The position numbers and the translations under genes were made by a program. This document shows, one piece after another, positions 1 through 64,000 of a stretch of DNA of 64,000 bases. Position 1 is the stretch's first letter. Each line of letters opens with the position of its first letter. The stretch is taken from the NCBI RefSeq assembly GCF_025231485.1, contig NZ_CP104003.1:620001-684000 (forward strand), in the 5' to 3' direction. The stretch comes from Salinirubellus salinus (GTDB taxonomy: Archaea; Halobacteriota; Halobacteria; Halobacteriales; Haloarculaceae). The notes beneath the pieces were generated by a model. The model searched no databases and was not told the origin of the DNA. It saw only the letters and a list, made by a program, of their open reading frames with translations.

Positions 1-1257
1 CAGTGACGCCGCCGCACCGAACCCCGCGAGCACGAGGAACAGCGCCGTCTCGTTCGCGTAGGTGAGGACGCCCCCGGCGACGGTCCCGCCGAGCGCGCCG
101 ATGCCGAACACGCCGAGGTAGGTGTAGCCGTACGAGAGCCCCCGGGCCTCGGGCGGCGTGGACTCGGCGATGGTCGCCTGGTAGAACGGCTGGACCATGA
201 ACAGGAAGAACCCGAGCAGCGCGCCGATGACGAGCAGGCCCACGAGGCCGCTGGTGGCGACGGGGAGGAAGACGAGCGCGAGGACGGCGAGCGTCCCGTA
301 GCCCCCGACGAGGCCGAGCGAGACAGGGATGCGGTCGGTGAGCTTCCCACCGACGTACTGTCCGAGGACGCCGACCATGAGCAGACCGGAGTAGAAGTAC
401 TGGTCGGGCTGGAGTTCGCGCGGGTAGCCCGCGACCTGGATGGGCTGGAGCTGGTCGAACGAGGAGAGGAGGTCCGGCAGGAAGGTGAGGACACCGCGGT
501 AGTAGAGGCCGGAGAACATCGCCACCCCGAACGCGAAGACGAACAGCGAGGCGAACATCGTCCGCGAGTCGGCGAGGAACTGCGAGAGCGAGGTGATGGA
601 GCCGTCGGCCTTGGCGGACTTGCCGGCGTCCGCGTCCTCCGTCCCCCCGTCGGCCGCCGCGACAGCCGCCGTCTCGTCCACGCTGATGCGGGAGGCGGCG
701 AGCGCCCCGACGAGCGCCGGGACGCCGAGGACGGCCACGACCACGCGCCAGTCACCGGTGAGGAACAGGAGGATGGCGGTGAACAGCGGGCCGAGTGCGA
801 TGCCGAGGTTGCCGGCCATCCCGTGGTAGGCGAACGCCGAGCCACGCTCGTCGACGCCCTTCGAGATGAGCGCGAGGCCGGAGGGGTGGTAGACGCTGGC
901 CGCGACGCCCCAGACGAGAAGGGCGAACGCGACGCCGAGCAGGTTCGGCGAGAGCGCGAGGCCGACGAACGAGACGCCCATCCCGACGAGACAGGCGACG
1001 ATGAGGCGTTTCGACCCGTAGGCGTCCGCGAGCACACCGCCGGGGAGCGCCCCGAGGCCGAACGGCGCGTAGCCCGCGGTGAGTACCGCACCGAGGACGA
1101 ACGCGGTCGTCTCGAACGACCCCACGAGCGGGACGCTCACCGTCGGGAACTCGGTCGCCCAGACGAGCAACAGCAAGGGGAGCGAGAGTTCGTAGGTGTG
1201 GACCATCGCGTGTGCCAGCATCACCAGCCCCGTGATGGCCCGGTCGTTCCGATTCAC
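1..1257 (-). CDS. MFS transporter, C-terminus cut by the window edge
   Basis: A major facilitator superfamily secondary transporter in the cytoplasmic membrane. The frame starts at a GTG (1257) and stays open to base 1, giving 419 residues, so only the last few are likely missing. It is rich in hydrophobic helices. The loop after the second helix carries the MFS signature GGVLADAYGSKR (residues about 73-84), and YHPSG (123-127) follows helix 4. The overall pattern recalls the fosmidomycin-resistance (Fsr) branch, but the substrate cannot be read from sequence. A hydrophilic Ala/Asp-rich linker at about residues 175-195 separates the two six-helix halves. It is transcribed away from the small membrane protein at 1550. 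Confidence 0.85.
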   Translation of the reverse strand, partial: MNRNDRAITGLVMLAHAMVHTYELSLPLLLLVWATEFPTVSVPLVGSFETTAFVLGAVLTAGYAPFGLGALPGGVLADAYGSKRLIVACLVGMGVSFVGLALSPNLLGVAFALLVWGVAASVYHPSGLALISKGVDERGSAFAYHGMAGNLGIALGPLFTAILLFLTGDWRVVVAVLGVPALVGALAASRISVDETAAVAAADGGTEDADAGKSAKADGSITSLSQFLADSRTMFASLFVFAFGVAMFSGLYYRGVLTFLPDLLSSFDQLQPIQVAGYPRELQPDQYFYSGLLMVGVLGQYVGGKLTDRIPVSLGLVGGYGTLAVLALVFLPVATSGLVGLLVIGALLGFFLFMVQPFYQATIAESTPPEARGLSYGYTYLGVFGIGALGGTVAGGVLTYANETALFLVLAGFGAAASL

Positions 1258-1511
1258 ACCCGGATTCCGGAGGCGAGCGGTTTGAGTACGTCGGTCCAGC
1301 ACTCCCACTCCATCCCGTGTCGACTGTTCACAACACTCTCTCACGTCGGTGGTAGGACGATTTTTGGCTTCAGCAACCGTTGCCGAATCTGGCCGCTGTC
1401 GTGCGATTTCTGTCTATTGTAGTTCTCTGTAACTTATGCAGATGCAATCGAAGGGTTATCTGTTAGCGACGTATGTGTACTCAGTCTACTACCTGCAATC
1501 TATGGGGAAAC

Positions 1512-1517
1512 TTTAAG
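1512..1517 (+). promoter_or_regulatory. TATA box of the gene at 1550
   Basis: TTTAAG lies in the AT-rich end of the 292-bp divergent spacer 1258-1549. Its distance predicts a transcription start near 1540, so the mRNA would have a leader of about 10 nt. Apart from this promoter I see nothing else in the spacer. Confidence 0.55.
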
Positions 1518-1549
1518 TCAGATACCCTCATAGTTTGTAACAGGTTACT

Positions 1550-1792
1550 ATGAACTACTATGACCTCGTTCTCGGCCTGATTCCGTTCGGACTCGCTTCC
1601 ATCGCGTCGACGCTGGTCGTCTCCGGCGTCGCCGTGACCGGTGCCGTCGCCATCGCGTCGGTGTTCGCCGCCGGTCTCATCGGCCACGCGATGTTCGTCC
1701 GGGCGCCCGTCGACCCGGCACCCGAGCCCGTCGCCGAGGGGCCGGCCCCGGCCCCCGCCACGGCCGACGGCGCCGTCCCGCAGGCCGACTGA
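1550..1792 (+). CDS. Small two-helix membrane protein
   Basis: An 80-residue protein of unknown function. Residues 5-28 and 30-50 form two hydrophobic, Ala/Val/Gly-rich segments that should be membrane helices. The remaining 30 residues are a Pro/Ala-rich acidic tail. The ATG is preceded by a TATA box at the right distance for a nearly leaderless message. It stands alone between the divergent MFS gene and the cyclodeaminase-family gene on the same strand. Short proteins of this build are common orphans in haloarchaeal genomes; no function is inferred. Confidence 0.6.
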   Translation: MNYYDLVLGLIPFGLASIASTLVVSGVAVTGAVAIASVFAAGLIGHAMFVRAPVDPAPEPVAEGPAPAPATADGAVPQAD

Positions 1793-1927
1793 ACGCGGTC
1801 ACGGTCTCCCCGTCTCTCTCTCCCGTCCCCGCGCTGTCTCTCCTCCACCGTTCTCCACCACGCCGCCCAGCCGAGGCGTCGCCCGACGGCCCGCAGACCT
1901 TTGACCAGCCCCGGCGAACGACCGGGT

Positions 1928-2926
1928 ATGACCGACGTGCGTTTCCTCACCAGCGACGAGATCAGCGGCCTCGCCACGCCCGCCGAGTACGTGGACGCGG
2001 TCCGCGAGGGGTACCGTGACCGCGGGAACGGCGCGCCCGCCGAGCCGCGGACGAAACTCGTGAACGCCGACCCGCCGGGGATGCTCACCGGCTACATGGC
2101 CGTCCTCCCCTCGCTCGGGGTGATGGGAGGGTACACGTACAGCGCCGGGTTCGGCGACGTCGACGCACACTTCTTCCTGCAGTTGTTCGACAGCGAGTCG
2201 GGCCAGCCGCTCGCACTCCTCGACGGAGCCTCGCTCAACCCCTTCAAGACGGGCGCGGCGGGGGCGGTCGGGGTGGACACGCTCGCCCGGCCGGACGCCT
2301 CGACGCTCGCACTCGTCGGCAGCGGGGCGCAGGCGGCCGGTCAGCTCCGGGGGGTGAGCGAGGTCAGGGACCTCGAGACGGTGAACGTCTACTCGCCGAC
2401 CAAGGAGAACCGCGAGGCGTTCGCGGCGGAGTTCAACGACGAACTCGACGCGGCCGTCGCCGCCGTGTCCTCCTCGGACGCGGCCGTCGAGGGTGCCGAC
2501 ATCGTCGTGACGGCGACGAACGCGAGCGAGCCGGTGTTCGACGGCGACCTGCTGGAACCCGGTGCCCACGTCACCGCGATGGGGCAGTACGACGAGGGGA
2601 AACGCGAACTCGACACGACGACCATCGAGCGGGCGACGTACGTCCCGGACCTCCGGGCACGGGCGTTCGAGGACGCCGGGGCGTTCCTCTACGCCCTCGA
2701 AGCGGGTGTCGTCGACGAGGACCACGTCCACGCCGAACTCGGCGAGGTGGTCGCCGGCGTCGAGTCGGGCCGTGAATCCGCCGAGGACGTCACCGTCTTC
2801 GACTCGGGCGGGACGGGCATCGAGACGGTGGCCGCGGCGAAGATGCTCTACGAGAAGGCCGTGGACGCGGGACTGGGACAGACCATCTCGCTCTCGCCGG
2901 CGAGCGAGGCGCTCACGGGCCGGTAG
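1928..2926 (+). CDS. Ornithine cyclodeaminase / mu-crystallin family protein
   Basis: A 332-residue NAD(P)-dependent protein of the ornithine cyclodeaminase/mu-crystallin family, which includes ornithine cyclodeaminase, alanine dehydrogenase (archaeal AlaDH type) and imine reductases. The substrate-side RTKL motif is near residue 46, and the Rossmann dinucleotide motif is VGSGAQA (about 124-130) preceded by FKTGAAGAVG. The length is usual for the family. The ATG at 1928 is preferred over an in-frame upstream ATG at 1901, which would add nine unmatched residues. Which reaction it catalyses (ornithine to proline, or pyruvate to alanine) cannot be decided here. Its stop codon abuts the stop of the convergent gene at 2927. 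Confidence 0.85.
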   Translation: MTDVRFLTSDEISGLATPAEYVDAVREGYRDRGNGAPAEPRTKLVNADPPGMLTGYMAVLPSLGVMGGYTYSAGFGDVDAHFFLQLFDSESGQPLALLDGASLNPFKTGAAGAVGVDTLARPDASTLALVGSGAQAAGQLRGVSEVRDLETVNVYSPTKENREAFAAEFNDELDAAVAAVSSSDAAVEGADIVVTATNASEPVFDGDLLEPGAHVTAMGQYDEGKRELDTTTIERATYVPDLRARAFEDAGAFLYALEAGVVDEDHVHAELGEVVAGVESGRESAEDVTVFDSGGTGIETVAAAKMLYEKAVDAGLGQTISLSPASEALTGR

Positions 2927-3214
2927 TCAGTCGCGGCACTCCGACATCGGCCGGCCACCGTCCGTCGCGGTGGTCCGCTCCTCGGGGCTCACGACGACGG
3001 GCAGGCGGAGTCGTACGCGGACGACCCCACCGTCGCCGGCCGCCCGGACGACGAGCGCCGGGACGACGACGATCAGCAGGGGAAGGGCGACGACGACGGT
3101 GACGACACCGAGCACGGCGGGGGCCGACAGCAGCCCACTGGTCAGCCACAGGGCGACGATGGCGACGACAGCGGCTTCCGCGAACGCGATGGGAGAGAGG
3201 GTACGGGTGGTCAT
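2927..3214 (-). CDS. Small two-helix membrane protein
   Basis: A 95-residue protein with two long hydrophobic segments (about residues 8-31 and 36-60) and an Arg-containing soluble tail of about 35 residues. No family recognised. The ATG at 3214 is preferred to an in-frame upstream codon at 3241 that lies in GC-rich DNA. The 114-bp spacer upstream is AT-rich on its far side and also holds a GTAGG/CCTAC hairpin near 3294-3307 that could serve the end of the presenilin gene. Confidence 0.5.
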   Translation of the reverse strand: MTTRTLSPIAFAEAAVVAIVALWLTSGLLSAPAVLGVVTVVVALPLLIVVVPALVVRAAGDGGVVRVRLRLPVVVSPEERTTATDGGRPMSECRD

Positions 3215-3328
3215 GGTGGCTCTGCGGGGCGGGTGCCCCACGTCCAGTCACAGGGCCGGTCCGGGGATAAGTGTAATCTGGAATATACTTCTGTAGGTCT
3301 TCCTACTGAAATCCGTTTCAGTGCCCGT

Positions 3329-4360
3329 TCAGAGGTACGGTCCCAGTCCGAGCGCCTGCACGAGCGAGACGCCCGCCGCGAGCGACCCGAGCAGGTAGCC
3401 ACCGATGGCTCCGCCGTTGAGCAGGGGGAGACCGGCGTGCGCCTGCCCCTTCGCCACCTGGTACATCAGGACGACGAGTCCCAGCAGCGTCCCGACCATC
3501 GCCGTGAGCGCCGGGAGCGTGAGTGCGAGGCCAGAGACGAGGTAGTCGACGCCACCGGGGGCGAAGAAGCCCGCGGAGGCGACGAGGACGGCGGGCATGA
3601 CCGCGTCGCCGAGTCCGATGAAGAAGGCGTCCCGGTCCAGTGGGTCGGGCGCCTCGGCGGGTTCGGGACCACCGTCGGGGTCGCTCTCGGTGGCCGTTGC
3701 GGCCTCACCGCCGTCAGCCGCGGCAGTGTCCGCTCCCTGCCTGCCCTCGGCGTCCCCATCGCTCTCGAGGAACGAGTACGAGAGCGTGAGCGGGACGACC
3801 AGCACCACGGGGAGTTTGAGGTCCATCACGCCGGAAGCCAGCGTGAGCATGTGTTCGGTGCCGTAGACGCTGATGGCGTCGTAGACGGCCAGCACCGTGA
3901 GCAGGATGACCGCCGGGAGGACGCCGAAACTGATACCGAACAGCGCGGCGGCCCCGATACCCATCACGATGCCCGCGCCGTCGATGACGTACCACTCGGG
4001 GTAGAACAGGAGTCCGGCGGCGAGCGCGAGCGACGGCACCACCGCGAGGACGTTCACCCCCGCCAGCGTCACGAGTGGCGGGACGAGCACGCTGAAGACG
4101 TAGAACGCGAGGTAGGTTGCGGAGACGGTGACGAGCAGGCGGATGAGGCCGTCGACGCCGAACCTGAACGCCGCGAGCATCACCGCGGTGGCGACGAGGA
4201 TGGCGCCGACGTAGACGAAGGAGTTGGTCGGGTCCGAGGGGTCCTCGGTGGCCTGTAGCCCGGCGCTGTCGAACGGGGCGACCAGCGCGAGCGCGCCCAG
4301 CTGGACGGTGGCGAAGATGGCGACGATGGCGACCACGGCGAGGAGGGCCCGACGGTCCAT
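3329..4360 (-). CDS. Presenilin-family (A22) intramembrane aspartic protease
   Basis: A 343-residue polytopic membrane protease related to presenilin and signal peptide peptidase (archaeal PSH). Both catalytic motifs are present: YD in LAVYDAIS (D161) and GLGD in FIGLGDAVMP (D252). The C-terminal substrate-gate motif appears as GLPLLNGG near 310-317, the counterpart of PAL. A soluble acidic loop (about 199-243) separates the two catalytic helices, as in presenilins. The start at 4360 is preferred because the 18 residues upstream are unlike the family. It follows gar1 by 54 bp on the same strand and is probably the last gene of the trm56-srp19-gar1 run. Confidence 0.9.
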   Translation of the reverse strand: MDRRALLAVVAIVAIFATVQLGALALVAPFDSAGLQATEDPSDPTNSFVYVGAILVATAVMLAAFRFGVDGLIRLLVTVSATYLAFYVFSVLVPPLVTLAGVNVLAVVPSLALAAGLLFYPEWYVIDGAGIVMGIGAAALFGISFGVLPAVILLTVLAVYDAISVYGTEHMLTLASGVMDLKLPVVLVVPLTLSYSFLESDGDAEGRQGADTAAADGGEAATATESDPDGGPEPAEAPDPLDRDAFFIGLGDAVMPAVLVASAGFFAPGGVDYLVSGLALTLPALTAMVGTLLGLVVLMYQVAKGQAHAGLPLLNGGAIGGYLLGSLAAGVSLVQALGLGPYL

Positions 4361-4414
4361 GCAGGGTCGAGGAGTGGGCGGGGTTTGGGGTTTGTGTTCT
4401 CCGCGCTGTGTCAC

Positions 4415-4648
4415 TCAGCGGGCGTAGAGCTTCGTCCCGAGCAGTCCCGCGAGCGGCACGTCGGGCGCCGTCGACACCGCGAGGTACGGGCGGGAGACGG
4501 GGCCGAACACGTCGACCACGCGGCCCACCGTGTCCAGTGACTCGTCGACCACCTGCGCGCCGATGTCGACGTGGTCCTCGCCCGGACAGCGGACGATGGC
4601 GAGCCCCTGCGCGGTCCGGACGACCTCGCCCGCGCGCTGCATCGCCAT
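4415..4648 (-). CDS. gar1: H/ACA ribonucleoprotein protein Gar1
   Basis: A 77-residue Gar1-type protein, a core part of archaeal H/ACA guide RNPs that direct pseudouridylation of rRNA. It forms the six-stranded barrel seen in archaeal Gar1: the sequence opens with RAGEVVRTAQG and contains the characteristic VGRVVDVFGPVSRPY stretch (residues 42-56), where the GPV-PY turn is highly conserved. The start ATG overlaps the srp19 stop codon (ATGA at 4645-4648), so the two are probably translationally coupled. An ATG two codons further in (4642) is an equally good start. Confidence 0.9.
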   Translation of the reverse strand: MAMQRAGEVVRTAQGLAIVRCPGEDHVDIGAQVVDESLDTVGRVVDVFGPVSRPYLAVSTAPDVPLAGLLGTKLYAR

Positions 4649-4926
4649 CAGCCTCGGAGGATACCGATGTACGCGGCGACGGCCTGCAGGAGGTCGGCCT
4701 TCCCGGCGTCGTCGGCGTTCTGCACCAGCACGCGACCGCGTGGCTCGTACTCGCGGGAGTAGGTCACGTCACGTTCGATGACGGCGTCGTACCCGACCTG
4801 CTGGACGGCCTTCGCGATCTCCTCCACCCCGGGGTCCTCCACCGCGAGGTCCAGCGGCACCCGTCGCCCGTCGTTCCGCGAGAGCGCCGCGTCGAAGTAG
4901 GCGGGGTAGATGACGTTCTCGACCAT
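4648..4926 (-). CDS. srp19: Signal recognition particle protein SRP19
   Basis: A 92-residue SRP19 homologue, which binds helices 6 and 8 of 7S RNA and promotes SRP54 binding. The family opening is clear: an IYPAYFDA segment (residues 6-13), RNDGRRVP (17-24), and a central block corresponding to the lysine-poor haloarchaeal version of the RNA-binding surface. Length is normal. It sits 55 bp after trm56 and overlaps gar1 by one base. The 7S RNA gene is not in this window. Confidence 0.9.
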
Positions 4927-4981
4927 ACCCGAACTCGTCCGGGGTGCCGGAAGGCCCTTTCGGCCTGCCGTCGGTCCTCGT

Positions 4982-5536
4982 TCACTCCTCGCCGTCGAGG
5001 TCCTCGACCGGCACCACCCGCTTCCCCGTCTCCATCGGGAGGACGCGGCTCTCCCCGCCCTCCCACTCGCGGTCGAGTTCCCGGCCGTCGAACAGGTGGT
5101 CGAGGAAGACGGCGAGTCCCGCCACCTCGGAGTGCGGCTGGTTCGTCACGCCGACGTTGTAGTCCGCGGCGTCGTAGACGTCGAACGGCACCTTCTGCGA
5201 CCCGACGACGACGAGGACCGGGTCGGCCCGGTGGGCCGCTCGGATCTCCTCCTCCACGTCCTGCACCCGTTCGCCGTACATCGTCAGGTGGACGACGACG
5301 CCCGACCAGTCCCGCAGGAGGGGCCGCCACGAGTCGGAGAGTTCCACCTCGAACGGGCCGCCGAAGCGGGCGGTGATGTCCTCAATGGTACCCTTCGACT
5401 TCGAGGCGTTCCCGGCGATGACGACGCGGTCCGCACCGAGTGCCCGCGCGGTCAGGCCGACGTGGGTGGTCATCCGGTTGTCCCGCCCCGGTCGGTGACC
5501 GAGACGGAGCACGCACACCTCCGGGGAGCCTTGCAT
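4982..5536 (-). CDS. trm56: tRNA (cytidine-56-2'-O)-methyltransferase Trm56
   Basis: A 184-residue SPOUT-class enzyme that methylates the 2'-OH of C56 in the tRNA T-loop using S-adenosylmethionine; an archaea-specific modification. The diagnostic N-terminal block [18 protein letters not shown] is present, followed by ARALGADRV, and the knot region with [14 protein letters not shown] and [15 protein letters not shown]. The ATG at 5536 keeps the LRLGHRP block that a later methionine would lose. It is the first gene of a minus-strand run with srp19, gar1 and the presenilin protease, and is divergent from the epimerase at 5631 (94-bp spacer). Confidence 0.93.
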
Positions 5537-5630
5537 GTCCTGTCTCTCTCGCGTGGGCGTGGAAAAGCGGCGCGGTGTCGGTGCGTCACGGGACCAGAAC
5601 GCACTTGCCACGCGGAGACGCCGATTGGGC

Positions 5631-6578
5631 ATGGAACTCTCCGACGCGACGGTCCTCGTCACCGGCGGCGCGGGGTTCGTGGGTTCGCACCTCGTCGACC
5701 ACCTCCTCCCCGACAACGAGGTCCGCGTGGTGGACGACCTGCACAACGCCCGGCGCGAGTGGGTCCCCGACGGTGCCGACCTGTACGAGGGGGACGTGAC
5801 CGACCCCGCGGTGCTGGACGAGGCGCTGACCGAGGACGTGGACGTGGTCTTCCACTTCGCGGCGGACAAGTCCGCGGCCCGCGACGACATCGAGCAGTTC
5901 CGCGGTAACAACGCGCTGACCGAGGCCGTCGTCGCACGGATGGACGAGGTGGGCGTGACGGACGTCGCGTTCACGTCCTCGTCGGTGGTCTACGGCGAGG
6001 CTCCTCGTCCGACCCCGGAGGACTACGCGCCGCTCGAACCCATCTCCATCTACGGCGCCTCGAAACTGGCCGAGGAGTCGCTGCTCTCGGTCTACGCGCA
6101 CAGCCACGGGTTCCGGGTCTGGAACTTCCGGTTCGCGAACATCGTCGGCCCGCGACTGCAGAAGGGCGCCGTGGTCCCGGACTTCATCGAGAAACTCCGT
6201 ACCGACCCGGAGACGCTGGAGATCCTCGGGGACGGCCGGCAGGAGAAGTCCTACATGCACGTCGAGGAGTGCGTCGAGGCGATGTGTCACGTCGTCGAAC
6301 ACGCCGACGCACCGGTGAACACGTACAACCTCGGCACCCGGACGACCACCTCGGTGACCACCATCGCCGACATCGTGAGCGACGAGCTGGGCCTCTCGCC
6401 CGACTACGAGTTCACCGGTGGTGACCGTGGCTGGACGGGCGACGTCCCCCGGATGCGGCTCTCCATCGAGAAACTGAGCGCGCTGGGGTACGAACCGGAG
6501 CAGTCCAGCGACGACGCGGTCCGTCAGTGCGTGCGCGAACTCCTCGACGAGGGTGTGTTCGACGCGAGTGAGGACTGA
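5631..6578 (+). CDS. NAD-dependent sugar epimerase/dehydratase (extended SDR)
   Basis: A 315-residue extended short-chain dehydrogenase of the UDP-glucose 4-epimerase type. The cofactor motif GGAGFVG is at 12-18, catalytic Ser around 117-118, and YxxxK at Y141/K145; HFAADKS (75-81) corresponds to the usual HLAA motif. A role in nucleotide-sugar supply for glycans or lipids is likely, but the sugar substrate is not visible. The ATG at 5631 directly precedes the nucleotide-binding strand, as in the family. A second epimerase lies at 53012. The 3' end faces the inhibitor gene across a hairpin-rich repeat element. Confidence 0.88.
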   Translation: MELSDATVLVTGGAGFVGSHLVDHLLPDNEVRVVDDLHNARREWVPDGADLYEGDVTDPAVLDEALTEDVDVVFHFAADKSAARDDIEQFRGNNALTEAVVARMDEVGVTDVAFTSSSVVYGEAPRPTPEDYAPLEPISIYGASKLAEESLLSVYAHSHGFRVWNFRFANIVGPRLQKGAVVPDFIEKLRTDPETLEILGDGRQEKSYMHVEECVEAMCHVVEHADAPVNTYNLGTRTTTSVTTIADIVSDELGLSPDYEFTGGDRGWTGDVPRMRLSIEKLSALGYEPEQSSDDAVRQCVRELLDEGVFDASED

Positions 6579-6585
6579 GAAGAGG

Positions 6586-6745
6586 CTGGAGACTGCGGTA
6601 GCGCGGTGCGGACTGCGGTACACCGGCGTACCCACCCGCGCCGGAGGGGGCGAAGCCCCCGATGGCGCGCCCTTTTGGATCCAAAGTTTTGCCGCGAGTC
6701 CGGCGCGGCTCTGCCGCGCCGCACGAGCGTGGAAACGTTTGGTCT
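6586..6745 (-). repeat. Convergent-intergenic hairpin repeat, copy 1
   Basis: This fills the space between two converging genes. Read on the minus strand it begins AGACCAAAC at the stop codon of the inhibitor gene. It contains a stem GGCGCGGC/GCCGCGCC with triloop (6702-6720), the perfect 12-base palindrome TTTGGATCCAAA (6674-6685) and a GGGGGC/GCCCCC stem with triloop (6646-6660). It ends in a region with the direct repeat GACTGCGGTA (6591-6600 and 6611-6620). The order AGACCAAAC - hairpin - CTCGCG - A-rich - TTTGGATCCAAA is the same as in copy 2 at 39587. It may act as a bidirectional terminator or a small RNA source. Confidence 0.7.
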
Positions 6746-7073
6746 AGACCGAGAAGGGCGTCCGCGACCCCACGTCCTGGTCCACCGCCCGTAACTCCGC
6801 CTCGGCGGTGTAGTCGCCGGGGGTCGGGTCGGGCCACGACTCCGTGAACGTCGCCGCCTGACCCGGCTGCAGGTCGGAGTACTGGAGGGCCTGCATGAAC
6901 ATCCGGCCGTCCGACCAGCGCCACACCTCCTCGCCGTCGTCGGTGTAGACGGCGAAGTCCGCCCGGCCGGAGTCACGGAAGGTGAGCTCGACGGTCTCGC
7001 CGGAAGCGTTCACGACGTTGAATCGGAGCCGCACCTCCGCGCCGACGGTCACCTCCAGCGAACTCTCGAGCAT
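6744..7073 (-). CDS. BsuPI-type intracellular proteinase inhibitor
   Basis: A 109-residue beta-rich protein of the BsuPI family, named after the Bacillus intracellular inhibitor of subtilisin-like proteases. The family pattern is clear: LRFNVVNASGE, LTFRDSGRADFAVY, the EEVWRWSDGRMF block with its signature Trp-Arg-Trp (about 50-61), and the LQPGQAATFTESW segment. No signal peptide is visible, so it should stay in the cytosol. It lies 57 bp downstream of, and on the same strand as, the exported subtilase gene, which suggests a protease-inhibitor pair. An ACATTTGT segment about 30 nt before the ATG could give it a promoter of its own. Confidence 0.8.
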   Translation of the reverse strand: MLESSLEVTVGAEVRLRFNVVNASGETVELTFRDSGRADFAVYTDDGEEVWRWSDGRMFMQALQYSDLQPGQAATFTESWPDPTPGDYTAEAELRAVDQDVGSRTPFSV

Positions 7074-7130
7074 ACCCACCGTTGGCTGTCCTCGTACAAA
7101 TGTCTACGTCGGACGAGGGGGTCGGGGGCG

Positions 7131-8276
7131 CTACCGGTCGTCGCGCGAGTCGACGCCGAGCGCGGCCGCCACGTCGAGCAGCCCGGCGCCGGACTCGTCG
7201 CGTCCGAGGCCGACGTCCTCCGCGGTCGCCTGCAGCCGTTGGCGTGCCTCGTCGTTGGTCAGGCCGCGCGCCAGCAACTGTGCGGCGGCTCCGGAGACGT
7301 GTGGGCACGCCATGGAGGTGCCCGAGCGCGTCGTGCAGGCCCCGCCCACGTCGGTCGAGTAGACGCCATCGCCGGGGGCGGCGAGGTCGACGCCCCGGCC
7401 GGCCGACGAGAACGACGCGAGCGAGTCGTCGCGCCGGGTCGCGCTCACCGCCACCGTCTCGTCGTACCACGCGGGGGCGTCGAGACAGCCGGTGCAGGGG
7501 CCACCGTTCCCCGCCGCGGCGACGAGGAGGACGCCCCGGTCGTGGGCGTAGGCACAGTCCTCCCGGAGCGTGGTCGTGTCGCCGCCGCCGAGGCTGAGCG
7601 AGGCCACGTCGACGCCCGCGTCGCCGGCGTACTGGACGGCCGCAGCGATGTCCGAGGTGAGCCCGACGCCCACCGCGTTCAGCGTCTTGTAGGCGTGGAG
7701 TTCCACGTCGGGCGCGACGCCGACGACGCCCGCGTCGTCGTCACGCGCGCCGACGATACCCGCGCAGTGCGTGCCGTGACCGTTGTCGTCCTGTCCACCG
7801 GGGACGCCCGTCACGCCGCCGACGAACGCCCGACTCGCTAGCGCGTTCACCGGGAGGTCGGGGTGCGCGAGGTCGATCCCCGTATCCACGACGACGACCG
7901 TCGCGTCGGCCCCCGTCGCGCCCCGTGCGTGGGCCACCTCGGCGTCCACCCGGTCGACGCCCCACGGGAGCGTCTGCGCCGTCGCCGTCAACTCCACGTC
8001 CGGTTCGACGAAGCGCACCCCGGAGCGGCCGGCCAGCTCCGCGGCGACGGCCGTCGGGGTCCGGAGCGTGACAACGTCGAACGCGAACTCGCGGACCACG
8101 TCGCCCGCCCGCCGGAGTCGTGTGAGCACCGACCGGTCGGAGTACCCGACGTTCACCTGCACCGTCTCGGTGGCGTCTCCCGTCACCTCGGCCTCGGCGG
8201 CACCGGTGACTCCGGCCCCCAGTAGACCGGCCCCCAGGGCACCCAGCACCCGTCGACGACTGGCGTTCGGCGGCAT
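7131..8276 (-). CDS. Secreted subtilisin-like serine protease (S8, halolysin type)
   Basis: A 381-residue subtilase. The Tat signal is SRRRVLGALG (residues 6-15) followed by a hydrophobic Ala/Gly stretch. Residues about 35-95 form an I9-like propeptide, then comes the catalytic domain with D131 (VVVDTGID), H167 (NGHGTHCAG), oxyanion N257 (AAAGNGG) and S321 (SGTSMACPHVSG). It lacks the C-terminal extension found in many halolysins and ends soon after the catalytic fold. The ATG at 8276 starts the Tat peptide directly; an upstream in-frame start would bury it. It is followed by the BsuPI inhibitor gene and is divergent from the DUF2797 gene. Confidence 0.95.
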   Translation of the reverse strand: MPPNASRRRVLGALGAGLLGAGVTGAAEAEVTGDATETVQVNVGYSDRSVLTRLRRAGDVVREFAFDVVTLRTPTAVAAELAGRSGVRFVEPDVELTATAQTLPWGVDRVDAEVAHARGATGADATVVVVDTGIDLAHPDLPVNALASRAFVGGVTGVPGGQDDNGHGTHCAGIVGARDDDAGVVGVAPDVELHAYKTLNAVGVGLTSDIAAAVQYAGDAGVDVASLSLGGGDTTTLREDCAYAHDRGVLLVAAAGNGGPCTGCLDAPAWYDETVAVSATRRDDSLASFSSAGRGVDLAAPGDGVYSTDVGGACTTRSGTSMACPHVSGAAAQLLARGLTNDEARQRLQATAEDVGLGRDESGAGLLDVAAALGVDSRDDR

Positions 8277-8366
8277 CGGTCCACGAGACCTACGTCGGTA
8301 CGTAAGGGATTCTGACAACACCGTCCAATCCGCCGGGGCGACGGGGACGGGGGACGAACGGCACCC

Positions 8367-8372
8367 CTATAG
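8367..8372 (+). promoter_or_regulatory. TATA box of the DUF2797 gene
   Basis: CTATAG sits 24 nt before the GTG at 8396. This spacing predicts a leaderless transcript starting at or next to that codon and argues against the in-frame GTG at 8387. Confidence 0.5.
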
Positions 8373-8395
8373 GCCGCTGGGGGCTAGTGAGTGGC

Positions 8396-9121
8396 GTGCA
8401 GGTCGTCGGCTACGAACCGTCGCCCGATGCGGCCGTCGTCCTGGCCGACGGGGGGCGACTCGAACGGGTCGGGCTCGCCCCGGGGACGACGCTCGCGTAC
8501 ACGCTGGGCGAGCGCCACTGCGCGGGGACGGTCCAGGGCGAGCACCACGTCGCCTGCGAGCGGTCGACGGCGCCCTACTGTTCGGTCCACGAGCGCCCGC
8601 ACTACGACCCGGCGACCTCCGACGAGGAACACGCCGTCTACCTCGCCGCGTTCGCGCCCCACCTGTTCAAGGTGGGTATCACGAAGACCCGACGGCTGGA
8701 GACCCGTCTCCGCGAGCAGGGGGCCGACCGGGGTGCGCACGTCTACACCGTCACGGACGGCGAGGTGGCCCTGCAGGTGGAGGACGACGTCTACGCGGAC
8801 CCACGACTGACCCAGTGGGTGCAGGTGAGTCAGAAGGTGCCGGGCCTCCACCGAACCGTCGACGAACGTGCGTGGACGGCGCTCCTCGACGACTTCACCG
8901 TCCACGAGTCGTTCGGGTTCGACTACGGGCTCTCGCTGACCGACCAGCCCGTGCCAGAGACGCTCCTCACCGGGACCGTCAGCGGCGTGCAGGGTCGCGT
9001 GCTCGTCCTCGAGCGGGCCGGCACCGTCTACGCGGTCGACCTGCGTGACCTCCTCGGCTACGAACTCACCGACGGGGAGGAGGACCGGGAGTTGCAGTCG
9101 AGTCTCGGGGCGTGGGGCTGA
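8396..9121 (+). CDS. DUF2797 family protein
   Basis: A 241-residue protein of the DUF2797 family, widespread in haloarchaea and some bacteria, with no assigned function. Features are a Cys/His-rich stretch (CAG...HVACE...PYCSVHE, about residues 42-66) typical of a zinc site, and a GIY-YIG-like segment VYLAAFAPHLFKVGIT at about 80-95 followed by an RLxxRLREQGA helix. This resembles the core of GIY-YIG nucleases but I do not see a full catalytic set. The GTG at 8396 is chosen from the TATA distance; GTG 8387 would add three residues. Confidence 0.75.
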   Translation: MQVVGYEPSPDAAVVLADGGRLERVGLAPGTTLAYTLGERHCAGTVQGEHHVACERSTAPYCSVHERPHYDPATSDEEHAVYLAAFAPHLFKVGITKTRRLETRLREQGADRGAHVYTVTDGEVALQVEDDVYADPRLTQWVQVSQKVPGLHRTVDERAWTALLDDFTVHESFGFDYGLSLTDQPVPETLLTGTVSGVQGRVLVLERAGTVYAVDLRDLLGYELTDGEEDRELQSSLGAWG

Positions 9122-9183
9122 GTCGGTCCTCGCCGACCTATCGCCACACAAGACATTTACCCGGAGTGGGGGAACCGCCGTCC

Positions 9184-10200
9184 ATGCGTCCCGAGCGTTA
9201 CCTCGCGGGGGGCGCGGCCGTCGTCGTGGCGGTCGCCGTCCTCCTCGCGGGACTGGTCCCCGGTATCGTCGCGACGCCCGAGGAGGACGTCCGGCCCTCC
9301 AGAGTGGGTGTCGTGGAGACGACGGTCGCGGCCGGCGAGATGGGCGGGTCGACGGCCACCCTCCAGGTCGACTCCCGCCTCTACCACCGCGGCGGCCCGG
9401 CCGAGAACCTCACCGTCCACTACCGGGCGGTCGACCTCGACACCGGCCTCGTCGCCACGACAGAGGTGGTCGACGTGGGCACCGTCGAGGACGAGCGGGA
9501 GGTGTCAGTCCCGGCGAACGTCACCGTCGAGCGACAAGGTGGCTACCGCCTCACCACCATCGTCTACGAGGACGGCCGCCGCGTGATGGAGGAGTCGACG
9601 GAGGTGCGTGGCGTCGGCACCCTCCGGCCCGACTACGCCACGGCCGACATCCAGTTCGAGTCGTTCGACGGCGCTGCCGCCGAGTTCCCCGCGGTGGAGT
9701 ACCGCATCGCGAGTGTCGACGAGACCCGCAACCGGACGACGCTGAACGTCTCCGCGTACCTCACGAACGAGGGCGACGACCTCGAGGGTGACGTCCGACT
9801 GGTCGTGCAGGCGCGGCAGGTCGACTCGAACATCGTCGCCGACCGAGCGACGACGCAGGTGGCCGAGATCAGGCCCGGTCGGACAGCCACCCCGAGCGTC
9901 TCGCTGACGGTCCCCAGCCGCTACAACTACTACCTCGACGCGACGCTCTGGCGCGACGGGGTCGTGGTCGGCACCGCCCGTGCCCCGGCGAGTCTGGACC
10001 CCACCGAGACGGTGCCGACGAACACGACGACACGCGACTCGGGGCTCCGGGTCGGTGACTTCGACGACGACGGCTCCCGGCCAACGGAGCGACCTCGGCG
10101 GACCGCCACCGCGAGCGGTGGGCAGCCCGGCTTCGGACCGCTGCTCGCGCTGGTGGCGCTCGGCGGTGGGCTCCTGCTGACCCGGAGGTGGTCGGCGTGA
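9184..10200 (+). CDS. DUF7490-type PGF-CTERM surface protein
   Basis: A 338-residue secreted or surface-anchored protein. The N-terminus (residues 8-30) is a hydrophobic Ala/Val signal segment. The body (about 40-290) is two beta-rich repeats with several N-x-S/T sites, and a Thr/Pro/Arg linker precedes the C-terminal anchor: a PGF motif (QPGFGP, about 315-320), a hydrophobic helix and terminal Arg residues. This is the PGF-CTERM signal processed by archaeosortase A and replaced by lipid. I believe the body matches the haloarchaeal DUF7490 family. The next gene overlaps its stop codon (GTGA), so the two are coupled. Confidence 0.78.
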   Translation: MRPERYLAGGAAVVVAVAVLLAGLVPGIVATPEEDVRPSRVGVVETTVAAGEMGGSTATLQVDSRLYHRGGPAENLTVHYRAVDLDTGLVATTEVVDVGTVEDEREVSVPANVTVERQGGYRLTTIVYEDGRRVMEESTEVRGVGTLRPDYATADIQFESFDGAAAEFPAVEYRIASVDETRNRTTLNVSAYLTNEGDDLEGDVRLVVQARQVDSNIVADRATTQVAEIRPGRTATPSVSLTVPSRYNYYLDATLWRDGVVVGTARAPASLDPTETVPTNTTTRDSGLRVGDFDDDGSRPTERPRRTATASGGQPGFGPLLALVALGGGLLLTRRWSA

Positions 10201-10481
10201 CCGACGGCGAGGCGGCGGCCACCAGCGCCGAGTCGCCTACCGACGACGCTGTGGGCGGTCTCGACACCGACCGGGCCACCAAGCTCCTCGTCTGGGCCGG
10301 CGTCGTCCTGCTCGGTCTGACGGCCGCGGTGGCGCTCGCGGGCTTCTACAACGGCGTCACCGGCACCATCCGAGTGTGGGTCTCTGACCCCTACCAGCCC
10401 GTGTTCCGCGCGGTGTTCAACCTCGCGCTGTTGCTCGCCGCGCTCGGGGGAATCGGTCTGCTGGTCCGTCGGGCCGACTGA
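10197..10481 (+). CDS. Small two-helix membrane protein, coupled to the surface protein gene
   Basis: A 94-residue protein that starts at a GTG overlapping the stop codon of the PGF-CTERM gene. An acidic N-terminal arm of about 30 residues is followed by two membrane helices (about 31-52 and 69-90). The loop contains an aromatic GFYNGVTG segment. No enzyme motif is visible. The overlap implies translation coupled to the surface protein, so a role in its membrane placement or folding is possible but unproven. Confidence 0.65.
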   Translation: MTDGEAAATSAESPTDDAVGGLDTDRATKLLVWAGVVLLGLTAAVALAGFYNGVTGTIRVWVSDPYQPVFRAVFNLALLLAALGGIGLLVRRAD

Positions 10482-10558
10482 CAGGTCCGGTCCCGGGGCC
10501 GGTCCCGACCCGGTTCCGTTCCCGTGGCTTTTTCCACCGTGACCCCGAATCCCGTCTC

Positions 10559-10987
10559 ATGGCAGACGACGAACCCGAAGACGCTGGCGCAGAAGGCGAC
10601 GAGAGTGAGGAGTCGGGCGAGGAGAAGTCGTTCCGCGAGCGCGTCGAGGAGATCCGACAGCAGCGCGCGGAGGAGCGAGAAGAGGGCGAGGCGCCCGAGG
10701 ACCCCCGCGAACGCATGGAGGAGATGATGGGCGGCGGTCCGGGCGGACCCGGTATGGGCGGCGGTGGCCCGGGCGGCATGGGTGGCGGCGGCAACCCGTT
10801 CGCGCAGATGATGGGCGGCATGATGGGCGGCGGCCCCGGCGCGGCGCTCGGTGGCTCCCCCGAGGGCCGCGGTGAGGGGAGCAGCAAGGCCGACGAGGAA
10901 CTCGTCCGCGAGGTCCGCAAGGTCCGCGACGAGCTGCACGACATCCGTCGCGAGATGGAGCGCATCGCGGAAGCGCTCGAGGACTGA
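10559..10987 (+). CDS. Acidic coiled-coil protein with a Gly/Met-rich centre
   Basis: A 142-residue protein of unusual build: an acidic N-terminus (1-21), a charged helix (22-57), a low-complexity Gly/Met/Pro segment (about 56-100) with repeated GGM and GGGPGG units, and a C-terminal heptad-rich helix (108-142) likely to form a coiled coil. GGM repeats are known from chaperonin tails, but no chaperonin domain is present. The function is unknown; a scaffold or chaperone-like role is a guess. A CTTTTTCC tract about 30 nt upstream may be its promoter. Confidence 0.65.
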   Translation: MADDEPEDAGAEGDESEESGEEKSFRERVEEIRQQRAEEREEGEAPEDPRERMEEMMGGGPGGPGMGGGGPGGMGGGGNPFAQMMGGMMGGGPGAALGGSPEGRGEGSSKADEELVREVRKVRDELHDIRREMERIAEALED

Positions 10988-11038
10988 GCGGTCGCTCCAC
11001 CCACGGTTTCTCTGCTGGCGCCGGCCGGCGAGCCGCGG

Positions 11039-12139
11039 CTACAGGACGTCGTCGTAGACCTCGGCGAGCCGGTCGACGGCGTGTTCGACGCTCATCTCCT
11101 CCCGTCGGTCGAGACACCGCTCGCGGAGTCCCTCCCCGTCCCGGAGCACGCGCTCGATGCCGTCGCGGAAGCCACGGGTGTCGCCGGGCTGGAAGTGGTA
11201 GCCCGTCTCGCCGTCGTCGACGGTGTCGGAGAGGGCACCGCTGTCGACGCCGACGACCGGTGTGCCACACGCGTTCGCCTCCAGTGCCACCAGGCCCTGC
11301 GTCTCGACGGGACTGGGGAACGCGAACGCCGAGAGCGCGGAGTAGAACGCCGGGAGCTCCTCCCTGTCGAGGAAGCCGAGGAAGCGCACGTCGGCGTCCA
11401 CGTCGGCCGCGCGCTCCTCCAGCGTGTCGCGGGCGGGGCCGTCACCGCCGAAGACGACGGTGGCGTCGATGCCGTCCACCGCCTCCAGGATGGCCCCGAG
11501 GTCCTTCTCGAAGCCGTGACGGCCGGTGTAGCCCACGAGCGGCCCGTCGGGGAGGCCGTGACGCTCGCGGAAGCCGTTGGTCTCGACGGGACGGAAGAAC
11601 TCCACGTCGACGCCGTTCGGCACCACTTGGACCGGCGCGTCGACGCCGGACTCGCGCAGGTGCTCGCGGGCGGGGGCCGAGGGGACGACCACGGCGTCAA
11701 CCCGGTTCATGTACCACGTCTCGTAGGCGAGCGCGGTCCGCTCGAGCGACGAGGCGACGCGGCTGGAGGTGAGGTAGTCGACGTACTCGGCGGTCGGCGT
11801 GTGGTACGACGCCACGAGGGGCGTGTCCTCGCGCCACGAGAGGTAGCGTCCGGTGAGACCCATCAGGAACGGCGTGTGGGCGTGGACGAGGTCGGCGTCT
11901 TTCGCGGGGTCGGGCACGCCTGGAATCCCGACGCGGAAGCCGTCGTAGAACGGGAAGTCGAACCCGCGCACCGGGTACTCGCCGGGAGCCGGGTCGTACG
12001 CGGGGGACGCCGGGTAGACCACGTCCATCCGACCGCCACGCTCGGCCCAGCGCTCGCGCCACGTGCGCACCGTGTAGGTGACGCCGTTGACCGTCGGGAG
12101 GTAGGTGTCGGTGAACGCGGCGACGGTCGGGAGGCTCAT
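11039..12139 (-). CDS. GT4 family glycosyltransferase
   Basis: A 366-residue retaining glycosyltransferase of the GT-B fold, family 4. The N-terminal DTYLPTVNGVTYTV segment (about 10-23) is typical of GT4 enzymes that glycosylate lipids or make glycolipid head groups. The C-terminal donor site has GYTGRHGFEKDL and the E-x7-E motif region SPVETQGLVALEANACGTPVVG. No membrane helix is seen, so it probably acts at the cytosolic face. It lies 45 bp downstream of a second GT4 gene on the same strand, probably in one transcript. The sugar donor and acceptor are unknown. Confidence 0.88.
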   Translation of the reverse strand: MSLPTVAAFTDTYLPTVNGVTYTVRTWRERWAERGGRMDVVYPASPAYDPAPGEYPVRGFDFPFYDGFRVGIPGVPDPAKDADLVHAHTPFLMGLTGRYLSWREDTPLVASYHTPTAEYVDYLTSSRVASSLERTALAYETWYMNRVDAVVVPSAPAREHLRESGVDAPVQVVPNGVDVEFFRPVETNGFRERHGLPDGPLVGYTGRHGFEKDLGAILEAVDGIDATVVFGGDGPARDTLEERAADVDADVRFLGFLDREELPAFYSALSAFAFPSPVETQGLVALEANACGTPVVGVDSGALSDTVDDGETGYHFQPGDTRGFRDGIERVLRDGEGLRERCLDRREEMSVEHAVDRLAEVYDDVL

Positions 12140-12184
12140 CTGCCGGTGGTTCCACGGTTCGCCGCTAAGGGGTTTCGACTTCGG

Positions 12185-13249
12185 TCAGGCGACTGGGTCG
12201 CCCGCCACGACGTCCTCGTACGCCGTCACGAGCTCCTCGCCCAGCCGGTCCAGCGAGTGCTTGGCGGCCGTCTCCCTCGCGTTCTCACCGAGTCGCTCGC
12301 GGAGGTCGGGGTCCGCGGCGAGTCGTTCGAGTGCCTCGCGGTACTCCTCGTGGGTCGAACACAGCAGGCAGTCCTCGCCGTCGGTGTAGTACTCGCGGAA
12401 GACGGGGAGGTCCGAGAGGACGACGGCCTTCCCGCAGGCCATCGCCTCCAGCACGGCGATACCCTGATTCTCGTCCTTCGTCGGGAACAGGTAGACGTCG
12501 CCCGCCCCGAACCCGCCGCGGATGTCGTCGACCCACCCCGTGAACGTCACGTTCTCGGGGGGGTTCTGGGTCCACTTTCGGACCGTCGGCGAGGCCTGCG
12601 GTCCCTCGTCGTAGTGGCCGAACCACGCGAACGCGTGGTCGGTCTCCTGGGCGAGTTCGCAGAAGCGCGTCAGTCCCTTGCGTTCGAAGACGTTGCCGAC
12701 GGCGAAGACGACCATCCCGTCGAGGTCGTAGCGGTCGCGGTACGCCTCGCGGAGTTCTTCGTGGCCCTCGAGCCGTCCGGCGTCGACCCCGTTCGAGACG
12801 GGACGGATGGGCGCGTCGACCGGGTAGGACTCGAGGTTCGACTTCGTGTACTCGGAGGGGCACAGCACGAGGTCGGCCTGCGAGTAGAACCACCGCAGGT
12901 ACGGTTCGAGCACGGGTGCCACCTCGGAGGAGAACCGGAACGACTCGCCGAAGTCCTCGGCCGTGACGTGGCTGTGGAGGACGAGCGGTACGTCGTTGCG
13001 CTTCGCGTGCCGGGCGACGGCCACCGACCCCGGCCCGATGACGTTGCAGTGAGCCACGTCGTAGGCCTCGAAGAACGGGTCCCCGACGGCCCGTCGGAGC
13101 GCCGCATCCGGGAGGGTCCCGCCGTTCCACGGCGAGGTCAGCAGGTCCACCTCGGTGTCGGCGAGCGCCTTGCGCTGGTGCATCGTCGCCGTCCCGATCC
13201 CCGACCGTTCCAGTCGGTCGGCCAGTTCGAGGTAGTTCAGCACGCGCAT
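12185..13249 (-). CDS. GT4 family glycosyltransferase
   Basis: A 354-residue GT-B glycosyltransferase. The donor-site motif is DENQGIAVLEAMACGKAVV (E-x7-E), with an FAVGNVFERKGL segment before it. The acceptor half opens MRVLNYLELADRLERSGIGT, a form seen in archaeal GT4 enzymes. It is upstream of the other GT4 gene and likely co-transcribed with it. The two proteins are not close copies of each other, so they may add different sugars in one glycolipid or glycan pathway. Confidence 0.87.
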   Translation of the reverse strand: MRVLNYLELADRLERSGIGTATMHQRKALADTEVDLLTSPWNGGTLPDAALRRAVGDPFFEAYDVAHCNVIGPGSVAVARHAKRNDVPLVLHSHVTAEDFGESFRFSSEVAPVLEPYLRWFYSQADLVLCPSEYTKSNLESYPVDAPIRPVSNGVDAGRLEGHEELREAYRDRYDLDGMVVFAVGNVFERKGLTRFCELAQETDHAFAWFGHYDEGPQASPTVRKWTQNPPENVTFTGWVDDIRGGFGAGDVYLFPTKDENQGIAVLEAMACGKAVVLSDLPVFREYYTDGEDCLLCSTHEEYREALERLAADPDLRERLGENARETAAKHSLDRLGEELVTAYEDVVAGDPVA

Positions 13250-13304
13250 TCGTCACCCGATGCGATTCGGGGGCCGGCTATAGCCCTGTTGGCTCGCGCC
13301 TGCC

Positions 13305-14285
13305 TCAGTCCCACGCGGGGCGGTACTCCCCCGAGATGGGTGGCTCGCTCCCCACCCACTCGGCCCGGCCGGCGGGTGACTCCACGGTCACGGGCCCCTC
13401 GTCCGCCACCTCGTAGGTCAGCGTCACGTCCGACACCGAGCAGTGGGCGTTGTACCGCAACGTCTCGTCCGGCGCGCAGTAGGCGACCGGCTGCCAGTGC
13501 GCCGGGTCCGCACGCACCGTCGCGGTCAGCTCGACGCCCTCACCGCTCGCGCGGAACCGCCAGTGGCCCACGTCGTCGCGCAGGGTTCGGTTGTTCCGCA
13601 GCACGTGCACGAGTCGGTTGAGCGGGTAGACCTCGTCACCACGGCGGAACAGGACCGAGAGCGTCCCGTCGAGGTCCAGCGCCTCCAGCGACAGGGCGGG
13701 GTCCTCGAACCCGTTGCACTGCACCCAGCGCCACCGCTCGGGTGGGTAGGTCCCGACGGTGTGGCCCTGGTGCCCCGGCGCCTCGTCGAACGCGACGGTG
13801 TGGTCGCCGACCGTGACGGTGCCGGAGGTCAGCACCGACTCGTTCCGCGACCAGTGGCTCCCGGCGTCGACGAGTGCCCCGAGCAGTGCCGTCAGCGTCT
13901 GGCTCCGCAACGGTGTGAAGACGTACTCGTCCGGGTCGTGTTCGAGGTCCCACGACACCCCCTCCTCCGGGAGTGCCCCCCACGCGGACGAGGACGTGAG
14001 TTCGCCGCCCGTGTCCGCGTCGCCGACCTCGAGCGCGAACGGGTCGTCCCGTCGGTGGACGACGCCGAGGGGGAACGAGCGGGAGACGAACCTCGAGTTC
14101 TCGCCGTCGGTCAGGGCGGCCCACACGCGTCCCTCGCGTCGGCCCCCGGCCGTCGAGAGCAGCGTGTAGCGGTACCAGAACGCCCGCGAGCCGTCTCGCG
14201 GGCCGACGAGCCCGTACCACACCTCCCGGCCGCGCTCCCCCGTCGCCAGCGGCCAGTCCAGCACCGGCGCGTTCGGGTCACTCAT
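13305..14285 (-). CDS. Lipocalin-like (CrtC/AttH-type) hypothetical protein
   Basis: A 326-residue beta-rich protein without signal peptide or membrane helix. The pattern of aromatic strands (WYGLVGP, AFWYRYTLL, a GHQGHTVG turn and RWRWVQCNGF) resembles the tandem lipocalin-like fold of carotenoid 1,2-hydratase (CrtC), AttH and tocopherol cyclase proteins, but I cannot confirm membership by eye. The ATG at 14285 is chosen because residues upstream come from the tRNA-Gln region. It lies 55 bp upstream of the two GT4 genes on the same strand and might belong with them. Confidence 0.6.
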   Translation of the reverse strand: MSDPNAPVLDWPLATGERGREVWYGLVGPRDGSRAFWYRYTLLSTAGGRREGRVWAALTDGENSRFVSRSFPLGVVHRRDDPFALEVGDADTGGELTSSSAWGALPEEGVSWDLEHDPDEYVFTPLRSQTLTALLGALVDAGSHWSRNESVLTSGTVTVGDHTVAFDEAPGHQGHTVGTYPPERWRWVQCNGFEDPALSLEALDLDGTLSVLFRRGDEVYPLNRLVHVLRNNRTLRDDVGHWRFRASGEGVELTATVRADPAHWQPVAYCAPDETLRYNAHCSVSDVTLTYEVADEGPVTVESPAGRAEWVGSEPPISGEYRPAWD

Positions 14286-14345
14286 GTCAGTAGCGGTGTC
14301 GGTAGCGGTGATAAGCGTTGGTGCGGCGGCGAGGGGGAGACTCAG

Positions 14346-14450
14346 TAGCTCCGAGCGGATTCGAACCGCTGTCATGGGCTGTCTTCCGGCACTACCCGTG
14401 AGTACGTCCCGTCCAAAGGCCCATATGATTGGCCACTACACCACGGAGCT
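14346..14450 (-). tRNA. tRNA-Gln(TTG) with a 32-nt intron
   Basis: The minus strand folds into a full cloverleaf: acceptor AGCTCCG/CGGAGCT, anticodon stem TGGGC/GCCCA, T-arm AGCGG-TTCGAAT-CCGCT, discriminator A. The anticodon is TTG (glutamine). Exons of 38 and 35 nt give a 73-nt mature tRNA without encoded CCA. A 32-nt intron sits after position 37, the canonical archaeal site, where a bulge-helix-bulge is cut by the splicing endonuclease. An intron in tRNA-Gln(UUG) is known from other haloarchaea such as Haloferax. On the + strand it occupies the 5' side of the DUF1269 gene. Confidence 0.95.
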
Positions 14451-14720
14451 TCGTCACCGGATACTGGCCCGGCGTACAATAGCGTTACTTTCGAACACCA
14501 GAATCGGGTCGCCCGAACGGGTCCGGGTCGTCGACGTGGAGCGTCGGTGCGGACTCCCACCGCTACGGCCGTCGGTAGGAATATCATACCACAGACAGTC
14601 CGGAGTCTGCGACGAACGGTGTGTTCCGCCCACGCCGGGGGGCCCAGCGCGGTATGCCAGCTCCTACCGGGCGGCAGGAGATGTATTACAAAGCCGGCAG
14701 CGAGACATTCCGCGGCCCGT

Positions 14721-15218
14721 ATGAGTTCACTTGTGGTACTCGCGTTCGACGACATGGACGGTGCGGAGTCGATGCGCGAACGGATGTACGACTTCCAGCG
14801 GCGAGAGCTGATCACACTCGAGGACGCGGCGGTCGTCGTCCGCAAACCGAACGGGCACACGAAGGTCAAGCAGGCCCACAGCCTCGTGGGGTCCGGTGCC
14901 CTCGGCGGGGCGTTCTGGGGGACGCTCATCGGCCTGCTGTTCATGGCGCCGTGGCTGGGACTCGTCACTGGCGCGGCGGCCGGTGCGCTCGCCGGGAAAC
15001 TGGGCGACATCGGTATCGACGACTCGTTCATCGAGCAGGTCAGCGAGACCGTCCAGCCAGGGGAGTCGGCGCTGTTCCTGCTGAGCCGCGACGCACAGCT
15101 CGAGCGCATCCGGGAGGAACTCTCGGACGTGGAGTTCGAGATAATCGAGACGAACCTCTCGCCGGACGACGAGACGCAACTGCGCGAGACGTTCGCGGCC
15201 GAGGAAGTGGCCGGCTGA
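14721..15218 (+). CDS. DUF1269 family membrane protein
   Basis: A 165-residue protein of the DUF1269 family. It begins with a ferredoxin-like soluble segment (SSLVVLAFDDMDGAESM), has a conserved Gly/Ala-rich double helix hairpin in the middle (about residues 55-92, GALGGAFWGTLIGLLF...), and an acidic C-terminal soluble part (ESALFLLSRDAQLERI). Bacterial relatives are described only as putative membrane proteins. The ATG at 14721 fits the family start and a likely TATA-like ATTACAAA about 30 nt upstream. The DUF389 gene follows 87 bp downstream. Confidence 0.82.
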   Translation: MSSLVVLAFDDMDGAESMRERMYDFQRRELITLEDAAVVVRKPNGHTKVKQAHSLVGSGALGGAFWGTLIGLLFMAPWLGLVTGAAAGALAGKLGDIGIDDSFIEQVSETVQPGESALFLLSRDAQLERIREELSDVEFEIIETNLSPDDETQLRETFAAEEVAG

Positions 15219-15305
15219 TGGCGACAGGGGGGTCGCTCGACGGAGTCAGCGTCGGGGAATCGACGAGGCGGGCTGGCCTCGTGAACGACCACTACTCGAA
15301 CTAGC

Positions 15306-16670
15306 ATGCGACTGATACAGGTCCTCATCCCGGAGGGGACGCGCGAGACGGTCCTCGAGGCACTCGACGAGGAGGGTATCGACTACGCCGTGTTCGACGA
15401 GGTCGGTCGCGGTGACTTCGAGGCCATGGTCCAGTTCCCGGTTCCACCCAGCGGGGTCGAGACGGTGATGGACCGACTGACCGACGCGGGGGTCCGGGAG
15501 GACGCCTACACCGTCGTGTTGCCGACGGAGACGGTGGTCTCCCAGCGGCTCTCCGCTCTGGTCGAACGGTTCCCAGGACTCCGTATCTCCCGGGAGGAGC
15601 TGTACGCTCGGGCGCAGGACCTCGCGCCGGCGAACTCGACGTTCTTCGCGTTCATCCTCCTGAGCACGATCATCGCGACGACTGGGCTGTTGCTGGACTC
15701 GGCGGCGACCATCATCGGCGCGATGGTCGTGGCCCCGCTGATGGGGCCGGCCATCTCGGCCAGCGTCGGGACCATCCTCGACGACGTGAACATGACCCGA
15801 CGGGGCGTCCTCCTCCAGGTGACCGGTCTCCTCGCCGCCATCCTCACCGGGGCCGTCATGGGCTGGCTCCTCCAGCAGACCATCCTCATCCCGCCCGAAC
15901 TCGACATCCGGACCATCCCGCAGGTCGCCGAGCGGACGAGTCCGAACTTCCTGTCGCTGTTCCTCGCGCTCGGGTCCGGCATCGCCGGCAGCCTGAGCAT
16001 CATGCGGGGCTCCGGGTCGACGCTGGTCGGCGTGGCCATCGCGGTGGCCCTCATCCCCCCGGCGGCGACCTCCGGCCTCGGCATCGCGTTCGGACTGTGG
16101 GGTGTCGCTCTCGCGGCTGCCGTCCTCGTCCTCGTGAACCTGCTCGCCATCAACCTCTCCGCGCTCCTCCTCTTCTGGGTCGCGGGGTTCAAGCCGCTCG
16201 AAGCGGGCAAGTTCGAGGGTGTCAGGGCCTCGGTGTTCTCTCGCGTCGTCGTCATCGCCATCGGCATCGCCGTGCTCTCCATCGCCCTCGGAGCGGTCAC
16301 GTGGACGACCTTCCAGACGCAGTCACTCGAGCGGCAGGTGCAGGTCGACATGGAACAGCGGTTCGCGGAGGCGGACATCGAGGGGGTCGAACTCGTCTCG
16401 GTGACGGTCGACTACGAGCCAGCCGACATGCTCGTCGGGGAGCAACCGCAGGTGAACGTGCTCGTCGGCATCCCGAGGGACCTCGATGCCCCACCCGACC
16501 TCGCGCAGCGGTGGGACGACGAACTGACCGAGACGCTGGGGCGGGACGTCGTCGTCAGGGTGGGGTTCGTCGAGGCACAGGTCTCGGAGAGCGAACCCCG
16601 GGACCCGCCGCTCGGATGGCCGAACCTCGCTGGTGGGGACCGGGCCCACGTCCACCCGACGGCCGCGTGA
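15306..16670 (+). CDS. DUF389 / TIGR00341 membrane protein
   Basis: A 454-residue membrane protein of the TIGR00341 (DUF389) family. It has an ACT-like soluble N-terminal domain (about 1-75), then a block of seven or so membrane helices (about 115-350) with the family motifs SAATIIGAMVVAPLMGP (about 130-146) and VALIPPAATSGLG (about 242-254), and a soluble C-terminal domain of about 100 residues. No transport substrate has been settled for this family. It pairs with the DUF1269 gene just upstream, and both combine a small soluble sensor-like domain with a membrane hairpin or bundle. Confidence 0.87.
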   Translation: MRLIQVLIPEGTRETVLEALDEEGIDYAVFDEVGRGDFEAMVQFPVPPSGVETVMDRLTDAGVREDAYTVVLPTETVVSQRLSALVERFPGLRISREELYARAQDLAPANSTFFAFILLSTIIATTGLLLDSAATIIGAMVVAPLMGPAISASVGTILDDVNMTRRGVLLQVTGLLAAILTGAVMGWLLQQTILIPPELDIRTIPQVAERTSPNFLSLFLALGSGIAGSLSIMRGSGSTLVGVAIAVALIPPAATSGLGIAFGLWGVALAAAVLVLVNLLAINLSALLLFWVAGFKPLEAGKFEGVRASVFSRVVVIAIGIAVLSIALGAVTWTTFQTQSLERQVQVDMEQRFAEADIEGVELVSVTVDYEPADMLVGEQPQVNVLVGIPRDLDAPPDLAQRWDDELTETLGRDVVVRVGFVEAQVSESEPRDPPLGWPNLAGGDRAHVHPTAA

Positions 16671-17037
16671 CCGGTTCCGCCATCGACCGAGGGTAGGGTC
16701 CCCGTGGCGACGCTCTCGCCCTGACCCGACTCGACCCGTCCCTCGGGGGGCGTACCGGTCCGGCCCCCGGGACGAACGTCGGCTCCGAGGTGCTCCGACC
16801 GCGAGTGACAGTTCGAGTACCTGTTCTGTCTCACGATACGGACAGAACGACACCGAGGACCGTTATACAGTTCCTGTACGCAGTTATCAGGATACTTACT
16901 AATAGCGCCGGGGCGCTCGGGTCTGCCGTGGACGCTCCGTTACAGGGCACCTTCTGTGGACGACTCCGGTCGCTCCCGGCGAGTCGGCCGTCCACGTCGG
17001 CGCCCGGAGCGTCCGTCGCGGCTCAGGAGGACACGAG
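16671..17037 (+). promoter_or_regulatory. Regulatory region before the deacylase operon
   Basis: A 367-bp gene-free stretch. It holds a perfect inverted repeat GTTCTGTC (16823-16830) / GACAGAAC (16841-16848) with 18 bp between half-site centres, a TATA box TTATAC (16863-16868), a smaller TACAG/CTGTA dyad just after it, a GC-rich dyad at 16906-16919, and a Shine-Dalgarno AGGAGG (17025-17030) seven bases before the ATG at 17038. The repeat ends 14 bp upstream of the TATA box, a place suited to an operator. The message would carry a leader of about 145 nt, uncommon in haloarchaea. Confidence 0.55.
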
Positions 17038-18159
17038 ATGAGTTCCATACACGACACGCCACGGCCGTTCCGTTACGACGCGGAGGTCGACCCCGGCGAG
17101 GTTCGGCACATCCAGTACGAAGTGGGTGAGACGTACCTCGGCCGTCCGGTCGAGCTCCCGGTGACCATCATCAACGGCGAACACGCCGGCCCCCGGCTGT
17201 GCCTCTCGGCGGCCATCCACGGCGACGAGGTCAACGGCGTCAAGGTGCTCCAGGAGGTCGCCGACCGGTACGACCCGGCCGACCTCCACGGTACCATCGT
17301 CTGCCTGCACGTCGTGAACGTGCCCGGCTACATCGCCCAGCAGCGCTACCTCCCCATCTACGACCAGGACCTCAACCGGTCGTTCCCGGGGACTGAGGGC
17401 GGCTCGACCGCCTCGCGGATGGCCCGGGTCATCTGGGACCGGTTCGTCAGCAAGTGCGACATTGGGCTGGACTTCCACACCTCGACACGCAACCGGATGA
17501 CCGTCTTCCACGGCCGGGCGGACATGGAGGACGAGGGCATCCAGCGACTCGTCGAGGCGGCGGGCATCCCGCTCGTCATGTCCGGCCAGGGGAGTTCCGG
17601 GATGCTCCGTCGGGTGGCGACGGAGAACGGCACGCCAATCGTCACCGTCGAGATGGGCGAGGCGAACCGCTTCCAGCCGATGCTCATTGACCTCGGCGTG
17701 CAGGCCGTCGAGAACGTGCTGGCGGCCTACGAGATGTACCCCGAGGCGACACCACGGCGACCCGAGTTCCAGAAGGTCCTCACGAGCGACGACCAGAAGA
17801 AGTGGATCCGGGCCGACCACGGCGGGCTCGTGGAGATGAAGTGGGGACCGCTGCCCATCGTCGACGAGGGCGAGACCATCTGCGTCGTCTCCGACCACTT
17901 CAGGACCGAGGAGCACGTGGTCACCGCCCCGTTCGACGGCTTCCTCGCCGGTATCCTGGCGAACCCCCGGGTCCTCCCGGGACACCCGCTCGTCCACCTC
18001 GTCGAGATAACCGAGGAGGACCGCGAGCACGTGCGCCGCTCCTACGAACAGGTCGGCTTCGCCAGACACGGCACCTTCCACTGGATGGGGAAGATGGGCG
18101 AGCAGTTGGCCGAACCGCTCCTCGAAGACGGACCGGACGAGCACGCGGACGACGACTGA
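17038..18159 (+). CDS. Succinylglutamate desuccinylase / aspartoacylase family deacylase
   Basis: A 373-residue zinc carboxypeptidase-fold deacylase of the AstE/AspA family, which removes acyl groups from N-acyl amino acids. Zinc ligands are H61 and E64 in AIHGDEVNG and H147 in LDFHTST; DLNRSFPG (111-118) is the substrate-carboxylate motif and a Glu in VTVEMGE (about 217) fits the catalytic acid/base. A C-terminal beta domain (about 290-340) resembles the biotinyl-like lid of this family. It is the first gene of an operon with a DUF1254 protein (12 bp gap) and two BASS-like transporters. The true substrate is unknown. Confidence 0.85.
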   Translation: MSSIHDTPRPFRYDAEVDPGEVRHIQYEVGETYLGRPVELPVTIINGEHAGPRLCLSAAIHGDEVNGVKVLQEVADRYDPADLHGTIVCLHVVNVPGYIAQQRYLPIYDQDLNRSFPGTEGGSTASRMARVIWDRFVSKCDIGLDFHTSTRNRMTVFHGRADMEDEGIQRLVEAAGIPLVMSGQGSSGMLRRVATENGTPIVTVEMGEANRFQPMLIDLGVQAVENVLAAYEMYPEATPRRPEFQKVLTSDDQKKWIRADHGGLVEMKWGPLPIVDEGETICVVSDHFRTEEHVVTAPFDGFLAGILANPRVLPGHPLVHLVEITEEDREHVRRSYEQVGFARHGTFHWMGKMGEQLAEPLLEDGPDEHADDD

Positions 18160-18171
18160 CACACCCAACCC

Positions 18172-19584
18172 ATGGCAACTGCTATCGACCCCAAGATCGA
18201 ATCGCTCGCCGAAGACGCGTACCTGTACGGCCTCCAACAGGTCATCTTCTACGAGACACGCTACAATTACACCCAGAAGGAGGACAGCGACGTCTACGTC
18301 GGTATCAACCGGTGGGACCGGCCCAACGACGGCCAGCCGATAACGGCCGACTTCGAGGAGATCGTCACACCGAACGCGACCACGCTCTACGCGATGGCGT
18401 TCCTCGACCTCCAGGAGGAGCCGGTCGTCGTCGAGATGCCCGAGGTCACGGACCGGTACTTCTCGCTCCAGATGATGGACCAGTACGGGCAGTACTTCCA
18501 CTTCGCTGGTAACCAGTTCGACGGCACCGACGCCCGGTCGTACCTTATACTGCCGGACAGGTACGAGGGGCTGGTTCCGGGCGAGTTCCCCACGACCGAC
18601 GTCGTCGACGCACCGACGAAGACCGTCTTCGCCATCGTCCGCTACGCGCTCCACGATCCGACCGACGACGCCGAAGTCGCCCACGTCAACGACCTCCAGG
18701 AGCGGTCGACCATCACCCCGCTGGGCGAGTGGCTCGAGAACGACCACGCGGGCGTGCCACAGGCGGAACGGTCGGTCGTCCCAGGGGACTACGCGACGGT
18801 CCCGCGGATGGACGACCTCACGACCCGGCAGGTCGAGAAACAGACCGCGGAGGACTTCTTCACCCTCCTCGACCTCGTCCTGAACGACCCGAGCATGTCG
18901 CTCGTCGACGATTCGCTGGCGGAGCGAGAGATGCTCGACCGGCTGGCAGCGGTCGGCATCGGGCCGGGGATGGACTTCGAGTGGTCGGCACTCGACGGCC
19001 CCACGCAAGAGGCGTTGACCACCGGGGTCCAGAACGGCTTCGAGACGGTCAAGCGGACGGGCCGAGAGCGGCTCCAGGAGGTGAACGGCTGGATGTCGTT
19101 CGGAGCCGTTCGACGGGGGGCCTTCCGGACCGACTGGCTGACCCGCGCGGTCCTCGCCGACTTCGGCTGGGGCGGGCCGGACTGGATCGGCTCGCACACC
19201 GCGTTCTGGGGTTTCACCGACGCGAACGGCGACCCGCTGGACGGGTCGAAGCGCTACACCATCACGTTCGACCTGGACGACCTCCCGCCAGCGACCCAGT
19301 TCTGGTCGATACCCATCTACGACGAGCAGGGCTACTTCGTCGACAACGAACTCGACCGCTACAGCGTCAACTCGTTCATGCTCGACGAGGGGAGGCTCCA
19401 CGTCGACGGCGGCGAACTCGTCGTCTACGTCCAGCACGAGAGACCGAGCGACCCCGATGCGGCGGAGAACTGGCTCCCGGCGCCCGAAGAGGGCTTCCGC
19501 TTCACGGCCCGGTTCTACGGCCCGCGCTGGTCGCTGATCGACGGGTCGTACGAGATGCCCCCGGTGGTCCCCGAGGCGGAGTGA
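18172..19584 (+). CDS. DUF1254/DUF1214 domain protein
   Basis: A 470-residue two-domain protein: DUF1254 N-terminal (about 10-170, with YLYGLQQVIF and the NATTLYAMAFLDL block) and DUF1214 C-terminal (about 340-450, with RYTITFDLDDLPPATQFWSIPIYD and a final FTARFYGP). Bacterial homologues are often exported and linked to degradation or uptake clusters, but no reaction is established. This one has no signal peptide. It sits between the deacylase (12 bp) and the first BASS-like transporter (6 bp), so it is almost surely co-transcribed with both. Confidence 0.88.
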   Translation: MATAIDPKIESLAEDAYLYGLQQVIFYETRYNYTQKEDSDVYVGINRWDRPNDGQPITADFEEIVTPNATTLYAMAFLDLQEEPVVVEMPEVTDRYFSLQMMDQYGQYFHFAGNQFDGTDARSYLILPDRYEGLVPGEFPTTDVVDAPTKTVFAIVRYALHDPTDDAEVAHVNDLQERSTITPLGEWLENDHAGVPQAERSVVPGDYATVPRMDDLTTRQVEKQTAEDFFTLLDLVLNDPSMSLVDDSLAEREMLDRLAAVGIGPGMDFEWSALDGPTQEALTTGVQNGFETVKRTGRERLQEVNGWMSFGAVRRGAFRTDWLTRAVLADFGWGGPDWIGSHTAFWGFTDANGDPLDGSKRYTITFDLDDLPPATQFWSIPIYDEQGYFVDNELDRYSVNSFMLDEGRLHVDGGELVVYVQHERPSDPDAAENWLPAPEEGFRFTARFYGPRWSLIDGSYEMPPVVPEAE

Positions 19585-19590
19585 CCGACG

Positions 19591-20472
19591 ATGGCCGTCG
19601 TCCTGGAATCGCTCGCGACGCTGTCGGTGCTCGTGTTCGTCGTCACCAGCATGCTGGCGATGGGGCTCAGCCTCACCGTCGGCCAGATACTCGACCCGCT
19701 CGGTGACCTGCGGCTCGTGGCGAAGGCGCTGGTCGCCAACTTCGTCCTCGTCCCCATCGTCGCGTACCTGATACTCCTCATGATTCCACTCACGGAGGCA
19801 CAGTCGGTCGGGCTGATACTGCTGGCGACGGCCGCGGGCGCACCGTTCCTCCCGAAACTCGTTGAGGTGGCGAAGGCCGACGTGGCCTTCGGCGTCGGCC
19901 TGATGGTGCTCCTGATGGTGGTGACGGTCGCGTACGTCCCCATCGTGCTCCCGTTCCTCCTGCCCGGCGTGCAGGTGAACCCACTGGAGATCGCCAGTTC
20001 GCTCGTCGTCCTGATGCTCCTGCCGCTGGCCGCCGGCCTGTTCGTGAACGCCCGCTACGGCGACACGGCCGAGCGCCTCCAGCCGACCGTGAACCAGGTG
20101 TCCACCACCGCGCTCGTGTTTCTGGTGGTGCTGATGCTGGTCCTCAACTTCGAGACGCTACTCAGCGTCGTCGGGACCGGGGTCCTCGTCGCGTTCGCGA
20201 TACTCATCGCCGTCTCGCTCGCCGTGGGCTGGCTGCTGGGTGGACCGGCGGCGGAGACCAGGCCGGTACTCGGACTCGGCACGGCACAGCGGAACGTCGC
20301 CGCCGCGCTCGTGGTCGGGGCGGCGAACTTCGACGACCCGAACGTCGTCGTGATGCTCGTCGTCGGGGCGACGCTGATGGGCCTGCTCATCGTCCTCGCG
20401 GGCGAACTGGGACGACGCACCGGGCGACAGCAGCCGTTGCCAATCACAGAGGAGGCGACCTATGAGGACTGA
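19591..20472 (+). CDS. BASS-type (bile acid:sodium symporter family) membrane transporter
   Basis: A 293-residue membrane protein of nine or ten helices related to the bile acid:sodium symporter superfamily, which moves organic anions (bile acids, pyruvate, sulfated steroids) with sodium. The family signs are MLAMGLSLTVGQI after helix 1, the crossover segment ATAAGAPFLPKLVEVAKAD (about 77-95) and LGLGTAQRNVAAALVVGA (about 229-246). It follows the DUF1254 gene by 6 bp and is followed by a related protein at 20543, making a tandem pair. The substrate is unknown; the context suggests an organic acid or an acylated or sulfated compound. Confidence 0.8.
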   Translation: MAVVLESLATLSVLVFVVTSMLAMGLSLTVGQILDPLGDLRLVAKALVANFVLVPIVAYLILLMIPLTEAQSVGLILLATAAGAPFLPKLVEVAKADVAFGVGLMVLLMVVTVAYVPIVLPFLLPGVQVNPLEIASSLVVLMLLPLAAGLFVNARYGDTAERLQPTVNQVSTTALVFLVVLMLVLNFETLLSVVGTGVLVAFAILIAVSLAVGWLLGGPAAETRPVLGLGTAQRNVAAALVVGAANFDDPNVVVMLVVGATLMGLLIVLAGELGRRTGRQQPLPITEEATYED

Positions 20473-20542
20473 CCCGGCCACCGTTCCCCCCGTCACGGTC
20501 GGTCGGTGTCGTCACCGGACTCGCATCGGAGGGTGAGCGGTC

Positions 20543-21472
20543 GTGCTGTCGGCCCTCGGTCCAGTCGTCGACGCGCTGTTCCTCGTGCTGGGCCGTCTCC
20601 AGGGGCTCCTCGTCGTGATCTCCATCGTGTGCATCATGGCCGCGATGGGGACCCAGTTGACCCGCGGCGACGTCCTTCGAACCATCCGGGAGTACGCCCT
20701 CGTCACGCGCTGGCTGGTCGCGAACCTGCTCGCGGTCCCCCTGTTCGCGCTCGTCCTCGGCGTCGTGTTCGGCCTCCCAGAACCCATCCTCGTCGGCCTG
20801 TTGCTCGTCGCCGTCGCGCCCGGTGCGCCGTTCATCCCGCAGCTCGTCGCGATGACCGGCGCGAACTCCCACGAGGCGACCCGGCTGACCGCCGCCCTCA
20901 CCATCGTCGCCACGATGACCGTGCCGCTGTTGGTCGCGTTCACGCTGGCGCTGCTCGACGTCGATACCCGCTTCGCACCCTGGCGGTTCCTCCTCCCGCT
21001 GCTGGTGGTACTCGTGGTCCCGCTGTTCGTCGGTGGGTACCTTCGAGACCGGAGGCCGGCGTTCGCATCGGCACTCGCTCCCCGACTCACGGCACTCTCC
21101 AACCTGACGCTGCTCGCGGCGCTCGTCGTCGTGCCGCTCTTGGACCCCGGAGCGACGCTCCGCGTGTTCGCCACGCTGCTCGGGACGGGGGCGCTGCTCG
21201 TGATGGCGGTGTTCGTGCTGCTGACGATCCTCGTCGGGTGGGTCGTGGGCGGGCCGACTCGCCAGAACCGACGGATACTCGCACTCGGGACGGCGGGGCG
21301 GAACGTCAACGTCGCGCTGTTCATCGCGACGGGTGCGTTCCCCGCCTCGGAGGCGGACGCCAGCATCGTCGCGTTCGCCGTGGTCATGCTGGTCGTGTCA
21401 CTGCTCGTCGTCTGGTTCTGGCGGCGGAGCCCACTCGCCGAGCGCGTCGGACCGACCGCCGAGCAAGGATGA
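20543..21472 (+). CDS. BASS-type membrane transporter, second of a tandem pair
   Basis: A 309-residue membrane protein with the same plan as its upstream neighbour: an early AAMGTQLTRGDV segment, VAVAPGAPFIPQLVAMTGAN in the crossover, and LALGTAGRNVNVALFIATGA near the end. It begins at GTG 20543. The two copies differ enough to be old paralogues, and they could form a heteromer or serve different substrates. The 3' end faces the arylsulfatase across 64 bp. Confidence 0.8.
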   Translation: MLSALGPVVDALFLVLGRLQGLLVVISIVCIMAAMGTQLTRGDVLRTIREYALVTRWLVANLLAVPLFALVLGVVFGLPEPILVGLLLVAVAPGAPFIPQLVAMTGANSHEATRLTAALTIVATMTVPLLVAFTLALLDVDTRFAPWRFLLPLLVVLVVPLFVGGYLRDRRPAFASALAPRLTALSNLTLLAALVVVPLLDPGATLRVFATLLGTGALLVMAVFVLLTILVGWVVGGPTRQNRRILALGTAGRNVNVALFIATGAFPASEADASIVAFAVVMLVVSLLVVWFWRRSPLAERVGPTAEQG

Positions 21473-21536
21473 GCGGGTCGGGACAGTGTGGCCCCGCCCC
21501 GGAACCGTCAGCGGGCCACGGCGAGGGCCACCGTCC

Positions 21537-23855
21537 TCACTCTCTCGCCATGATACGGTCCAGTTCGGCCTCCTCGTGGACGAACGGCTCACCGCTGACG
21601 TCCACCGTGACGCGCGCGATATCGCCCGTGAACGCGAACGGCGTCTGCTCGCGGTAGACATCGGTGACGGCGTTCACGCTGTCCTTCCCACAGCTCAACC
21701 CGGCGGTGAGGCCGGTCGTGATGGGGGTCGTGACGGGCACCTCGCCTTCGCCGACCTGCCGGTCGTCGTAGAACAACCGGACGGTCCCGGGGACGCCCTT
21801 GCCGGTCGAGAGATCCGGTTCACCGGTCGCCTCGAACTCCATGCGGACCGACACGTCGCCCTCCGGAAGCGGCTCGTCGGCGACCACCTCGTACTCGTCG
21901 ACGCCGACGTAGTTGTGGACGTACACGAGGCGGTTGTCCGTCACGTACAGACTGTAGCCGCCCGACCGGCTCCCGTGCGCGAGCAGGGCGCCTTCCGCAC
22001 CACCGACCGGAATCGTCAGGTCGGCGGTGATGCTGTGGTCGCGGTTGAACACCTTGACCGCGGCGTTCTCGGGGATGTATTGGCCGCCGGGGTGGTAGAC
22101 GTACTGCTCGCGCGGTTTCCCGGGTTGGGGGCGGGCCTCGGCGAAGCGCTGGACGCTGCGGCCGTCGAGCGGCAGCACGTCGTGCTTGCCGGCTTCGGTC
22201 CACCAGAGCTGGGCGAGTTCGAGCACCTTCTCCGGGTGTTCGCTCGCCACGTCGTTCGCCTCCGCGAAGTCCTCCTCGACGTGGTAGAGCTCCCAGCCCG
22301 AGTCCTCTATGGTGGTCGCCGAGAGGGCCTCGGTGGTCATCGGCTCGCCGAACGGCCACGGGCGGACGGCGCGCCAGCCGTCGTGGTAGATCGCTCGGGT
22401 GCCGAGCATCTCGAAGTACTGGGTGACGTGCTGTTCGGGGGCGTCGGGTTCGTCGAAGGTGTAGGCGAAACTCGTCCCCTCGATGGGCGACTGAGAGTAG
22501 CCCTTGACCTCCTCCGGCGGGTCGATGCCGACCGCCTCGTAGATGGTCGGGGCGACGTCGATGGCGTGGACGAACTGCTCGCGCACCTCGCCACGGGCGT
22601 CGATTCCCTCGGGCCACGAGACGACGAGCGGGTCGCTCGCGCCGCCGCGGTAGGTCTCTCGCTTCCAGCGACGGAACGGCGTGTTCCCGGCCCACGTCCA
22701 CCCCCACGGGTAGTGGTTGAAGTACTCGGGGCCGCCGAGGTCGTCCATCGCTTCGAGGTTCTCCTCGAGGTCCTCGGGGACGTTGTTGAAGAAGCGGTTC
22801 TCGTCGACGGAGCCGGTCGGGCCGCCCTCTGCGCTGGCACCGTTGTCCGAGACCAGCATCACGAGCGTGTTGTCCAGTTCGCCGAGTTCCTCGAGGTAGT
22901 CGAGTACCTTCCCGATCTGCGCGTCGGCGTGTTCGAGGAACCCGGCGAACACCTCCATCATCCGACTGTAGAGGCGCTGTTCGTCCTCGGAGAGCGAGTC
23001 CCAGCGCTGGACGTCCTCGTTCTGCGGCGAGAGTTCGGTGTCCTCGGGGACGACGCCGGCCTTCTTCTGCTGTTCGAGGATCTGCTCGCGAGCCTGGTCC
23101 CAGCCCATGTCGAACTCGCCCTCGTACTTCTCGATGTACTCCTCGGGGACCTGGTGGGGGGCGTGACAGGCGCCCGGACAGAAGTACGTGAAGAAGGGTT
23201 TGTCGGGGTCGACCTGCTTGGCGTCGCCGATGAACTCGATGGCGCGCTGGGCGAGGTCCTCCGTGAGGTGGTAGCCCTCCTCCGGTCGTGCTGGGGGCTC
23301 GGTCTGGTGATTGTCGTGGATCAGCGCCGGCGTGTACTGGTCGGTGTCGCCGCCGAGGAAGCCGTAGAACCGCTCGTAGCCGCGGTTGAGCGGCCACTGG
23401 TCGTAGGGGCCGGCGGCGCTCGTCGATTCGGCGGGGGTGAGGTGCCACTTGCCGAGCGCGTAGGTGCTGTAGCCCTCTTCGACGAGGGCCTCCGAGACCA
23501 TCCCGTTCTCGTGGGGGATGTGCCCGTTGTAGCCGGGGAAGCCCGTTGAAACCTCGGTGATGGCGGCCATCCCGTTCGAGTGGTGGTTCCGGCCGGTCAT
23601 CAGGCACGAGCGCGTCGGCGAGCAGAGCGCCGTCGTGTGGAAGTTGTTGTACCGCAGCCCGTTCTCGGCGAGGCGGTCGATGTTCGGCGTGTCGATGAGG
23701 CCGCCGTAACAGCCCAGCTGGCCGAAGCCGACGTCGTCGAGGGTAATCAGCAGGACGTTCGGGGCGTCCTCGGGGGCGCGAGTCTCCTCGGGCCACCACG
23801 GTTCCGATTCGTCGTACGTACGGCCGATGTGGCCGTGAAATTCTCGTTCTGGCAT
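21537..23855 (-). CDS. Cytosolic arylsulfatase (formylglycine type)
   Basis: A 772-residue sulfatase of the alkaline phosphatase superfamily, which hydrolyses sulfate esters. Metal ligands D40 and D41 (ITLDDVGFGQLG) and the formylglycine motif CSPTRS with C78 are intact, followed by GKWHL and VSDNGAS blocks. It is of the long form with a C-terminal beta domain (about 560-770), like mycobacterial AtsA. There is no signal peptide, so the substrate must be imported. Activation needs a formylglycine-generating enzyme, which is not in this window. It converges on the deacylase/BASS operon and could use its transporters. Confidence 0.93.
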   Translation of the reverse strand: MPEREFHGHIGRTYDESEPWWPEETRAPEDAPNVLLITLDDVGFGQLGCYGGLIDTPNIDRLAENGLRYNNFHTTALCSPTRSCLMTGRNHHSNGMAAITEVSTGFPGYNGHIPHENGMVSEALVEEGYSTYALGKWHLTPAESTSAAGPYDQWPLNRGYERFYGFLGGDTDQYTPALIHDNHQTEPPARPEEGYHLTEDLAQRAIEFIGDAKQVDPDKPFFTYFCPGACHAPHQVPEEYIEKYEGEFDMGWDQAREQILEQQKKAGVVPEDTELSPQNEDVQRWDSLSEDEQRLYSRMMEVFAGFLEHADAQIGKVLDYLEELGELDNTLVMLVSDNGASAEGGPTGSVDENRFFNNVPEDLEENLEAMDDLGGPEYFNHYPWGWTWAGNTPFRRWKRETYRGGASDPLVVSWPEGIDARGEVREQFVHAIDVAPTIYEAVGIDPPEEVKGYSQSPIEGTSFAYTFDEPDAPEQHVTQYFEMLGTRAIYHDGWRAVRPWPFGEPMTTEALSATTIEDSGWELYHVEEDFAEANDVASEHPEKVLELAQLWWTEAGKHDVLPLDGRSVQRFAEARPQPGKPREQYVYHPGGQYIPENAAVKVFNRDHSITADLTIPVGGAEGALLAHGSRSGGYSLYVTDNRLVYVHNYVGVDEYEVVADEPLPEGDVSVRMEFEATGEPDLSTGKGVPGTVRLFYDDRQVGEGEVPVTTPITTGLTAGLSCGKDSVNAVTDVYREQTPFAFTGDIARVTVDVSGEPFVHEEAELDRIMARE

Positions 23856-24261
23856 ACGTCTATGTCACGGCGCGTTCGGCCGAGCCGAGTCGGCCCCGCT
23901 CGGCACCGAACCGCTCGGACCGAGTCTCGAGGCTCCCCGGCGTCGAGCAGGCGTCAGCGCCGACAGCATGCCTTGGCGACAGCCGATTATAGTTATGAAA
24001 CGCCGATGAGATGTAAGGGGACTCCTACTCTCGAGAGAAGCTCGAATCCTGGCGACACTGTGGGTGTAATCCGCACGCTGAAACACATAGCAGACTGAAT
24101 CGGGGCCATCCGCTCACGGGGAGGAGTCGACTCGAGGCACACAGCCAGTAATGTAATATTACGATTACTTGGGCCGTCCTGTCGTCGACCCGTCTTCCCC
24201 CGGTCGCCGCTCGACGCCGTCGGGACGGGCGGGGGCGACCGGACGGTGACCGGGTCTCGGT
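23856..24261. other. 406-bp spacer upstream of the arylsulfatase
   Basis: No convincing gene is seen. An AT-rich patch around 23985-23998 contains a minus-strand CTATAAT that could be the sulfatase TATA box, giving a leader of about 110 nt. A dyad lies at 24147-24169: outer arms AGTAAT and ATTACT around the perfect palindrome GTAATATTAC (24153-24162). GAGTCGACTC at 24124-24133 is a short palindrome of doubtful meaning. Confidence 0.4.
24147..24169. promoter_or_regulatory. AT-rich dyad, possible operator
   Basis: In very GC-rich surroundings, a 23-base element carries arms AGTAAT and ATTACT around GTAATATTAC. It is about 290 bp upstream of the sulfatase start and about 90 bp after the end of the DtxR-type regulator gene. 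Its target regulator is not known. Confidence 0.35.
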
Positions 24262-24711
24262 TCAGTCGGCCGGTTCGCTCACCTCCAGCCCGAGGTCCTC
24301 ACAGAGCAGCGAGCAGACGTCCGCCTCGGCGTCGAAGCAGTCCGGGCAGTTCGGCGACCGGTCGATGATGGTGTCCAGTCGCTCGCCGACCCGCTCGTCG
24401 ATGACGCTCTCGAGCTGGCGGGCCTCCATCCGGAAGTCGTCCTCGACCTCCAGCACCTCGACGAGGAACCGCTCGATGATGCAGTAGGTCTCCAGCGCCG
24501 AGCGGGCCATCCGGATGCCGTCGTCGGTCAGCGAGACGCCCTTGTACTTCTCGTGGTCGGCGAGACCGCGCTCCTCGAGCTTCCCGATCATCTCGTTCGC
24601 ACTCGCGGGTGAGACGCCGAGCCGGTCGGCCACCTTCCCGGTCGAGGCGGGGCCGTCCTCCTGTCGCTGGACGAGGTAAATCGCCTTCAGGTACTGGTTC
24701 TGCGTGTTCAC
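24262..24711 (-). CDS. DtxR/MntR-family metal-dependent transcriptional regulator
   Basis: A 149-residue regulator with an N-terminal winged helix (about 1-65: YLKAIYLVQRQEDGPASTGKVADRLGVSPASANEMIGKLEERGL) and a DtxR-type metal-binding and dimerisation domain (about 66-149). The end has an added Cys motif, NCPDCFDAEADVC. Such proteins sense Fe(II) or Mn(II). The GTG at 24711 gives the family start MNTQNQYLKAIY; GTG 24720 would add three residues. It follows the ferritin-like gene by 28 bp on the same strand, which points to iron. Confidence 0.88.
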   Translation of the reverse strand: MNTQNQYLKAIYLVQRQEDGPASTGKVADRLGVSPASANEMIGKLEERGLADHEKYKGVSLTDDGIRMARSALETYCIIERFLVEVLEVEDDFRMEARQLESVIDERVGERLDTIIDRSPNCPDCFDAEADVCSLLCEDLGLEVSEPAD

Positions 24712-24739
24712 GCCGACCACCTGTCGCTGTCGTTCGTGT

Positions 24740-25222
24740 TCATTCGCGTGCCTCCATCAGTTTCGTGACTCGTTCGACGCCGTCGGCCTCGTCCTCGCGG
24801 ATACCCCGGAGCACCTCGAGCAGGTGCTCGCGGTCCACGCCGAACCTGACGTCGGAGCTCTCGATGGCTCCGATGAGGTCGTCGTAGAACTTGTAGGCCG
24901 TCTCCTCGTTGGCGAGCTGGTCGTACAGCACCCCGTCGGTGTTCGTGTCGGGCTCGTAGCGTGCGGCCACCAGCTGCTCGATCTCCTCGTAGGCGACCGG
25001 GTCGGCGTCGAGTTCGTCGACCAGTCGTTCCAGCTGGGCTCGGTGCCCGGCCGACTCCTCGGCGGCCTCCTTCAGCAGTTCGATGGTCGGCTCGTCCAGC
25101 TCGTCGTCCAGTCGCTCGTGGTGCTGGTGGGCGCGGGCCTCGACCACCTCCTCCAGCACCATCCCGATCTGGAGGAGCCGTGCGAGCTGGTGGTCCGACG
25201 CGACGGGGTACGAGAGGCTCAC
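24740..25222 (-). CDS. Ferritin-like / rubrerythrin-like domain protein
   Basis: A 160-residue all-helical protein. The helices carry Glu and His at the spacing of a ferritin-like di-iron site: EEVVEARAHQHHE (about 24-36), EESAGHRAQLE (about 54-64), LANEETAYKFYDDL (about 103-116) and IREDEADGVERV (about 141-152). Iron storage or detoxification is likely. It starts at GTG 25222, preceded four bases away by a strong Shine-Dalgarno match GAGGTGA (25227-25233). The DtxR-type regulator follows in the same transcript, so the pair probably forms an iron-response unit. Confidence 0.75.
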   Translation of the reverse strand: MSLSYPVASDHQLARLLQIGMVLEEVVEARAHQHHERLDDELDEPTIELLKEAAEESAGHRAQLERLVDELDADPVAYEEIEQLVAARYEPDTNTDGVLYDQLANEETAYKFYDDLIGAIESSDVRFGVDREHLLEVLRGIREDEADGVERVTKLMEARE

Positions 25223-25361
25223 GCGCTCACCTCGCGGCCTCTCGCCGTCCGGTCGTCGGGCGGTGCGACACTCATGTCCACGGCTGGGGTTCGCGGCGAC
25301 TTAAGGGGTTCCCTTGGCCGGGTCGCCACGACTTTTTCAGCCGTGCCCGAGAAGGCCCGGT

Positions 25362-26354
25362 ATGTCCGAGGAACCGGCCGACGAGATGCGCGAGCGCTCA
25401 CAGCGCAGCAGCGCCGCGCTCTACCTCCTGCTCGACGCGGACCGTCGACTGCTCGCGGCCGCCATCCTCGGGTTCGTCTTCGCCGGCGTCGTCGTGTGCT
25501 CGCTCGGCTTCCCGGACGCGGCCGCGGCGCTCCGGACCGGCGACCCGCTCGAGACGTCGTTCCAGGCGTTCATCGGGGCCACCGTCACCGGCGTCACTAT
25601 CGTCCTCACGCTGAACCAGCTCGTCCTCTCGCAGGAGCTCGGTGCGGTCGGCGACCAGCGCGAACGGATGGAGGGCGCGATGGCGTTCCGCGACGACGTG
25701 CGCGACCTGCTGGGTGAGACCCCGCCCGCCGAACCCTCCGCCTTCCTCCGAGCGATGGTCGACGCCACGGCCGACCGAGCACGGGCGGTCCGGGACACGG
25801 TGACGGACCCGAGCGACGAACTGGCGCGACTGCTCGACTCGACGGAGGAGAACGCCGACACCGTGACCGACCGGCTGGAAGGTACGACATTCGGCGAGTT
25901 CGACGTGGTCCGGACCGCGCTCGACTTCAACTACTCGTGGAAGCTCTACACCGCCCGCCGGCAACTCGACGAGGGGGACTGCGACGACGAGACGACCGAC
26001 GCACTCGAGTCACTCGCCGACGCCCTCTCGCTGTTCGGTCCCGCCCGCGAGCACTTCAAGACGCTCTACTTCCAGTCCGAACTCATCGACCTCTCGCGGA
26101 CGGTCCTCTACGCCGCCATCCCGTCACTCGTCATCACCGTCTCCGTGCTGCTGTTCGTCGACATCGGCGACTACACCGGGACGCTGCTCGGCGTCGACCA
26201 AGGTGTCCTGCTGGTGGCTGCCGCGTCCGCCGTCGCGGTCGCTCCCTTCGCCGTCCTGCTGTCGTACGTCCTCCGTATCGCCACGGTGACTGGGCGGACG
26301 CTCTCCATCGGGCCGTTCATCCTCCGGGAGACGGACCGCGACACCGACCAGTAG
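25362..26354 (+). CDS. Four-helix membrane protein of unknown function
   Basis: A 330-residue protein with two helices near the N-terminus (about 27-48 and 66-84), a long hydrophilic, acidic helical middle (about 90-235), and two helices near the C-terminus (about 243-265 and 277-302). The middle portion should lie in the cytosol. There is no recognised motif; haloarchaea have several such proteins. The ATG at 25362 is 29 nt after a CTTTTTC tract that may be its promoter. The 3' end faces sufD across a 113-bp spacer with a strong hairpin. Confidence 0.65.
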   Translation: MSEEPADEMRERSQRSSAALYLLLDADRRLLAAAILGFVFAGVVVCSLGFPDAAAALRTGDPLETSFQAFIGATVTGVTIVLTLNQLVLSQELGAVGDQRERMEGAMAFRDDVRDLLGETPPAEPSAFLRAMVDATADRARAVRDTVTDPSDELARLLDSTEENADTVTDRLEGTTFGEFDVVRTALDFNYSWKLYTARRQLDEGDCDDETTDALESLADALSLFGPAREHFKTLYFQSELIDLSRTVLYAAIPSLVITVSVLLFVDIGDYTGTLLGVDQGVLLVAAASAVAVAPFAVLLSYVLRIATVTGRTLSIGPFILRETDRDTDQ

Positions 26355-26436
26355 GCGGGGTGAGAACGGGAGCACCGCGGTGGGTGCCTGAATCGGTGCG
26401 TGCCGGGCCGTTCAGACCGTCCGCGAGGCGAGATGT

Positions 26437-26454
26437 CGGTGGACACGTCCACCG
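26437..26454. terminator. Hairpin between convergent genes
   Basis: A perfect 8-bp dyad (CGGTGGAC / GTCCACCG) with a minimal loop, in the 113-bp spacer between the membrane protein at 25362 and the 3' end of sufD. It reads the same from both sides, so it could stop transcription in both directions. There is no T-tract after it. Confidence 0.35.
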
Positions 26455-26467
26455 AGGCTCGCGCCAC

Positions 26468-27688
26468 TCACGCGGTGCGGGACGCGAGACGCGCGCGGAT
26501 GACCTCCAGCAGGTCCTCGCGCAGCTCCTCGACCTCGATCTCGTCGAGCACGGGGACGTAGAACCCCTCGACGAGCATGTTCTTCGCCAGCTGCTCGGGG
26601 ACGCCGCGGGACTTCATGTAGAACAGCTCCTGCTGGTCCACCTGCCCCACGGTCGCCGAGTGGCTCGCTTCCGTGTCGTGGTTGTTGATGATGAGCTTCG
26701 GGGAGGCGTCGGCCTCGCTCTCGTCACTCAGCATCAGCGTGTTCTCGCGCTGGTACGACGAGGTGTCCCAGGCCTCGCGGCCGACGTTCTGGACACCTTC
26801 GTAGACCGAGCGCGAGTCGTCGTCGATGACGCCGCGGGTGACGAGGTCCGCGGTCGTGTGTTCGCCCTCGTGCCAGACGCGCGAGTCGATGTCGAAGTGC
26901 TGGTCGTCGTGGCCGTAGAACGCCCCGACGATCTTCGTCTCCGAGGAGTCGCCCTCCAGCTCCACCTCGACGCTCGTCTTCGTCAGCCGGGAGCCGACGT
27001 TCGCGTCGACGATGTTGCAGGTGCCGTAGGTGTCGGTTACGCCGCGCTTGAGCTGGTAGTTGTACGTCTCCTGGTCGAGGTCCTGCATCGACCCGTACTG
27101 GACGTACGCGTTCTCACCCGTGGCGATCTCCGTGATGCCGGAGTAGTAGCGCGCGCCGTCGACCTCGTCGCCGGTCTGCTGGCGCTCCAGGATGGTGACC
27201 GAGGAGGACTCCTCGGCGACCACGAGCGTGTAGTTGAACAGCGACCGGGAGTTCATCGTCGTCCGCACCTTCACGTCCTCGGCGTTCACGCCCTCCGGGA
27301 CGTAGATGACCGTCCCCGACGTGAACAGCGCCGTCGAGAGTGCCGTGAGGTAGTTCGTCTGCGGGTCGACGACGTTCCCGAACGCGGACTCGACGAGTTC
27401 GGGGTGCGCGTCGACGGCCTCCGCGAACGGGAGCACCTCGACGCCCGAGGGACCGACCTGGTCCTTCTCGTCGGACTGCGTGAGCGGGTCGACAAACGAC
27501 TCGAAGTCTAGGTCCGCGAGGTCCGTCCACTTGCGCCCCGGCGTCTTGATGACCGCCGGGAACGCGAGGTCGTCGAGCGCCTCGAGGGCGTCCAGCCGCT
27601 GCTGGAGCAGCCACTCGGGCTCGTCGCGCCCCTCGCTGATCTCTCGTACCGTCCCTTCGGACAGGACGGACTGGAGTCCCGTGCTCAT
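26468..27688 (-). CDS. sufD: Fe-S cluster assembly protein SufD
   Basis: A 406-residue SufD-type scaffold subunit with the right-handed beta-helix core of the SufB/SufD family. The C-terminal core carries NHDTEASHSATVGQVDQQELFYMKSRGV and the FYVPVLDEIEVEELREDL end. With SufB and SufC it forms SufBC2D, which builds Fe-S clusters under oxidative or iron-poor conditions. Its ATG directly follows the sufB stop with no gap. It is the last gene of sufC-sufB-sufD. Confidence 0.95.
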   Translation of the reverse strand: MSTGLQSVLSEGTVREISEGRDEPEWLLQQRLDALEALDDLAFPAVIKTPGRKWTDLADLDFESFVDPLTQSDEKDQVGPSGVEVLPFAEAVDAHPELVESAFGNVVDPQTNYLTALSTALFTSGTVIYVPEGVNAEDVKVRTTMNSRSLFNYTLVVAEESSSVTILERQQTGDEVDGARYYSGITEIATGENAYVQYGSMQDLDQETYNYQLKRGVTDTYGTCNIVDANVGSRLTKTSVEVELEGDSSETKIVGAFYGHDDQHFDIDSRVWHEGEHTTADLVTRGVIDDDSRSVYEGVQNVGREAWDTSSYQRENTLMLSDESEADASPKLIINNHDTEASHSATVGQVDQQELFYMKSRGVPEQLAKNMLVEGFYVPVLDEIEVEELREDLLEVIRARLASRTA

Positions 27689-29119
27689 CTATCCGAGCGA
27701 GCCCTCCATCTCGAGTTCGATGAGGCGGTTGAGTTCGACCGCGTACTCGATGGGCAGTTCCTCCGTGATGGGCTCGATGAACCCGGCGACGATCATCTGC
27801 TTGGCGTCGTCGTCGTCCAGTCCGCGAGACTGGAGGTAGAAGACGTCCTCGTCGCCGATCTTGCCGACGGTCGCCTCGTGGGCCACGTCCACCTTCGACT
27901 CCTGGATCTCCATGTAGGGCATGGTGTCCGAGGTGGACTCGTTGTCGAACATCAGCGCGTCACACTCGACCGACGTGCTGGAGTTCTCCGCCCCGTTGGC
28001 GATGTGGACGAGGCCACGGTAGTTCGTGCGGCCGCCGTCCTTCGAGATGGACTTGGACTCGATGGTCGACTTCGTGTTCGGCGCGTTGTGGTAGACCTTC
28101 GCGCCGGTGTCGATGTTCTGGCCCTCGCCCGCGAACGCGATGGTGATGTGATTGTCCGTCGCCCCCGGGCCCTTCAGGATGGACGCCGGGTAGAGCATCG
28201 TGGCCTTCGAGCCCATGCTGCCCGAGACCCACTCCATCGTGCCGTCCTTCTCGACGATGGCGCGCTTGGTGTTCAGGTTGTAGGTGTTCTTCGACCAGTT
28301 CTGCACCGTGGAGTACTGGACGTGGGCACCCTCCTTGACGAACACCTCGACGCCCCCGCTGTGGAGGTTGAAGTGGCTGTACTTCGGGGCCGAACAGCCC
28401 TCGATGTAGTGGACCTCGCTGTTCTCCTCGGCGATGATGAGCGTGTGCTCGAACTGGCCCATCCCCTCGGAGTTCATCCGGAAGTACGCCTGGATGGGCA
28501 TCTCGACGGTCACGTCCTCGGGGACGTAGACGAACGAGCCGCCCGACCAGATGGCACCGTGGAGCGCGGCGAACTTGTTGTCGCTCGGCGGGACGCACTT
28601 CGTCATGAAGTACTCCTGGACGATGTCGGGGTGCTCACGCACAGCCTTGTCCATGTCCATGAAGATGACGCCCTTCTCCTCCCACTGCTCCTGCATGTTC
28701 TGGTAGACGATCTCCGACTCGTACTGGGCGCCGACGCCCGAGAGCGCGTTGCGCTCGGCTTCCGGGATGCCCAGTTTGTCGAACGTGTCACGGATCTCGT
28801 CCGGGAGGTCCTCCCACTTCTCCGCGCCGCCACGGGTCTCGATGTCCGGGCGGATGTACGGGACGATCTCGTCGATGTCGACCTCTGAGAGGTCCGGCTG
28901 GCCGGGCCAGTCTGTCGGCATCGGCATCTGCTGGAACTGCTTCAGCGCGCGCAGGCGACGCTGGAGCATCCACTCGGGTTCGTCCTTGTCCTCCGAGATG
29001 ACGCGGATGGTCTCCTCGGTGAGGCCCTTCTCGGACTTGAAGGCGGACTTCTCCTCCTTCTTGAACTCGAAGCGAGCCTCGGTGTCGGTCTCTTTGAGGT
29101 GGTCTTGATCTGAACTCAT
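27689..29119 (-). CDS. sufB: Fe-S cluster assembly protein SufB
   Basis: A 476-residue SufB scaffold. Clear landmarks are the N-terminal ETIRVISEDKDEPEWMLQRR block, the FAALHGAIWSGGSFVYVPEDV region, a Cys in HYIEGCSAPKYS, and the C-terminal HEATVGKIGDEDVFYLQSRGL. It is the cluster-binding partner of SufD and is driven by SufC. It lies 37 bp after sufC and abuts sufD. Length is normal for the family. Confidence 0.97.
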   Translation of the reverse strand: MSSDQDHLKETDTEARFEFKKEEKSAFKSEKGLTEETIRVISEDKDEPEWMLQRRLRALKQFQQMPMPTDWPGQPDLSEVDIDEIVPYIRPDIETRGGAEKWEDLPDEIRDTFDKLGIPEAERNALSGVGAQYESEIVYQNMQEQWEEKGVIFMDMDKAVREHPDIVQEYFMTKCVPPSDNKFAALHGAIWSGGSFVYVPEDVTVEMPIQAYFRMNSEGMGQFEHTLIIAEENSEVHYIEGCSAPKYSHFNLHSGGVEVFVKEGAHVQYSTVQNWSKNTYNLNTKRAIVEKDGTMEWVSGSMGSKATMLYPASILKGPGATDNHITIAFAGEGQNIDTGAKVYHNAPNTKSTIESKSISKDGGRTNYRGLVHIANGAENSSTSVECDALMFDNESTSDTMPYMEIQESKVDVAHEATVGKIGDEDVFYLQSRGLDDDDAKQMIVAGFIEPITEELPIEYAVELNRLIELEMEGSLG

Positions 29120-29156
29120 GATTTCGTGTTGGTGTGGTGTGTGGGTGTGTGGACGT

Positions 29157-30071
29157 TCACGCGGTCTCGTACACTTCCTCGCGGACCCAGTCGTACCCCT
29201 TGTCCTCGAGGTCCTCGGCGAGCGAGGCGTCGCCGGACTTGGCGACCTTGCCGTCGAGCATCACGTGGACGTGGTCGGGTTCGACGTAGTCGAGGATGCG
29301 CTGGTAGTGGGTGATCTGGAGGATGCCGGTCCCCTGCTCGTCGCGCAGTGCGTTGATGCCCTGCGAGACGTCCTGCAGGCGGTCGATGTCCAGCCCGGAG
29401 TCGATCTCGTCGAGCACCGCGATGCTCGGTTCGAGGATGGCGGCCTGGAGCACCTCGTTCTGCTTCTTCTCGCCACCGGAGAAGCCGGCGTTCAGGTAGC
29501 GGTGGGCGAACTTTTCGTCCATGTCCAGCTGCGCCATCTTCTCCTGGAGGAGCTGCTGGAACTCCGCGACGCCGACCTCGCCGTCGTCGGGGTTGCCCTC
29601 CATCGGGGAGGTGTCGTAGCCGACCTCCTCTTCTTCCTCGTCGTCGGTCTCGTCGTCGTCCTCGAAGAGCTCCTCGCGTTCCTCGAGCTTGGCGTTGAGC
29701 GCCGTGCGGAGGAAGTTGACCATCGTGACTCCCTCGATCTCCGCGGGGTACTGGAAACCCAGGAAGATGCCGAGCGCCGCGCGCTCGTTGGGCTCGAGGT
29801 CCAGCAGGTTCCACGTACGCTTGTCCTCGGGGATCTCGAAGTCGTCGCCGAAGTCACCCTCTTCCAGGTGGAGGAGTACCTCGCCGTCGGTCACTTCGTA
29901 GGCGGGGTGTCCGGCGATGATCTTCGCCATCGTGGACTTGCCAGACCCGTTCGGGCCCATCAGCGCGTGAATCTCACCGGACTTCACCTCGAGGTCGACG
30001 CCACGGAGGATGGTCTCGCCACCCTCCTCGGCGACTTCCGCGTGGAGGTTCTTGATTTCGAGCGTTGCCAT
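29157..30071 (-). CDS. sufC: Fe-S cluster assembly ATPase SufC, with acidic insert
   Basis: A 304-residue ABC-type ATPase. Walker A is GPNGSGKST (39-47), signature FSGGEK (197-202), Walker B VLDEIDSGLD (219-228), H-switch ITHY (253-256). It hydrolyses ATP to reshape the SufB-SufD scaffold. It is about 50 residues longer than bacterial SufC because of a very acidic insert (about 136-165, rich in Asp/Glu) between the Q-loop and the signature motif. Such inserts are a halophilic feature, and this one is large. It is the first gene of sufCBD; an inverted repeat lies just upstream. Confidence 0.96.
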   Translation of the reverse strand: MATLEIKNLHAEVAEEGGETILRGVDLEVKSGEIHALMGPNGSGKSTMAKIIAGHPAYEVTDGEVLLHLEEGDFGDDFEIPEDKRTWNLLDLEPNERAALGIFLGFQYPAEIEGVTMVNFLRTALNAKLEEREELFEDDDETDDEEEEEVGYDTSPMEGNPDDGEVGVAEFQQLLQEKMAQLDMDEKFAHRYLNAGFSGGEKKQNEVLQAAILEPSIAVLDEIDSGLDIDRLQDVSQGINALRDEQGTGILQITHYQRILDYVEPDHVHVMLDGKVAKSGDASLAEDLEDKGYDWVREEVYETA

Positions 30072-30084
30072 GGTGTTAGGTCAG

Positions 30085-30120
30085 CCGAAACCTAGGGCGA
30101 AGAGGGGTTAATGGTTTCGG
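30085..30120 (-). promoter_or_regulatory. Inverted repeat upstream of sufC
   Basis: The half-sites CCGAAACC (30085-30092) and GGTTTCGG (30113-30120) form a perfect 8-bp inverted repeat with 20 bases between them, 14-49 bp before the sufC start. The spacer between the arms is the likely core promoter region. A regulator bound here would control the whole suf operon. I cannot name it. Confidence 0.45.
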
Positions 30121-30240
30121 GTTCGTCCGTTCTGCTTCGTTCCTCGGAAAGAAATTTTGGCCCTGCGAGAACGAGACACGGGAGTGCCACCAAGCAGCCG
30201 GGAGTCGTGACACCCACAACACGCGTCAGCCCCCCTGCGG

Positions 30241-30531
30241 TTACATCCCCATGTCGCGTGCCGCCTCGGGGATGGGGAGGTCGGTGACGCCGACACCGAG
30301 CAGCTCCGCCGCGTGGTCGAGCGCCATGTCGAACCCGTAGTACCGCTCCAGCTCGTCGTCGTCGGCGGTCGGTCGCACCTTCAGCATCGCGTACCCCTCG
30401 AGGTTCTGGGCGACGGCGGCGGTCCGGCCGTCGCGGTCGAACTCCAGCAGTCGCTCCTCGGCGGTCTCCCGGTAGCGGGCGGTGATGCCGTCGGCCGCCG
30501 CCGTCGTCTCGGCCTCGTCGGACTCACTCAT
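30241..30531 (-). CDS. Conserved haloarchaeal protein of unknown function
   Basis: A 96-residue soluble acidic protein with a small alpha/beta pattern: a TARYRETAEERLLEFD strand-turn start, an AVAQNLEGYAMLKVRPTADDDELERYYGFDMALDHA centre and a short C-terminal helix ending RDMGM. I recall very similar proteins across haloarchaea, always without function. The ATG at 30531 fits; an upstream codon at 30561 lies in GC-rich DNA. It stands alone, with 169 bp before sufC on the same strand. Confidence 0.65.
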   Translation of the reverse strand: MSESDEAETTAAADGITARYRETAEERLLEFDRDGRTAAVAQNLEGYAMLKVRPTADDDELERYYGFDMALDHAAELLGVGVTDLPIPEAARDMGM

Positions 30532-30619
30532 GCCACGGGGTAGGGCCGGGGGGTACCCCAACCCATCGGTTCCGGCGGGTCGGACCGCCTGTCCCGGCCG
30601 GGGCGCCCCCGCCGCGCCG

Positions 30620-31018
30620 TCAGGCCGCTTCCATCAGGTCGTGGACGTTGCCGTACGGGTCCTCGAAGGTTATCTCGGTTCCCCAGGGGTTCTCCATCGG
30701 TTCGCCGTGGAACGTCACCCCGGCGTCCAGCAGCCGTTCGTACTCGGCGTCGAAGTCGTCCGTCTGGAAGACGAGGTTGACGTGGCCGCCCACCTGCGAC
30801 CCGACCCGCTCGCGCTTTGCCTCGTTGTCGGCCTCGACGAGTGCTAGCTGCGGGAACTCCTCGCCCGGCGGCGAGACGGTGAGCCACCGGCCGGCCTCCC
30901 CCTCCATCTCGAACTCGTCGTCGTCGCGGACGACGAGGCCGAGCGTCTCCGTGTAGAATTCGAGCGCCTCGTCCTGGTCCTCGACGAGTATCGTCACGTG
31001 TGTGATGTCGGTCAACAT
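30620..31018 (-). CDS. VOC (glyoxalase/dioxygenase superfamily) protein
   Basis: A 132-residue single vicinal-oxygen-chelate unit made of two beta-alpha-beta-beta-beta modules. Candidate metal ligands are the first-strand His (THVTILV), the His of GGHVNLVFQ, and Glu/His near the end (DPYGNVHDLME). Members include glyoxalase I, extradiol dioxygenases and antibiotic-resistance proteins, and small stand-alone copies are hard to assign. The ATG at 31018 starts the first strand, as usual. Confidence 0.85.
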   Translation of the reverse strand: MLTDITHVTILVEDQDEALEFYTETLGLVVRDDDEFEMEGEAGRWLTVSPPGEEFPQLALVEADNEAKRERVGSQVGGHVNLVFQTDDFDAEYERLLDAGVTFHGEPMENPWGTEITFEDPYGNVHDLMEAA

Positions 31019-31092
31019 CTCGTCCGGAGGGAGGACTCGGCAGGAGATGAACGCGAGCCAGCCGAGCGGAGTGAAAGTGGAACTGCGGGGTC

Positions 31093-31719
31093 TCACTCGG
31101 CCGTGTCGGCCCACAGGGCCGCCCGGTAGTACCGGCCGTCCAAGCGGGCCGGGGCGGTCACGGTGTCGTCGTTGAGGTAGTAGACCTGTCTGCCAGAGCC
31201 GGACTGCCGGGCGACGGCCTCGACCACCGGCTCGTAGGCGTCGGCTCTCTCGTCGCGGGTACACCACTCGACCTCCTCGTCGGTAGCACGAGCGACGAGA
31301 TCTCGGGCCGTCTCGGTGTCGGCCGCGGCGTCGAGGTCCGCGCTGGCTGCCACGCGGGCCGCGTCGGCACCGACGAGTCGCTCGGCCGTGTACTCGGTTT
31401 CCGGCCCGTCTTCTTCGTAGTGGACGCGGTAGTGGTCGGCCGTCTCCTGCGACCAGACGACCGTCCGCGTCCCGAGGCGCTCGGCCAGGTCGTCGTCGGC
31501 GCGGACCGGGCCGTCGAGGGCGTCCTCGACGACGTCCGCGAACTGCTGGGCGCGGACCACGCCCAGCTGGAGCGCCTCGTCCTCGGTGATGGGTGTCAGT
31601 GCGAGCGCGAGCTCGACCCCGCGACAGCCGAACAGGTAGCTCGTGGCGGAGTTACAGCCGGCGAGACCGACGCTGGCACTCGTCGCTGCGCACGCGGAGA
31701 GGAGGGCTCTGCGCTTCAC
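31093..31719 (-). CDS. Putative lipoprotein of unknown function
   Basis: A 208-residue exported protein. The N-terminus MKRRALLSACAATSASVGLAGC contains a twin-Arg-like start and a lipobox LAGC, with Cys22 the likely lipidated residue. The mature part is acidic, with four more Cys in total and no known domain. The preceding 13-residue Ala/Ser stretch is short for a signal peptide but typical of haloarchaeal lipoproteins. It has no clear operon partner. Confidence 0.65.
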   Translation of the reverse strand: MKRRALLSACAATSASVGLAGCNSATSYLFGCRGVELALALTPITEDEALQLGVVRAQQFADVVEDALDGPVRADDDLAERLGTRTVVWSQETADHYRVHYEEDGPETEYTAERLVGADAARVAASADLDAAADTETARDLVARATDEEVEWCTRDERADAYEPVVEAVARQSGSGRQVYYLNDDTVTAPARLDGRYYRAALWADTAE

Positions 31720-31770
31720 GACCGAACTGCCGGCGGCCGGGGTAAGTGTCTTCTGCGTGTCGGGACCGAT

Positions 31771-32913
31771 TCAGTTCAGCAGGTCGTTCGCGATGGTGTT
31801 GCGCAGGACCTCGCTAGTCCCCTCGTAGATCTCGTTGAGCTTCGCGTCTCGGTAGAACCGCTCGGCCGGGAAGTCCTTCGTGTAGCCGTAGCCACCGTGG
31901 ATCTGGATGCCCTCGTTGGCCACCTCGCGGGAGACCTCGCTGGCGTAGAGCTTCGCCTGTGCGGCCTCCTTGATGAACTTCTCGCCGCGGATCTTCTTGT
32001 CGGCGGCGTCGTGCATCAGCAGGCGCGCGGCACGGGTCTTCGTGTCCATGTCCGCGAGCTTGTGCTGGATGGCCTGGAAGTTCGAGATGGGCTGGTCGAA
32101 CTGCTCGCGCTGCTGGCTGTACTCCGTGGCGGCGTCGAGCGCGGCCTGCGCGATGCCGACCGAACGGGCGGCGATGGTGATGCGGCCGCCGTTGAGCGTC
32201 TTGAGCGCCTGGACGAAGCCGTCACCCTCCTCGCCCAGCAAGCGGTCCTCGGGGACGTAGAGGTCGTCGAAGCGGAGTTCAGCGGTGGGACAGCCCTTGT
32301 CGCCGAGCTTGTCCTCCGTGCCCTCGACGATGAAGCCGTCGTCCTCCTCGGGGCGCACGACGAACGTCGAGATGCCCTTGTTGCCCGCGTCGGGGTCGGT
32401 CTTGGCGAAGACAGTGACCGTGTCGGCAACCGAGCCGTTCGAGATCCAGAGCTTGCCGCCGTTGATGTAGTAGCCGTCGCCGTTCTTCTCGGCCGTCGTC
32501 TCCATCGCCGGGACGTCCGAGCCGGCACCCGGCTCCGAGAGCGCGAACGCGCCGATGTCCTCACCCTGCGCCAGGGGGGTGAGGTACTCCTCCTTCTGCT
32601 CGTGGCTGCCGAACTCGTAGACCATGTTGCCGGCCAGCGAGATGTGCGCGGCGACGATGGTGCCGAGGCCGCCGGAGCCACGGGAGATCTCCTCCAGCGC
32701 CATCGGGTAGGCGTGGTAGTCGAGGTCCGCACCACCGTACTCCTCCGGGAACGGCATCCCCATCAGGCCGAGTTCACCGAGTTCCTCCACGAGGTCCCAC
32801 GGGAACTCGTCGTCGTGGTCGATCTCCGAGGCCACGGGGACGACCTCCTCGTCCACGAACTCGGCGACCATCTCCTTGATCTGCTTCTGCTCGGCCGTGA
32901 GGCTGAAGTCCAT
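31771..32913 (-). CDS. Acyl-CoA dehydrogenase
   Basis: A 380-residue FAD enzyme that introduces a 2,3 double bond into acyl-CoA, the first step of beta-oxidation or of branched amino acid degradation. Family blocks are intact: FALSEPGAGSD (FAD region, about 124-134), WISNGSVADTV, and the C-terminal IQIHGGYGYTKDFPAERFYRD followed by the catalytic-base segment LNEIYEGTSEV. Length is normal. Electrons should go to ETF, which is not in the window. A small hairpin lies 4 bp before its start. With the 3-hydroxyacyl-CoA dehydrogenase at 34143 it suggests a fatty-acid module. Confidence 0.93.
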   Translation of the reverse strand: MDFSLTAEQKQIKEMVAEFVDEEVVPVASEIDHDDEFPWDLVEELGELGLMGMPFPEEYGGADLDYHAYPMALEEISRGSGGLGTIVAAHISLAGNMVYEFGSHEQKEEYLTPLAQGEDIGAFALSEPGAGSDVPAMETTAEKNGDGYYINGGKLWISNGSVADTVTVFAKTDPDAGNKGISTFVVRPEEDDGFIVEGTEDKLGDKGCPTAELRFDDLYVPEDRLLGEEGDGFVQALKTLNGGRITIAARSVGIAQAALDAATEYSQQREQFDQPISNFQAIQHKLADMDTKTRAARLLMHDAADKKIRGEKFIKEAAQAKLYASEVSREVANEGIQIHGGYGYTKDFPAERFYRDAKLNEIYEGTSEVLRNTIANDLLN

Positions 32914-32917
32914 ACCT

Positions 32918-32930
32918 CAGCCTTCGGCTG
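32918..32930 (-). promoter_or_regulatory. Short hairpin just upstream of the acyl-CoA dehydrogenase start
   Basis: CAGCC / GGCTG around a GAA triloop (minus strand) ends four bases before the ATG, next to a weak AGGT ribosome-binding match. It could reduce access to the start codon in a leadered message. It may be chance. Confidence 0.3.
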
Positions 32931-33038
32931 TTTTCACTTGACTGTTGCGAGCGAGCGACCCGACACGGCGGGCCACGCCCGCAGTGTCCCGGCGAACGGC
33001 AGCAGGAACCGCCACGAGACCCGGTCCAGGACGGTTCA

Positions 33039-33044
33039 TTATAA
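33039..33044 (+). promoter_or_regulatory. TATA box of the membrane protein at 33073
   Basis: TTATAA ends 29 nt before the GTG start at 33073, giving a predicted transcription start only a few bases before the codon. Confidence 0.6.
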
Positions 33045-33072
33045 GTGAACGCCCCTTCGAACGACCGACACA

Positions 33073-34146
33073 GTGGGGGAACACGAGTACGGTGGCGACC
33101 GGCTCTGGGTGAGTCGACTTCCCGAACGAGTGGCAGGCGGTGTGGCCCCGCCGTGGCTCCTGGCGCTGGTGGGGTACAGCGTCCTGCCGGTGGGCATCAC
33201 GGTGACGCTGTGGGCGACGGCGCCGTCGCCGTGGTCGTCGACGCTCTGGGTCGCGATGGGGTTCGGCCTCCTCTTCAACGTCGTCGCCTCGGTGCTGGTG
33301 TGGTACTACGACACGACGGTCCTCCCGGGGTTCTTCGACGAGGTGCGGGAACTGGTCGTCGAGGAATCGATGGCGGACGTCGAGCGACTCGCGGCGCGGC
33401 ACCAGCGGTTCTTCGCGCGCCGGTGGGCGTACACGGCCGTCCCGTGGACCGTCCTGATACTGACCACCGCGGTGCTGGCGACAGACTTCCAGCGCGCGCT
33501 GGGTGTCGCGGGCGCCGGGGACCCCGTCTACCCCATCTACCTCGCGTACTACCTCTGGGGGGGCCTCCTCACGGGCGTCGGGTTCCACGGGATGCTGACG
33601 ACCGTCCGGTGCATCCGCGAGTTCACCGACGCCGTCGACCTCCGGATCGACCCCTTGCATCCCGACGGTCTCGGCGGACTGGGCGCCTTCGGCTTCCTCG
33701 CCATCCGGACCACGCTGCTGACGTCGCTCGGCGCCCTCCTGCTCCCGATGGGGTTCGAGATGGCGGCCGGCCAGCGGCTCGAATGGCTCGTCGGGTCGGC
33801 CATCCTCCTGTACACTGTCTTCATCGCCGGGACGTTCGCCTACCCGACCTTCCGGGTCCACAAGGTAGCCGACCGGCTCCGAGAGGCAGAACTGAACCGG
33901 TTACGAGCGGAGATACGGGGGCTCCCCGGCCAGCTATCCGCCGCCGGCGACGGAGACACCGCGGCGGTCGACAACCGCGAGCTGGCCGTCCAGCTCGAGA
34001 TTCAGCGACTCCGACGGGAGTACAGGGAGTACGCCGACGTCAAGCTCTACCCGATGTCCGTCTCCATCCTCGCGCAACTGGTCGGCTCGGTGCTCCTCCC
34101 ACTGTTCTTCCTCCTGCTCGACCTCGCGCTGTCGCGGGTCCTCTAG
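33073..34146 (+). CDS. Six-helix membrane protein of unknown function
   Basis: A 357-residue integral membrane protein with about six helices: pairs near 28-75, 110-165, 190-245 and a final one near 325-352. A heptad-rich charged stretch (about 262-320, KVADRLREAELNRLRAEIRG...LEIQRLRREYREYADVK) reaches into the cytosol and may be a coiled coil. No catalytic motif is seen. It starts at GTG 33073 with a TATA box 29 nt upstream. The stop codon TAG shares the palindrome CTAG with the stop of the convergent gene. Confidence 0.7.
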   Translation: MGEHEYGGDRLWVSRLPERVAGGVAPPWLLALVGYSVLPVGITVTLWATAPSPWSSTLWVAMGFGLLFNVVASVLVWYYDTTVLPGFFDEVRELVVEESMADVERLAARHQRFFARRWAYTAVPWTVLILTTAVLATDFQRALGVAGAGDPVYPIYLAYYLWGGLLTGVGFHGMLTTVRCIREFTDAVDLRIDPLHPDGLGGLGAFGFLAIRTTLLTSLGALLLPMGFEMAAGQRLEWLVGSAILLYTVFIAGTFAYPTFRVHKVADRLREAELNRLRAEIRGLPGQLSAAGDGDTAAVDNRELAVQLEIQRLRREYREYADVKLYPMSVSILAQLVGSVLLPLFFLLLDLALSRVL

Positions 34147-35003
34147 TCGTACTCGTAGAACCCGCGCCCCGTCTTCTTCCCGAGGTCCCCCGCCTCCACC
34201 TTCCGCTTGAGCAGGTAGGCCGGCGTGTAGCGGTCGCCGAGCTCCTCGTGGAGCGTCTTCGTCGCGTGGAGACAGACGTCGAGGCCGATGTGGTCCGCGA
34301 GCTGGAGCGGGCCCATCGGGACGTTCGTCCCCAGCGTCATCCCGCGGTCGATGTCCTCCTTGGTGGCGACACCCTCGTCGTACGCGCGGACCCCCTCGTT
34401 GATCCACGGCATCAGGATGCGGTTCGTGACGAACCCCGGCTTGTCGTCGGACTCCCACGTCTCCTTGCCGAGGTCCTCGGCGAACTCGTGTGAGAGGTTC
34501 GCCACGGCCGGGTCGGTCCGCTCGCCGACGACGATCTCCACGCCCTTCATGATGGGGACCGGGTTCATGAAGTGGAGGCCGACGACCAGTTCGGGTCGCT
34601 CGGTCGCGGCCGCGATGGTCGTGATGGAGAGCGTCGAGGTGTTCGTCGCGAGCACCACGTCTGACTCGCACACCTCGTCCAGGTCCGCGAAGATGTCCCG
34701 CTTGACGTCCATCTCCTCGACGGCCGCCTCGACCACGAGGTCGGCGGCCGCGAGGTCCTCGAGGTCGGTGGTGCCGGAGATGCGCGCTCGCACGGCGTCG
34801 GCGTCGTCCTCGGACAGCTCGTCCTTGCGGACGAACTGCGCGAGCGAGTCGTCGATGGCGTCCATCCCGCGGTCGACGAACGACTGCTCGATGTCGCGCA
34901 TCACCACCTCGTAGCCCTGCTGTGCGGCGACCTGTGCGATGCCGTTGCCCATCGTGCCGGCGCCGACGACGCCGACCGTCTCGATGTCTGAGAGTCCTCG
35001 CAT
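34143..35003 (-). CDS. hbd: 3-hydroxyacyl-CoA dehydrogenase
   Basis: A 286-residue NAD-dependent dehydrogenase for 3-hydroxyacyl-CoA (third step of beta-oxidation, or 3-hydroxybutyryl-CoA formation). The Rossmann motif is GVVGAGTMGNGIAQ (about 10-23), the catalytic His is in VGLHFMNPVPIM (about 138-149), and the C-terminal domain has NRILMPWINEGVRAYDEGV. It is the single-function short form. The ATG at 35003 precedes the Rossmann strand by the usual 8 residues. Its stop overlaps that of the convergent membrane protein in CTAG (34143-34146). Confidence 0.93.
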   Translation of the reverse strand: MRGLSDIETVGVVGAGTMGNGIAQVAAQQGYEVVMRDIEQSFVDRGMDAIDDSLAQFVRKDELSEDDADAVRARISGTTDLEDLAAADLVVEAAVEEMDVKRDIFADLDEVCESDVVLATNTSTLSITTIAAATERPELVVGLHFMNPVPIMKGVEIVVGERTDPAVANLSHEFAEDLGKETWESDDKPGFVTNRILMPWINEGVRAYDEGVATKEDIDRGMTLGTNVPMGPLQLADHIGLDVCLHATKTLHEELGDRYTPAYLLKRKVEAGDLGKKTGRGFYEYD

Positions 35004-35058
35004 GTCCGAGGGTGTGACGCCCCCGGGCCTAAGCCTACCGACCAGTCCAGCCGGCAGG

Positions 35059-36009
35059 TCAGCGCCCGTCGTGGAACGAGGCCACCGCGCGGAACAGTTC
35101 ATCGTGGCGCTTCTCGAGCGGCAGGAAGTGGGTCCCCCCCGCCACCTCGTGGTAGCCACGGGCCGCGGGGAGCGCGTCGTAGAGCCCGAGTGCGTCCTCC
35201 CGCGTGGCGGTGGGGTCGAACGACCCGCGGACGACGAACGACGGGACGGTCACCCGAGACGGGTCGTAGGGTCGCTCGTCGACGGCCGCCGCGAGGTCCA
35301 CGAGGACGCCGTTCGGCGCCCGCACGGTCGGGACGTTCGCGGGGACGGACTGCCCCGACTCGTGGAGCGCGTCCCAGAAGTGCTCGAACGCGGCCGGGTC
35401 CCGGTAGGTGAACGGCTCGACGTGCCCGGGGAACTGGGCCGTCCATCGGTCGAGCGCGTCCTGTCTCGTCACCTCGCGTGCGGGGGCGGGCGGGTCGCCG
35501 AGGTCGAACCCCTCGACGAGCGACGGCGCCGGCCGGAACACCGGCGCGAACGCCGTGAACGAGGCGGCGCGCGTACTCGTCTCCGCCAGCAGGTGGCCAC
35601 AGACGACCGTCCCCCACGAGTAGCCGACGAGGTGGACTCGTGACTCCGGGATGGCCGCCACCGCGGCGGCCACGTCGTCGGCCACCGTCGCGGCCCGGCA
35701 GGGTGGGGTCACGTCGCCCGCGTCGGCGTCCACCGCCACCGGCGCTTCACTGGCACCGTACCCGCGCAGGTCGACGGCGTAGGCCGCCCGCCCGCGCGCC
35801 GCGGTGTCGGCCAGCCACGAGAACGCCGGGTCGGGGTCGAACACGGCTCGGCCGGGGTAGGTCGCGCCGTGGACGAACAGCACCGCATCGTCCGGGTCCG
35901 TCTCGCCGCCCCCCGCCTCGCGGGCCCAGAGCCGTAGTCGCGTCCCGTCCGGTGCCGGCACGTCGCGGGCCACCGTCTCCGTAGCACCCGCCTCCTCGCT
36001 CGCGTCCAT
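35059..36009 (-). CDS. Alpha/beta hydrolase
   Basis: A 316-residue alpha/beta-hydrolase-fold protein. The nucleophile elbow is GYSWG with S131, the oxyanion strand is FVHGATYPG (about 46-54), and the C-terminal acid and His are in VRGSFDPTATRED and AGGTHFLPLEK. No signal peptide is visible. It belongs to the broad esterase/lipase/peptidase group whose substrates cannot be read from motifs. It is 55 bp upstream of hbd on the same strand, so it may share a transcript. The ATG at 36009 is preferred to a GTG two codons earlier. Confidence 0.87.
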   Translation of the reverse strand: MDASEEAGATETVARDVPAPDGTRLRLWAREAGGGETDPDDAVLFVHGATYPGRAVFDPDPAFSWLADTAARGRAAYAVDLRGYGASEAPVAVDADAGDVTPPCRAATVADDVAAAVAAIPESRVHLVGYSWGTVVCGHLLAETSTRAASFTAFAPVFRPAPSLVEGFDLGDPPAPAREVTRQDALDRWTAQFPGHVEPFTYRDPAAFEHFWDALHESGQSVPANVPTVRAPNGVLVDLAAAVDERPYDPSRVTVPSFVVRGSFDPTATREDALGLYDALPAARGYHEVAGGTHFLPLEKRHDELFRAVASFHDGR

Positions 36010-36106
36010 ACCCACCGTGCGACCGAGGGGAGGTAGTGTGTTACGGGACCGTTTCGGCGTTTAGGGTCGGTAGAACTTAGTCGCCGTCAGACGCACCCCC
36101 GCCCGT

Positions 36107-36901
36107 ATGATTCCCATCGACGACACCCCGCTGTGCCGGGACGGCAAGGTGCTCATCCTCGCGTACGACCACGGGTTGGAACACGGCCCGGTCGACTTCG
36201 ACGAGGTGCCTGAGAGCGCGGACCCGGAGCGGACGTTCGAGGCGGCGACCCACCCCGCGGTCACCTCCATCGCGGTCCAGAAGGGTATCGCGGAGGCCTA
36301 CTACCCCTCCTACGAGGACGACCTCGACCTCCTGATGAAGCTCAACGGCACGTCGAACCTCTGGATGGGCGAGCCGGACTCGGCCGTCAACTGCACGGTC
36401 GAACAGGCCTACGACATCGGCGCGTCGTCGGTCGGTTTTACCCTCTACGGTGGCTCGAACAACGAGATCGAGATGGCCGAGGAGTTCGCCACCGCGCAGA
36501 AGGACGCCCGCGACTACGAACTCCCGGTCGTCATGTGGTCCTACCCGCGCGGTCAGGGGCTCAAGAACGACACCGCGCCGGGCACCATCGCCTACGCGGC
36601 CCGGCTCGCGCTCGAACTCGGCGCGGACGTGGCGAAGGTGAAGTTCCCCGGTAGTCAGTCGGCGATGGAGCAGGCGGTGCGGATGGCCGGCCCGACGAAG
36701 GTGGTCATGTCCGGTGGCTCGAAGACGAGCGACCGCGCGTTCCTCGAGGACGTGAAGGAGACCATCGACGCCGGCGGCAAGGGGCTCGCCGTGGGCCGGA
36801 ACGTCTGGCAGCGCGAGGACCCGACGCGCATCCTCGACGCGCTCGAACAGGTCATCTTCGAGGAGGCGAGCGTCGACGAGGCGCTCGCGGCGGCCGAGTG
36901 A
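36107..36901 (+). CDS. Class I fructose-bisphosphate aldolase, archaeal DhnA type
   Basis: A 264-residue class I (Schiff-base) aldolase of the DeoC/DhnA family, which joins or splits dihydroxyacetone phosphate and glyceraldehyde 3-phosphate. The family start AYDHGLEHGP (about 19-28), VMWSYPRGQG (about 142-151), the lysines of DVAKVKFPGS (K177 and K179, one of them the Schiff-base residue) and the phosphate site MSGGSKTSDR are present. It is followed by the FBPase gene after a single base, so the two consecutive steps of gluconeogenesis are made together. Confidence 0.93.
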   Translation: MIPIDDTPLCRDGKVLILAYDHGLEHGPVDFDEVPESADPERTFEAATHPAVTSIAVQKGIAEAYYPSYEDDLDLLMKLNGTSNLWMGEPDSAVNCTVEQAYDIGASSVGFTLYGGSNNEIEMAEEFATAQKDARDYELPVVMWSYPRGQGLKNDTAPGTIAYAARLALELGADVAKVKFPGSQSAMEQAVRMAGPTKVVMSGGSKTSDRAFLEDVKETIDAGGKGLAVGRNVWQREDPTRILDALEQVIFEEASVDEALAAAE

Positions 36902-36902
36902 G

Positions 36903-37772
36903 ATGACCGTCGAGCGCATCGTCCGGACCGTCGCCGAGACGAGTCTGGAGGTCCGCGAGGGGCTGGCCGGTCGACGCGGCTACGAGGACGAGGAGAACCC
37001 GTCAGGCGAGAAGCAGCTCGCGGCGGACCTCTGGGCGGACGAGTTGTTCGAGGAACGACTGCTCGACATCGAGTCCGTCGCCGCCTACGCAAGCGAGGAG
37101 CGCTCGGGCGTGGTGGAGGCCGAGCGCACCTCCAACGGCGACGGCCGCTACCACGTCGCCGTGGACCCGCTCGACGGCTCCTCGAACCTCCGGACGAACA
37201 ACGCGATGGGCGTCCTGCTCGGCGTCTACGACTCGCCACTCCCCGCGCGCGGTCGTGACCTCGTCGCCAGCGCGTACGTCCTGTTCGGCCCGCTGACGAC
37301 GATGGTCGTCGCCGTCGACGGATCGGTCACCGAGTACGTCCTCGAACGCGACGGCAAGAGCGTGGAGATGCGCACCGTCACGGAGGAGCTCACGCTCCCC
37401 GACGAGCCGACGGTGTACGGCTTCGGCGGCCGGGTCCCGGACTGGCCCGCCGGCTTCGAGAACTACGCTCGTGAGATAGAGACCGAGCTCAAACTCCGCT
37501 ACGGCGGCGCGATGATCGCCGACGTGAACCAGGTGCTCACCTACGGCGGCGTGTTCGCGTACCCCGGGCTGGAGTCGCGCCCCGAGGGGAAACTCCGCCT
37601 CCAGTTCGAGGGGAATCCCGTCGCACACATAGTCGAGACGGCTGGCGGGCGCTCCTCGGACGGCGAGCGGTCCCTGCTGGACGTGACGCCCGAGCGCATC
37701 CACCAGCGCGTGCCCGTCCACGTCGGCAACACCAGACTGATCGACCGTCTGGAAGCGACGCTCGGCAACTGA
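36903..37772 (+). CDS. fbp: Class 1-type fructose-1,6-bisphosphatase
   Basis: A 289-residue Mg-dependent phosphatase of the FBPase/inositol phosphatase fold. Metal ligands lie in EERS (E65/E66) and AVDPLDGSSN (D88, D91), followed by NNAMGVLLGVYDSPL and the late GGAMIADVNQVLTYGG segment. It turns fructose 1,6-bisphosphate into fructose 6-phosphate. The gene starts one base after the aldolase stop. Two genes for consecutive gluconeogenic steps in one operon fit the haloarchaeal habit of growing on amino and organic acids. Confidence 0.92.
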   Translation: MTVERIVRTVAETSLEVREGLAGRRGYEDEENPSGEKQLAADLWADELFEERLLDIESVAAYASEERSGVVEAERTSNGDGRYHVAVDPLDGSSNLRTNNAMGVLLGVYDSPLPARGRDLVASAYVLFGPLTTMVVAVDGSVTEYVLERDGKSVEMRTVTEELTLPDEPTVYGFGGRVPDWPAGFENYAREIETELKLRYGGAMIADVNQVLTYGGVFAYPGLESRPEGKLRLQFEGNPVAHIVETAGGRSSDGERSLLDVTPERIHQRVPVHVGNTRLIDRLEATLGN

Positions 37773-37850
37773 GCCGGGCGGAACCTCCCGACGCGCCGTC
37801 CCTGCCCCACTCATAGAAAACGGTTTACCGGCAACGCTTGACCCCTCGGT

Positions 37851-39587
37851 ATGCGAATCCGTATCGACGGCGACGCCAGCGTCGAGGAGGCGTCGGCCAT
37901 CGCGGAGGCCCTCGCCACGCAGGCGGGCCGGGACGTGAAGGTGTACATCGGCGACGCGGAGGAACCCGCGGCGGTGGAGGAGGCGGAACTGGAACTCCCG
38001 CTCTCTGACGACCTCGGGCCGACCGACCGGGAGGCCACCCTGCGCGAGGAGATCGACGACATCCTCCGAGGCGGCCCGGAGAAGTACGTCGAGCGACTCC
38101 CCGAGCAGAACAAACTGTTCGTCCGCGACCGCCTCGAGTTGTGGTTCGGCGAGGACGGCCTCAGGTTCGAGGACGGCAAGTTCGCCAACTTCGACGCGTG
38201 GCACGAGGACGCTCCCGATTCGGCCCCCGACGACCGACTCCCCGCCGACGGGATGATCACCGGCGCGGCGACGTTCGAGGGCCGCGACGTCCACTTCATG
38301 GCCAACGACTTCTCCGTGAAGGCCGGGTCGATGGCCAAGCGGGGCACCGAGAAGTTCCTGCGGATGCAACAGCGCGCCCTGAAGTCGGGCAAGCCAGTGC
38401 TCTACCTGATGGACTCCTCGGGCGGCCGCATCGACAAGCAGACCGAGTTCTTCGCCAACCGCGAGGGTATCGGGAAGTACTACTACAACCACTCGATGCT
38501 CTCGGGGCGGGTGCCGCAGGTCTGTGTCCTCTACGGCCCCTGTATCGCGGGGGCAGCCTACACCCCCGTCTTCGCGGACTTCACCATCATGGTCCGGGAC
38601 ATGAGCGCGATGGCCATCGCCTCTCCAAGGATGGTTGAGATGGTCACGGGCGAGCAGATCGACATGCAGGACCTCGGCGGGCCGGACATGCACGCTCGCG
38701 AGTCGGGGAGTGCCGACCTCGTAGCCGACGACGAGGAGCACGCCCGCGAACTCGTCGCGGACCTGATGACGTACCTCCCGGACAACGCCGACGAGAAGCC
38801 GCCGCGCTCGGACCCGAAGCCGCCAACGCGCTCGCCGGAGGGTATCGACTCGGTCGTCCCGCAGGAGCCGAACCGTGGCTACGACATGCGCGACCTGATC
38901 GAGCGCGTGGTCGACCACGACTCGATGTTCGAACTCCAGCCCGAGTACGGCAAGGAGATACTCACCCTGTTCGCCCGTATCGACGGCCGCCCCGTCGGTA
39001 TCATCGCCAACCAGCCCGACGAGCGGGCCGGCGCCATCTTCCCCGACAGCGCGGAGAAGGCCGCCCAGTTCGCGTGGAAGTGTGACGCGTTCGACGTCCC
39101 ACTGCTCTACCTCTGTGACACGCCCGGCTTCATGGCCGGCTCGCAGGTCGAGAAGGAGGCCATCCTGGAGAAGGGGAAGAAGATGATCTACGCCACGAGC
39201 GAGGCCACCGTCCCGAAACAGTGCGTCGTCGTCCGCAAGGCGTACGGCGCCGGTATCTACGCGATGTCCGGGCCGGCCTACGACCCGGACTCGACCATCG
39301 CACTCCCGTCCGGTGAGATCGGTATCATGGGTCCCGAAGCGGCCATCAACGCCGTCTACGCGAACAAGCTCGCCGCGGTCGACGACCCCGAGGAACGCGC
39401 GGAGATGGAACAGCGCCTCCGCGAGGAGTACCGCGAGGACATCGACGTCAAACGGATGGCGAGCGAGGTGGTCATCGACGAGATCGTGCCACCCTCGGAA
39501 CTGCGCGACGAGCTGAACAACCGCTTCACGTTCTACGAGGGCGTGGAGAAACAGCGGCCGAGCAAGAAGCACGGCACGATCCTCTGA
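37851..39587 (+). CDS. Acyl-CoA carboxylase, carboxyltransferase subunit
   Basis: A 578-residue biotin-dependent carboxyltransferase (AccD/PccB/MccB group) that moves CO2 from biotin to an acyl-CoA. Both crotonase-fold halves are present: GCIAG-like GPCIAGAAYTPVFADF (about 229-244) and, in the second half, CDTPGFMAGSQVEKEAI and KAYGAGIYAMSGPAYDPD. The first 60 residues form an extra acidic domain not found in ordinary PccB. A haloarchaeal propionyl-CoA or related carboxylase is likely. The biotin carboxylase subunit is not here. Its stop codon touches repeat copy 2. Confidence 0.88.
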   Translation: MRIRIDGDASVEEASAIAEALATQAGRDVKVYIGDAEEPAAVEEAELELPLSDDLGPTDREATLREEIDDILRGGPEKYVERLPEQNKLFVRDRLELWFGEDGLRFEDGKFANFDAWHEDAPDSAPDDRLPADGMITGAATFEGRDVHFMANDFSVKAGSMAKRGTEKFLRMQQRALKSGKPVLYLMDSSGGRIDKQTEFFANREGIGKYYYNHSMLSGRVPQVCVLYGPCIAGAAYTPVFADFTIMVRDMSAMAIASPRMVEMVTGEQIDMQDLGGPDMHARESGSADLVADDEEHARELVADLMTYLPDNADEKPPRSDPKPPTRSPEGIDSVVPQEPNRGYDMRDLIERVVDHDSMFELQPEYGKEILTLFARIDGRPVGIIANQPDERAGAIFPDSAEKAAQFAWKCDAFDVPLLYLCDTPGFMAGSQVEKEAILEKGKKMIYATSEATVPKQCVVVRKAYGAGIYAMSGPAYDPDSTIALPSGEIGIMGPEAAINAVYANKLAAVDDPEERAEMEQRLREEYREDIDVKRMASEVVIDEIVPPSELRDELNNRFTFYEGVEKQRPSKKHGTIL

Positions 39588-39706
39588 GACCAAACTGTTC
39601 CGCTCGGGTCGGCTTCGCCGACCGCTCGCGCAGAACTTTGGATCCAAAAAAAGCGGCCCTCGCTCCGCTCGGGCCTGGGCGGTCCGCTGACCAGACCGCA
39701 CCTTCT
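39587..39706 (+). repeat. Convergent-intergenic hairpin repeat, copy 2
   Basis: This fills the gap between the carboxylase gene and the converging DoxX gene. It begins AGACCAAAC at the carboxylase stop codon, then a perfect stem GGTCGGC/GCCGACC with TTC triloop (39607-39623), CGCTCGCGCAGAAC, the palindrome TTTGGATCCAAA (39637-39648) with an A-run, and a CTCGCTCCGCTCGG region also found in copy 3. It is the same element as copy 1 in the opposite orientation relative to the window. Confidence 0.7.
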
Positions 39707-40119
39707 ACCGCCGCACCGCCTCCACGAACACCGCCCACGCGAGCATCGCGAGGCCGACGTCGCGGGCTTAGCACGTCCCCGAACTGGCCGGTCGTGACCC
39801 AGACGACGGTGAGGTAGCCGATGGTGGCCGTCAGCGACGCCGCGGCCACGAGGGACGCGAACGCCGTGTAGCGGTCGACGAGGAGCGCGAGGCCGAACGC
39901 GAGTTCGAGCCAGCCGTTGAGCAGCATGAAGTCGACGGGCGAGAGCAGGATGAACGGCTCCAGCCACGGGACGACATAGAGCGCCCACGCGGCCGGGTCG
40001 AGCAGTTTGTGGACGCCAGCGACGAGCACCATCGCGCCGAGGCCGACGCGTGCGATGGTGGCGGCGTCCGGGACCCGCGCCACCGCCGGGCGAGTGACAC
40101 GACGGAGTCGCTGTTCCAT
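39705..40119 (-). pseudogene. DoxX-family membrane protein, frameshifted near its 3' end
   Basis: A four-helix DoxX/quinone-oxidoreductase-like membrane protein broken by one extra base. From the ATG at 40119 the protein reads normally for about 117 residues, through TTGQFGDVL. Then an additional T within 39768-39769 shifts the frame. After the shift the expected ending ARDVGLAMLAWAVFVEAVRR and a stop (39705-39707) appear in the next frame; total length 415 bases, one more than a multiple of three. Without the correction the frame runs through the repeat into the opposite gene. This is a real recent mutation or a sequencing error. Confidence 0.8.
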
Positions 40120-40163
40120 GCGTGGTGTACGGAGGAGTCGCGCAAGAAGCGTCCGGTCGGGAC

Positions 40164-40745
40164 TCAGGTCCGCAGGCGTCCAACGTGAGTGTCGACGACC
40201 CGACGGAGTGCCCGCACCTCGTCGAGGACGGCCTCCCACTGCTCGACCGTGCCCGGGACGGGGTCGGCCGCGAGCGCGACGCGCCGGTCCACCAGTGCCC
40301 GGACCTCGCGGGGGTCCTCGATGCGGACGAACTGGACCGCGGCCTCACCCCCTGCTGACTCGAACGAGGCCGTCCCGTACCCGAAGATGCCGCCGGTCAC
40401 GCTCTGGCTGTAAGCCGAGTTCTGCACTCGGTCGAGCCCCATCCGGCGGACCCGTCGGGAGAGGATGCCCGACCGGGCGTAGAGCGCCCGGTCGCTGACC
40501 GCGTAGGTGGTCCGGCGGACGTCGAGGACGCCGTAGACCGGCGTCAGGACACCGGCGAGGACGAGCAACGCGCCCACCGCGCGGCCGACCGACCCGACGT
40601 CTTGGACACCGCCGAGCATCGCGCCGCCGGTGACGACGAGCGCGAAGCCGCCGACAAACGCCGGAATCGCCGCCGACAGCCGTGGGCTGCCGCTCCAGAG
40701 CAGCTCCTCGCTCGCCTCCAGCAGGAGGTCCTCGGTGTCGCTCAC
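40164..40745 (-). CDS. PH-domain (bPH2/DUF304) membrane protein
   Basis: A 193-residue protein with two membrane helices (about 25-45 and 52-75) followed by a bacterial PH-like domain (about 75-150, with RRTTYAVSDRALYARSGILSRRVRRMGLDRVQNSAYSQ). This pattern, a YxVTxRalyxrxGil block, defines the bPH2 family. It starts at GTG 40745, which overlaps the stop of the upstream PH gene (GTGA). A C-terminal helix of about 40 residues follows. The role is unknown; relatives are thought to act at membranes. Confidence 0.8.
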   Translation of the reverse strand: MSDTEDLLLEASEELLWSGSPRLSAAIPAFVGGFALVVTGGAMLGGVQDVGSVGRAVGALLVLAGVLTPVYGVLDVRRTTYAVSDRALYARSGILSRRVRRMGLDRVQNSAYSQSVTGGIFGYGTASFESAGGEAAVQFVRIEDPREVRALVDRRVALAADPVPGTVEQWEAVLDEVRALRRVVDTHVGRLRT

Positions 40746-41335
40746 GGTTCGTCCTCGGCAGGTGGCCCCGTCTCGGTCGACTCACCCTCCACGGCGGCGC
40801 GGATGGCCCGGAGTTCGGTCACGATGTCGTCGAGGACGGCCGCCTTGTCCCGGTCTGTCCCCTCACCAGTGTCCCGTCCCGAGCGGATGCGCTCGTTGAT
40901 GCGCCGCTGGAGCGCCTGCGGGTCCTCGACGTTGGCGAAACTCATCTCGATGCCGGTGCCGCCCGCGGTGCTCACGTCGACGGTGCCGTAGCCGAACTGG
41001 GCCCCGAAGAACGACTGGCGGTAGGAGGTGTCCTGCACCTTGTCGAACTCGATGCGCTGGACGTTCCGCGAGAGGATGCCCGTCTTCCGGTAGAGCGCTG
41101 TGGTCGTCACGACGTAGTTCGTGTTCTTGTACGAGAGGTAGGAGCCGACGAGGATGGGGATGCCCACCAGCACGAACGCGAGGGGGATGCCGACGACGAA
41201 CGCGGGGACGAGCGAGAGCTCGTGGGGCGTATCAGCCCACACGACCTCCTCGTCCTCGTCGAGGGTGAGCCAGTCGAACGACGCGGGGTCGGTCTCGTCG
41301 ACGGCACCGCCGACCGTCTCCGTGGAGGGTGTCAT
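40742..41335 (-). CDS. PH-domain (bPH2/DUF304) membrane protein
   Basis: A 197-residue partner of the next gene, with the same plan: an acidic N-terminus, two membrane helices (about 43-72), then the PH block NTNYVVTTTALYRKTGILSRNVQRIEFDKVQDTSYRQSFFGAQFGYGTVDVSTAGG, and an acidic helical tail. The stop overlaps the start of the downstream copy, so the two are translated together and may form a complex. The tandem pair with similar but not identical domains suggests duplication before divergence. Confidence 0.82.
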   Translation of the reverse strand: MTPSTETVGGAVDETDPASFDWLTLDEDEEVVWADTPHELSLVPAFVVGIPLAFVLVGIPILVGSYLSYKNTNYVVTTTALYRKTGILSRNVQRIEFDKVQDTSYRQSFFGAQFGYGTVDVSTAGGTGIEMSFANVEDPQALQRRINERIRSGRDTGEGTDRDKAAVLDDIVTELRAIRAAVEGESTETGPPAEDEP

Positions 41336-41416
41336 GTTCGACTCCTCAGCGCCGGGCGGCAAAACCCTTCCCCGCGTCGGCCGCCCTCCACCCACCAGAC
41401 GAGCCACAGCCGCGTG

Positions 41417-41887
41417 TCACGCGTCGCGTTTGAGTGAGAGCGCGGTCCGGTCGAACTCACAGACGAGCGTCTCGTCGGTCTCGCCGTCACCGCGGTTCAC
41501 GGCGAACGCCTCGACGTGCATCGTCACGATGCCGCGTTCCCCGTCGCTCGTCTCGCGTTTATCGGTCACCGTCGACTGCGCCCGGATGGTGTCGCCGTGG
41601 AACGTCGGGTTCGGATGTTCTACCTCGTCGTACGAGAGGTTGGCGACGATGGTGCCGTCGGTGGTGTCCGGGATGGTGAGCCCGACCGCGAGCGCCATCG
41701 TGTAGAGCCCGTTGACGAGTCGCTCGCCGAACTGCGTCTCGCTGGCGAACTCCGCGTCGAGGTGCAACGGCTGCTGGTTCATGGTCGTGTCGCAGAACGT
41801 CTGGTTGTCCGACTCGCTGACCGTCCGGCGCTTCTCGTGTTCGATGGTCTCGCCGACCTCGAACTCCTCGTAGTAGAGCCCAGTCAC
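41417..41887 (-). CDS. MaoC-family (hotdog) hydratase
   Basis: A 156-residue single hotdog-fold protein of the MaoC dehydratase group. The hydratase-2 motif appears as NQQPLHLD (about 36-43) after FCDTT, followed by a FGERLVNGLYTMALAVGLTI helix. It starts at GTG 41887 (GTG-ACT-GGG). Haloarchaeal neighbours of this type hydrate enoyl- or mesaconyl-CoA-like esters. It is divergent from the CitE-like lyase at 41974 with 86 bp between, and the glutamate dehydrogenase follows that gene. The set recalls steps of the methylaspartate cycle, but a dedicated two-domain mesaconyl-CoA hydratase would be longer. Confidence 0.8.
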   Translation of the reverse strand: MTGLYYEEFEVGETIEHEKRRTVSESDNQTFCDTTMNQQPLHLDAEFASETQFGERLVNGLYTMALAVGLTIPDTTDGTIVANLSYDEVEHPNPTFHGDTIRAQSTVTDKRETSDGERGIVTMHVEAFAVNRGDGETDETLVCEFDRTALSLKRDA

Positions 41888-41973
41888 GCCCGTCGGGTCG
41901 ACGGAGGGCGAGAAAAGCGTACCGGGGACTCGAGCGACAGAACACCCAAGTCTCGTGCGGGCGAGGCGAACCC

Positions 41974-42834
41974 ATGGCACGACGAAGCCTGCTGTTCTCC
42001 CCCGCGGACCGCCCGGAACTCCTGCGCAAGGGACCCGACTCCGGTGCCGACGTGGTCTGTTCCGACCTCGAGGACGCTGTCGCCCCCGAGCGCAAGCCGG
42101 CGGCCCGCGAGGGGCTGGTCGACCTGCTCTCCGACCCGTCGTTCGACCCCGACTGCGAGGTCTGCGTCCGCATCAACAGTGACCGGGAGTCGGCCGAGGC
42201 CGACCTCGAAGCCCTGCTCGGCGCCGACGCCGACCTCCGCCTGGACTCGCTGATGGTCCCGAAGGCCGAGTCCGCCGCGGCGATCGAGGCGCTCGCCGAG
42301 GCAATCGCCCGCTGGGACGTCGACCTGCCACTCCTCGCCATCTGCGAGTCCGCCGCCGGCGTCCTGCACGCCGAGGAGATAGCCGCCGCCGACCCGGTCG
42401 ACTGCCTCCTGTTCGGCGCGGAGGACCTCTCGGCCGACGTCGGCGCGACGCGGACGCGCGAGGGGACCGAGGTGCTCTACGCCCGTGAGAAGGTCGTCAC
42501 CGCCGCCGCAGCCGCCGGTGTGGACGCCATCGACACGCTCGTCACCGACTTCGAGGCCACCGATCACCTCCGCGAGGACACCCGGTTCGGCCTCCAGCTG
42601 GGCTACGACGGGAAGATGTGCATCCACCCCGCGCAGGTGTCCGTCGTCAACGAGGCCTTCACGCCCGACGCCGAACGGGTCGCGTGGGCCCGCCGCGTCC
42701 TCGAGGCGAACGCCGAGGCCGAAGCCGAGGGTCGGGGCGTGTTCCAGGTCGACGGGGAGATGATAGACGCCCCCCTGGTCGCACAAGCCGAACGGGTTCG
42801 TGAGCGGGCGGCGGCGGCGGGGGTCTGGGACTGA
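41974..42834 (+). CDS. HpcH/HpaI aldolase / citrate lyase beta-like (CitE) protein
   Basis: A 286-residue TIM-barrel CoA-ester lyase-like protein. The opening RRSLLFSPADRPELLRKG is typical of CitE-like proteins, DLEDAV (about 30-35) carries metal-binding acids, the phosphate/CoA strand is SLMVPKAES, a Glu in AICESAAGV and FGAEDLSADVG complete the active site, and HPAQV lies near the end. Relatives split malyl-, methylmalyl- or citramalyl-CoA. In haloarchaea a CitE paralogue cleaves beta-methylmalyl-CoA to glyoxylate and propionyl-CoA. The neighbouring MaoC and carboxylase genes make that plausible, but not shown. Confidence 0.85.
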   Translation: MARRSLLFSPADRPELLRKGPDSGADVVCSDLEDAVAPERKPAAREGLVDLLSDPSFDPDCEVCVRINSDRESAEADLEALLGADADLRLDSLMVPKAESAAAIEALAEAIARWDVDLPLLAICESAAGVLHAEEIAAADPVDCLLFGAEDLSADVGATRTREGTEVLYAREKVVTAAAAAGVDAIDTLVTDFEATDHLREDTRFGLQLGYDGKMCIHPAQVSVVNEAFTPDAERVAWARRVLEANAEAEAEGRGVFQVDGEMIDAPLVAQAERVRERAAAAGVWD

Positions 42835-42900
42835 CGGGCGTCGGGCCGCCGTGGCATTAATATTCCTTTAATTCTGCGATATGATATGTAGTCCGTCACC

Positions 42901-42906
42901 CTTAAG
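42901..42906 (+). promoter_or_regulatory. TATA-like box of the glutamate dehydrogenase gene
   Basis: CTTAAG ends 24 nt before the ATG, so transcription should begin about at the start codon. A further AT-rich stretch at 42855-42890, with a GATAT-GATAT direct repeat, lies just upstream and may bind a regulator. Confidence 0.5.
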
Positions 42907-42930
42907 CGGCGAGTCCGCGAGGGGTGGGCT

Positions 42931-44190
42931 ATGACAGACGAAGCGAACCCCTTCGAGTCCCTGCAGGAGCAACTCGACGACGCTGCGGCGTACGTCGACG
43001 TATCCCCGGACGTGCTGGAGCGACTGAAGAACCCCGAACGCGTGCTCGAGACCAACCTCTCCATCGAGATGGACGACGGGAACCTCCGGACGTTCCGCGC
43101 CTTCCGCTCGCAGTTCAACGGCGACCGCGGCCCGTACAAGGGCGGTATCCGCTATCACCCCGGTGTCACCCGTGACGAGGTGAAGGCGCTCTCGGGATGG
43201 ATGGTCTACAAGTGCGCCGTCGTAGACATCCCCTACGGCGGTGGCAAGGGCGGTATCGCCGTCGACCCCCGCGAGCTCTCCGACGGCGAACTGGAGCGAC
43301 TCACTCGCGCGTTCGCGAAGGAACTCCGACCCATCATCGGCGAGGACAAGGACATCCCCGCCCCCGACGTGAACACCGGCCAGCGCGAGATGAACTGGAT
43401 CAAGGACACCTACGAGAAGCTCGAGAACACCACCGCCCCCGGCGTCATCACCGGGAAGGCGCTCGAGTCGGGCGGCAGCGAGGGCCGCGTCGAGGCCACG
43501 GGCCGCTCGACGATGCTCACCGCCCGCGAGGCGTTCGACTACCTCGGCAAGCGCATCGAGGGAGCCAGCGTCGCCGTCCAGGGCTACGGCAACGCCGGCA
43601 GCGTCGCCGCCCGCCTGCTCGAGTCACAGCTCGGTGCGAACGTCGTCGCCGTGTCGGACTCCTCGGGAGCCATCTACCACCCCGGTGGGCTGGACGCCGC
43701 CGCCGTCCGCAGTTACAAGGACGAGACCGGCTCCGTAACCGGCTACAGCGGCGCGAAGAGGGAACTCACGAACGAGGAACTGCTCACGCTCGACGTGGAC
43801 CTCCTCATCCCCGCGGCGCTGGAGAACGCCATCGACGGCGAACTCGCCCGTGACGTGCAGGCCGACATCGTCGTCGAGGCCGCCAACGGGCCACTCACCC
43901 CCGACGCCGACGACGTGCTGACCGAACGCGACGTGCAGGTCTTCCCCGACATCCTCGCCAACGCCGGCGGCGTCACCGTCTCGTACTTCGAGTGGGTCCA
44001 GAACCGACAGCGGTTCTACTGGCCCGAGTCCCGCGTGAACGAGGAACTCGAGCGGCACATCGTCGACGCGTTCGACGGCCTCGTCCGGGCCTACGAGAAC
44101 CACAACCTGCCGAACTTCCGGATGGCCGCGTACGTGGTGGCGATAGAGCGGGTGGTGAAGGCGTACCGGGAGGGCGGGACCTGGCCCTGA
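42931..44190 (+). CDS. gdhB: Glutamate dehydrogenase (Glu/Leu/Phe/Val family)
   Basis: A 419-residue amino acid dehydrogenase. The catalytic block [12 protein letters not shown] (about 69-80), [16 protein letters not shown] (about 92-107) with the substrate lysines, and the Rossmann segment [18 protein letters not shown] (about 213-230) are intact, as is the C-terminal [16 protein letters not shown]. It interconverts glutamate with 2-oxoglutarate and ammonia. The cofactor cannot be read with certainty. It follows the CitE-like gene by 96 bp; the symbol follows haloarchaeal usage and is tentative, because other paralogues exist in these genomes. Confidence 0.93.
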
Positions 44191-44436
44191 ACGTTTTTCA
44201 GCTCGGGTTCGCGCCGGAGACGGGAACCGCTCGCGCAAAACCGTCCCCAGAAATCGAAGATTTCTGATGGACCGTCCCCGGAACGGCGGAACCGTTCCGG
44301 TGTGCATGGAAGACTCTTCGCGTCTTCCATACTGCAGGAGAGCTCCGCTCTCCCGAACATTCACGAAGGAGGCGCTCCTCGCTCCGCTCGGCGCGGGTGG
44401 GTGTGCTGACCGCACCGCTCCGCACCGCCGCTGCGC
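44191..44436 (+). repeat. Convergent-intergenic hairpin repeat, copy 3, with four tandem perfect hairpins
   Basis: A 246-bp gene-free stretch between the converging gdhB and Nudix genes. It starts with a T-run (44193-44198) and CGCTCGCGCAAAAC, matching copy 2. Then come four perfect stems in a row: CAGAAATC/GATTTCTG with loop GAA (44248-44266), CCGGAACGG/CCGTTCCGG (44278-44300), ATGGAAGAC/GTCTTCCAT (44306-44330) and GGAGAGC/GCTCTCC with loop TCC (44337-44353). The rest (CTCGCTCCGCTCGG, GCGCGGGTGGGT, CTGACCGCACC) matches copies 1 and 2. The TTTGGATCCAAA palindrome is missing here. Confidence 0.7.
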
Positions 44437-44898
44437 TCAGTTCTGGTCGTTCACCACGTCCGCTAGCACGCCCACCACCTGCGGGAGCGTCTCTGCCGGT
44501 GGTGTCGCCGGGTCCACCCAGTCGTACCCCGTCACGCCCTCCCGGCCGTTCGGCGTGGGCTCGTCTAGCAGCCACGTCTCGTAGATGGTGTAGGTGGAGA
44601 CGACGCCCGGCTTCGACCGGTGGGCGTACTGGAAGCTCCCCCACGCGTCGGCGACGACGGAGTCACAGCCGAGTTCCTCGACGAGTTCACGCTGGAGTCC
44701 GCCGCGCAACGACTCGCTCGGCTCGACACCACCGCCGGGGAGCGTCCAGAACGGGGAGCCGTCGGCGTGGCGCTCCCGGACGAGCAGGACCCGGTCGCCG
44801 GTGCGGACGAGGGCTTTCGCCCCGCGCCGTTGCCCGGCGGAGACCGGTCCCGCCCCGGGACCGACGAACCCCTGTGGAGTGAACGACCTGTCAGCCAT
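44437..44898 (-). CDS. Nudix hydrolase
   Basis: A 153-residue Nudix protein. The box is complete: G56-x5-E62-x7-R70-E71-L72-x-E74-E75-x-G77, within GGGVEPSESLRGGLQRELVEELG. These enzymes hydrolyse nucleoside diphosphates linked to another group (oxidised nucleotides, ADP-ribose, NADH). The substrate is not evident. The ATG at 44898 is chosen because the frame upstream is open only as antisense to the mevalonate gene. The 3' end meets repeat copy 3. Confidence 0.88.
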   Translation of the reverse strand: MADRSFTPQGFVGPGAGPVSAGQRRGAKALVRTGDRVLLVRERHADGSPFWTLPGGGVEPSESLRGGLQRELVEELGCDSVVADAWGSFQYAHRSKPGVVSTYTIYETWLLDEPTPNGREGVTGYDWVDPATPPAETLPQVVGVLADVVNDQN

Positions 44899-45043
44899 AC
44901 CTTGCACGTACTGCGTACCCGATAGTAAGTAGACACCGGGTAATCGGTGCCGAAGCCTCGTTAACACCACCTTACGGACGCCCTCCCCGGTTGGCGCGTC
45001 GGGACCCGAACCCCTTAAGCGACTCACGCACGCCTCCTCGGCC

Positions 45044-46021
45044 ATGAAGGCCACCGCTCGCGCCCACCCCATCCAGGGACTCGTCAAGTACCACGGGATG
45101 CGTGACGAGGAACTCCGACTGCCGTACCACGACTCCATCAGCCTCTGTACCGCGCCGTCCGCCTCGACCACCACCGTCGAGTTCGGCGCGGTGGACGAGG
45201 ACGTCGTCGTCATCGACGGCGAGACGGTCGACGGCCGGGGCCTCGAGCGCGTCCTCCACGTCGTCGACCACGTCCGCGACCTCGCGGGCATCGACGACGC
45301 CGTCAGGTTCGAGAGCGAGTCGAACTTCCCGACCAACATCGGCTTCGGCTCCTCGTCCTCCGGGTTCGCCGCGGCCGCCGTCGCCGCCTGCGAGGCCGCC
45401 GGCCTCGACCTGACCCACGAGGAGATGTCGGCCATCGCCCGCCGTGGCTCCTCCTCGGCCGCCCGTGCCGTGACGGGCGCGTTCTCCCACCTCCGGACCG
45501 GGCTCAACGACGAGGACTGTCGCTCCGAGCGCATCCCCGTCCCCGACGAGTTCGAGGAGGACCTCCGCATCGTCGCCTGCGAGATCCCCGCGTTCAAACA
45601 CACCGAGGAGGCCCACAAGGAGGCCGCGGAGAGCCACATGTTCGAGGCACGGCTGGCACACATCCACGGCCAGATCGCCGAGATGCGCGACGGCCTCCGC
45701 CGTGCGGACTTCGACGACGTGTACGGGCTCGCCGAGGAGGACTCGCTCTCGCTGGCCGCGACGACGATGACCGGCCCCGCCGCGTGGGTCTACTGGAAGC
45801 CCGAGACGCTGGAGGTGTTCGAGACGGTCCGCGAACTCCGCCGCGAGGCGGACGTCCCGGTCTACTTCTCCGTCGACACCGGCGCGAGCGTCTACCTCAA
45901 CACCACGCGCGACGCCGTCGACGAGGTCCAGGCGGCCATCGAGGACCTCGGCATCGAGACGCGCGTCTGGAGATTGGGCGGCCCGGCCCGCGTCCTCGAC
46001 GAGTCCGAGGCACTGTTCTGA
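45044..46021 (+). CDS. mvaD: Phosphomevalonate decarboxylase (haloarchaeal mevalonate pathway)
   Basis: A 325-residue GHMP-family decarboxylase. It opens ATARAHPIQGLVKYHGMRDEELRLPYHDSISL, and the ATP loop is PTNIGFGSSSSGFAA (about 96-110). The family in haloarchaea includes the characterised Haloferax enzyme (HVO_1412), which decarboxylates mevalonate 5-phosphate to isopentenyl phosphate in the modified archaeal mevalonate route, rather than mevalonate diphosphate. That assignment is by family resemblance. Length fits (324-325 residues). The start directly follows a promoter-like spacer shared with the divergent Nudix gene. Confidence 0.88.
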   Translation: MKATARAHPIQGLVKYHGMRDEELRLPYHDSISLCTAPSASTTTVEFGAVDEDVVVIDGETVDGRGLERVLHVVDHVRDLAGIDDAVRFESESNFPTNIGFGSSSSGFAAAAVAACEAAGLDLTHEEMSAIARRGSSSAARAVTGAFSHLRTGLNDEDCRSERIPVPDEFEEDLRIVACEIPAFKHTEEAHKEAAESHMFEARLAHIHGQIAEMRDGLRRADFDDVYGLAEEDSLSLAATTMTGPAAWVYWKPETLEVFETVRELRREADVPVYFSVDTGASVYLNTTRDAVDEVQAAIEDLGIETRVWRLGGPARVLDESEALF

Positions 46022-46093
46022 GGTGCAGCGCTCGTTCGAGCGCACGCCAAGTGAGCCGCCATAGCCGCACGTGACGTAGATGTCGCCACTATC

Positions 46094-46858
46094 GTGAGTT
46101 CCGTCTCAGACACCCGATACGGCCCCGAACTGCCCGGTGACGACGCGGGACGGGCCCGGACCGGCCGCGGCCGCGTCCGCGCCCTCTTCGTGGCCGTCCT
46201 CCTGACCGCCGTCGGTCTCGGCGCCGGTACCCTGCTGGGTGCCGTCCCGGTGGTCGTCGAGGTGGTCCGTTCCGGTACCGCAGAGTTCGGCGTGGGCCTC
46301 CTCGTGACCAGCCTCGTGTTCACGATGCTCGGCTACGCGCTCGTGGGCGGGCTGTACGCCCGCCGCTACCTCCGTGTCGAGGTCCGCGTCCCGACGAGAC
46401 GTGACCTCCTCTGGACCGTCGCGGGCCTGTTCGGCACGCTCGCTGCCATCACCATCCTCGGGCTCGCCGCGTTCAGCCTCGGCCTGCAGGGCGCCCCGAA
46501 CAGCGTCGGCGTCGCCGGACAGGAGGCACCCGTCTTCCTCCTCGCCGTCGCCGTCCTCTCCATCCTGCTCGTCGGTCCCGCCGAGGAACTCCTCTTCCGC
46601 GGGGCCATCCAGGGACGACTCCGCGAGTCGTTCGGCCCGGTCGGCGCCATCCTCGGCGCGAGCATCCTGTTCGGGAGCATCCACCTCGTCGCCGTCGTCG
46701 GGACGCTCGGCGAGTCGCTGGTCTCCGTCGGCCTCATCACCGTCGTCTCGCTCGTGCTGGGGTACGTCTACGAGCGCACCCGGAACGTCGTCGTCCCCGC
46801 GCTCGTCCACGGGTTCTACAACGCGACGTTGCTGACACTGTCGTACCTCGCGCTCTGA
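46094..46858 (+). CDS. CPBP-family (CAAX-like) intramembrane metalloprotease
   Basis: A 254-residue membrane protein with eight or so helices. The Abi/CPBP motifs are intact: E164-E165 and Arg169 in GPAEELLFRGA, H197 in FGSIH and H239/N243 in HGFYN. In eukaryotes and yeasts the relatives are CAAX proteases; in prokaryotes the targets vary and are unknown. It begins at GTG 46094, 72 bp after the mevalonate gene on the same strand. The 16-bp gap to the convergent dehydrogenase leaves no room for a separate terminator. Confidence 0.85.
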   Translation: MSSVSDTRYGPELPGDDAGRARTGRGRVRALFVAVLLTAVGLGAGTLLGAVPVVVEVVRSGTAEFGVGLLVTSLVFTMLGYALVGGLYARRYLRVEVRVPTRRDLLWTVAGLFGTLAAITILGLAAFSLGLQGAPNSVGVAGQEAPVFLLAVAVLSILLVGPAEELLFRGAIQGRLRESFGPVGAILGASILFGSIHLVAVVGTLGESLVSVGLITVVSLVLGYVYERTRNVVVPALVHGFYNATLLTLSYLAL

Positions 46859-46874
46859 GGTCGGCAGCGCCGAC

Positions 46875-48350
46875 TCAGGCGTCCGGCCAGCGTTCGATGT
46901 ACACCGTCTGGTCCGTGTAGAACCGCACCGCGTCGTCGGCCTGCGCGTGCAGGTCACCGAAGAACGACGCCTTCTCGCCGCCGAAGTGGAAGAACGCCAT
47001 CGGGGCCGCGGTGCCCGCGTTGACCGCGAGGTTGCCGGCGTCGGCCTCTCGTCGGAACCGCTGGGCCTCCCCACCGCGGCCGGTGAACAGACTGGCGGCG
47101 TTGCCGAACTCGCTCCCGTTCAGCACCGAGAGCGCCTCGTCCATCCCCGACACCGACGTGAGGGCCACGACGGGGCCGAACACCTCCTCGCGGGCCACCC
47201 GCATCGCGGGGTCCACGTCGGCGAGGACGGTCGGACCCATGTAGACGCCGTCCTCGTGGCCCGACACCACCACGTCTCGCCCGTCGACGAGCAGGCGGGC
47301 GCCCGCGTCGACGCTCTCCTCGACGAACCCCTCGACCCGCTCGCGGTGTTCCTCCGTGATGAGTGCGCCCACGTCCGGGTCGTCCGGACCGTACCCCACC
47401 GTCTGGGCCTCGGCCGCCGCTGCCACCTGCTCGCAGAAGTCGTCGTAGACGTCCTCGAAGACGCAGATCACGTCGTTGGCGAGACATCGCTCGCCCGCGC
47501 AGGCACAGGCCGAGGAGACGGTCTGCTCCGCGGCGAACGCGAGGTCGGCGGAGTCGCTCACGAGGACGTGGTTCTTCGCGCCGCCCTGTGCCTGTACGCG
47601 TTTCCCCGTCGCGGCGGCACGCTCGTAGACGTGTTCGGCCACGGGCGTCGACCCGACGAACGAGACGCCCGCGACACCCGGGTGGTCGAGGATGGCGTTC
47701 ACGGTGTCCGCCTGGCCGTTGACGAGGTTCACCACGCCGTCGGGGATGCCGGCCTCCTCACAGAGTTCGACGATGCGCCGCGGCGTGTGCGGGTCGCGCT
47801 CGCTCGGCTTCAACAGGAGTGCGTTCCCCGTCGCCACCGCGTGGGGCAGGAACCAGAGGGGGATCATCCCGGGGAAGTTGAACGGCGTGATGGCGGCGAA
47901 CACGCCCAGCGGCTGGCGGATGCCGCTCTCGTCGATGCCGGGCGCCGCCCGCTCGACGATGCCGGAGCCCTGCTTCAGGAGGGTCGGCATCCCACACGCG
48001 ACCTCGACGTTCTCGATTCCCCGGCGGAGTTCGCCCTTCGCCTCGGAGAACGTCTTGCCGTGCTCCGTCGCGAGCAACGTCGCCAGTTCGTCCTGGTGGT
48101 CCTCCAGCAGCGCCTTCAGCCGGAACAGCGGCTGGACGCGCTCCTCGACCGGCCGGCGCGACCACTCCGCGTACGCCTCTGTCGCGGCCGCGACCGCGGC
48201 GTCCACGTCCGCCTCGGTGCTGACCGTCACCGCACCCATCGATTCGCCGGAGCCGGGGTCTGTCACGGGTATCGGGTCGCCTGCGCCCGTCGTCCACTCG
48301 CCTCCGACGAAGTTCCGAACCGTCCCGGACCGGAGTTCCTCCATTGCCAT
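46875..48350 (-). CDS. mmsA: Methylmalonate-semialdehyde dehydrogenase (CoA-acylating)
   Basis: A 491-residue aldehyde dehydrogenase of the CoA-acylating MMSDH group. The marks are FNFPGMIPLWFLPHAVATGN (about 160-179), the FVGSTPVAEHVY strand, the catalytic Cys block SACACAGERCLAN and GGEKASFFGDLHAQ near the end. It turns methylmalonate semialdehyde into propionyl-CoA (valine and pyrimidine degradation) or malonate semialdehyde into acetyl-CoA. The ATG at 48350 is chosen over a GTG at 48365 and an ATG at 48344. Propionyl-CoA production would link to the carboxylase gene at 37851. Confidence 0.92.
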   Translation of the reverse strand: MAMEELRSGTVRNFVGGEWTTGAGDPIPVTDPGSGESMGAVTVSTEADVDAAVAAATEAYAEWSRRPVEERVQPLFRLKALLEDHQDELATLLATEHGKTFSEAKGELRRGIENVEVACGMPTLLKQGSGIVERAAPGIDESGIRQPLGVFAAITPFNFPGMIPLWFLPHAVATGNALLLKPSERDPHTPRRIVELCEEAGIPDGVVNLVNGQADTVNAILDHPGVAGVSFVGSTPVAEHVYERAAATGKRVQAQGGAKNHVLVSDSADLAFAAEQTVSSACACAGERCLANDVICVFEDVYDDFCEQVAAAAEAQTVGYGPDDPDVGALITEEHRERVEGFVEESVDAGARLLVDGRDVVVSGHEDGVYMGPTVLADVDPAMRVAREEVFGPVVALTSVSGMDEALSVLNGSEFGNAASLFTGRGGEAQRFRREADAGNLAVNAGTAAPMAFFHFGGEKASFFGDLHAQADDAVRFYTDQTVYIERWPDA

Positions 48351-48426
48351 GTCGCGGCGTATCACGCCACCCGTATAAGTACTCCCGAGTCGGCAGTCTC
48401 AAACGCTCGACGGCCCAAGTTCGAGT

Positions 48427-49590
48427 ATGCGCGTCGTCGTCCTCGGAGCCGGATACGCCGGTCTGACCGCCGCTCGCCGTCTCGAACGTTCCCTCCCCGA
48501 CGCGGAGGTGGTCGTCGTCGACCAGTCGCCGGACCACCTCGTCCAGCACGAGCTCCACCGGGTCGTCCGCCGCCCGTCGCTGGCCGAGGAGATCACCGTC
48601 CCACTGGACGCCGTCCTCGCGCGGGCCGAGGTGCGGCAGGCCCGGGTAGCGGAGGTCGACGCCGACGCCGGTATGGTGGAACTCGACGACGGGACGCTCG
48701 AGTACGACTACGGCGTCTTCGCGCTGGGGGCGCAGACGGCGTACTACGACCTCCCCGGCCTCGAGGAGCACGCCGTCCCCCTGAAGCGGCTCGAACACGC
48801 CCGCGAGATCCGCGACCAGTTCCTGTCGGGGGACGGTCGGCAGGGCGAGACCGGCCGGTCCGACGGCGACCGGCACGCCGTCGTCGGTGGCGCGGGGCTC
48901 TCAGGCGTGCAGGTGGCTGGCGAACTCGCCGCGCTGGCCGAGGAGGAGGGGCTGGACGCGACGGTGACGCTCGTCGAGCAGTTCGACGAGGTGGCGCCGA
49001 ACTTCGACGCCGCGTTCCAGACGGCCGTCCGCGAGGAACTGGAGGCGCGAGACGTGCAGGTCCGGACCGGCGTGGCCGTCGAGCGCGCCACCGAAGACAC
49101 CGTCGAGCTCGCGGACGGGACCGACCTGCCCTTCGACACGTTCGTCTGGGCCGGCGGCCTGCGTGGTTCGGACCCGGCCCCGGACCGACCCGTCGTCCGC
49201 GCGGACCTGCGACTCGGTGAGCGCACGTTCGGCGTGGGTGACGCCGTCCGTGTCGTCGACGCGGACGGCGAGGCGGTGCCGGCGAGCGCGGCCGCGGCCA
49301 TCAGGTCGGCGCCGGTGGCGGCGACCAACGTGACGCGACTGGCACGCCACGAGGCGAGCGGGGCCGGTGGCTTCCCGCCACGACTGGACCGTTACGACAC
49401 GAACGTACCGGGGTGGGTCGTCAGCGTCGGCGACGGCGCCGTCGCGCAGGTGGGGCCGACCATCCTCCGGGGACAGGCCGCCCGTGCGGCAAAGGCCACC
49501 GTCGGCGCCGGATACCTCGGGTCGCTCGGGGCGGTCTCGAACGCCTCGGACCTCGTCCGCGAGGAACTCGGTCTCGGCGCGGACGACTGA
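48427..49590 (+). CDS. FAD-dependent NAD(P)/quinone oxidoreductase (NDH-2-like)
   Basis: A 387-residue two-dinucleotide-domain flavoprotein. FAD motif VVVLGAGYAGLTAAR (about 3-17), an ALGAQTAYYDLPG block, and the NAD motif VVGGAGLSGVQVAGEL (about 151-166) are present. It is of the type-II NADH dehydrogenase or sulfide:quinone reductase group. It has no disulphide CxxC pair, so a dihydrolipoamide-type reaction is unlikely. A role in NADH re-oxidation at the membrane is likely, the acceptor is unproven. Confidence 0.87.
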   Translation: MRVVVLGAGYAGLTAARRLERSLPDAEVVVVDQSPDHLVQHELHRVVRRPSLAEEITVPLDAVLARAEVRQARVAEVDADAGMVELDDGTLEYDYGVFALGAQTAYYDLPGLEEHAVPLKRLEHAREIRDQFLSGDGRQGETGRSDGDRHAVVGGAGLSGVQVAGELAALAEEEGLDATVTLVEQFDEVAPNFDAAFQTAVREELEARDVQVRTGVAVERATEDTVELADGTDLPFDTFVWAGGLRGSDPAPDRPVVRADLRLGERTFGVGDAVRVVDADGEAVPASAAAAIRSAPVAATNVTRLARHEASGAGGFPPRLDRYDTNVPGWVVSVGDGAVAQVGPTILRGQAARAAKATVGAGYLGSLGAVSNASDLVREELGLGADD

Positions 49591-49596
49591 GTCGAC

Positions 49597-49833
49597 TCAG
49601 TCGCCGGCCTCGTCTGATTCGTCGGTCGAGACGTCGTCGGGTTCGGTGCTCTTCATCGCGACGACGAGTGCGACAGTGCCGAGCGCGAGGAGCCCACCGA
49701 GTAGCGCCAGTTCGAGGACGGTGCCGTCGGCGCCCCCACCGCCGTCGTGGAGGCCGCTCGCGGCGACGACCACCACGAGGACGAGCAGGAGGACGTTCGT
49801 GACCGACCGGCGCGTGAGGAGTGGCGGGGACAT
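49597..49833 (-). CDS. Small two-helix membrane protein
   Basis: A 78-residue protein with hydrophobic segments at about 10-27 and 39-58, a Gly-rich loop between and an acidic C-terminal tail (TEPDDVSTDESDEAGD). It ends 6 bp from the stop of the convergent flavoprotein gene. I recognise no family. The next small membrane protein gene lies 60 bp upstream on the same strand. Confidence 0.5.
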   Translation of the reverse strand: MSPPLLTRRSVTNVLLLVLVVVVAASGLHDGGGGADGTVLELALLGGLLALGTVALVVAMKSTEPDDVSTDESDEAGD

Positions 49834-49893
49834 CTCGGTCGGGAACGCGGCGGCCGCGGGGAAGTCGGTTCAGGCCCGCGGTTCCGGCGCCGG

Positions 49894-50253
49894 TCAGACG
49901 CCCGGGACGCCCGTCGCCTCGAACGAGGTCACGCCGACCGTCGCGAGGAGGTACAGGACGACGAGGACGGCCACCCACGCGACCAGCGCGATACCGCCGG
50001 CCGCCAGCCACCCGACGCCGTACCGTAAGCGGATGACGAGCAGGTAGGCGAGGAGCACCAGCACCGGCCCGAGCAGTGGGATACCACCGACGACGGTGTT
50101 GACGACGGCCCAGACGATGGCGCCCAGCGCCGCCGTGACGACGGCGTGGCCGTAGTCCTTCGACGACGCGATGACCATCGCACCGACGTGGATGCCGAGG
50201 CCACCGATGAGGAGGCTGGCGACGAAGACGACGACGTTGTCGAGGACTGCCAT
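49894..50253 (-). CDS. Small membrane protein with four helices
   Basis: A 119-residue hydrophobic protein with four predicted helices (about 5-24, 36-58, 60-73 and 82-104) and almost no soluble part. The Ala/Gly/Val-rich make-up and a conserved-looking GHAVVTAALGAIVWAVVN segment recall haloarchaeal small transport-like proteins, but there is no function to assign. It lies upstream of the 78-residue gene on the same strand and probably shares its transcript. Confidence 0.6.
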   Translation of the reverse strand: MAVLDNVVVFVASLLIGGLGIHVGAMVIASSKDYGHAVVTAALGAIVWAVVNTVVGGIPLLGPVLVLLAYLLVIRLRYGVGWLAAGGIALVAWVAVLVVLYLLATVGVTSFEATGVPGV

Positions 50254-50336
50254 GGCGCCGACACTCGGCCCGCCACACTCAAACTACCGGCCATGTGTGA
50301 ACCTACTGTTATGTGTGCCTCGTTCACAGGTGTCGT

Positions 50337-50438
50337 ATGGGTCTGGAAGCCTCCGTCTACGGCGCAGCGGCGTTGACGATACTCGGCCTCCTGATCGGTG
50401 GGTGGCTGCTGGCGCGTTCGGCCCGCTGGCGGTTCTGA
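50337..50438 (+). CDS. 33-residue single-helix microprotein
   Basis: A very short frame, ATG to TGA, encoding 33 residues. Residues 8-26 are one hydrophobic helix (YGAAALTILGLLIGGWLLA), and the tail is positively charged with aromatic residues (RSARWRF), as in a typical single-pass membrane peptide. A weak TATA-like TTATG ends 23 nt before the start. It lies alone in the 217-bp gap between the divergent genes at 50253 and 50471. Its reality rests only on composition and spacing. Confidence 0.4.
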   Translation: MGLEASVYGAAALTILGLLIGGWLLARSARWRF

Positions 50439-50470
50439 GCGCGGCGCGAGCGAACCGGCCGTGACCGGGG

Positions 50471-51271
50471 TCAGCTATCGCGCGCGGCGGCCACCAGCGA
50501 CGCGACGCGCTCCGGGTCGACGGGGGCCGTCGTCTCCCCGCCCTCCTTGAGCGCGGTCCCGACGATGGCGCCGTCGGCGGTCTCGAGGGTCGTCCCCACC
50601 GTCTCGGCCGTGACACCGCTCCCGACGAGCAGGGGGACGCCGAGGTCTCCGGTCACCGTCGCGACCCGTTCGAGGTCACTCGCGGCCGTCACCTCGCCCG
50701 TCCCGGGCCCGGAGACGACGACGCCGTCCGCCAGTCCGCGCTCGACGGCCTCCCGTGCCTCGCGCGCGACGGCCTCCGCGCCCTCCCCACCCGCACCGAG
50801 CGGTACCGAGTGTTTCACCCCCACGTCGGCGAACACAGACACGTCGGCGTCGAGCGTCTCGCGCAGGCGCATCGTCTCGTGGGCCCGGCCCTCGATGACC
50901 CCCTGATCGGTGACGCGCGCGCCGACGTGGACGTTGACGCGGACGAACGTGGCACCCGTCGCGGCGGCCACGGCCAGCGCAGACTGCACGTCGTTGCGGA
51001 GCACGTTCACCCCGACGGGGCACTCGACGGTGCGCGTGACGGCGTCGACGAGGTGGGTCGTCGAGGCCACGACGTGACGGGGAACCCGGTCCGGGTAGAA
51101 CGGGGCGTCCCCGAAGTTCTCGACGAGGACGGCGTCGACGCCGCCCGCCTCCAGCGCCCGCGCGTCGGCGAGCGCCCGCTCACGAACCGCCGTCAGCGAC
51201 CCCTCGTGGCCCGGTGCGCCGGGGAGCGCCGGCAGGTGGACCATCCCGACGATGGTGTTCTCGAAGTTCAT
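50471..51271 (-). CDS. BtpA/SgcQ family protein
   Basis: A 266-residue TIM-barrel protein of the BtpA/SgcQ family. The signs are GMVHLPALPGAPGH (about 9-22), VLVENFGDAPFYP (about 47-59), FVRVNVHVGARVTDQGVIEG (about 107-126) and the late GVVVSGPGTGEVT. In cyanobacteria BtpA stabilises photosystem I, but archaeal members have no photosystem, so the role must be different, perhaps a sugar- or nucleoside-phosphate-related enzyme. The ATG at 51271 starts MNFENTIVGMVH as in the family. Confidence 0.88.
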   Translation of the reverse strand: MNFENTIVGMVHLPALPGAPGHEGSLTAVRERALADARALEAGGVDAVLVENFGDAPFYPDRVPRHVVASTTHLVDAVTRTVECPVGVNVLRNDVQSALAVAAATGATFVRVNVHVGARVTDQGVIEGRAHETMRLRETLDADVSVFADVGVKHSVPLGAGGEGAEAVAREAREAVERGLADGVVVSGPGTGEVTAASDLERVATVTGDLGVPLLVGSGVTAETVGTTLETADGAIVGTALKEGGETTAPVDPERVASLVAAARDS

Positions 51272-51387
51272 ACCGTTCCGTATCGTGGGGGCCACAAGAA
51301 CCCGAGGACCTCCCGTCTCGGTGCGCTCGCCTCGGTGACGGAGAGGGCGTGTCCCTCGATGCGGTTCGGCGGGCGGTCCGCGGTCGG

Positions 51388-52260
51388 TCAGGCGTAGGTG
51401 TGTTTCATGCCGCCGTCCCAGAGCAAGTCACCGCCGTTGAGGTGGCGGGCGTGTTCGGAGAAGCCGAATACGAAGAGATTCCCCACCTCGATGGGCTCTA
51501 GCAGCTCCTTCAGCCGGGTGTGTCCCAGCGAGACGTTTCGGACGACCTCCTCGACGCTCGTCCCGCGGCGGGCGGCGGTTTCGGGGAGCTGTTTCGCCAC
51601 GAGTGCGGTCTTGACCCAGCCCGTCGAGACGGAGAACGAGCGTATCCGGCCCGCGCCCTCGGCTGCGACGGAGGCCGTCAGCCCCCGGAGGCCGAACTTC
51701 GCGGTGTTGTACGCCACCTTCCCGCCGGTGACGATGTGACCGTGGACCGAGCACATGTTCCCGACGACGCCCCCGCCCGCGGCCTCGAAGTGGGGCCAGG
51801 CGTGTTTCGTCAACAGGAGCGGTGCCCGGAGCATCACGCCGTGGATGTGGTCCCACTGCTCGGTGGGATACTCGCGGATGTCGTCGATGTGCTGGAGCCC
51901 CGCGACGTTGGCGAGGTAACGGAGTTCGCCCGCCTCTCCCGCCCGCTCTACGGCCGCCGCACAGTCGGATTCGGAGAGGAGGTCGCCCTCGAACGGGACG
52001 ATGCGCCCCTCGGCGTCGAGCGCCTCGGCACGCTCACGGACGGACTCGACGCCCTCGGTGTCGAGGTCCATCCCCACGACGCTCAGCCCGTTCGCCGCCA
52101 GCGCGAGGGCGGTGGCCCACCCGATGCCGCTGGCCGCGCCGGTCACGAGCGCGACGGTCTCCGGCTCGAAGTTCGGATCCGTGGGTCGGAGGATGTCCTC
52201 TACCCTCACTTCCGACGGCCCGTAGCGATCCATCACCTCTTCGACGGTCATGTCTGCCAT
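51388..52260 (-). CDS. Short-chain dehydrogenase/reductase (SDR)
   Basis: A 290-residue classical SDR. The cofactor motif TGAASGIG is at 40-47, NVAG at about 117-120, the catalytic Ser in MCSVHGH and the YNTAK motif follow. It ends HLNGGDLLWDGG, like 3-hydroxybutyrate dehydrogenases. An extra N-terminal 35 residues precede the Rossmann strand. The real substrate is open; 3-hydroxybutyrate is only one option. It sits between BtpA and msrA genes, all on the minus strand with spacers of 116 and 45 bp. Confidence 0.85.
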   Translation of the reverse strand: MADMTVEEVMDRYGPSEVRVEDILRPTDPNFEPETVALVTGAASGIGWATALALAANGLSVVGMDLDTEGVESVRERAEALDAEGRIVPFEGDLLSESDCAAAVERAGEAGELRYLANVAGLQHIDDIREYPTEQWDHIHGVMLRAPLLLTKHAWPHFEAAGGGVVGNMCSVHGHIVTGGKVAYNTAKFGLRGLTASVAAEGAGRIRSFSVSTGWVKTALVAKQLPETAARRGTSVEEVVRNVSLGHTRLKELLEPIEVGNLFVFGFSEHARHLNGGDLLWDGGMKHTYA

Positions 52261-52305
52261 GGCGGCGATTACCCTGCCGGGTGAGAAATATCCGTAGGGC
52301 GAGAC

Positions 52306-52842
52306 TCAGGCCTCGTGCGGGACGACCTTGTCCGCGAACTTCTCGCGCACCTTCTCCAGTTTCGGGGGGATCTGGACCGCGCAGTAGGGCTGGTTCGGGT
52401 TCTTCTCGTAGTAGTCCTGGTGGTACTCCTCGGCGCGGTAGAACGTCTCCAGCGGCGCGATCTCGGTGACGATGCCGTCGTACGCCTCGCCCTCCAGTTC
52501 CTCGACGAGCGCCTCGGCCGTCGCGCGCTGCTCGTCGTCGTGGTAGAAGATGGCCGAGCGGTACTGACTCCCGACGTCCGGTCCCTGTCGGTCCTTCGTC
52601 GTCGGGTCGTGGAGCGCGAAGAACACTTCGAGCAGTTCGCGGTAGGAGATCGTCTCCGGGTCGTACGTGACCTGCACGACCTCTGCGTGCCCGGTGGTCC
52701 CGTTGCAGACCTGCTCGTAGGTCGGGTCCTCGACGTGGCCGCCGGCGTAGCCCGACACCACGCGCTCGACGCCGCGCAGTTCCTGCATCGGCGCCTCGAT
52801 ACACCAGAAACAGCCACCGCCGACCGTCGCCTGTGCTGCCAT
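52306..52842 (-). CDS. msrA: Peptide methionine sulfoxide reductase MsrA
   Basis: A 178-residue MsrA that reduces methionine-S-sulfoxide in proteins. The catalytic motif GCFWC with C11 and C14 is at residues 10-14, followed by GYAGGHVEDPTYEQVCNGTTGHAEVV and the EYHQDYYEKNP end. The ATG at 52842 places the motif at the usual position. No recycling Cys near the C-terminus is evident, so it may depend on the second Cys of the motif. It sits 45 bp upstream of the SDR gene on the same strand. Confidence 0.95.
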   Translation of the reverse strand: MAAQATVGGGCFWCIEAPMQELRGVERVVSGYAGGHVEDPTYEQVCNGTTGHAEVVQVTYDPETISYRELLEVFFALHDPTTKDRQGPDVGSQYRSAIFYHDDEQRATAEALVEELEGEAYDGIVTEIAPLETFYRAEEYHQDYYEKNPNQPYCAVQIPPKLEKVREKFADKVVPHEA

Positions 52843-52976
52843 ACGCCGTGTAGGGTACGAACGGACTAATGTCGTTCGACCGTGGGTTGGAACGTTCGTA
52901 GCGGCGAACCGGCCGTTAATCGCCACCTAATGCGCCCGACATCACCTGTTCGCGGGGGACAGTCCGTTACATCGGC

Positions 52977-52981
52977 TATAA
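52977..52981 (+). promoter_or_regulatory. TATA box of the second epimerase gene
   Basis: TATAA in GGCTATAACC ends 31 nt before the ATG at 53012 and predicts a start of transcription at about 53005. The earlier GTG at 53003 would then lie before the message, supporting the ATG. Confidence 0.6.
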
Positions 52982-53011
52982 CCAAACCGTCAGGTCGCAT
53001 CGGTGAGAGCT

Positions 53012-53935
53012 ATGGGACAACCCACACTCTCGGGTCGAAACGTGCTCGTCACGGGGGGAGCCGGGTTCATCGGAAGCCACCTCGTCCGCGCACTGGTCCC
53101 CGAGAACGAGGTCAGGGTCCTCGACGACTGTTCGACCGGCGACCCGAGTCGGCTCCCCGACCGGGTGACGTTCGTCGAGGGAGACGTCCGTGACTCGGCG
53201 GCGCTCGCCCGCGCCGGCGAGGGCGTCGACCTGATCTACCACCTCGCGGCCAACGTGAGCGTGGAGCGCTCGGTTCGAGAGCCCGTCTGGAGCAACTCGG
53301 TCAACGTCGGTGGGACGCTGGCCGTCCTCGAGTTCGCGCGCGAGCAGGGTGCGCGCGTCGTGTTCGCCTCCAGCGCGGCCGTCTACGGTGACCCCGCGGC
53401 CCTCCCCGTCGCCGAGGCCGACCCGATGGACCCGCTCTCGCCCTACGGTATCGAGAAGTCCGCCGGTGACGGCTACGTCCGTCGGTACGCGGACCTCTAC
53501 GACGTGGACGGGGTGGTGCTCCGCTTCTTCAACGTGTTCGGGCCGGGCCAGTCGAGCGAGTACGCCGGCGTCATCACCGCGTTCGTCGAGAACGCGGCCG
53601 CCGGACAGCCCCTGACGGTCCACGGCGACGGCCAGCAGACGCGCGACTTCGTCCACGTCGACGACGTGGTCCGGGCCTGTCTGCTCGCGGCCACCACGGA
53701 CCACGTCGGCGAGGCGTTCAACGTCGGGTCCGGCCGAGCGGTGTCGGTCAACGAACTCGCCGAGACGGTCCTGGAGGCGGCGGGCTCGTCGGCCGGCGTC
53801 GTCCACACCGACCCACGGCCGGGCGACATCGACCACAGCCGTGCCGACATCGCGAAGGCGCGAGACCTGCTCGGCTACGAGCCGACGGTGGCGCTGGCCG
53901 ACGGTATCCGACCACTCCTGGGGGTGCCGCAGTGA
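53012..53935 (+). CDS. NAD-dependent sugar epimerase (extended SDR)
   Basis: A 307-residue extended SDR of the UDP-glucose 4-epimerase type. Cofactor motif GGAGFIG is at 15-21, HLAAN at about 77-81, catalytic Ser at 120-121, Y145 and K149 in YGIEK. It carries the VFGPGQSSEYAGVI and DFVHVDDVV blocks typical of GalE-like enzymes. The start is fixed by the TATA box. It resembles the epimerase at 5631 but the two are clearly different enzymes. A role in UDP-sugar supply for S-layer glycans or polysaccharide is plausible. Confidence 0.88.
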   Translation: MGQPTLSGRNVLVTGGAGFIGSHLVRALVPENEVRVLDDCSTGDPSRLPDRVTFVEGDVRDSAALARAGEGVDLIYHLAANVSVERSVREPVWSNSVNVGGTLAVLEFAREQGARVVFASSAAVYGDPAALPVAEADPMDPLSPYGIEKSAGDGYVRRYADLYDVDGVVLRFFNVFGPGQSSEYAGVITAFVENAAAGQPLTVHGDGQQTRDFVHVDDVVRACLLAATTDHVGEAFNVGSGRAVSVNELAETVLEAAGSSAGVVHTDPRPGDIDHSRADIAKARDLLGYEPTVALADGIRPLLGVPQ

Positions 53936-54119
53936 CACGACGCCCGTGCGATTTAGTGTCCGCGGCGCCGAGATTTTCTCAGAGGGTGCGACATTCCCCC
54001 ATACGTTATATTCTTCGACCGCATCTGTGTGTTAGCGACCCTGTACCGTCTTCCGAACGCCTGCGACTCGCAGTCGGCCCCCGGAGTCGCGGGGGAGGAC
54101 TCCCGCGAGGTGACGCCAC

Positions 54120-54764
54120 ATGACACAACCCGAACCCCAGCAACAAGACGTGCCAGCCCCGGACGTCGACAGCGACGAGCTCTCGTTGAGTACCACCTTC
54201 GAGTTGCTGAAGAACAGACGTCGGCGTGAGACCATCTCGTACCTGCTCGAGCACGACGGGACGAGTACCCTGAGTGACCTCGCGGAACACATCGCCGCGC
54301 TCGAGAACGGTATCGAGGTGGTCGAACTCTCCTCGGACCAGCGAAAGCGGGTCTACATCGGGCTCTACCAGTGTCACCTCCCCAAACTCGACAAGGCGGG
54401 AGTGATCGACTTCGACAAGAACCGCGGGACCGTCGTCCTGCGCGAGACGGTGGCCGACCAGCTCGTCCCGTACCTCCAGCCCGAGTGCCGGACGGCGAGC
54501 GAACCGGCCACGCCGGCCGCGCCAGAGCCGGCCGCCGCGCCGACAGACGACCTCCGGCTGACGGGGGTCGTCGCCGCGGGTATCGGCCTGCTCGCCCTCC
54601 TCGCGCTCCTGCCCCTCCTCGGCACCGGTGTGGTCGGCCCCGCCGCAGTGGGACTCCTCGCGGGCGTCGGCCTCGTCGGTGGCGTCCGTGCGTTCCGCGC
54701 ACGGGTCGACGTGGCGGCCCTCCTCGACCGGCCCGAGCGCGAGACCGAGACGCAGGCGGACTGA
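54120..54764 (+). CDS. DUF7344-type winged-helix protein with C-terminal membrane hairpin
   Basis: A 214-residue protein. Residues about 22-108 match the haloarchaeal DUF7344 winged-helix pattern (FELLKNRRRRETISYLLEHD, SSDQRKRVYIGLYQCHLPKLDKAGVIDFDKN). A Pro/Ala linker follows, and two hydrophobic helices (about 145-190) end the protein, so it should be a membrane-bound DNA-binding protein. Its start has a good Shine-Dalgarno, GAGGTGA about 6 nt upstream. No target is visible. An AT-rich promoter with ACGTTATATTC lies near 54004. Confidence 0.75.
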   Translation: MTQPEPQQQDVPAPDVDSDELSLSTTFELLKNRRRRETISYLLEHDGTSTLSDLAEHIAALENGIEVVELSSDQRKRVYIGLYQCHLPKLDKAGVIDFDKNRGTVVLRETVADQLVPYLQPECRTASEPATPAAPEPAAAPTDDLRLTGVVAAGIGLLALLALLPLLGTGVVGPAAVGLLAGVGLVGGVRAFRARVDVAALLDRPERETETQAD

Positions 54765-54924
54765 GGGCGTCCTCACCGCAGTCTGGGGGCAGTCGGGGCG
54801 GCGGGACGGTCCGCGGACGGGGAACGCTTATCGTTGTCAACTGGTAACTAGAGGCGCCCGCCGGCCGACCAGTTCGTGTGCCAAGAACGTGTCGTGCGCC
54901 CGGCGGGCTTCTTCGGTCGACCGC

Positions 54925-56082
54925 TCACTCGAAGGCGAGCGTCGCGGCTCCCTCGCCCTCGAGGGTGAGGCGGCTGACGCCGCCGTCGAACCGGTGGTGG
55001 ACGGACTCGTCGGTCACGCCCGCGGTCTCGGAGACCCGCGTGCCGCCTCCGAGCGTCGGGTCCGCGTCCTCGTGGAGTCGGCCCTCGGTGCGCAGCGTGT
55101 ACTCCACGTCGCCGGCGACGAGGAAGTCGTTGCGGGGTGCCGAGAGTGCCGCCGGCGAGACGAGGACGCGCTCCTGGAACAGGCGGGCACTCCCGGCCTC
55201 GGTCTCGAACTGGTCGAAGTGGCCGCTGGTCACCCAACCGTCCGCCGCGCTGGTCCGGCCTTCGATGGTGTGGTCGGCGGCGACGGCACCGCCCCCCACC
55301 TGCCCGACGGGGGCGTCGGCGTCGAGTCGGTAGTCGACGGGGTCGCCGTGGCGTGACTCGACGCGGACGACGTCGCCGTCCGTCGCGGGGAGCCTGGTGG
55401 GCGAGACCGGCCGGCCGTCGACGCGCACGTCGGCGGGACCGGTGAGCGAGAAGGCGGTCACCTCACCCGTGAAGCGGTACTGGTCGATCTCGTCGCGCAG
55501 CGACCCCTCGGCCGTCGGGCCGGAGACGTTCGCCGCCGGCGTGTGCGACGGGCCGGAGGCGTCCGGGCAGATGCGCCCCGAGACGGTCACCTCGTAGGAG
55601 GCGACGGCGCCGCGGCCGACCACGGAGAGGGTCCTGATACCCCCGCGTCGGTAGCGGTCGATCGACGGCTCGTCGTGTGTGGTCTCGTCGCCACGGTCCG
55701 TGACGCCCACGTCCGCGACGGTGACGCTCCCGTCGACGTCGAGTCCCCACTCCACCGGTCTGGACCGCTCGGTCACGAACGTGAACCCGTCGAACAGGAG
55801 GTCGCGGCTACCGGTGACCGTGAGGGGCGTCGGGAGCGCCTCTTCGGCGACGAGCAGTCGAACCGCCTCGCGGTCCTCGCCCGTGCCGACCCACGCGTGT
55901 CGCTCGACGTCCGCCAGCGTGTGTGGTCGCGCGAGGAGGTACTCGCCGGGTGGGAACTCGATGCGGGTGCCGGTTTCGGTCGCCGCCGCGAGGGCGTCGT
56001 CCACGGGGTCGGCGCCGGTCGGGTCGAGACCGAGGTCCGAGACGGCACAGCGGACCCGGTCGTACGTCGGGTCGCTATGCAT
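54925..56082 (-). CDS. Putative beta-helix (pectate-lyase-like) protein
   Basis: A 385-residue soluble, acidic protein rich in beta strands. The opening DPTGADPVDDALAAATETGTRIEFPPGEYLL resembles the start of right-handed beta-helix proteins, where a conserved ADDTxALQxA and PxGxY pattern begins the first coils. No catalytic residues or signal peptide can be pointed out. Similar haloarchaeal proteins occur in polysaccharide regions, and an epimerase lies 2 kb away, but a link is only a guess. Confidence 0.5.
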   Translation of the reverse strand: MHSDPTYDRVRCAVSDLGLDPTGADPVDDALAAATETGTRIEFPPGEYLLARPHTLADVERHAWVGTGEDREAVRLLVAEEALPTPLTVTGSRDLLFDGFTFVTERSRPVEWGLDVDGSVTVADVGVTDRGDETTHDEPSIDRYRRGGIRTLSVVGRGAVASYEVTVSGRICPDASGPSHTPAANVSGPTAEGSLRDEIDQYRFTGEVTAFSLTGPADVRVDGRPVSPTRLPATDGDVVRVESRHGDPVDYRLDADAPVGQVGGGAVAADHTIEGRTSAADGWVTSGHFDQFETEAGSARLFQERVLVSPAALSAPRNDFLVAGDVEYTLRTEGRLHEDADPTLGGGTRVSETAGVTDESVHHRFDGGVSRLTLEGEGAATLAFE

Positions 56083-56360
56083 CCATCCCTCCGGTCCGGC
56101 CGTTCTCGCGGGTCCGGACCGCGTTCCAGGCCGTCACGGAGACGACCCGTTCGTGTGCCATGTGGTCTGCCATGCAGGCCAACCGAGGAACGGTCCTTGA
56201 TTAAACGTTTGCTGGATTATTCGCTCAGGATATCGTGAGTTTCTGTTTCGTTCGGGTGAGACAGACCCGAACCTTACGTGGCAGCCTCGGCCTCGCGTCC
56301 CGGTGCCCGCTAGCGGATTCTGGCCGACCGGACGGCCCGTCGGCCCTACCGGCCCGCCCC

Positions 56361-56678
56361 TCACTCCGGTGGGGTGTCGCCCTCCAGGGACTCCTGCCCC
56401 TCTGGGAGTCGTCTGTTCTCCCACGCGCGGCGGTCTCGGAGTGCCTCCCAGCCGGCTTCCGAGAGACTGTAGTAGTTCGTCCGACGGTCGACCTGTCCCT
56501 TCCTGATCAGCCCCTCGGTGACGAGGGCGTCGAGGTTCGGGTAGAGCCGCCCGCGGGTTATCTCCTGCCCGGTGTCGGCTTCGAGCTCTTCCATGATGGC
56601 GCGCCCAGACGCGTGGTCCATCCCCGAGACGACGTAGAGGAGGTCGCGCTGGAACCCGGTGAGGCTGAACAGTCTCAT
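56361..56678 (-). CDS. PadR-family transcriptional regulator
   Basis: A 105-residue PadR-type winged helix: LTGFQRDLLYVVSGMDHASGRAIMEELEADTGQEITRGRLYPNLDALVTEGLIRKG with the RRTNYYSLSEAG wing. It lacks the long C-terminal coiled coil of the longer PadR group. The promoter side (56679-56755) is AT-rich with TTATAA-like boxes (56734-56739 region), where the regulator may bind its own gene. No other gene in an operon is apparent; spacers on both sides are 240-280 bp with no gene in them. Confidence 0.85.
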   Translation of the reverse strand: MRLFSLTGFQRDLLYVVSGMDHASGRAIMEELEADTGQEITRGRLYPNLDALVTEGLIRKGQVDRRTNYYSLSEAGWEALRDRRAWENRRLPEGQESLEGDTPPE

Positions 56679-56917
56679 ACTCCGACCTCTATACCCCCGA
56701 GACTATCGTTAACACCCCGATAAACCCGGTTATAAGCCTGCTACGAGCCTGATGACTCCGTTCCAGACGCCCCCAGCCCGAGCGGCCGGTCCGGGGGCGG
56801 TCCAGTCCGCACCCCGTGGTCGTCGGTCAGTCCGGATGCCGGTCTCTGCTCTCCGGTCTCGGGTCGTCTCGTCGGTCTGCCAGCGGTCGCGCACTCCGGT
56901 GTGCGTGCAGGCGGCTC

Positions 56918-57151
56918 TCAGCGTGCGTCTTCGAGGTCGAGGAGGAGACACGCGGGGACCGCGAGCCACTGTGCCTTCAGTTCGCTGTCGTCGGCGTCCG
57001 CCGGATAGATGTAACAGAGCCCCTCGCCCACGTCGTTCCACTCGATAGCGTTCGCCAGCTCGTGTGGTCGGTGTGATCCGTGCCCCAGCGCGGAGACCCC
57101 GCTCCCGTCCTCGGCGGACTCGTGTGACGGCCGGTCGGGGGTGCCACTCAT
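56918..57151 (-). CDS. Small DUF7511-like haloarchaeal protein
   Basis: A 77-residue soluble acidic protein. The centre ANAIEWNDVGEGLCYIYPADADDSELKAQWLAVP resembles the DUF7511 family of haloarchaea (a Tyr-Pro-x-Asp-Ala-Asp turn and an x-W pair), which has no known function. The ATG at 57151 is chosen over an upstream frame start at 57232, and an ATATAA box on the minus strand (57183-57188) is 31 nt from it. It is divergent from nikR. Confidence 0.6.
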   Translation of the reverse strand: MSGTPDRPSHESAEDGSGVSALGHGSHRPHELANAIEWNDVGEGLCYIYPADADDSELKAQWLAVPACLLLDLEDAR

Positions 57152-57182
57152 GTGATATAAATACGGGGGGCCAACGACTTCG

Positions 57183-57188
57183 TTATAT
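57183..57188 (-). promoter_or_regulatory. TATA box of the DUF7511-like gene
   Basis: ATATAA on the minus strand, 31 nt before the start at 57151. The same AT-rich spacer (57152-57278) also holds the nikR promoter. Confidence 0.5.
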
Positions 57189-57248
57189 CTGGTGTAACCC
57201 CGAGACGACGTTCGATTGGGTGGGTCATTCACGATCGGATACCTGAAG

Positions 57249-57256
57249 TTTAATAA
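57249..57256 (+). promoter_or_regulatory. TATA box of nikR
   Basis: TTTAATAA ends 22 nt before the ATG at 57279; the message is likely leaderless. This supports the start at 57279 rather than at an upstream ATG. Confidence 0.6.
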
Positions 57257-57278
57257 TGGTGCGCGTTCGAGTTATTAC

Positions 57279-57758
57279 ATGGTCGTGGTGAGCGTCTCGA
57301 TGCCAGAATCCCTCCTCGAGCGGATAGACGAGTTTGCGGACGAACACGGCTACACGGGCCGTTCGGAGGTCGTCCGCGAGGCCAGCCGGAACCTCCTCGG
57401 CGAGTTCCAGGACAAGCAACTCGAAGGTCGTGAGTTGATGGGTATCGTGACAGTCTTGTTCGATTACGACACGACCAACGTGGAGGAGCGGATGATGCAA
57501 CTCCGCCACGAACACGAGTCCCTGGTCGCCTCGAACTTCCACTCGCACGTCGGGGGGCACCGCTGTATGGAACTGTTCGTCCTGGAGGGGTCACTCGAGG
57601 ACATCTCCGTGTTCGTCGGCAAGATCCGGGCGACGCAGGGGACTCTAAACATCGATTACTCCGTCATCCCGGTCGACGACTTCGGTGTCCCCGGCAGCGA
57701 CGACGGGGACAGTGCTCGGGGACATCCCGACGGCGAGCACGGTCACGGCGAGGACTGA
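57279..57758 (+). CDS. nikR: NikR-type nickel-responsive regulator
   Basis: A 159-residue regulator with an N-terminal ribbon-helix-helix (about 1-45: [39 protein letters not shown]) and a C-terminal ACT-like nickel domain. All four Ni ligands known from bacterial NikR are conserved by spacing: H77, H88, H90 and C96 in a H-x10-H-x-H-x5-C pattern. It ends in a His/Asp-rich tail ([12 protein letters not shown]) that might also bind metal. Nickel repressor function is likely. The nickel importer it would control is not in the window. Confidence 0.92.
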
Positions 57759-57759
57759 C

Positions 57760-58332
57760 TCAGCCGTCGAGGTCGCGTTCCTCCACCGCGAGCGGCGCCG
57801 AACAGCACCCCGACCGATAGCGTTCGGGCCGTCGAACTGGCTTCGAGCGGCGGTGGCGACGCGCGGTCACGTCTCCACACTCCCGACAGTGGAGCAGGTA
57901 CCGGGCGGGCGTGAACGGCTCGCAGTGACGCGGGGCGTCGAGGTCGGCCGCTCGCTCGCGGAACGCGGGCCCGTGGTCGGCCGTGCCGAACCGCTGGACC
58001 TGTTCGACGTGGACGAGTTCGTGTCGCAGGACCGCGGCCGTCGACTCGACGCCGTGTGTCTCGTGTGCCGCCCACGTCAGTCGTACCGTACAGCGCCGGT
58101 GTCGCTCGGGTGTCTCGGTCCAGTCGACCGGGACCCCCACCTCGGCGCCAGGCGGCGGTGTGGACAGCACGGCCCCCGCGCGCCGCTTGGCCCGTTTCGA
58201 GACGTCCCACTCGACGAGGGAGAGGTCGACCGAGAGGTCGCAGGCGTCGACGACCCGCGCTGCGTAGGATTCGGCCCACGACAGGAGTTGGTCGGGCGTG
58301 GTCGGGTCGGCGTCGACTGGCAGCGTGGGCAC
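57760..58332 (-). CDS. SprT-like metalloprotease
   Basis: A 190-residue SprT/SPRTN-like protein. The zinc-protease motif is HELVH (104-108) with the third ligand probably H120. Four Cys near the end (C149, C152, C176, C177) are likely to bind a structural zinc, as in SprT. Eukaryotic SPRTN removes DNA-protein crosslinks; the role in archaea is not settled. It starts at GTG 58332, and its end is one base from the nikR stop (convergent). A shared transcript with the upstream tRNA is unlikely. Confidence 0.87.
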   Translation of the reverse strand: MPTLPVDADPTTPDQLLSWAESYAARVVDACDLSVDLSLVEWDVSKRAKRRAGAVLSTPPPGAEVGVPVDWTETPERHRRCTVRLTWAAHETHGVESTAAVLRHELVHVEQVQRFGTADHGPAFRERAADLDAPRHCEPFTPARYLLHCRECGDVTARRHRRSKPVRRPERYRSGCCSAPLAVEERDLDG

Positions 58333-58428
58333 GGTACCTCGGTCCGCCGCTGGCGAATTGAGTCTTCGGGGTCGGCACGACGTCCCGTGGATACGTTTCA
58401 CTCTGGTCGACCTGTGACGCACGAGAAG

Positions 58429-58503
58429 CGAGCCCTGAGGGATTTGAACCCCCGGCAACTTGGTCCGAAGCCAAGCACTCTGTCCAGGCTGAGCTAAGGG
58501 CCC
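58429..58503 (-). tRNA. tRNA-Arg(TCG)
   Basis: A 75-nt cloverleaf without intron: acceptor GGGCCCT/AGGGCTC (one G-U), D stem GCTC, anticodon stem CTTGG/CCAAG with loop CTTCGGA, hence anticodon TCG (arginine, codons CGA), T-arm GGGGG-TTCAAAT-CCCTC, discriminator G. CCA is not encoded. It lies 97 bp upstream of the SprT gene on the same strand. No integrase or repeated 3' end is nearby, so it is not an obvious integration site. Confidence 0.95.
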
Positions 58504-58594
58504 TCGTCTCCCGATATGCGCAAGGGTCGTTTAAATTCCGCGGTTCGGTGGCCCCCCGAAGGATTAAGTACGACTCACCGACAGGTCATCCCGT

Positions 58595-58972
58595 ATGCAG
58601 TCGGGGACGGGAGACGTGTGTCGGGTTGTGGTGGGCAGCCTCGTCGTCGCCGCTGGCCTCGGACTGGTCGGGGTCTCGGCGTTCGACGGTGGTATCGGAC
58701 CGACGCTGGTGGGCTTCTTCGTGTTCTTCGCCGGCTACACGATCTCGCAGGGCGGCCACGCCAGCGGTGGACGGTCGCTCCCGGAACCGTCGGCGACGCT
58801 CGCCGGCCGGTTCAGCCTCGTGGGTGTCGGTGGTTTGGCCGCGGCGTTCGGCGTGACGACGTTCGCAGACACCATCGTGGACGCGAGCGCCGCTCGGGCG
58901 GCGCTCGCCGGCATCTCGTGCATCGGTGGCTACATGTTCACGCACCTGGGGATCAACGGGAACTTGCTATGA
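58595..58972 (+). CDS. Four-helix membrane protein, first gene of a membrane operon
   Basis: A 125-residue membrane protein made of two related two-helix units: VVVGSLVVAAGLG...FFVFFAGYTISQGG and FSLVGVGGLAAAF...ISCIGGYMFTHLGINGN. Each unit ends with a Gly-Tyr-x3 segment followed by a His/Gln and a Gly. The same unit appears twice more in the next protein. It starts at 58595 and its stop overlaps the next start (ATGA). No family is recognised. Confidence 0.6.
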   Translation: MQSGTGDVCRVVVGSLVVAAGLGLVGVSAFDGGIGPTLVGFFVFFAGYTISQGGHASGGRSLPEPSATLAGRFSLVGVGGLAAAFGVTTFADTIVDASAARAALAGISCIGGYMFTHLGINGNLL

Positions 58973-59487
58973 CCGACGAGGTGTCGTGGTACGGCTCGCC
59001 CGCCCGTGTGGTGTGGTTCACGGGAGGGATGGGGCTGTGTTCGGTGTCGCTCTCGAGCGGCTTCATCTGGGTCTGCGGCGCTCCCTGTGTGACCGACCCG
59101 GTGGTCTGGACGGCAGGGCGACGCGTGCCGCTGGCGTTCCTCGCCGCCTTCCTCGCGTGGTGGGGGTACCTGCTGGCCCACCGTGCCGTCACGGGGCGAT
59201 TCGTCGACAGCGCGAGCCACGGGGCTGGCGAGGGAGCCACCGAAGTGGGTCCGCCGTCGACCGAGTCGCCCGTCGCCCGCACTCGTGCGGCGCTGCGTGG
59301 GATGACCCCGCCGACGCGCACCCGGCAAGCGGGGATGCTGTTCGGGCTGGCGGCGCTCGTCGGGGGTATCGTCGTCGGGTTCGTCTACATCCGACAGGGG
59401 AACCACCTGCTGACCAACGTTGGGGGTGCGCTGTTCCTCGGCGGGTACGTGCTCGCCCACCAGGCCGAGACGGGGAAACCACTCTGA
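58969..59487 (+). CDS. Four-helix membrane protein, second gene of a membrane operon
   Basis: A 172-residue protein, ATG overlapping the previous stop. Helices lie near 14-36, 53-75, 120-141 and 148-165. The loops contain AWWGYLLAHRAVTGR and LGGYVLAHQAETGK, which match each other and the end of the upstream protein (GGYMFTHLGINGN), so it is an internal duplication. The middle (80-118) is an acidic and Arg-rich cytosolic loop. Function is unknown. The third gene follows after two bases. Confidence 0.6.
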   Translation: MTDEVSWYGSPARVVWFTGGMGLCSVSLSSGFIWVCGAPCVTDPVVWTAGRRVPLAFLAAFLAWWGYLLAHRAVTGRFVDSASHGAGEGATEVGPPSTESPVARTRAALRGMTPPTRTRQAGMLFGLAALVGGIVVGFVYIRQGNHLLTNVGGALFLGGYVLAHQAETGKPL

Positions 59488-59489
59488 CG

Positions 59490-61199
59490 ATGCCGGGGAC
59501 GTCGACGACCGAAGACGAGGGGTCGACTGGGGCTGACGGTACGAGTGACGACCACGAGTCCCCCGCGGACGTGTGGGCACGGGGGGACCGGCCGAACCGT
59601 AACCACAAGGCGGACGCCGGCGTGGTACCGTTCGACGACCTCCACTTCCACCGCTACTGTGACCTCGTGCCGGTCCGGCTGACCGAGGAGGCACGGACCG
59701 ACGACGCGGGGTTCTGGGGTCGACTCAGCTCGCTCCCCGACGGCGTGGAGTTCTTCCCGACACCCGACGGGGTAGACGAGGCCGACCGGACCATCCACTA
59801 CCTGCCGAGTCGTGACAGGAGGGAACCCGAGACGACGGAAGAGGAGCGGGAGGCCGAGCGCCTCCCGCTGACTGGCCTCGTCCGGACGGCGCTGCAGTAC
59901 ACACCGCTGATGGTGACGTGTATCGCGCTCCTGTTCGTCGTGAGCGCCGAACTGGTCCCCCACGTGCAGGGGTTGAGCGTCTACCTCTCGTCGCTCCCGC
60001 TCGTCCTCGTCCCCGCGGGGGCGGGTGGGGCGGTGCTCTGGGGCCTCCTCGCGTACCTCGTCGTCGGTGCGGGACTGGTCGAAGGGCGCGAACTCGCGAA
60101 GGCCGTGGCCGTCTACGGGCTCGCGGCCGTACTGGCGCTGGGGACGGCCGCCTCGATCTTCTTCGTGCTCACTGCCGAGGACCCCCGGACCCTCGAACCG
60201 AACATCGTCTACACGTCGGGGTACCTCATGCTCATACTCGTCGGGGGGGTACTCACCTACGACGCGATGCTGCGGACGGAGCACCTGTTCGAGCACCTCG
60301 GCGACAAACTCGTCGTCGAGGGGCCGGACGAGACGGCGTACCCCGCCTACCGTCGGAAGGTGGCGGACCAACTGTCCCACCGGACCACGTTCCCCGGCGG
60401 CTACGAGGTGCCGACCTACCTCCTGTTCGCGCCGCTGCTCGTCGCGCAGTTCGCGGCCGTCTGGGCGCTCGCCGGCGACGGCCCGCAGAACCTCTCCTTC
60501 TCGGTGACGTTCGGCGTGAACGTCCTGCTGGACCTCGTGCTCGCGGTCATCTACTTCCAGCTGTTCGTCCTCATCAAGTCCTTCCACGACCTCGTCACCG
60601 GGACGGTGACACTGTACCGCGACGAGGAGGGCTACCACCACGAGCAGAGCGACGCCGGCGACCGGACCGCCGAGGAGGTGGACCTGCTCTCGTATCGCCC
60701 GTTCCACCCCGACGGACGGGGTGGCTTCCGCGACTTCGGGAAGTTCGCCACCCGGGTGAACGTCCTGCTCATCCTCGGTGGTCTCTACGTCACCTACCGT
60801 CTCTACGTCCAGGGTGCGCGTGACCTCCCGGCCGCCGAGGTGGCGCTCGACACCGCACTGAGCCTCGACGTGTTCGTGTGGGTGGTCAGTTACGTGGGGC
60901 CCGTCGTCGTCCTCATCGTCGTCGCGTTCGCGTGGCTCTACTACTCGTTCTGGACGCTCCACGTCAAGATGGCACACGAACGCGAGCGGGCGTACGTGCA
61001 GTGGACGCGCCGCCGGCGCGACGACGAGTCCGACGACCTGCCGCGGGACACGCCCCTCGGCGCCGTGGAGGACGCGGCCGACTGGCAGGAGCGTCGCGCC
61101 CCGGCCCCGGTGTGGCCCGTCGACAGCCGACTCCTGGCGTCGCTCGTCTCCTCGAGTCTCGCCCCCCTCCTCCTCGCGCTCCCCCAGTTCCTCCTATAG
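59490..61199 (+). CDS. Large polytopic membrane protein, third gene of a membrane operon
   Basis: A 569-residue protein with about eight transmembrane helices. A long acidic N-terminal cytosolic part (1-125) is followed by helix pairs at about 130-155 and 160-195, 205-230 and 240-262, 312-332 and 340-365, a conserved-looking soluble segment (370-420) and two more helices (430-505). The C-terminus (510-547) is charged and ends in a hydrophobic stretch. No domain is recognised. It is co-transcribed with two small membrane proteins, which suggests a membrane complex. Its stop overlaps the convergent gene in CTATAG. Confidence 0.65.
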   Translation: MPGTSTTEDEGSTGADGTSDDHESPADVWARGDRPNRNHKADAGVVPFDDLHFHRYCDLVPVRLTEEARTDDAGFWGRLSSLPDGVEFFPTPDGVDEADRTIHYLPSRDRREPETTEEEREAERLPLTGLVRTALQYTPLMVTCIALLFVVSAELVPHVQGLSVYLSSLPLVLVPAGAGGAVLWGLLAYLVVGAGLVEGRELAKAVAVYGLAAVLALGTAASIFFVLTAEDPRTLEPNIVYTSGYLMLILVGGVLTYDAMLRTEHLFEHLGDKLVVEGPDETAYPAYRRKVADQLSHRTTFPGGYEVPTYLLFAPLLVAQFAAVWALAGDGPQNLSFSVTFGVNVLLDLVLAVIYFQLFVLIKSFHDLVTGTVTLYRDEEGYHHEQSDAGDRTAEEVDLLSYRPFHPDGRGGFRDFGKFATRVNVLLILGGLYVTYRLYVQGARDLPAAEVALDTALSLDVFVWVVSYVGPVVVLIVVAFAWLYYSFWTLHVKMAHERERAYVQWTRRRRDDESDDLPRDTPLGAVEDAADWQERRAPAPVWPVDSRLLASLVSSSLAPLLLALPQFLL

Positions 61200-62381
61200 A
61201 CCGAGGTGGCCGAACGCGTCGTCGGCCGCCGCCTCCCCGTCGACGGTCCGTTCCAGTTCCTTCGCGAGTCGGCGGGCGGCCGACGAGTCGAGTACTCCGT
61301 CGTAGGTCCCGGCGACAACCTCCACGTCGCCCGTCTCCAGCGCCCGTGAGATCTCGACGCCGAGGACGAGGTACTCCTTCGCGACGCGTTCGGGCTCCCG
61401 CACCCCGCAGGTGTCGAGGTAGCGCACGGGCGCCCCTTCGGGGTCGAACCGCTCGTCGACGAAGGCCTCGACGTCGGCACGGCCCGCGTCGGCGTCGAGT
61501 CCCTCGCGGGCGGCCTCGCGGAGTTCGAGTTCCGCTTCGGCCACGTCGTGGAACACGTCGCCGACGACGACGGCGTCCGCGCCGGCCTCGCGCACCCGTT
61601 CGACCCGGTCGAACGAGTCGAGGCCGCCCCCGTACCACACCCGCGACCAGTTCGTGTTGGCGTCTATGGCCTCAAGTTCCGCCGCCGCGTCCGCACCACC
61701 GAACGTCCCCGAGTACTCCAGATATATCAGGTCGGACTCGAGGTGCATCTCGGCGGCCAGCGCGCGACGCCCCGCCTCGTCGGCCTCGAGGACGTCCTCC
61801 GGGTCGACCCCGCCCTCGCGCGCGGCGGCCGAGTCCGGGTTCTGGATGATGTAGGCCTCGAAGACGGCGTCGGCCAGCAGCCACCCGGTGGCGAACTCGG
61901 CCAGCCTGTCCCGGAGGAAGCCGGGAAGCCACGGGAGTTTCTCGCGGATCTCGCTGGGCGCCAGCTCGTCGCGGATGTACTCGGCACCGGCACCCAGCGT
62001 CCCGATGAGGGCCTCGCTGTCGCCGTTGAGCACCTCTGGGACCGCGAGGAAGTGACAGGCGTCGCGCGTCGCGTCGGTGACGTGGCGCGGGCCGGACGGC
62101 TCGTGGATGGCCGGGACGGGGCCGTACTCCAGCAGTCGGAACGTCTCCTCGGTGTTCTCGCCCGTCACGTCGGCCGACCCACCGACGGAGACGGCGCTCG
62201 TGTGGCCGAGATAGAACGGGTACGCCAGCGGCAGGCGCTTGGCCTCCTCGGGGTCGACCTTCGTCACGTGGGTCCACGCGGCCGGCACGCGGTTCGTGTC
62301 CACCGGGAGGAACGCCCGGACGCCGAGACGCGCGGTCTCCACCGCACGCCCGACACGGACCGCGAACTCGTCGGCGTTCAT
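61194..62381 (-). CDS. Divergent geranylgeranylglyceryl phosphate synthase-like (PcrB/GGGPS) protein
   Basis: A 395-residue TIM-barrel protein related to GGGP synthase, which makes the first ether bond of archaeal lipids. Matching blocks are WTHVTKVDP (about 35-43), AIHEPSGPRHV, PEVLNGDSEALIG, YIIQNPDS (about 178-185), DLIYLEYSGTFGG, WYGGGLDS and AGADAVVVGDVFHD. The usual enzyme is 215-260 residues. This one carries an inserted helical segment and an extra C-terminal domain of about 90 residues. It is thus a paralogue, likely with a changed prenyl acceptor or a non-catalytic role. It is divergent from an unknown protein at 62501. Confidence 0.75.
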   Translation of the reverse strand: MNADEFAVRVGRAVETARLGVRAFLPVDTNRVPAAWTHVTKVDPEEAKRLPLAYPFYLGHTSAVSVGGSADVTGENTEETFRLLEYGPVPAIHEPSGPRHVTDATRDACHFLAVPEVLNGDSEALIGTLGAGAEYIRDELAPSEIREKLPWLPGFLRDRLAEFATGWLLADAVFEAYIIQNPDSAAAREGGVDPEDVLEADEAGRRALAAEMHLESDLIYLEYSGTFGGADAAAELEAIDANTNWSRVWYGGGLDSFDRVERVREAGADAVVVGDVFHDVAEAELELREAAREGLDADAGRADVEAFVDERFDPEGAPVRYLDTCGVREPERVAKEYLVLGVEISRALETGDVEVVAGTYDGVLDSSAARRLAKELERTVDGEAAADDAFGHLGL

Positions 62382-62500
62382 CGACCGAACGAGCGGCGGT
62401 CACGCTCATAAACGTCCCGAAGCGGAAACGGCAGGTGCCCGGACGCCCGGTCCCGCTGGCGATAGCAACCCCTTTGGACGTGGCGTGGGCACTCCCGCCG

Positions 62501-63619
62501 ATGCTCCGCCTCCGTGACCGCCTCTCCCGGCGGGTGCCGCCACTGGCCCGCGCGTTCGGCCGCTACGTCTCACAGCACAGGGACCCGTACCTCCTCGCCG
62601 TCCTCGCCCTCCGAGAGTCCGTCGACGATACGGTCGACAGCGTCACCGCCGACCTGTTCGCCGAGGTGGAGCGTGCGCTCGAACACGAACTGGAGGCCGG
62701 TGACCTCGAACTGGTGGATGGTGCCGACGCGGTCCGCTTCGACTACGACACGCGGCTCGTCCTCCCCGCGATGCTGACGCTCGGCCGGGTCCGCGAACTC
62801 GCAGGCGACGTGCCCTACCTCCGGCAGGTCCGGCGCGTCGACACCGACCTCGCCCGCGAGGGCGAGCGCGTCACCTACGAGATCATCCGGGCGTTACTGG
62901 ACGGCGACATGCGCGACGCCATCAACGACGACGAGTACGAGGACTTCGAGACGACGGTCCGACCCCGCGCACGGGCGGCCGAGGTGGCTCAGGCCACCCT
63001 CGAGGAGGGCGTGGAGTCGTGGCTCGCTGCCCCCGAGACGCCCGACGGTGTCGCCAGCGCCTACCGCCACGCCGTCTCGCTCTCGGAGGGCCACCAGGAC
63101 ACCGACGAGGCGTTCCGGGACCTGCTCGAACGGCACGCGAACGCCGAGGGCGACGAGCGCGGGCGCCTCGCCGACGAGATCGAAGCTCGCTACAAGTACG
63201 CCCCGCCACAGGAGTCGTCGCCGCTGTTCGAGGAGGAGCAGTACGTCCCGTACTTCACCACCCAGTACGAGCGCGTGGGCATCCTCTACGAGGACATGCT
63301 GAAGATGTACGAGGCGGCACTCGGGGTGGAGCTGGGCGAGTCGTTCTGCCGCGCCATCGTGCTGATGGTCGTCGCCGCACAGATCGGCCTCGACGACATC
63401 GACGACTTCCCGGAGGACCGCGGCGAGCAACTCACCCCCGTCACGGCCGAACTCGCGCTGAAGGGGACGGCGGGACTGGACGACGTGGGGCGGCTGGTCG
63501 ACCGCTACCTCGACGCCGCGGCCGCGGCGGCCGAGACACACCTCACCGGGATGGCCATCGCGTACATCCGCGAGGAGGCACACGACCGGCTGGCGGCCCT
63601 GCGCGCCGAGCTGGACTGA
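62501..63619 (+). CDS. Acidic all-helical protein of unknown function
   Basis: A 372-residue protein, predicted all-alpha and strongly acidic, without membrane helices or signal peptide. A motif LDDIDDFPEDRGEQLTPV near residues 305-322 resembles the second Asp-rich motif of UbiA-type prenyltransferases (D-x3-D-x-E-x-D...G-x-T-x-PV), but no hydrophobic core like that of UbiA is present, so this may be chance. It is divergent from the GGGPS-like gene across a 119-bp spacer. Start chosen at ATG 62501, leaving out a GC-rich upstream extension. The gene is followed by a CoA-binding protein gene 77 bp downstream. Confidence 0.6.
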   Translation: MLRLRDRLSRRVPPLARAFGRYVSQHRDPYLLAVLALRESVDDTVDSVTADLFAEVERALEHELEAGDLELVDGADAVRFDYDTRLVLPAMLTLGRVRELAGDVPYLRQVRRVDTDLAREGERVTYEIIRALLDGDMRDAINDDEYEDFETTVRPRARAAEVAQATLEEGVESWLAAPETPDGVASAYRHAVSLSEGHQDTDEAFRDLLERHANAEGDERGRLADEIEARYKYAPPQESSPLFEEEQYVPYFTTQYERVGILYEDMLKMYEAALGVELGESFCRAIVLMVVAAQIGLDDIDDFPEDRGEQLTPVTAELALKGTAGLDDVGRLVDRYLDAAAAAAETHLTGMAIAYIREEAHDRLAALRAELD

Positions 63620-63666
63620 CGTCGGGTCCACCGGGCTCTCACGCTCCGCGCACACCCTCACCGTTC

Positions 63667-63672
63667 TTATAT
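63667..63672 (+). promoter_or_regulatory. TATA box of the CoA-binding protein gene
   Basis: TTATAT ends 25 nt before the ATG at 63697, so the message is leaderless. Confidence 0.6.
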
Positions 63673-63696
63673 CCAGAGCGTCCCCTATCTGGTGAC

Positions 63697-64000
63697 ATGC
63701 CCGTCCACGCGGTCGACCAGTTGCGCGAGATACTCGAGTACGACACCATCGCCGTCGTCGGCGCCTCGACCACGCCGGGGAAGGCCGCCCACGGCGTCCC
63801 GCAGTACCTCATCGACCACGGCTACACCGTGATCCCCGTCAACCCCTTCGCCGACGAGGTGTTCGGCCTGGAGGCGTACGACTCGCTGGAGGACGTCGAG
63901 ACGGAGATAGACGTGGTGGACGTGTTCCGCCCCAGCGAGGAGACCGGTCCAATCGTCGACGCGGCCATCGAGCGCGACGACGTGGCGGCCGTCTGGCTCC
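63697..64000 (+). CDS. CoA-binding domain protein, 3' end cut by the window
   Basis: The first 101 residues of a small CoA_binding (YccU-like) protein. The Rossmann-type start TIAVVGASTTPGKAAHGVPQYLIDHGYTVIPVNPF and EVFGLEAYDSLEDVETEIDVVDVFRPSEE match this family, which binds CoA or a nucleotide through the GAS turn. The normal length is about 140 residues, so about 40 are beyond base 64000. A TATA box fixes the start. Confidence 0.88.
   Translation, partial: MPVHAVDQLREILEYDTIAVVGASTTPGKAAHGVPQYLIDHGYTVIPVNPFADEVFGLEAYDSLEDVETEIDVVDVFRPSEETGPIVDAAIERDDVAAVWL

What the first reader, a model, noticed from the sequence alone, without database searches (positions are those of the whole stretch)
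6744..8276. Tat-exported subtilase and a cytosolic BsuPI-type inhibitor in one transcript direction
The subtilase (7131-8276) has a Tat signal, so it should fold before export and could become active in the cytosol. Directly downstream (57 bp, same strand) lies a BsuPI-family protein without signal peptide. Bacillus BsuPI inhibits intracellular subtilisins. Together they would make a built-in safety device: the inhibitor silences the folded protease until it leaves the cell. Pairing by position is seen; the partnership is inferred. I do not recall this pair being described in haloarchaea.
Basis: partly seen in the sequence, partly recalled or inferred. Interest (0 to 1): 0.7.

Follow-up and report, generated by a model that had tools for sequence, protein, structure and literature searches.

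The report
Tat-exported subtilase with cytosolic inhibitor
A salt-loving archaeon carries a protein-digesting enzyme that is folded inside the cell before export, next to a gene for a likely inhibitor that stays inside; the same pairing recurs across many haloarchaea, although the one paper on this inhibitor family said such neighbours do not occur.

Summary
In detail: an S8 subtilase (7131-8276, -) with a Tat signal is followed after 57 bp by a signal-less BsuPI protein (6744-7073, -). The pairing is not chance. Of 150 haloarchaeal BsuPI loci, 42 have a same-strand S8 gene in the flank, 40 of them upstream (median gap 86 bp), in 7 of 8 families. The linked S8s form one class: invariant twin arginine, I9-type propeptide, intact triad, no halolysin C-terminal extension. 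That class occurs almost only with BsuPI: 71 of 72 genomes at E<=1e-160, against a base rate of 212/391; the one exception has a frameshifted BsuPI beside its S8. At least 12 genomes keep both genes apart. BsuPI folds like B. subtilis IPI (3isy, TM 0.91), and the segment docked into subtilisin's active site is nearly invariant. BsuPI appears to have its own promoter, so the pair is probably not one operon. Published work says no IPI gene lies near a subtilisin gene and doubts that the family inhibits at all. Best reading: a cytosolic cognate inhibitor that restrains a subtilase maturing before Tat export. Inhibition itself is untested.

The parts
7131..8276 (-). Tat-exported S8A subtilase without C-terminal extension: Tat signal (res. 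~1-29), I9-type propeptide (res. ~37-98), catalytic domain (Asp131, His167, Ser321)
   Evidence: PF00082 163 bits; savinase 1q5p E 2.6e-56; R7, R8, D131, H167, S321 invariant in 18 diverse linked homologues; model matches pro-subtilisin E 3whi over 358 columns, TM 0.83
6744..7073 (-). BsuPI (PF12690) single-domain protein, no signal peptide, 12.1 kDa, pI 4.1; putative cognate inhibitor
   Evidence: PF12690 106 bits; 3isy by sequence E 3.8e-8 and by fold TM 0.91; pLDDT 97
6885..6908 (-). Wedge-loop segment GRMFMQAL of BsuPI, residues 56-63 (F59 invariant, Q61 = docked P1 position), putative protease-binding edge
   Evidence: Aligned to IPI residues 62-68, the docked inhibitory stretch of Rigden et al.; F 148/148, Q 135/148 or M 13/148
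7074..7130 (-). Intergenic stretch with a promoter-like A/T-rich box ('acatttgta', A/T at -28 to -25 of the BsuPI ATG)
   Evidence: Position-specific A/T enrichment in 29 closely linked loci: 80% against 32% background at -28 to -25; same pattern at unlinked loci
5631..6578 (+). NAD-dependent epimerase, convergent with BsuPI; conserved downstream neighbour (context, not part of the pair)
   Evidence: the homologous neighbour cluster is found at BsuPI loci of all 8 families sampled

Best explanation
The two genes are a protease and its cognate intracellular inhibitor. The subtilase is made with a Tat signal, so it folds in the cytosol with its I9-type propeptide; propeptide autocleavage can then release active protease inside the cell. 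BsuPI stays in the cytosol and binds reversibly across the active-site cleft of enzyme that has matured too early or failed to export, through its conserved wedge loop (GRMF[A/T/M]Q). Exported enzyme leaves the inhibitor behind and is active outside. Shown here: recurrent pairing, co-occurrence, signal and propeptide anatomy, no signal on BsuPI, conserved docking segment, separate promoter-like boxes. Inferred: binding, inhibition, reversibility and the protective role.
For: Linkage: 42 of 150 BsuPI loci have a same-strand S8, 40 upstream, median gap 86 bp, families f1 7/19, f2 1/3, f3 6/80, f4 19/25, f6 5/5, f7 3/5, f8 1/11; chance expectation about 0.12 of 150, from 7 S8 genes in the own genome (ignores kinship). 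Uniform S8 class: 59 of 60 linked S8s show RR at the expected place, about 120 aa before the catalytic Asp, no extension in most. Dependence: 65/65 genomes with the class at E<=1e-170 have BsuPI and 71/72 at 1e-160, base rate 212/391; the exception G389 has a frameshifted BsuPI next to its S8. Within genus g34, three genomes have both and the other listed ones lack both. 12 genomes in which BsuPI is not near the S8 still have BsuPI. Fold: 3isy TM 0.91. Docked segment nearly invariant. Need: a Tat-signal mutant of halolysin SptA accumulated active enzyme in cells, followed by cell death (PMC6085418). Location contrast: the bacterial (Gemmatimonadota) homologues carry lipoprotein signals, haloarchaeal ones do not.
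Against: No binding or inhibition was tested. BsuPI occurs without this S8 class in many genomes (141 of 212 at the 1e-160 threshold), so it may have other targets or roles. Other Tat subtilases, including several in the same genome and S8 enzymes in BsuPI-less genomes, manage without it. Natrinema gari carries BsuPI, yet active SptA was seen inside Natrinema sp. J7-2 cells, so BsuPI does not restrain every Tat subtilase at all times. The S8 propeptide is already an inhibitor. The A2 profile was built from linked S8s, which favours BsuPI-positive genomes at strict thresholds.
Confidence: 0.66

Rival explanations
1. BsuPI is an export chaperone or proofreading factor of the Tat-subtilase: it binds the folded precursor to keep it soluble and export-competent, without being primarily an inhibitor.
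For: Same genomic evidence; IPI's Ig-like fold suits general protein binding, and Rigden et al. raise non-specific binding as an alternative.
Against: The conserved surface is the segment that fits a protease active-site cleft, with Phe and Gln/Met at substrate-like positions; B. subtilis IPI was reported to inhibit Isp1 with a Ki of the order of 1e-9 M.
Confidence: 0.13
2. BsuPI is a general intracellular inhibitor (or binder) with other targets, such as other Tat subtilases or signal-less subtilases; the neighbouring S8 is one of several clients and adjacency is partly a relic.
For: BsuPI is present without the S8 class in many genomes, Natrialbaceae above all, and its downstream neighbour (epimerase) is conserved whether or not an S8 is present. 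The adjacency state changes at least 16 times on the BsuPI tree.
Against: The S8 class itself is almost never found without BsuPI, which an incidental client would not show.
Confidence: 0.15
3. Adjacency is inherited hitch-hiking: an old gene order kept by descent without functional interaction.
For: Linked loci cluster by family.
Against: Same order in 7 families despite many changes of state; co-occurrence persists when genes are unlinked; within-genus co-segregation in g34.
Confidence: 0.06

Closest known systems
Bacillus subtilis IPI / BsuPI with intracellular subtilisin Isp1 (Pfam PF12690; former MEROPS I22; PDB 3ISY)
   Same: Same inhibitor family and fold (TM 0.91), same MF-x-Q segment; target is an S8A subtilisin.
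   Different: In Bacillus the target is an intracellular subtilisin with an 18-residue propeptide and the genes are reported not to be adjacent; extended IPI has a possible signal peptide. Here the target would be a Tat-exported enzyme with an I9-type propeptide, adjacent in many genomes, and the inhibitor has no signal.
Halolysins (SptA, HlyR4, Nep)
   Same: Haloarchaeal S8 proteases with Tat signal and N-terminal propeptide; SptA can self-activate inside the cell.
   Different: Halolysins have a C-terminal extension; the window enzyme ends about 60 aa after Ser321. No inhibitor gene is described for them in the papers read.
NSI, intracellular subtilisin inhibitor of Natrialba magadii
   Same: A biochemically detected intracellular inhibitor of a subtilase in a haloarchaeon; the genome carries a 12.8 kDa BsuPI (L029).
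   Different: Its gene was never assigned; the identity with BsuPI is a guess here.

Membership tests
BsuPI / IPI (PF12690) | Profile match over the curated cut-off | tested here: met
   106.1 bits, cut-off 22.9
BsuPI / IPI (PF12690) | IPI Ig-like fold | tested here: met
   3isy top Foldseek hit, TM 0.91, E 6.7e-10; next hit 2.2e-4
BsuPI / IPI (PF12690) | Conserved wedge loop with the docked inhibitory segment (IPI 62-68) | tested here: met
   KMFTQAF aligns with RMFMQAL; F 148/148, Q/M 148/148
BsuPI / IPI (PF12690) | Inhibits subtilisins | not testable with these tools
   Needs biochemistry; MEROPS removed I22 for lack of clarity
S8A subtilisin | Asp/His/Ser triad | tested here: met
   D131, H167, S321 invariant in A2
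S8A subtilisin | I9-type propeptide | tested here: met
   beta-alpha-beta-beta-alpha-beta pattern in residues 38-92; top match is unprocessed pro-subtilisin E over 358 columns; Pfam I9 itself not detected at 0.001
Halolysin | Tat signal | tested here: met
   SRRRVLG plus uncharged stretch; RR invariant in A2; no dedicated predictor was run
Halolysin | C-terminal extension | tested here: not met
   Chain ends 60 residues after Ser321
Protease-inhibitor operon | Shared transcript | tested here: inconclusive
   57 bp gap, same strand; promoter-like boxes upstream of both genes in linked loci; no transcript data

The most novel reading that the evidence does not exclude
Haloarchaea evolved a dedicated cytosolic restraint for folded-export proteases: in this lineage BsuPI is an intracellular antitoxin-like partner without which the extension-less Tat subtilases are not tolerated, while in bacteria, where subtilisins leave unfolded through Sec, relatives of the same inhibitor are exported lipoproteins. 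Inhibitor location would follow the export route of the protease.
Probability: 0.4. Interest if true: 0.78.

Novelty: new variant of a known kind. Interest (0 to 1): 0.62.

Why it matters
Whether the BsuPI/IPI family is a true inhibitor family has been open since MEROPS dropped it, and the main paper on it took the absence of subtilisin neighbours as evidence against a shared operon or regulon. A repeated, near-obligate pairing with one protease class gives a defined cognate target for a test. It also suggests how cells can make a folded, self-activating protease in the cytosol before Tat export, a danger already shown for SptA, and offers a candidate gene for the unassigned NSI of Natrialba magadii.

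Tried and rejected
All-against-all BLAST of every ORF near BsuPI timed out because of spurious high-GC ORFs and was redone with coding filters. The idea that BsuPI replaces a missing propeptide was rejected: the model shows an I9-like prodomain. Chance adjacency was rejected by the census. A strict operon was downgraded after promoter-like boxes appeared. G389 first looked like a counter-example (S8 class without BsuPI) but has a frameshifted BsuPI next door. A complex of both proteins could not be predicted with the tools on hand. No BsuPI was seen next to S8 in about 20 Gemmatimonadota loci.

Full report
Observation. The S8 gene runs 8276 to 7131 on the minus strand (381 aa, PF00082 163 bits) and the BsuPI gene 7073 to 6744 (109 aa, PF12690 106 bits), with 57 bp between them. 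The S8 begins MPPNASRRRVLGALGAGLLGAGVTGAAEA, a Tat-type signal by inspection; no dedicated predictor was run. BsuPI begins at its domain and has no signal.

Anatomy of the protease. By sequence the catalytic domain is closest to savinase-type subtilisins. The AlphaFold model (pLDDT 81; the signal region is disordered) shows a beta-alpha-beta-beta-alpha-beta domain at residues 38-92, and its best match is unprocessed pro-subtilisin E over 358 columns, TM 0.83. So the enzyme has its own I9-type propeptide, although the Pfam I9 model does not reach threshold. The chain ends about 60 residues after Ser321: it lacks the C-terminal extension that is part of halolysins.

Anatomy of BsuPI. The model (pLDDT 97) matches B. 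subtilis IPI, 3isy, at TM 0.91, far ahead of anything else. Rigden et al. docked IPI residues 62-68 into the subtilisin cleft (PMC3901451). The aligned segment in 148 haloarchaeal proteins has Phe in 148 and Gln (135) or Met (13) at the proposed P1 position.

Recurrence. BsuPI occurs in 212 of 391 Halobacteria genomes, nearly always once. I fetched 150 loci. 42 have a same-strand S8 in the flank and 40 of these have it upstream, with a median gap of 86 bp; 13 have two or more S8 genes. By family: f1 7/19, f2 1/3, f3 6/80, f4 19/25, f6 5/5, f7 3/5, f8 1/11, f9 0/2. The own genome has about 7 S8 genes, so chance would give about 0.12 such loci in 150; this estimate ignores kinship. The adjacency state changes at least 16 times on the BsuPI tree, a poorly resolved tree of 114 columns. 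Named organisms with the pair include Halostella pelagica, Halorarius litoreus, Haloglomus halophilum, Halapricum hydrolyticum, Halobium salinum, Haloprofundus marisrubri and two Halegenticoccus species.

One protease class. Among 60 linked S8 proteins (some loci were fetched twice), 59 show the twin arginine at the expected place and nearly all have an intact GTS motif and no extension. In 18 diverse members the two arginines and the triad are invariant. A few long forms (L170, L171) and broken copies (L166) exist.

Dependence. A profile of this class was searched in the same 391 genomes. At E<=1e-170, 65 of 65 genomes with a hit have BsuPI; at 1e-160, 71 of 72. The exception, G389, is 82% complete and has a frameshifted BsuPI directly downstream of its S8. 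The reverse does not hold: 141 BsuPI genomes lack a hit at 1e-160. In genus g34 three genomes have both genes and the other listed ones have neither (G155, the nearest, has a 713-aa frame). In 12 genomes checked, the class S8 has no BsuPI within about 3 kb, yet the genome has BsuPI elsewhere. Caveats: the profile was trained on linked S8s, and genomes are not independent.

Transcription. Upstream of the BsuPI ATG there is a peak of A/T at -28 to -25 (80% against 32% background in 29 closely linked loci), with further peaks at -34/-33 and -10, and the same pattern at unlinked loci. From general knowledge this is the layout of haloarchaeal leaderless promoters. S8 genes have their own A/T-rich box near -30 in the set as a whole. 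A separate supply of inhibitor would suit a safety role, but no transcript data were available.

Literature. Rigden et al. wrote that in none of the completely sequenced species is the IPI gene close to a subtilisin gene and that the family left MEROPS because inhibition was uncertain. The newer sample overturns the general statement. The danger to be contained is documented: with a mutated Tat signal, halolysin SptA accumulated as active enzyme inside cells and the cells died (Du et al. 2015, as described in PMC6085418). A full-text search found no paper on BsuPI in haloarchaea besides Rigden et al.; the library holds open-licence papers only.

Location contrast. About 20 Gemmatimonadota homologues carry a lipobox (such as LAFAC-GP) before the domain, and extended B. 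subtilis IPI has a possible signal peptide, while the haloarchaeal proteins start at the domain. In the Sec route subtilisins cross unfolded, in the Tat route folded; the placement of the inhibitor would follow. This is inference. For about two thirds of the haloarchaeal loci the reading frame stays open more than 25 codons upstream of the chosen ATG, so absence of a signal there rests on start choice and promoter position; the window frame closes within about 10 codons upstream.

Verdict. A real, recurrent, near-obligate partnership of a Tat-exported, extension-less subtilase with a cytosolic BsuPI protein. Inhibition is the most likely function and is directly testable.

Noticed in passing
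   Followed up: partly
L198, L202, L204, L205, L213, L215, L217, L220, L221, L223, L225-L228, L230, L231, L233, L234, L236, L239: Gemmatimonadota BsuPI proteins carry lipoprotein-type signals; no S8 was found within the fetched flanks.
   Followed up: partly
L095, L126, L138, L139: Some linked S8 copies in family f6 have GTSxA[TA]AH in place of GTSMACP around the catalytic Ser, next to a canonical copy in tandem.
   Followed up: no
L240:2342-2935: BsuPI split over two frames directly downstream of the S8 in an 82% complete genome: frameshift or sequencing error.
   Followed up: no
window 4982-6578: A tRNA 2'-O-methylase-like gene and an NAD-dependent epimerase form a conserved block downstream of BsuPI in most non-Natrialbaceae families; in Natrialbaceae a CbiX-like gene takes this place.
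   Followed up: partly
G000:C1:975263-976144: A second Tat subtilase without long extension (L152) in the own genome does not belong to the BsuPI-linked class at E<=1e-60.
   Followed up: no
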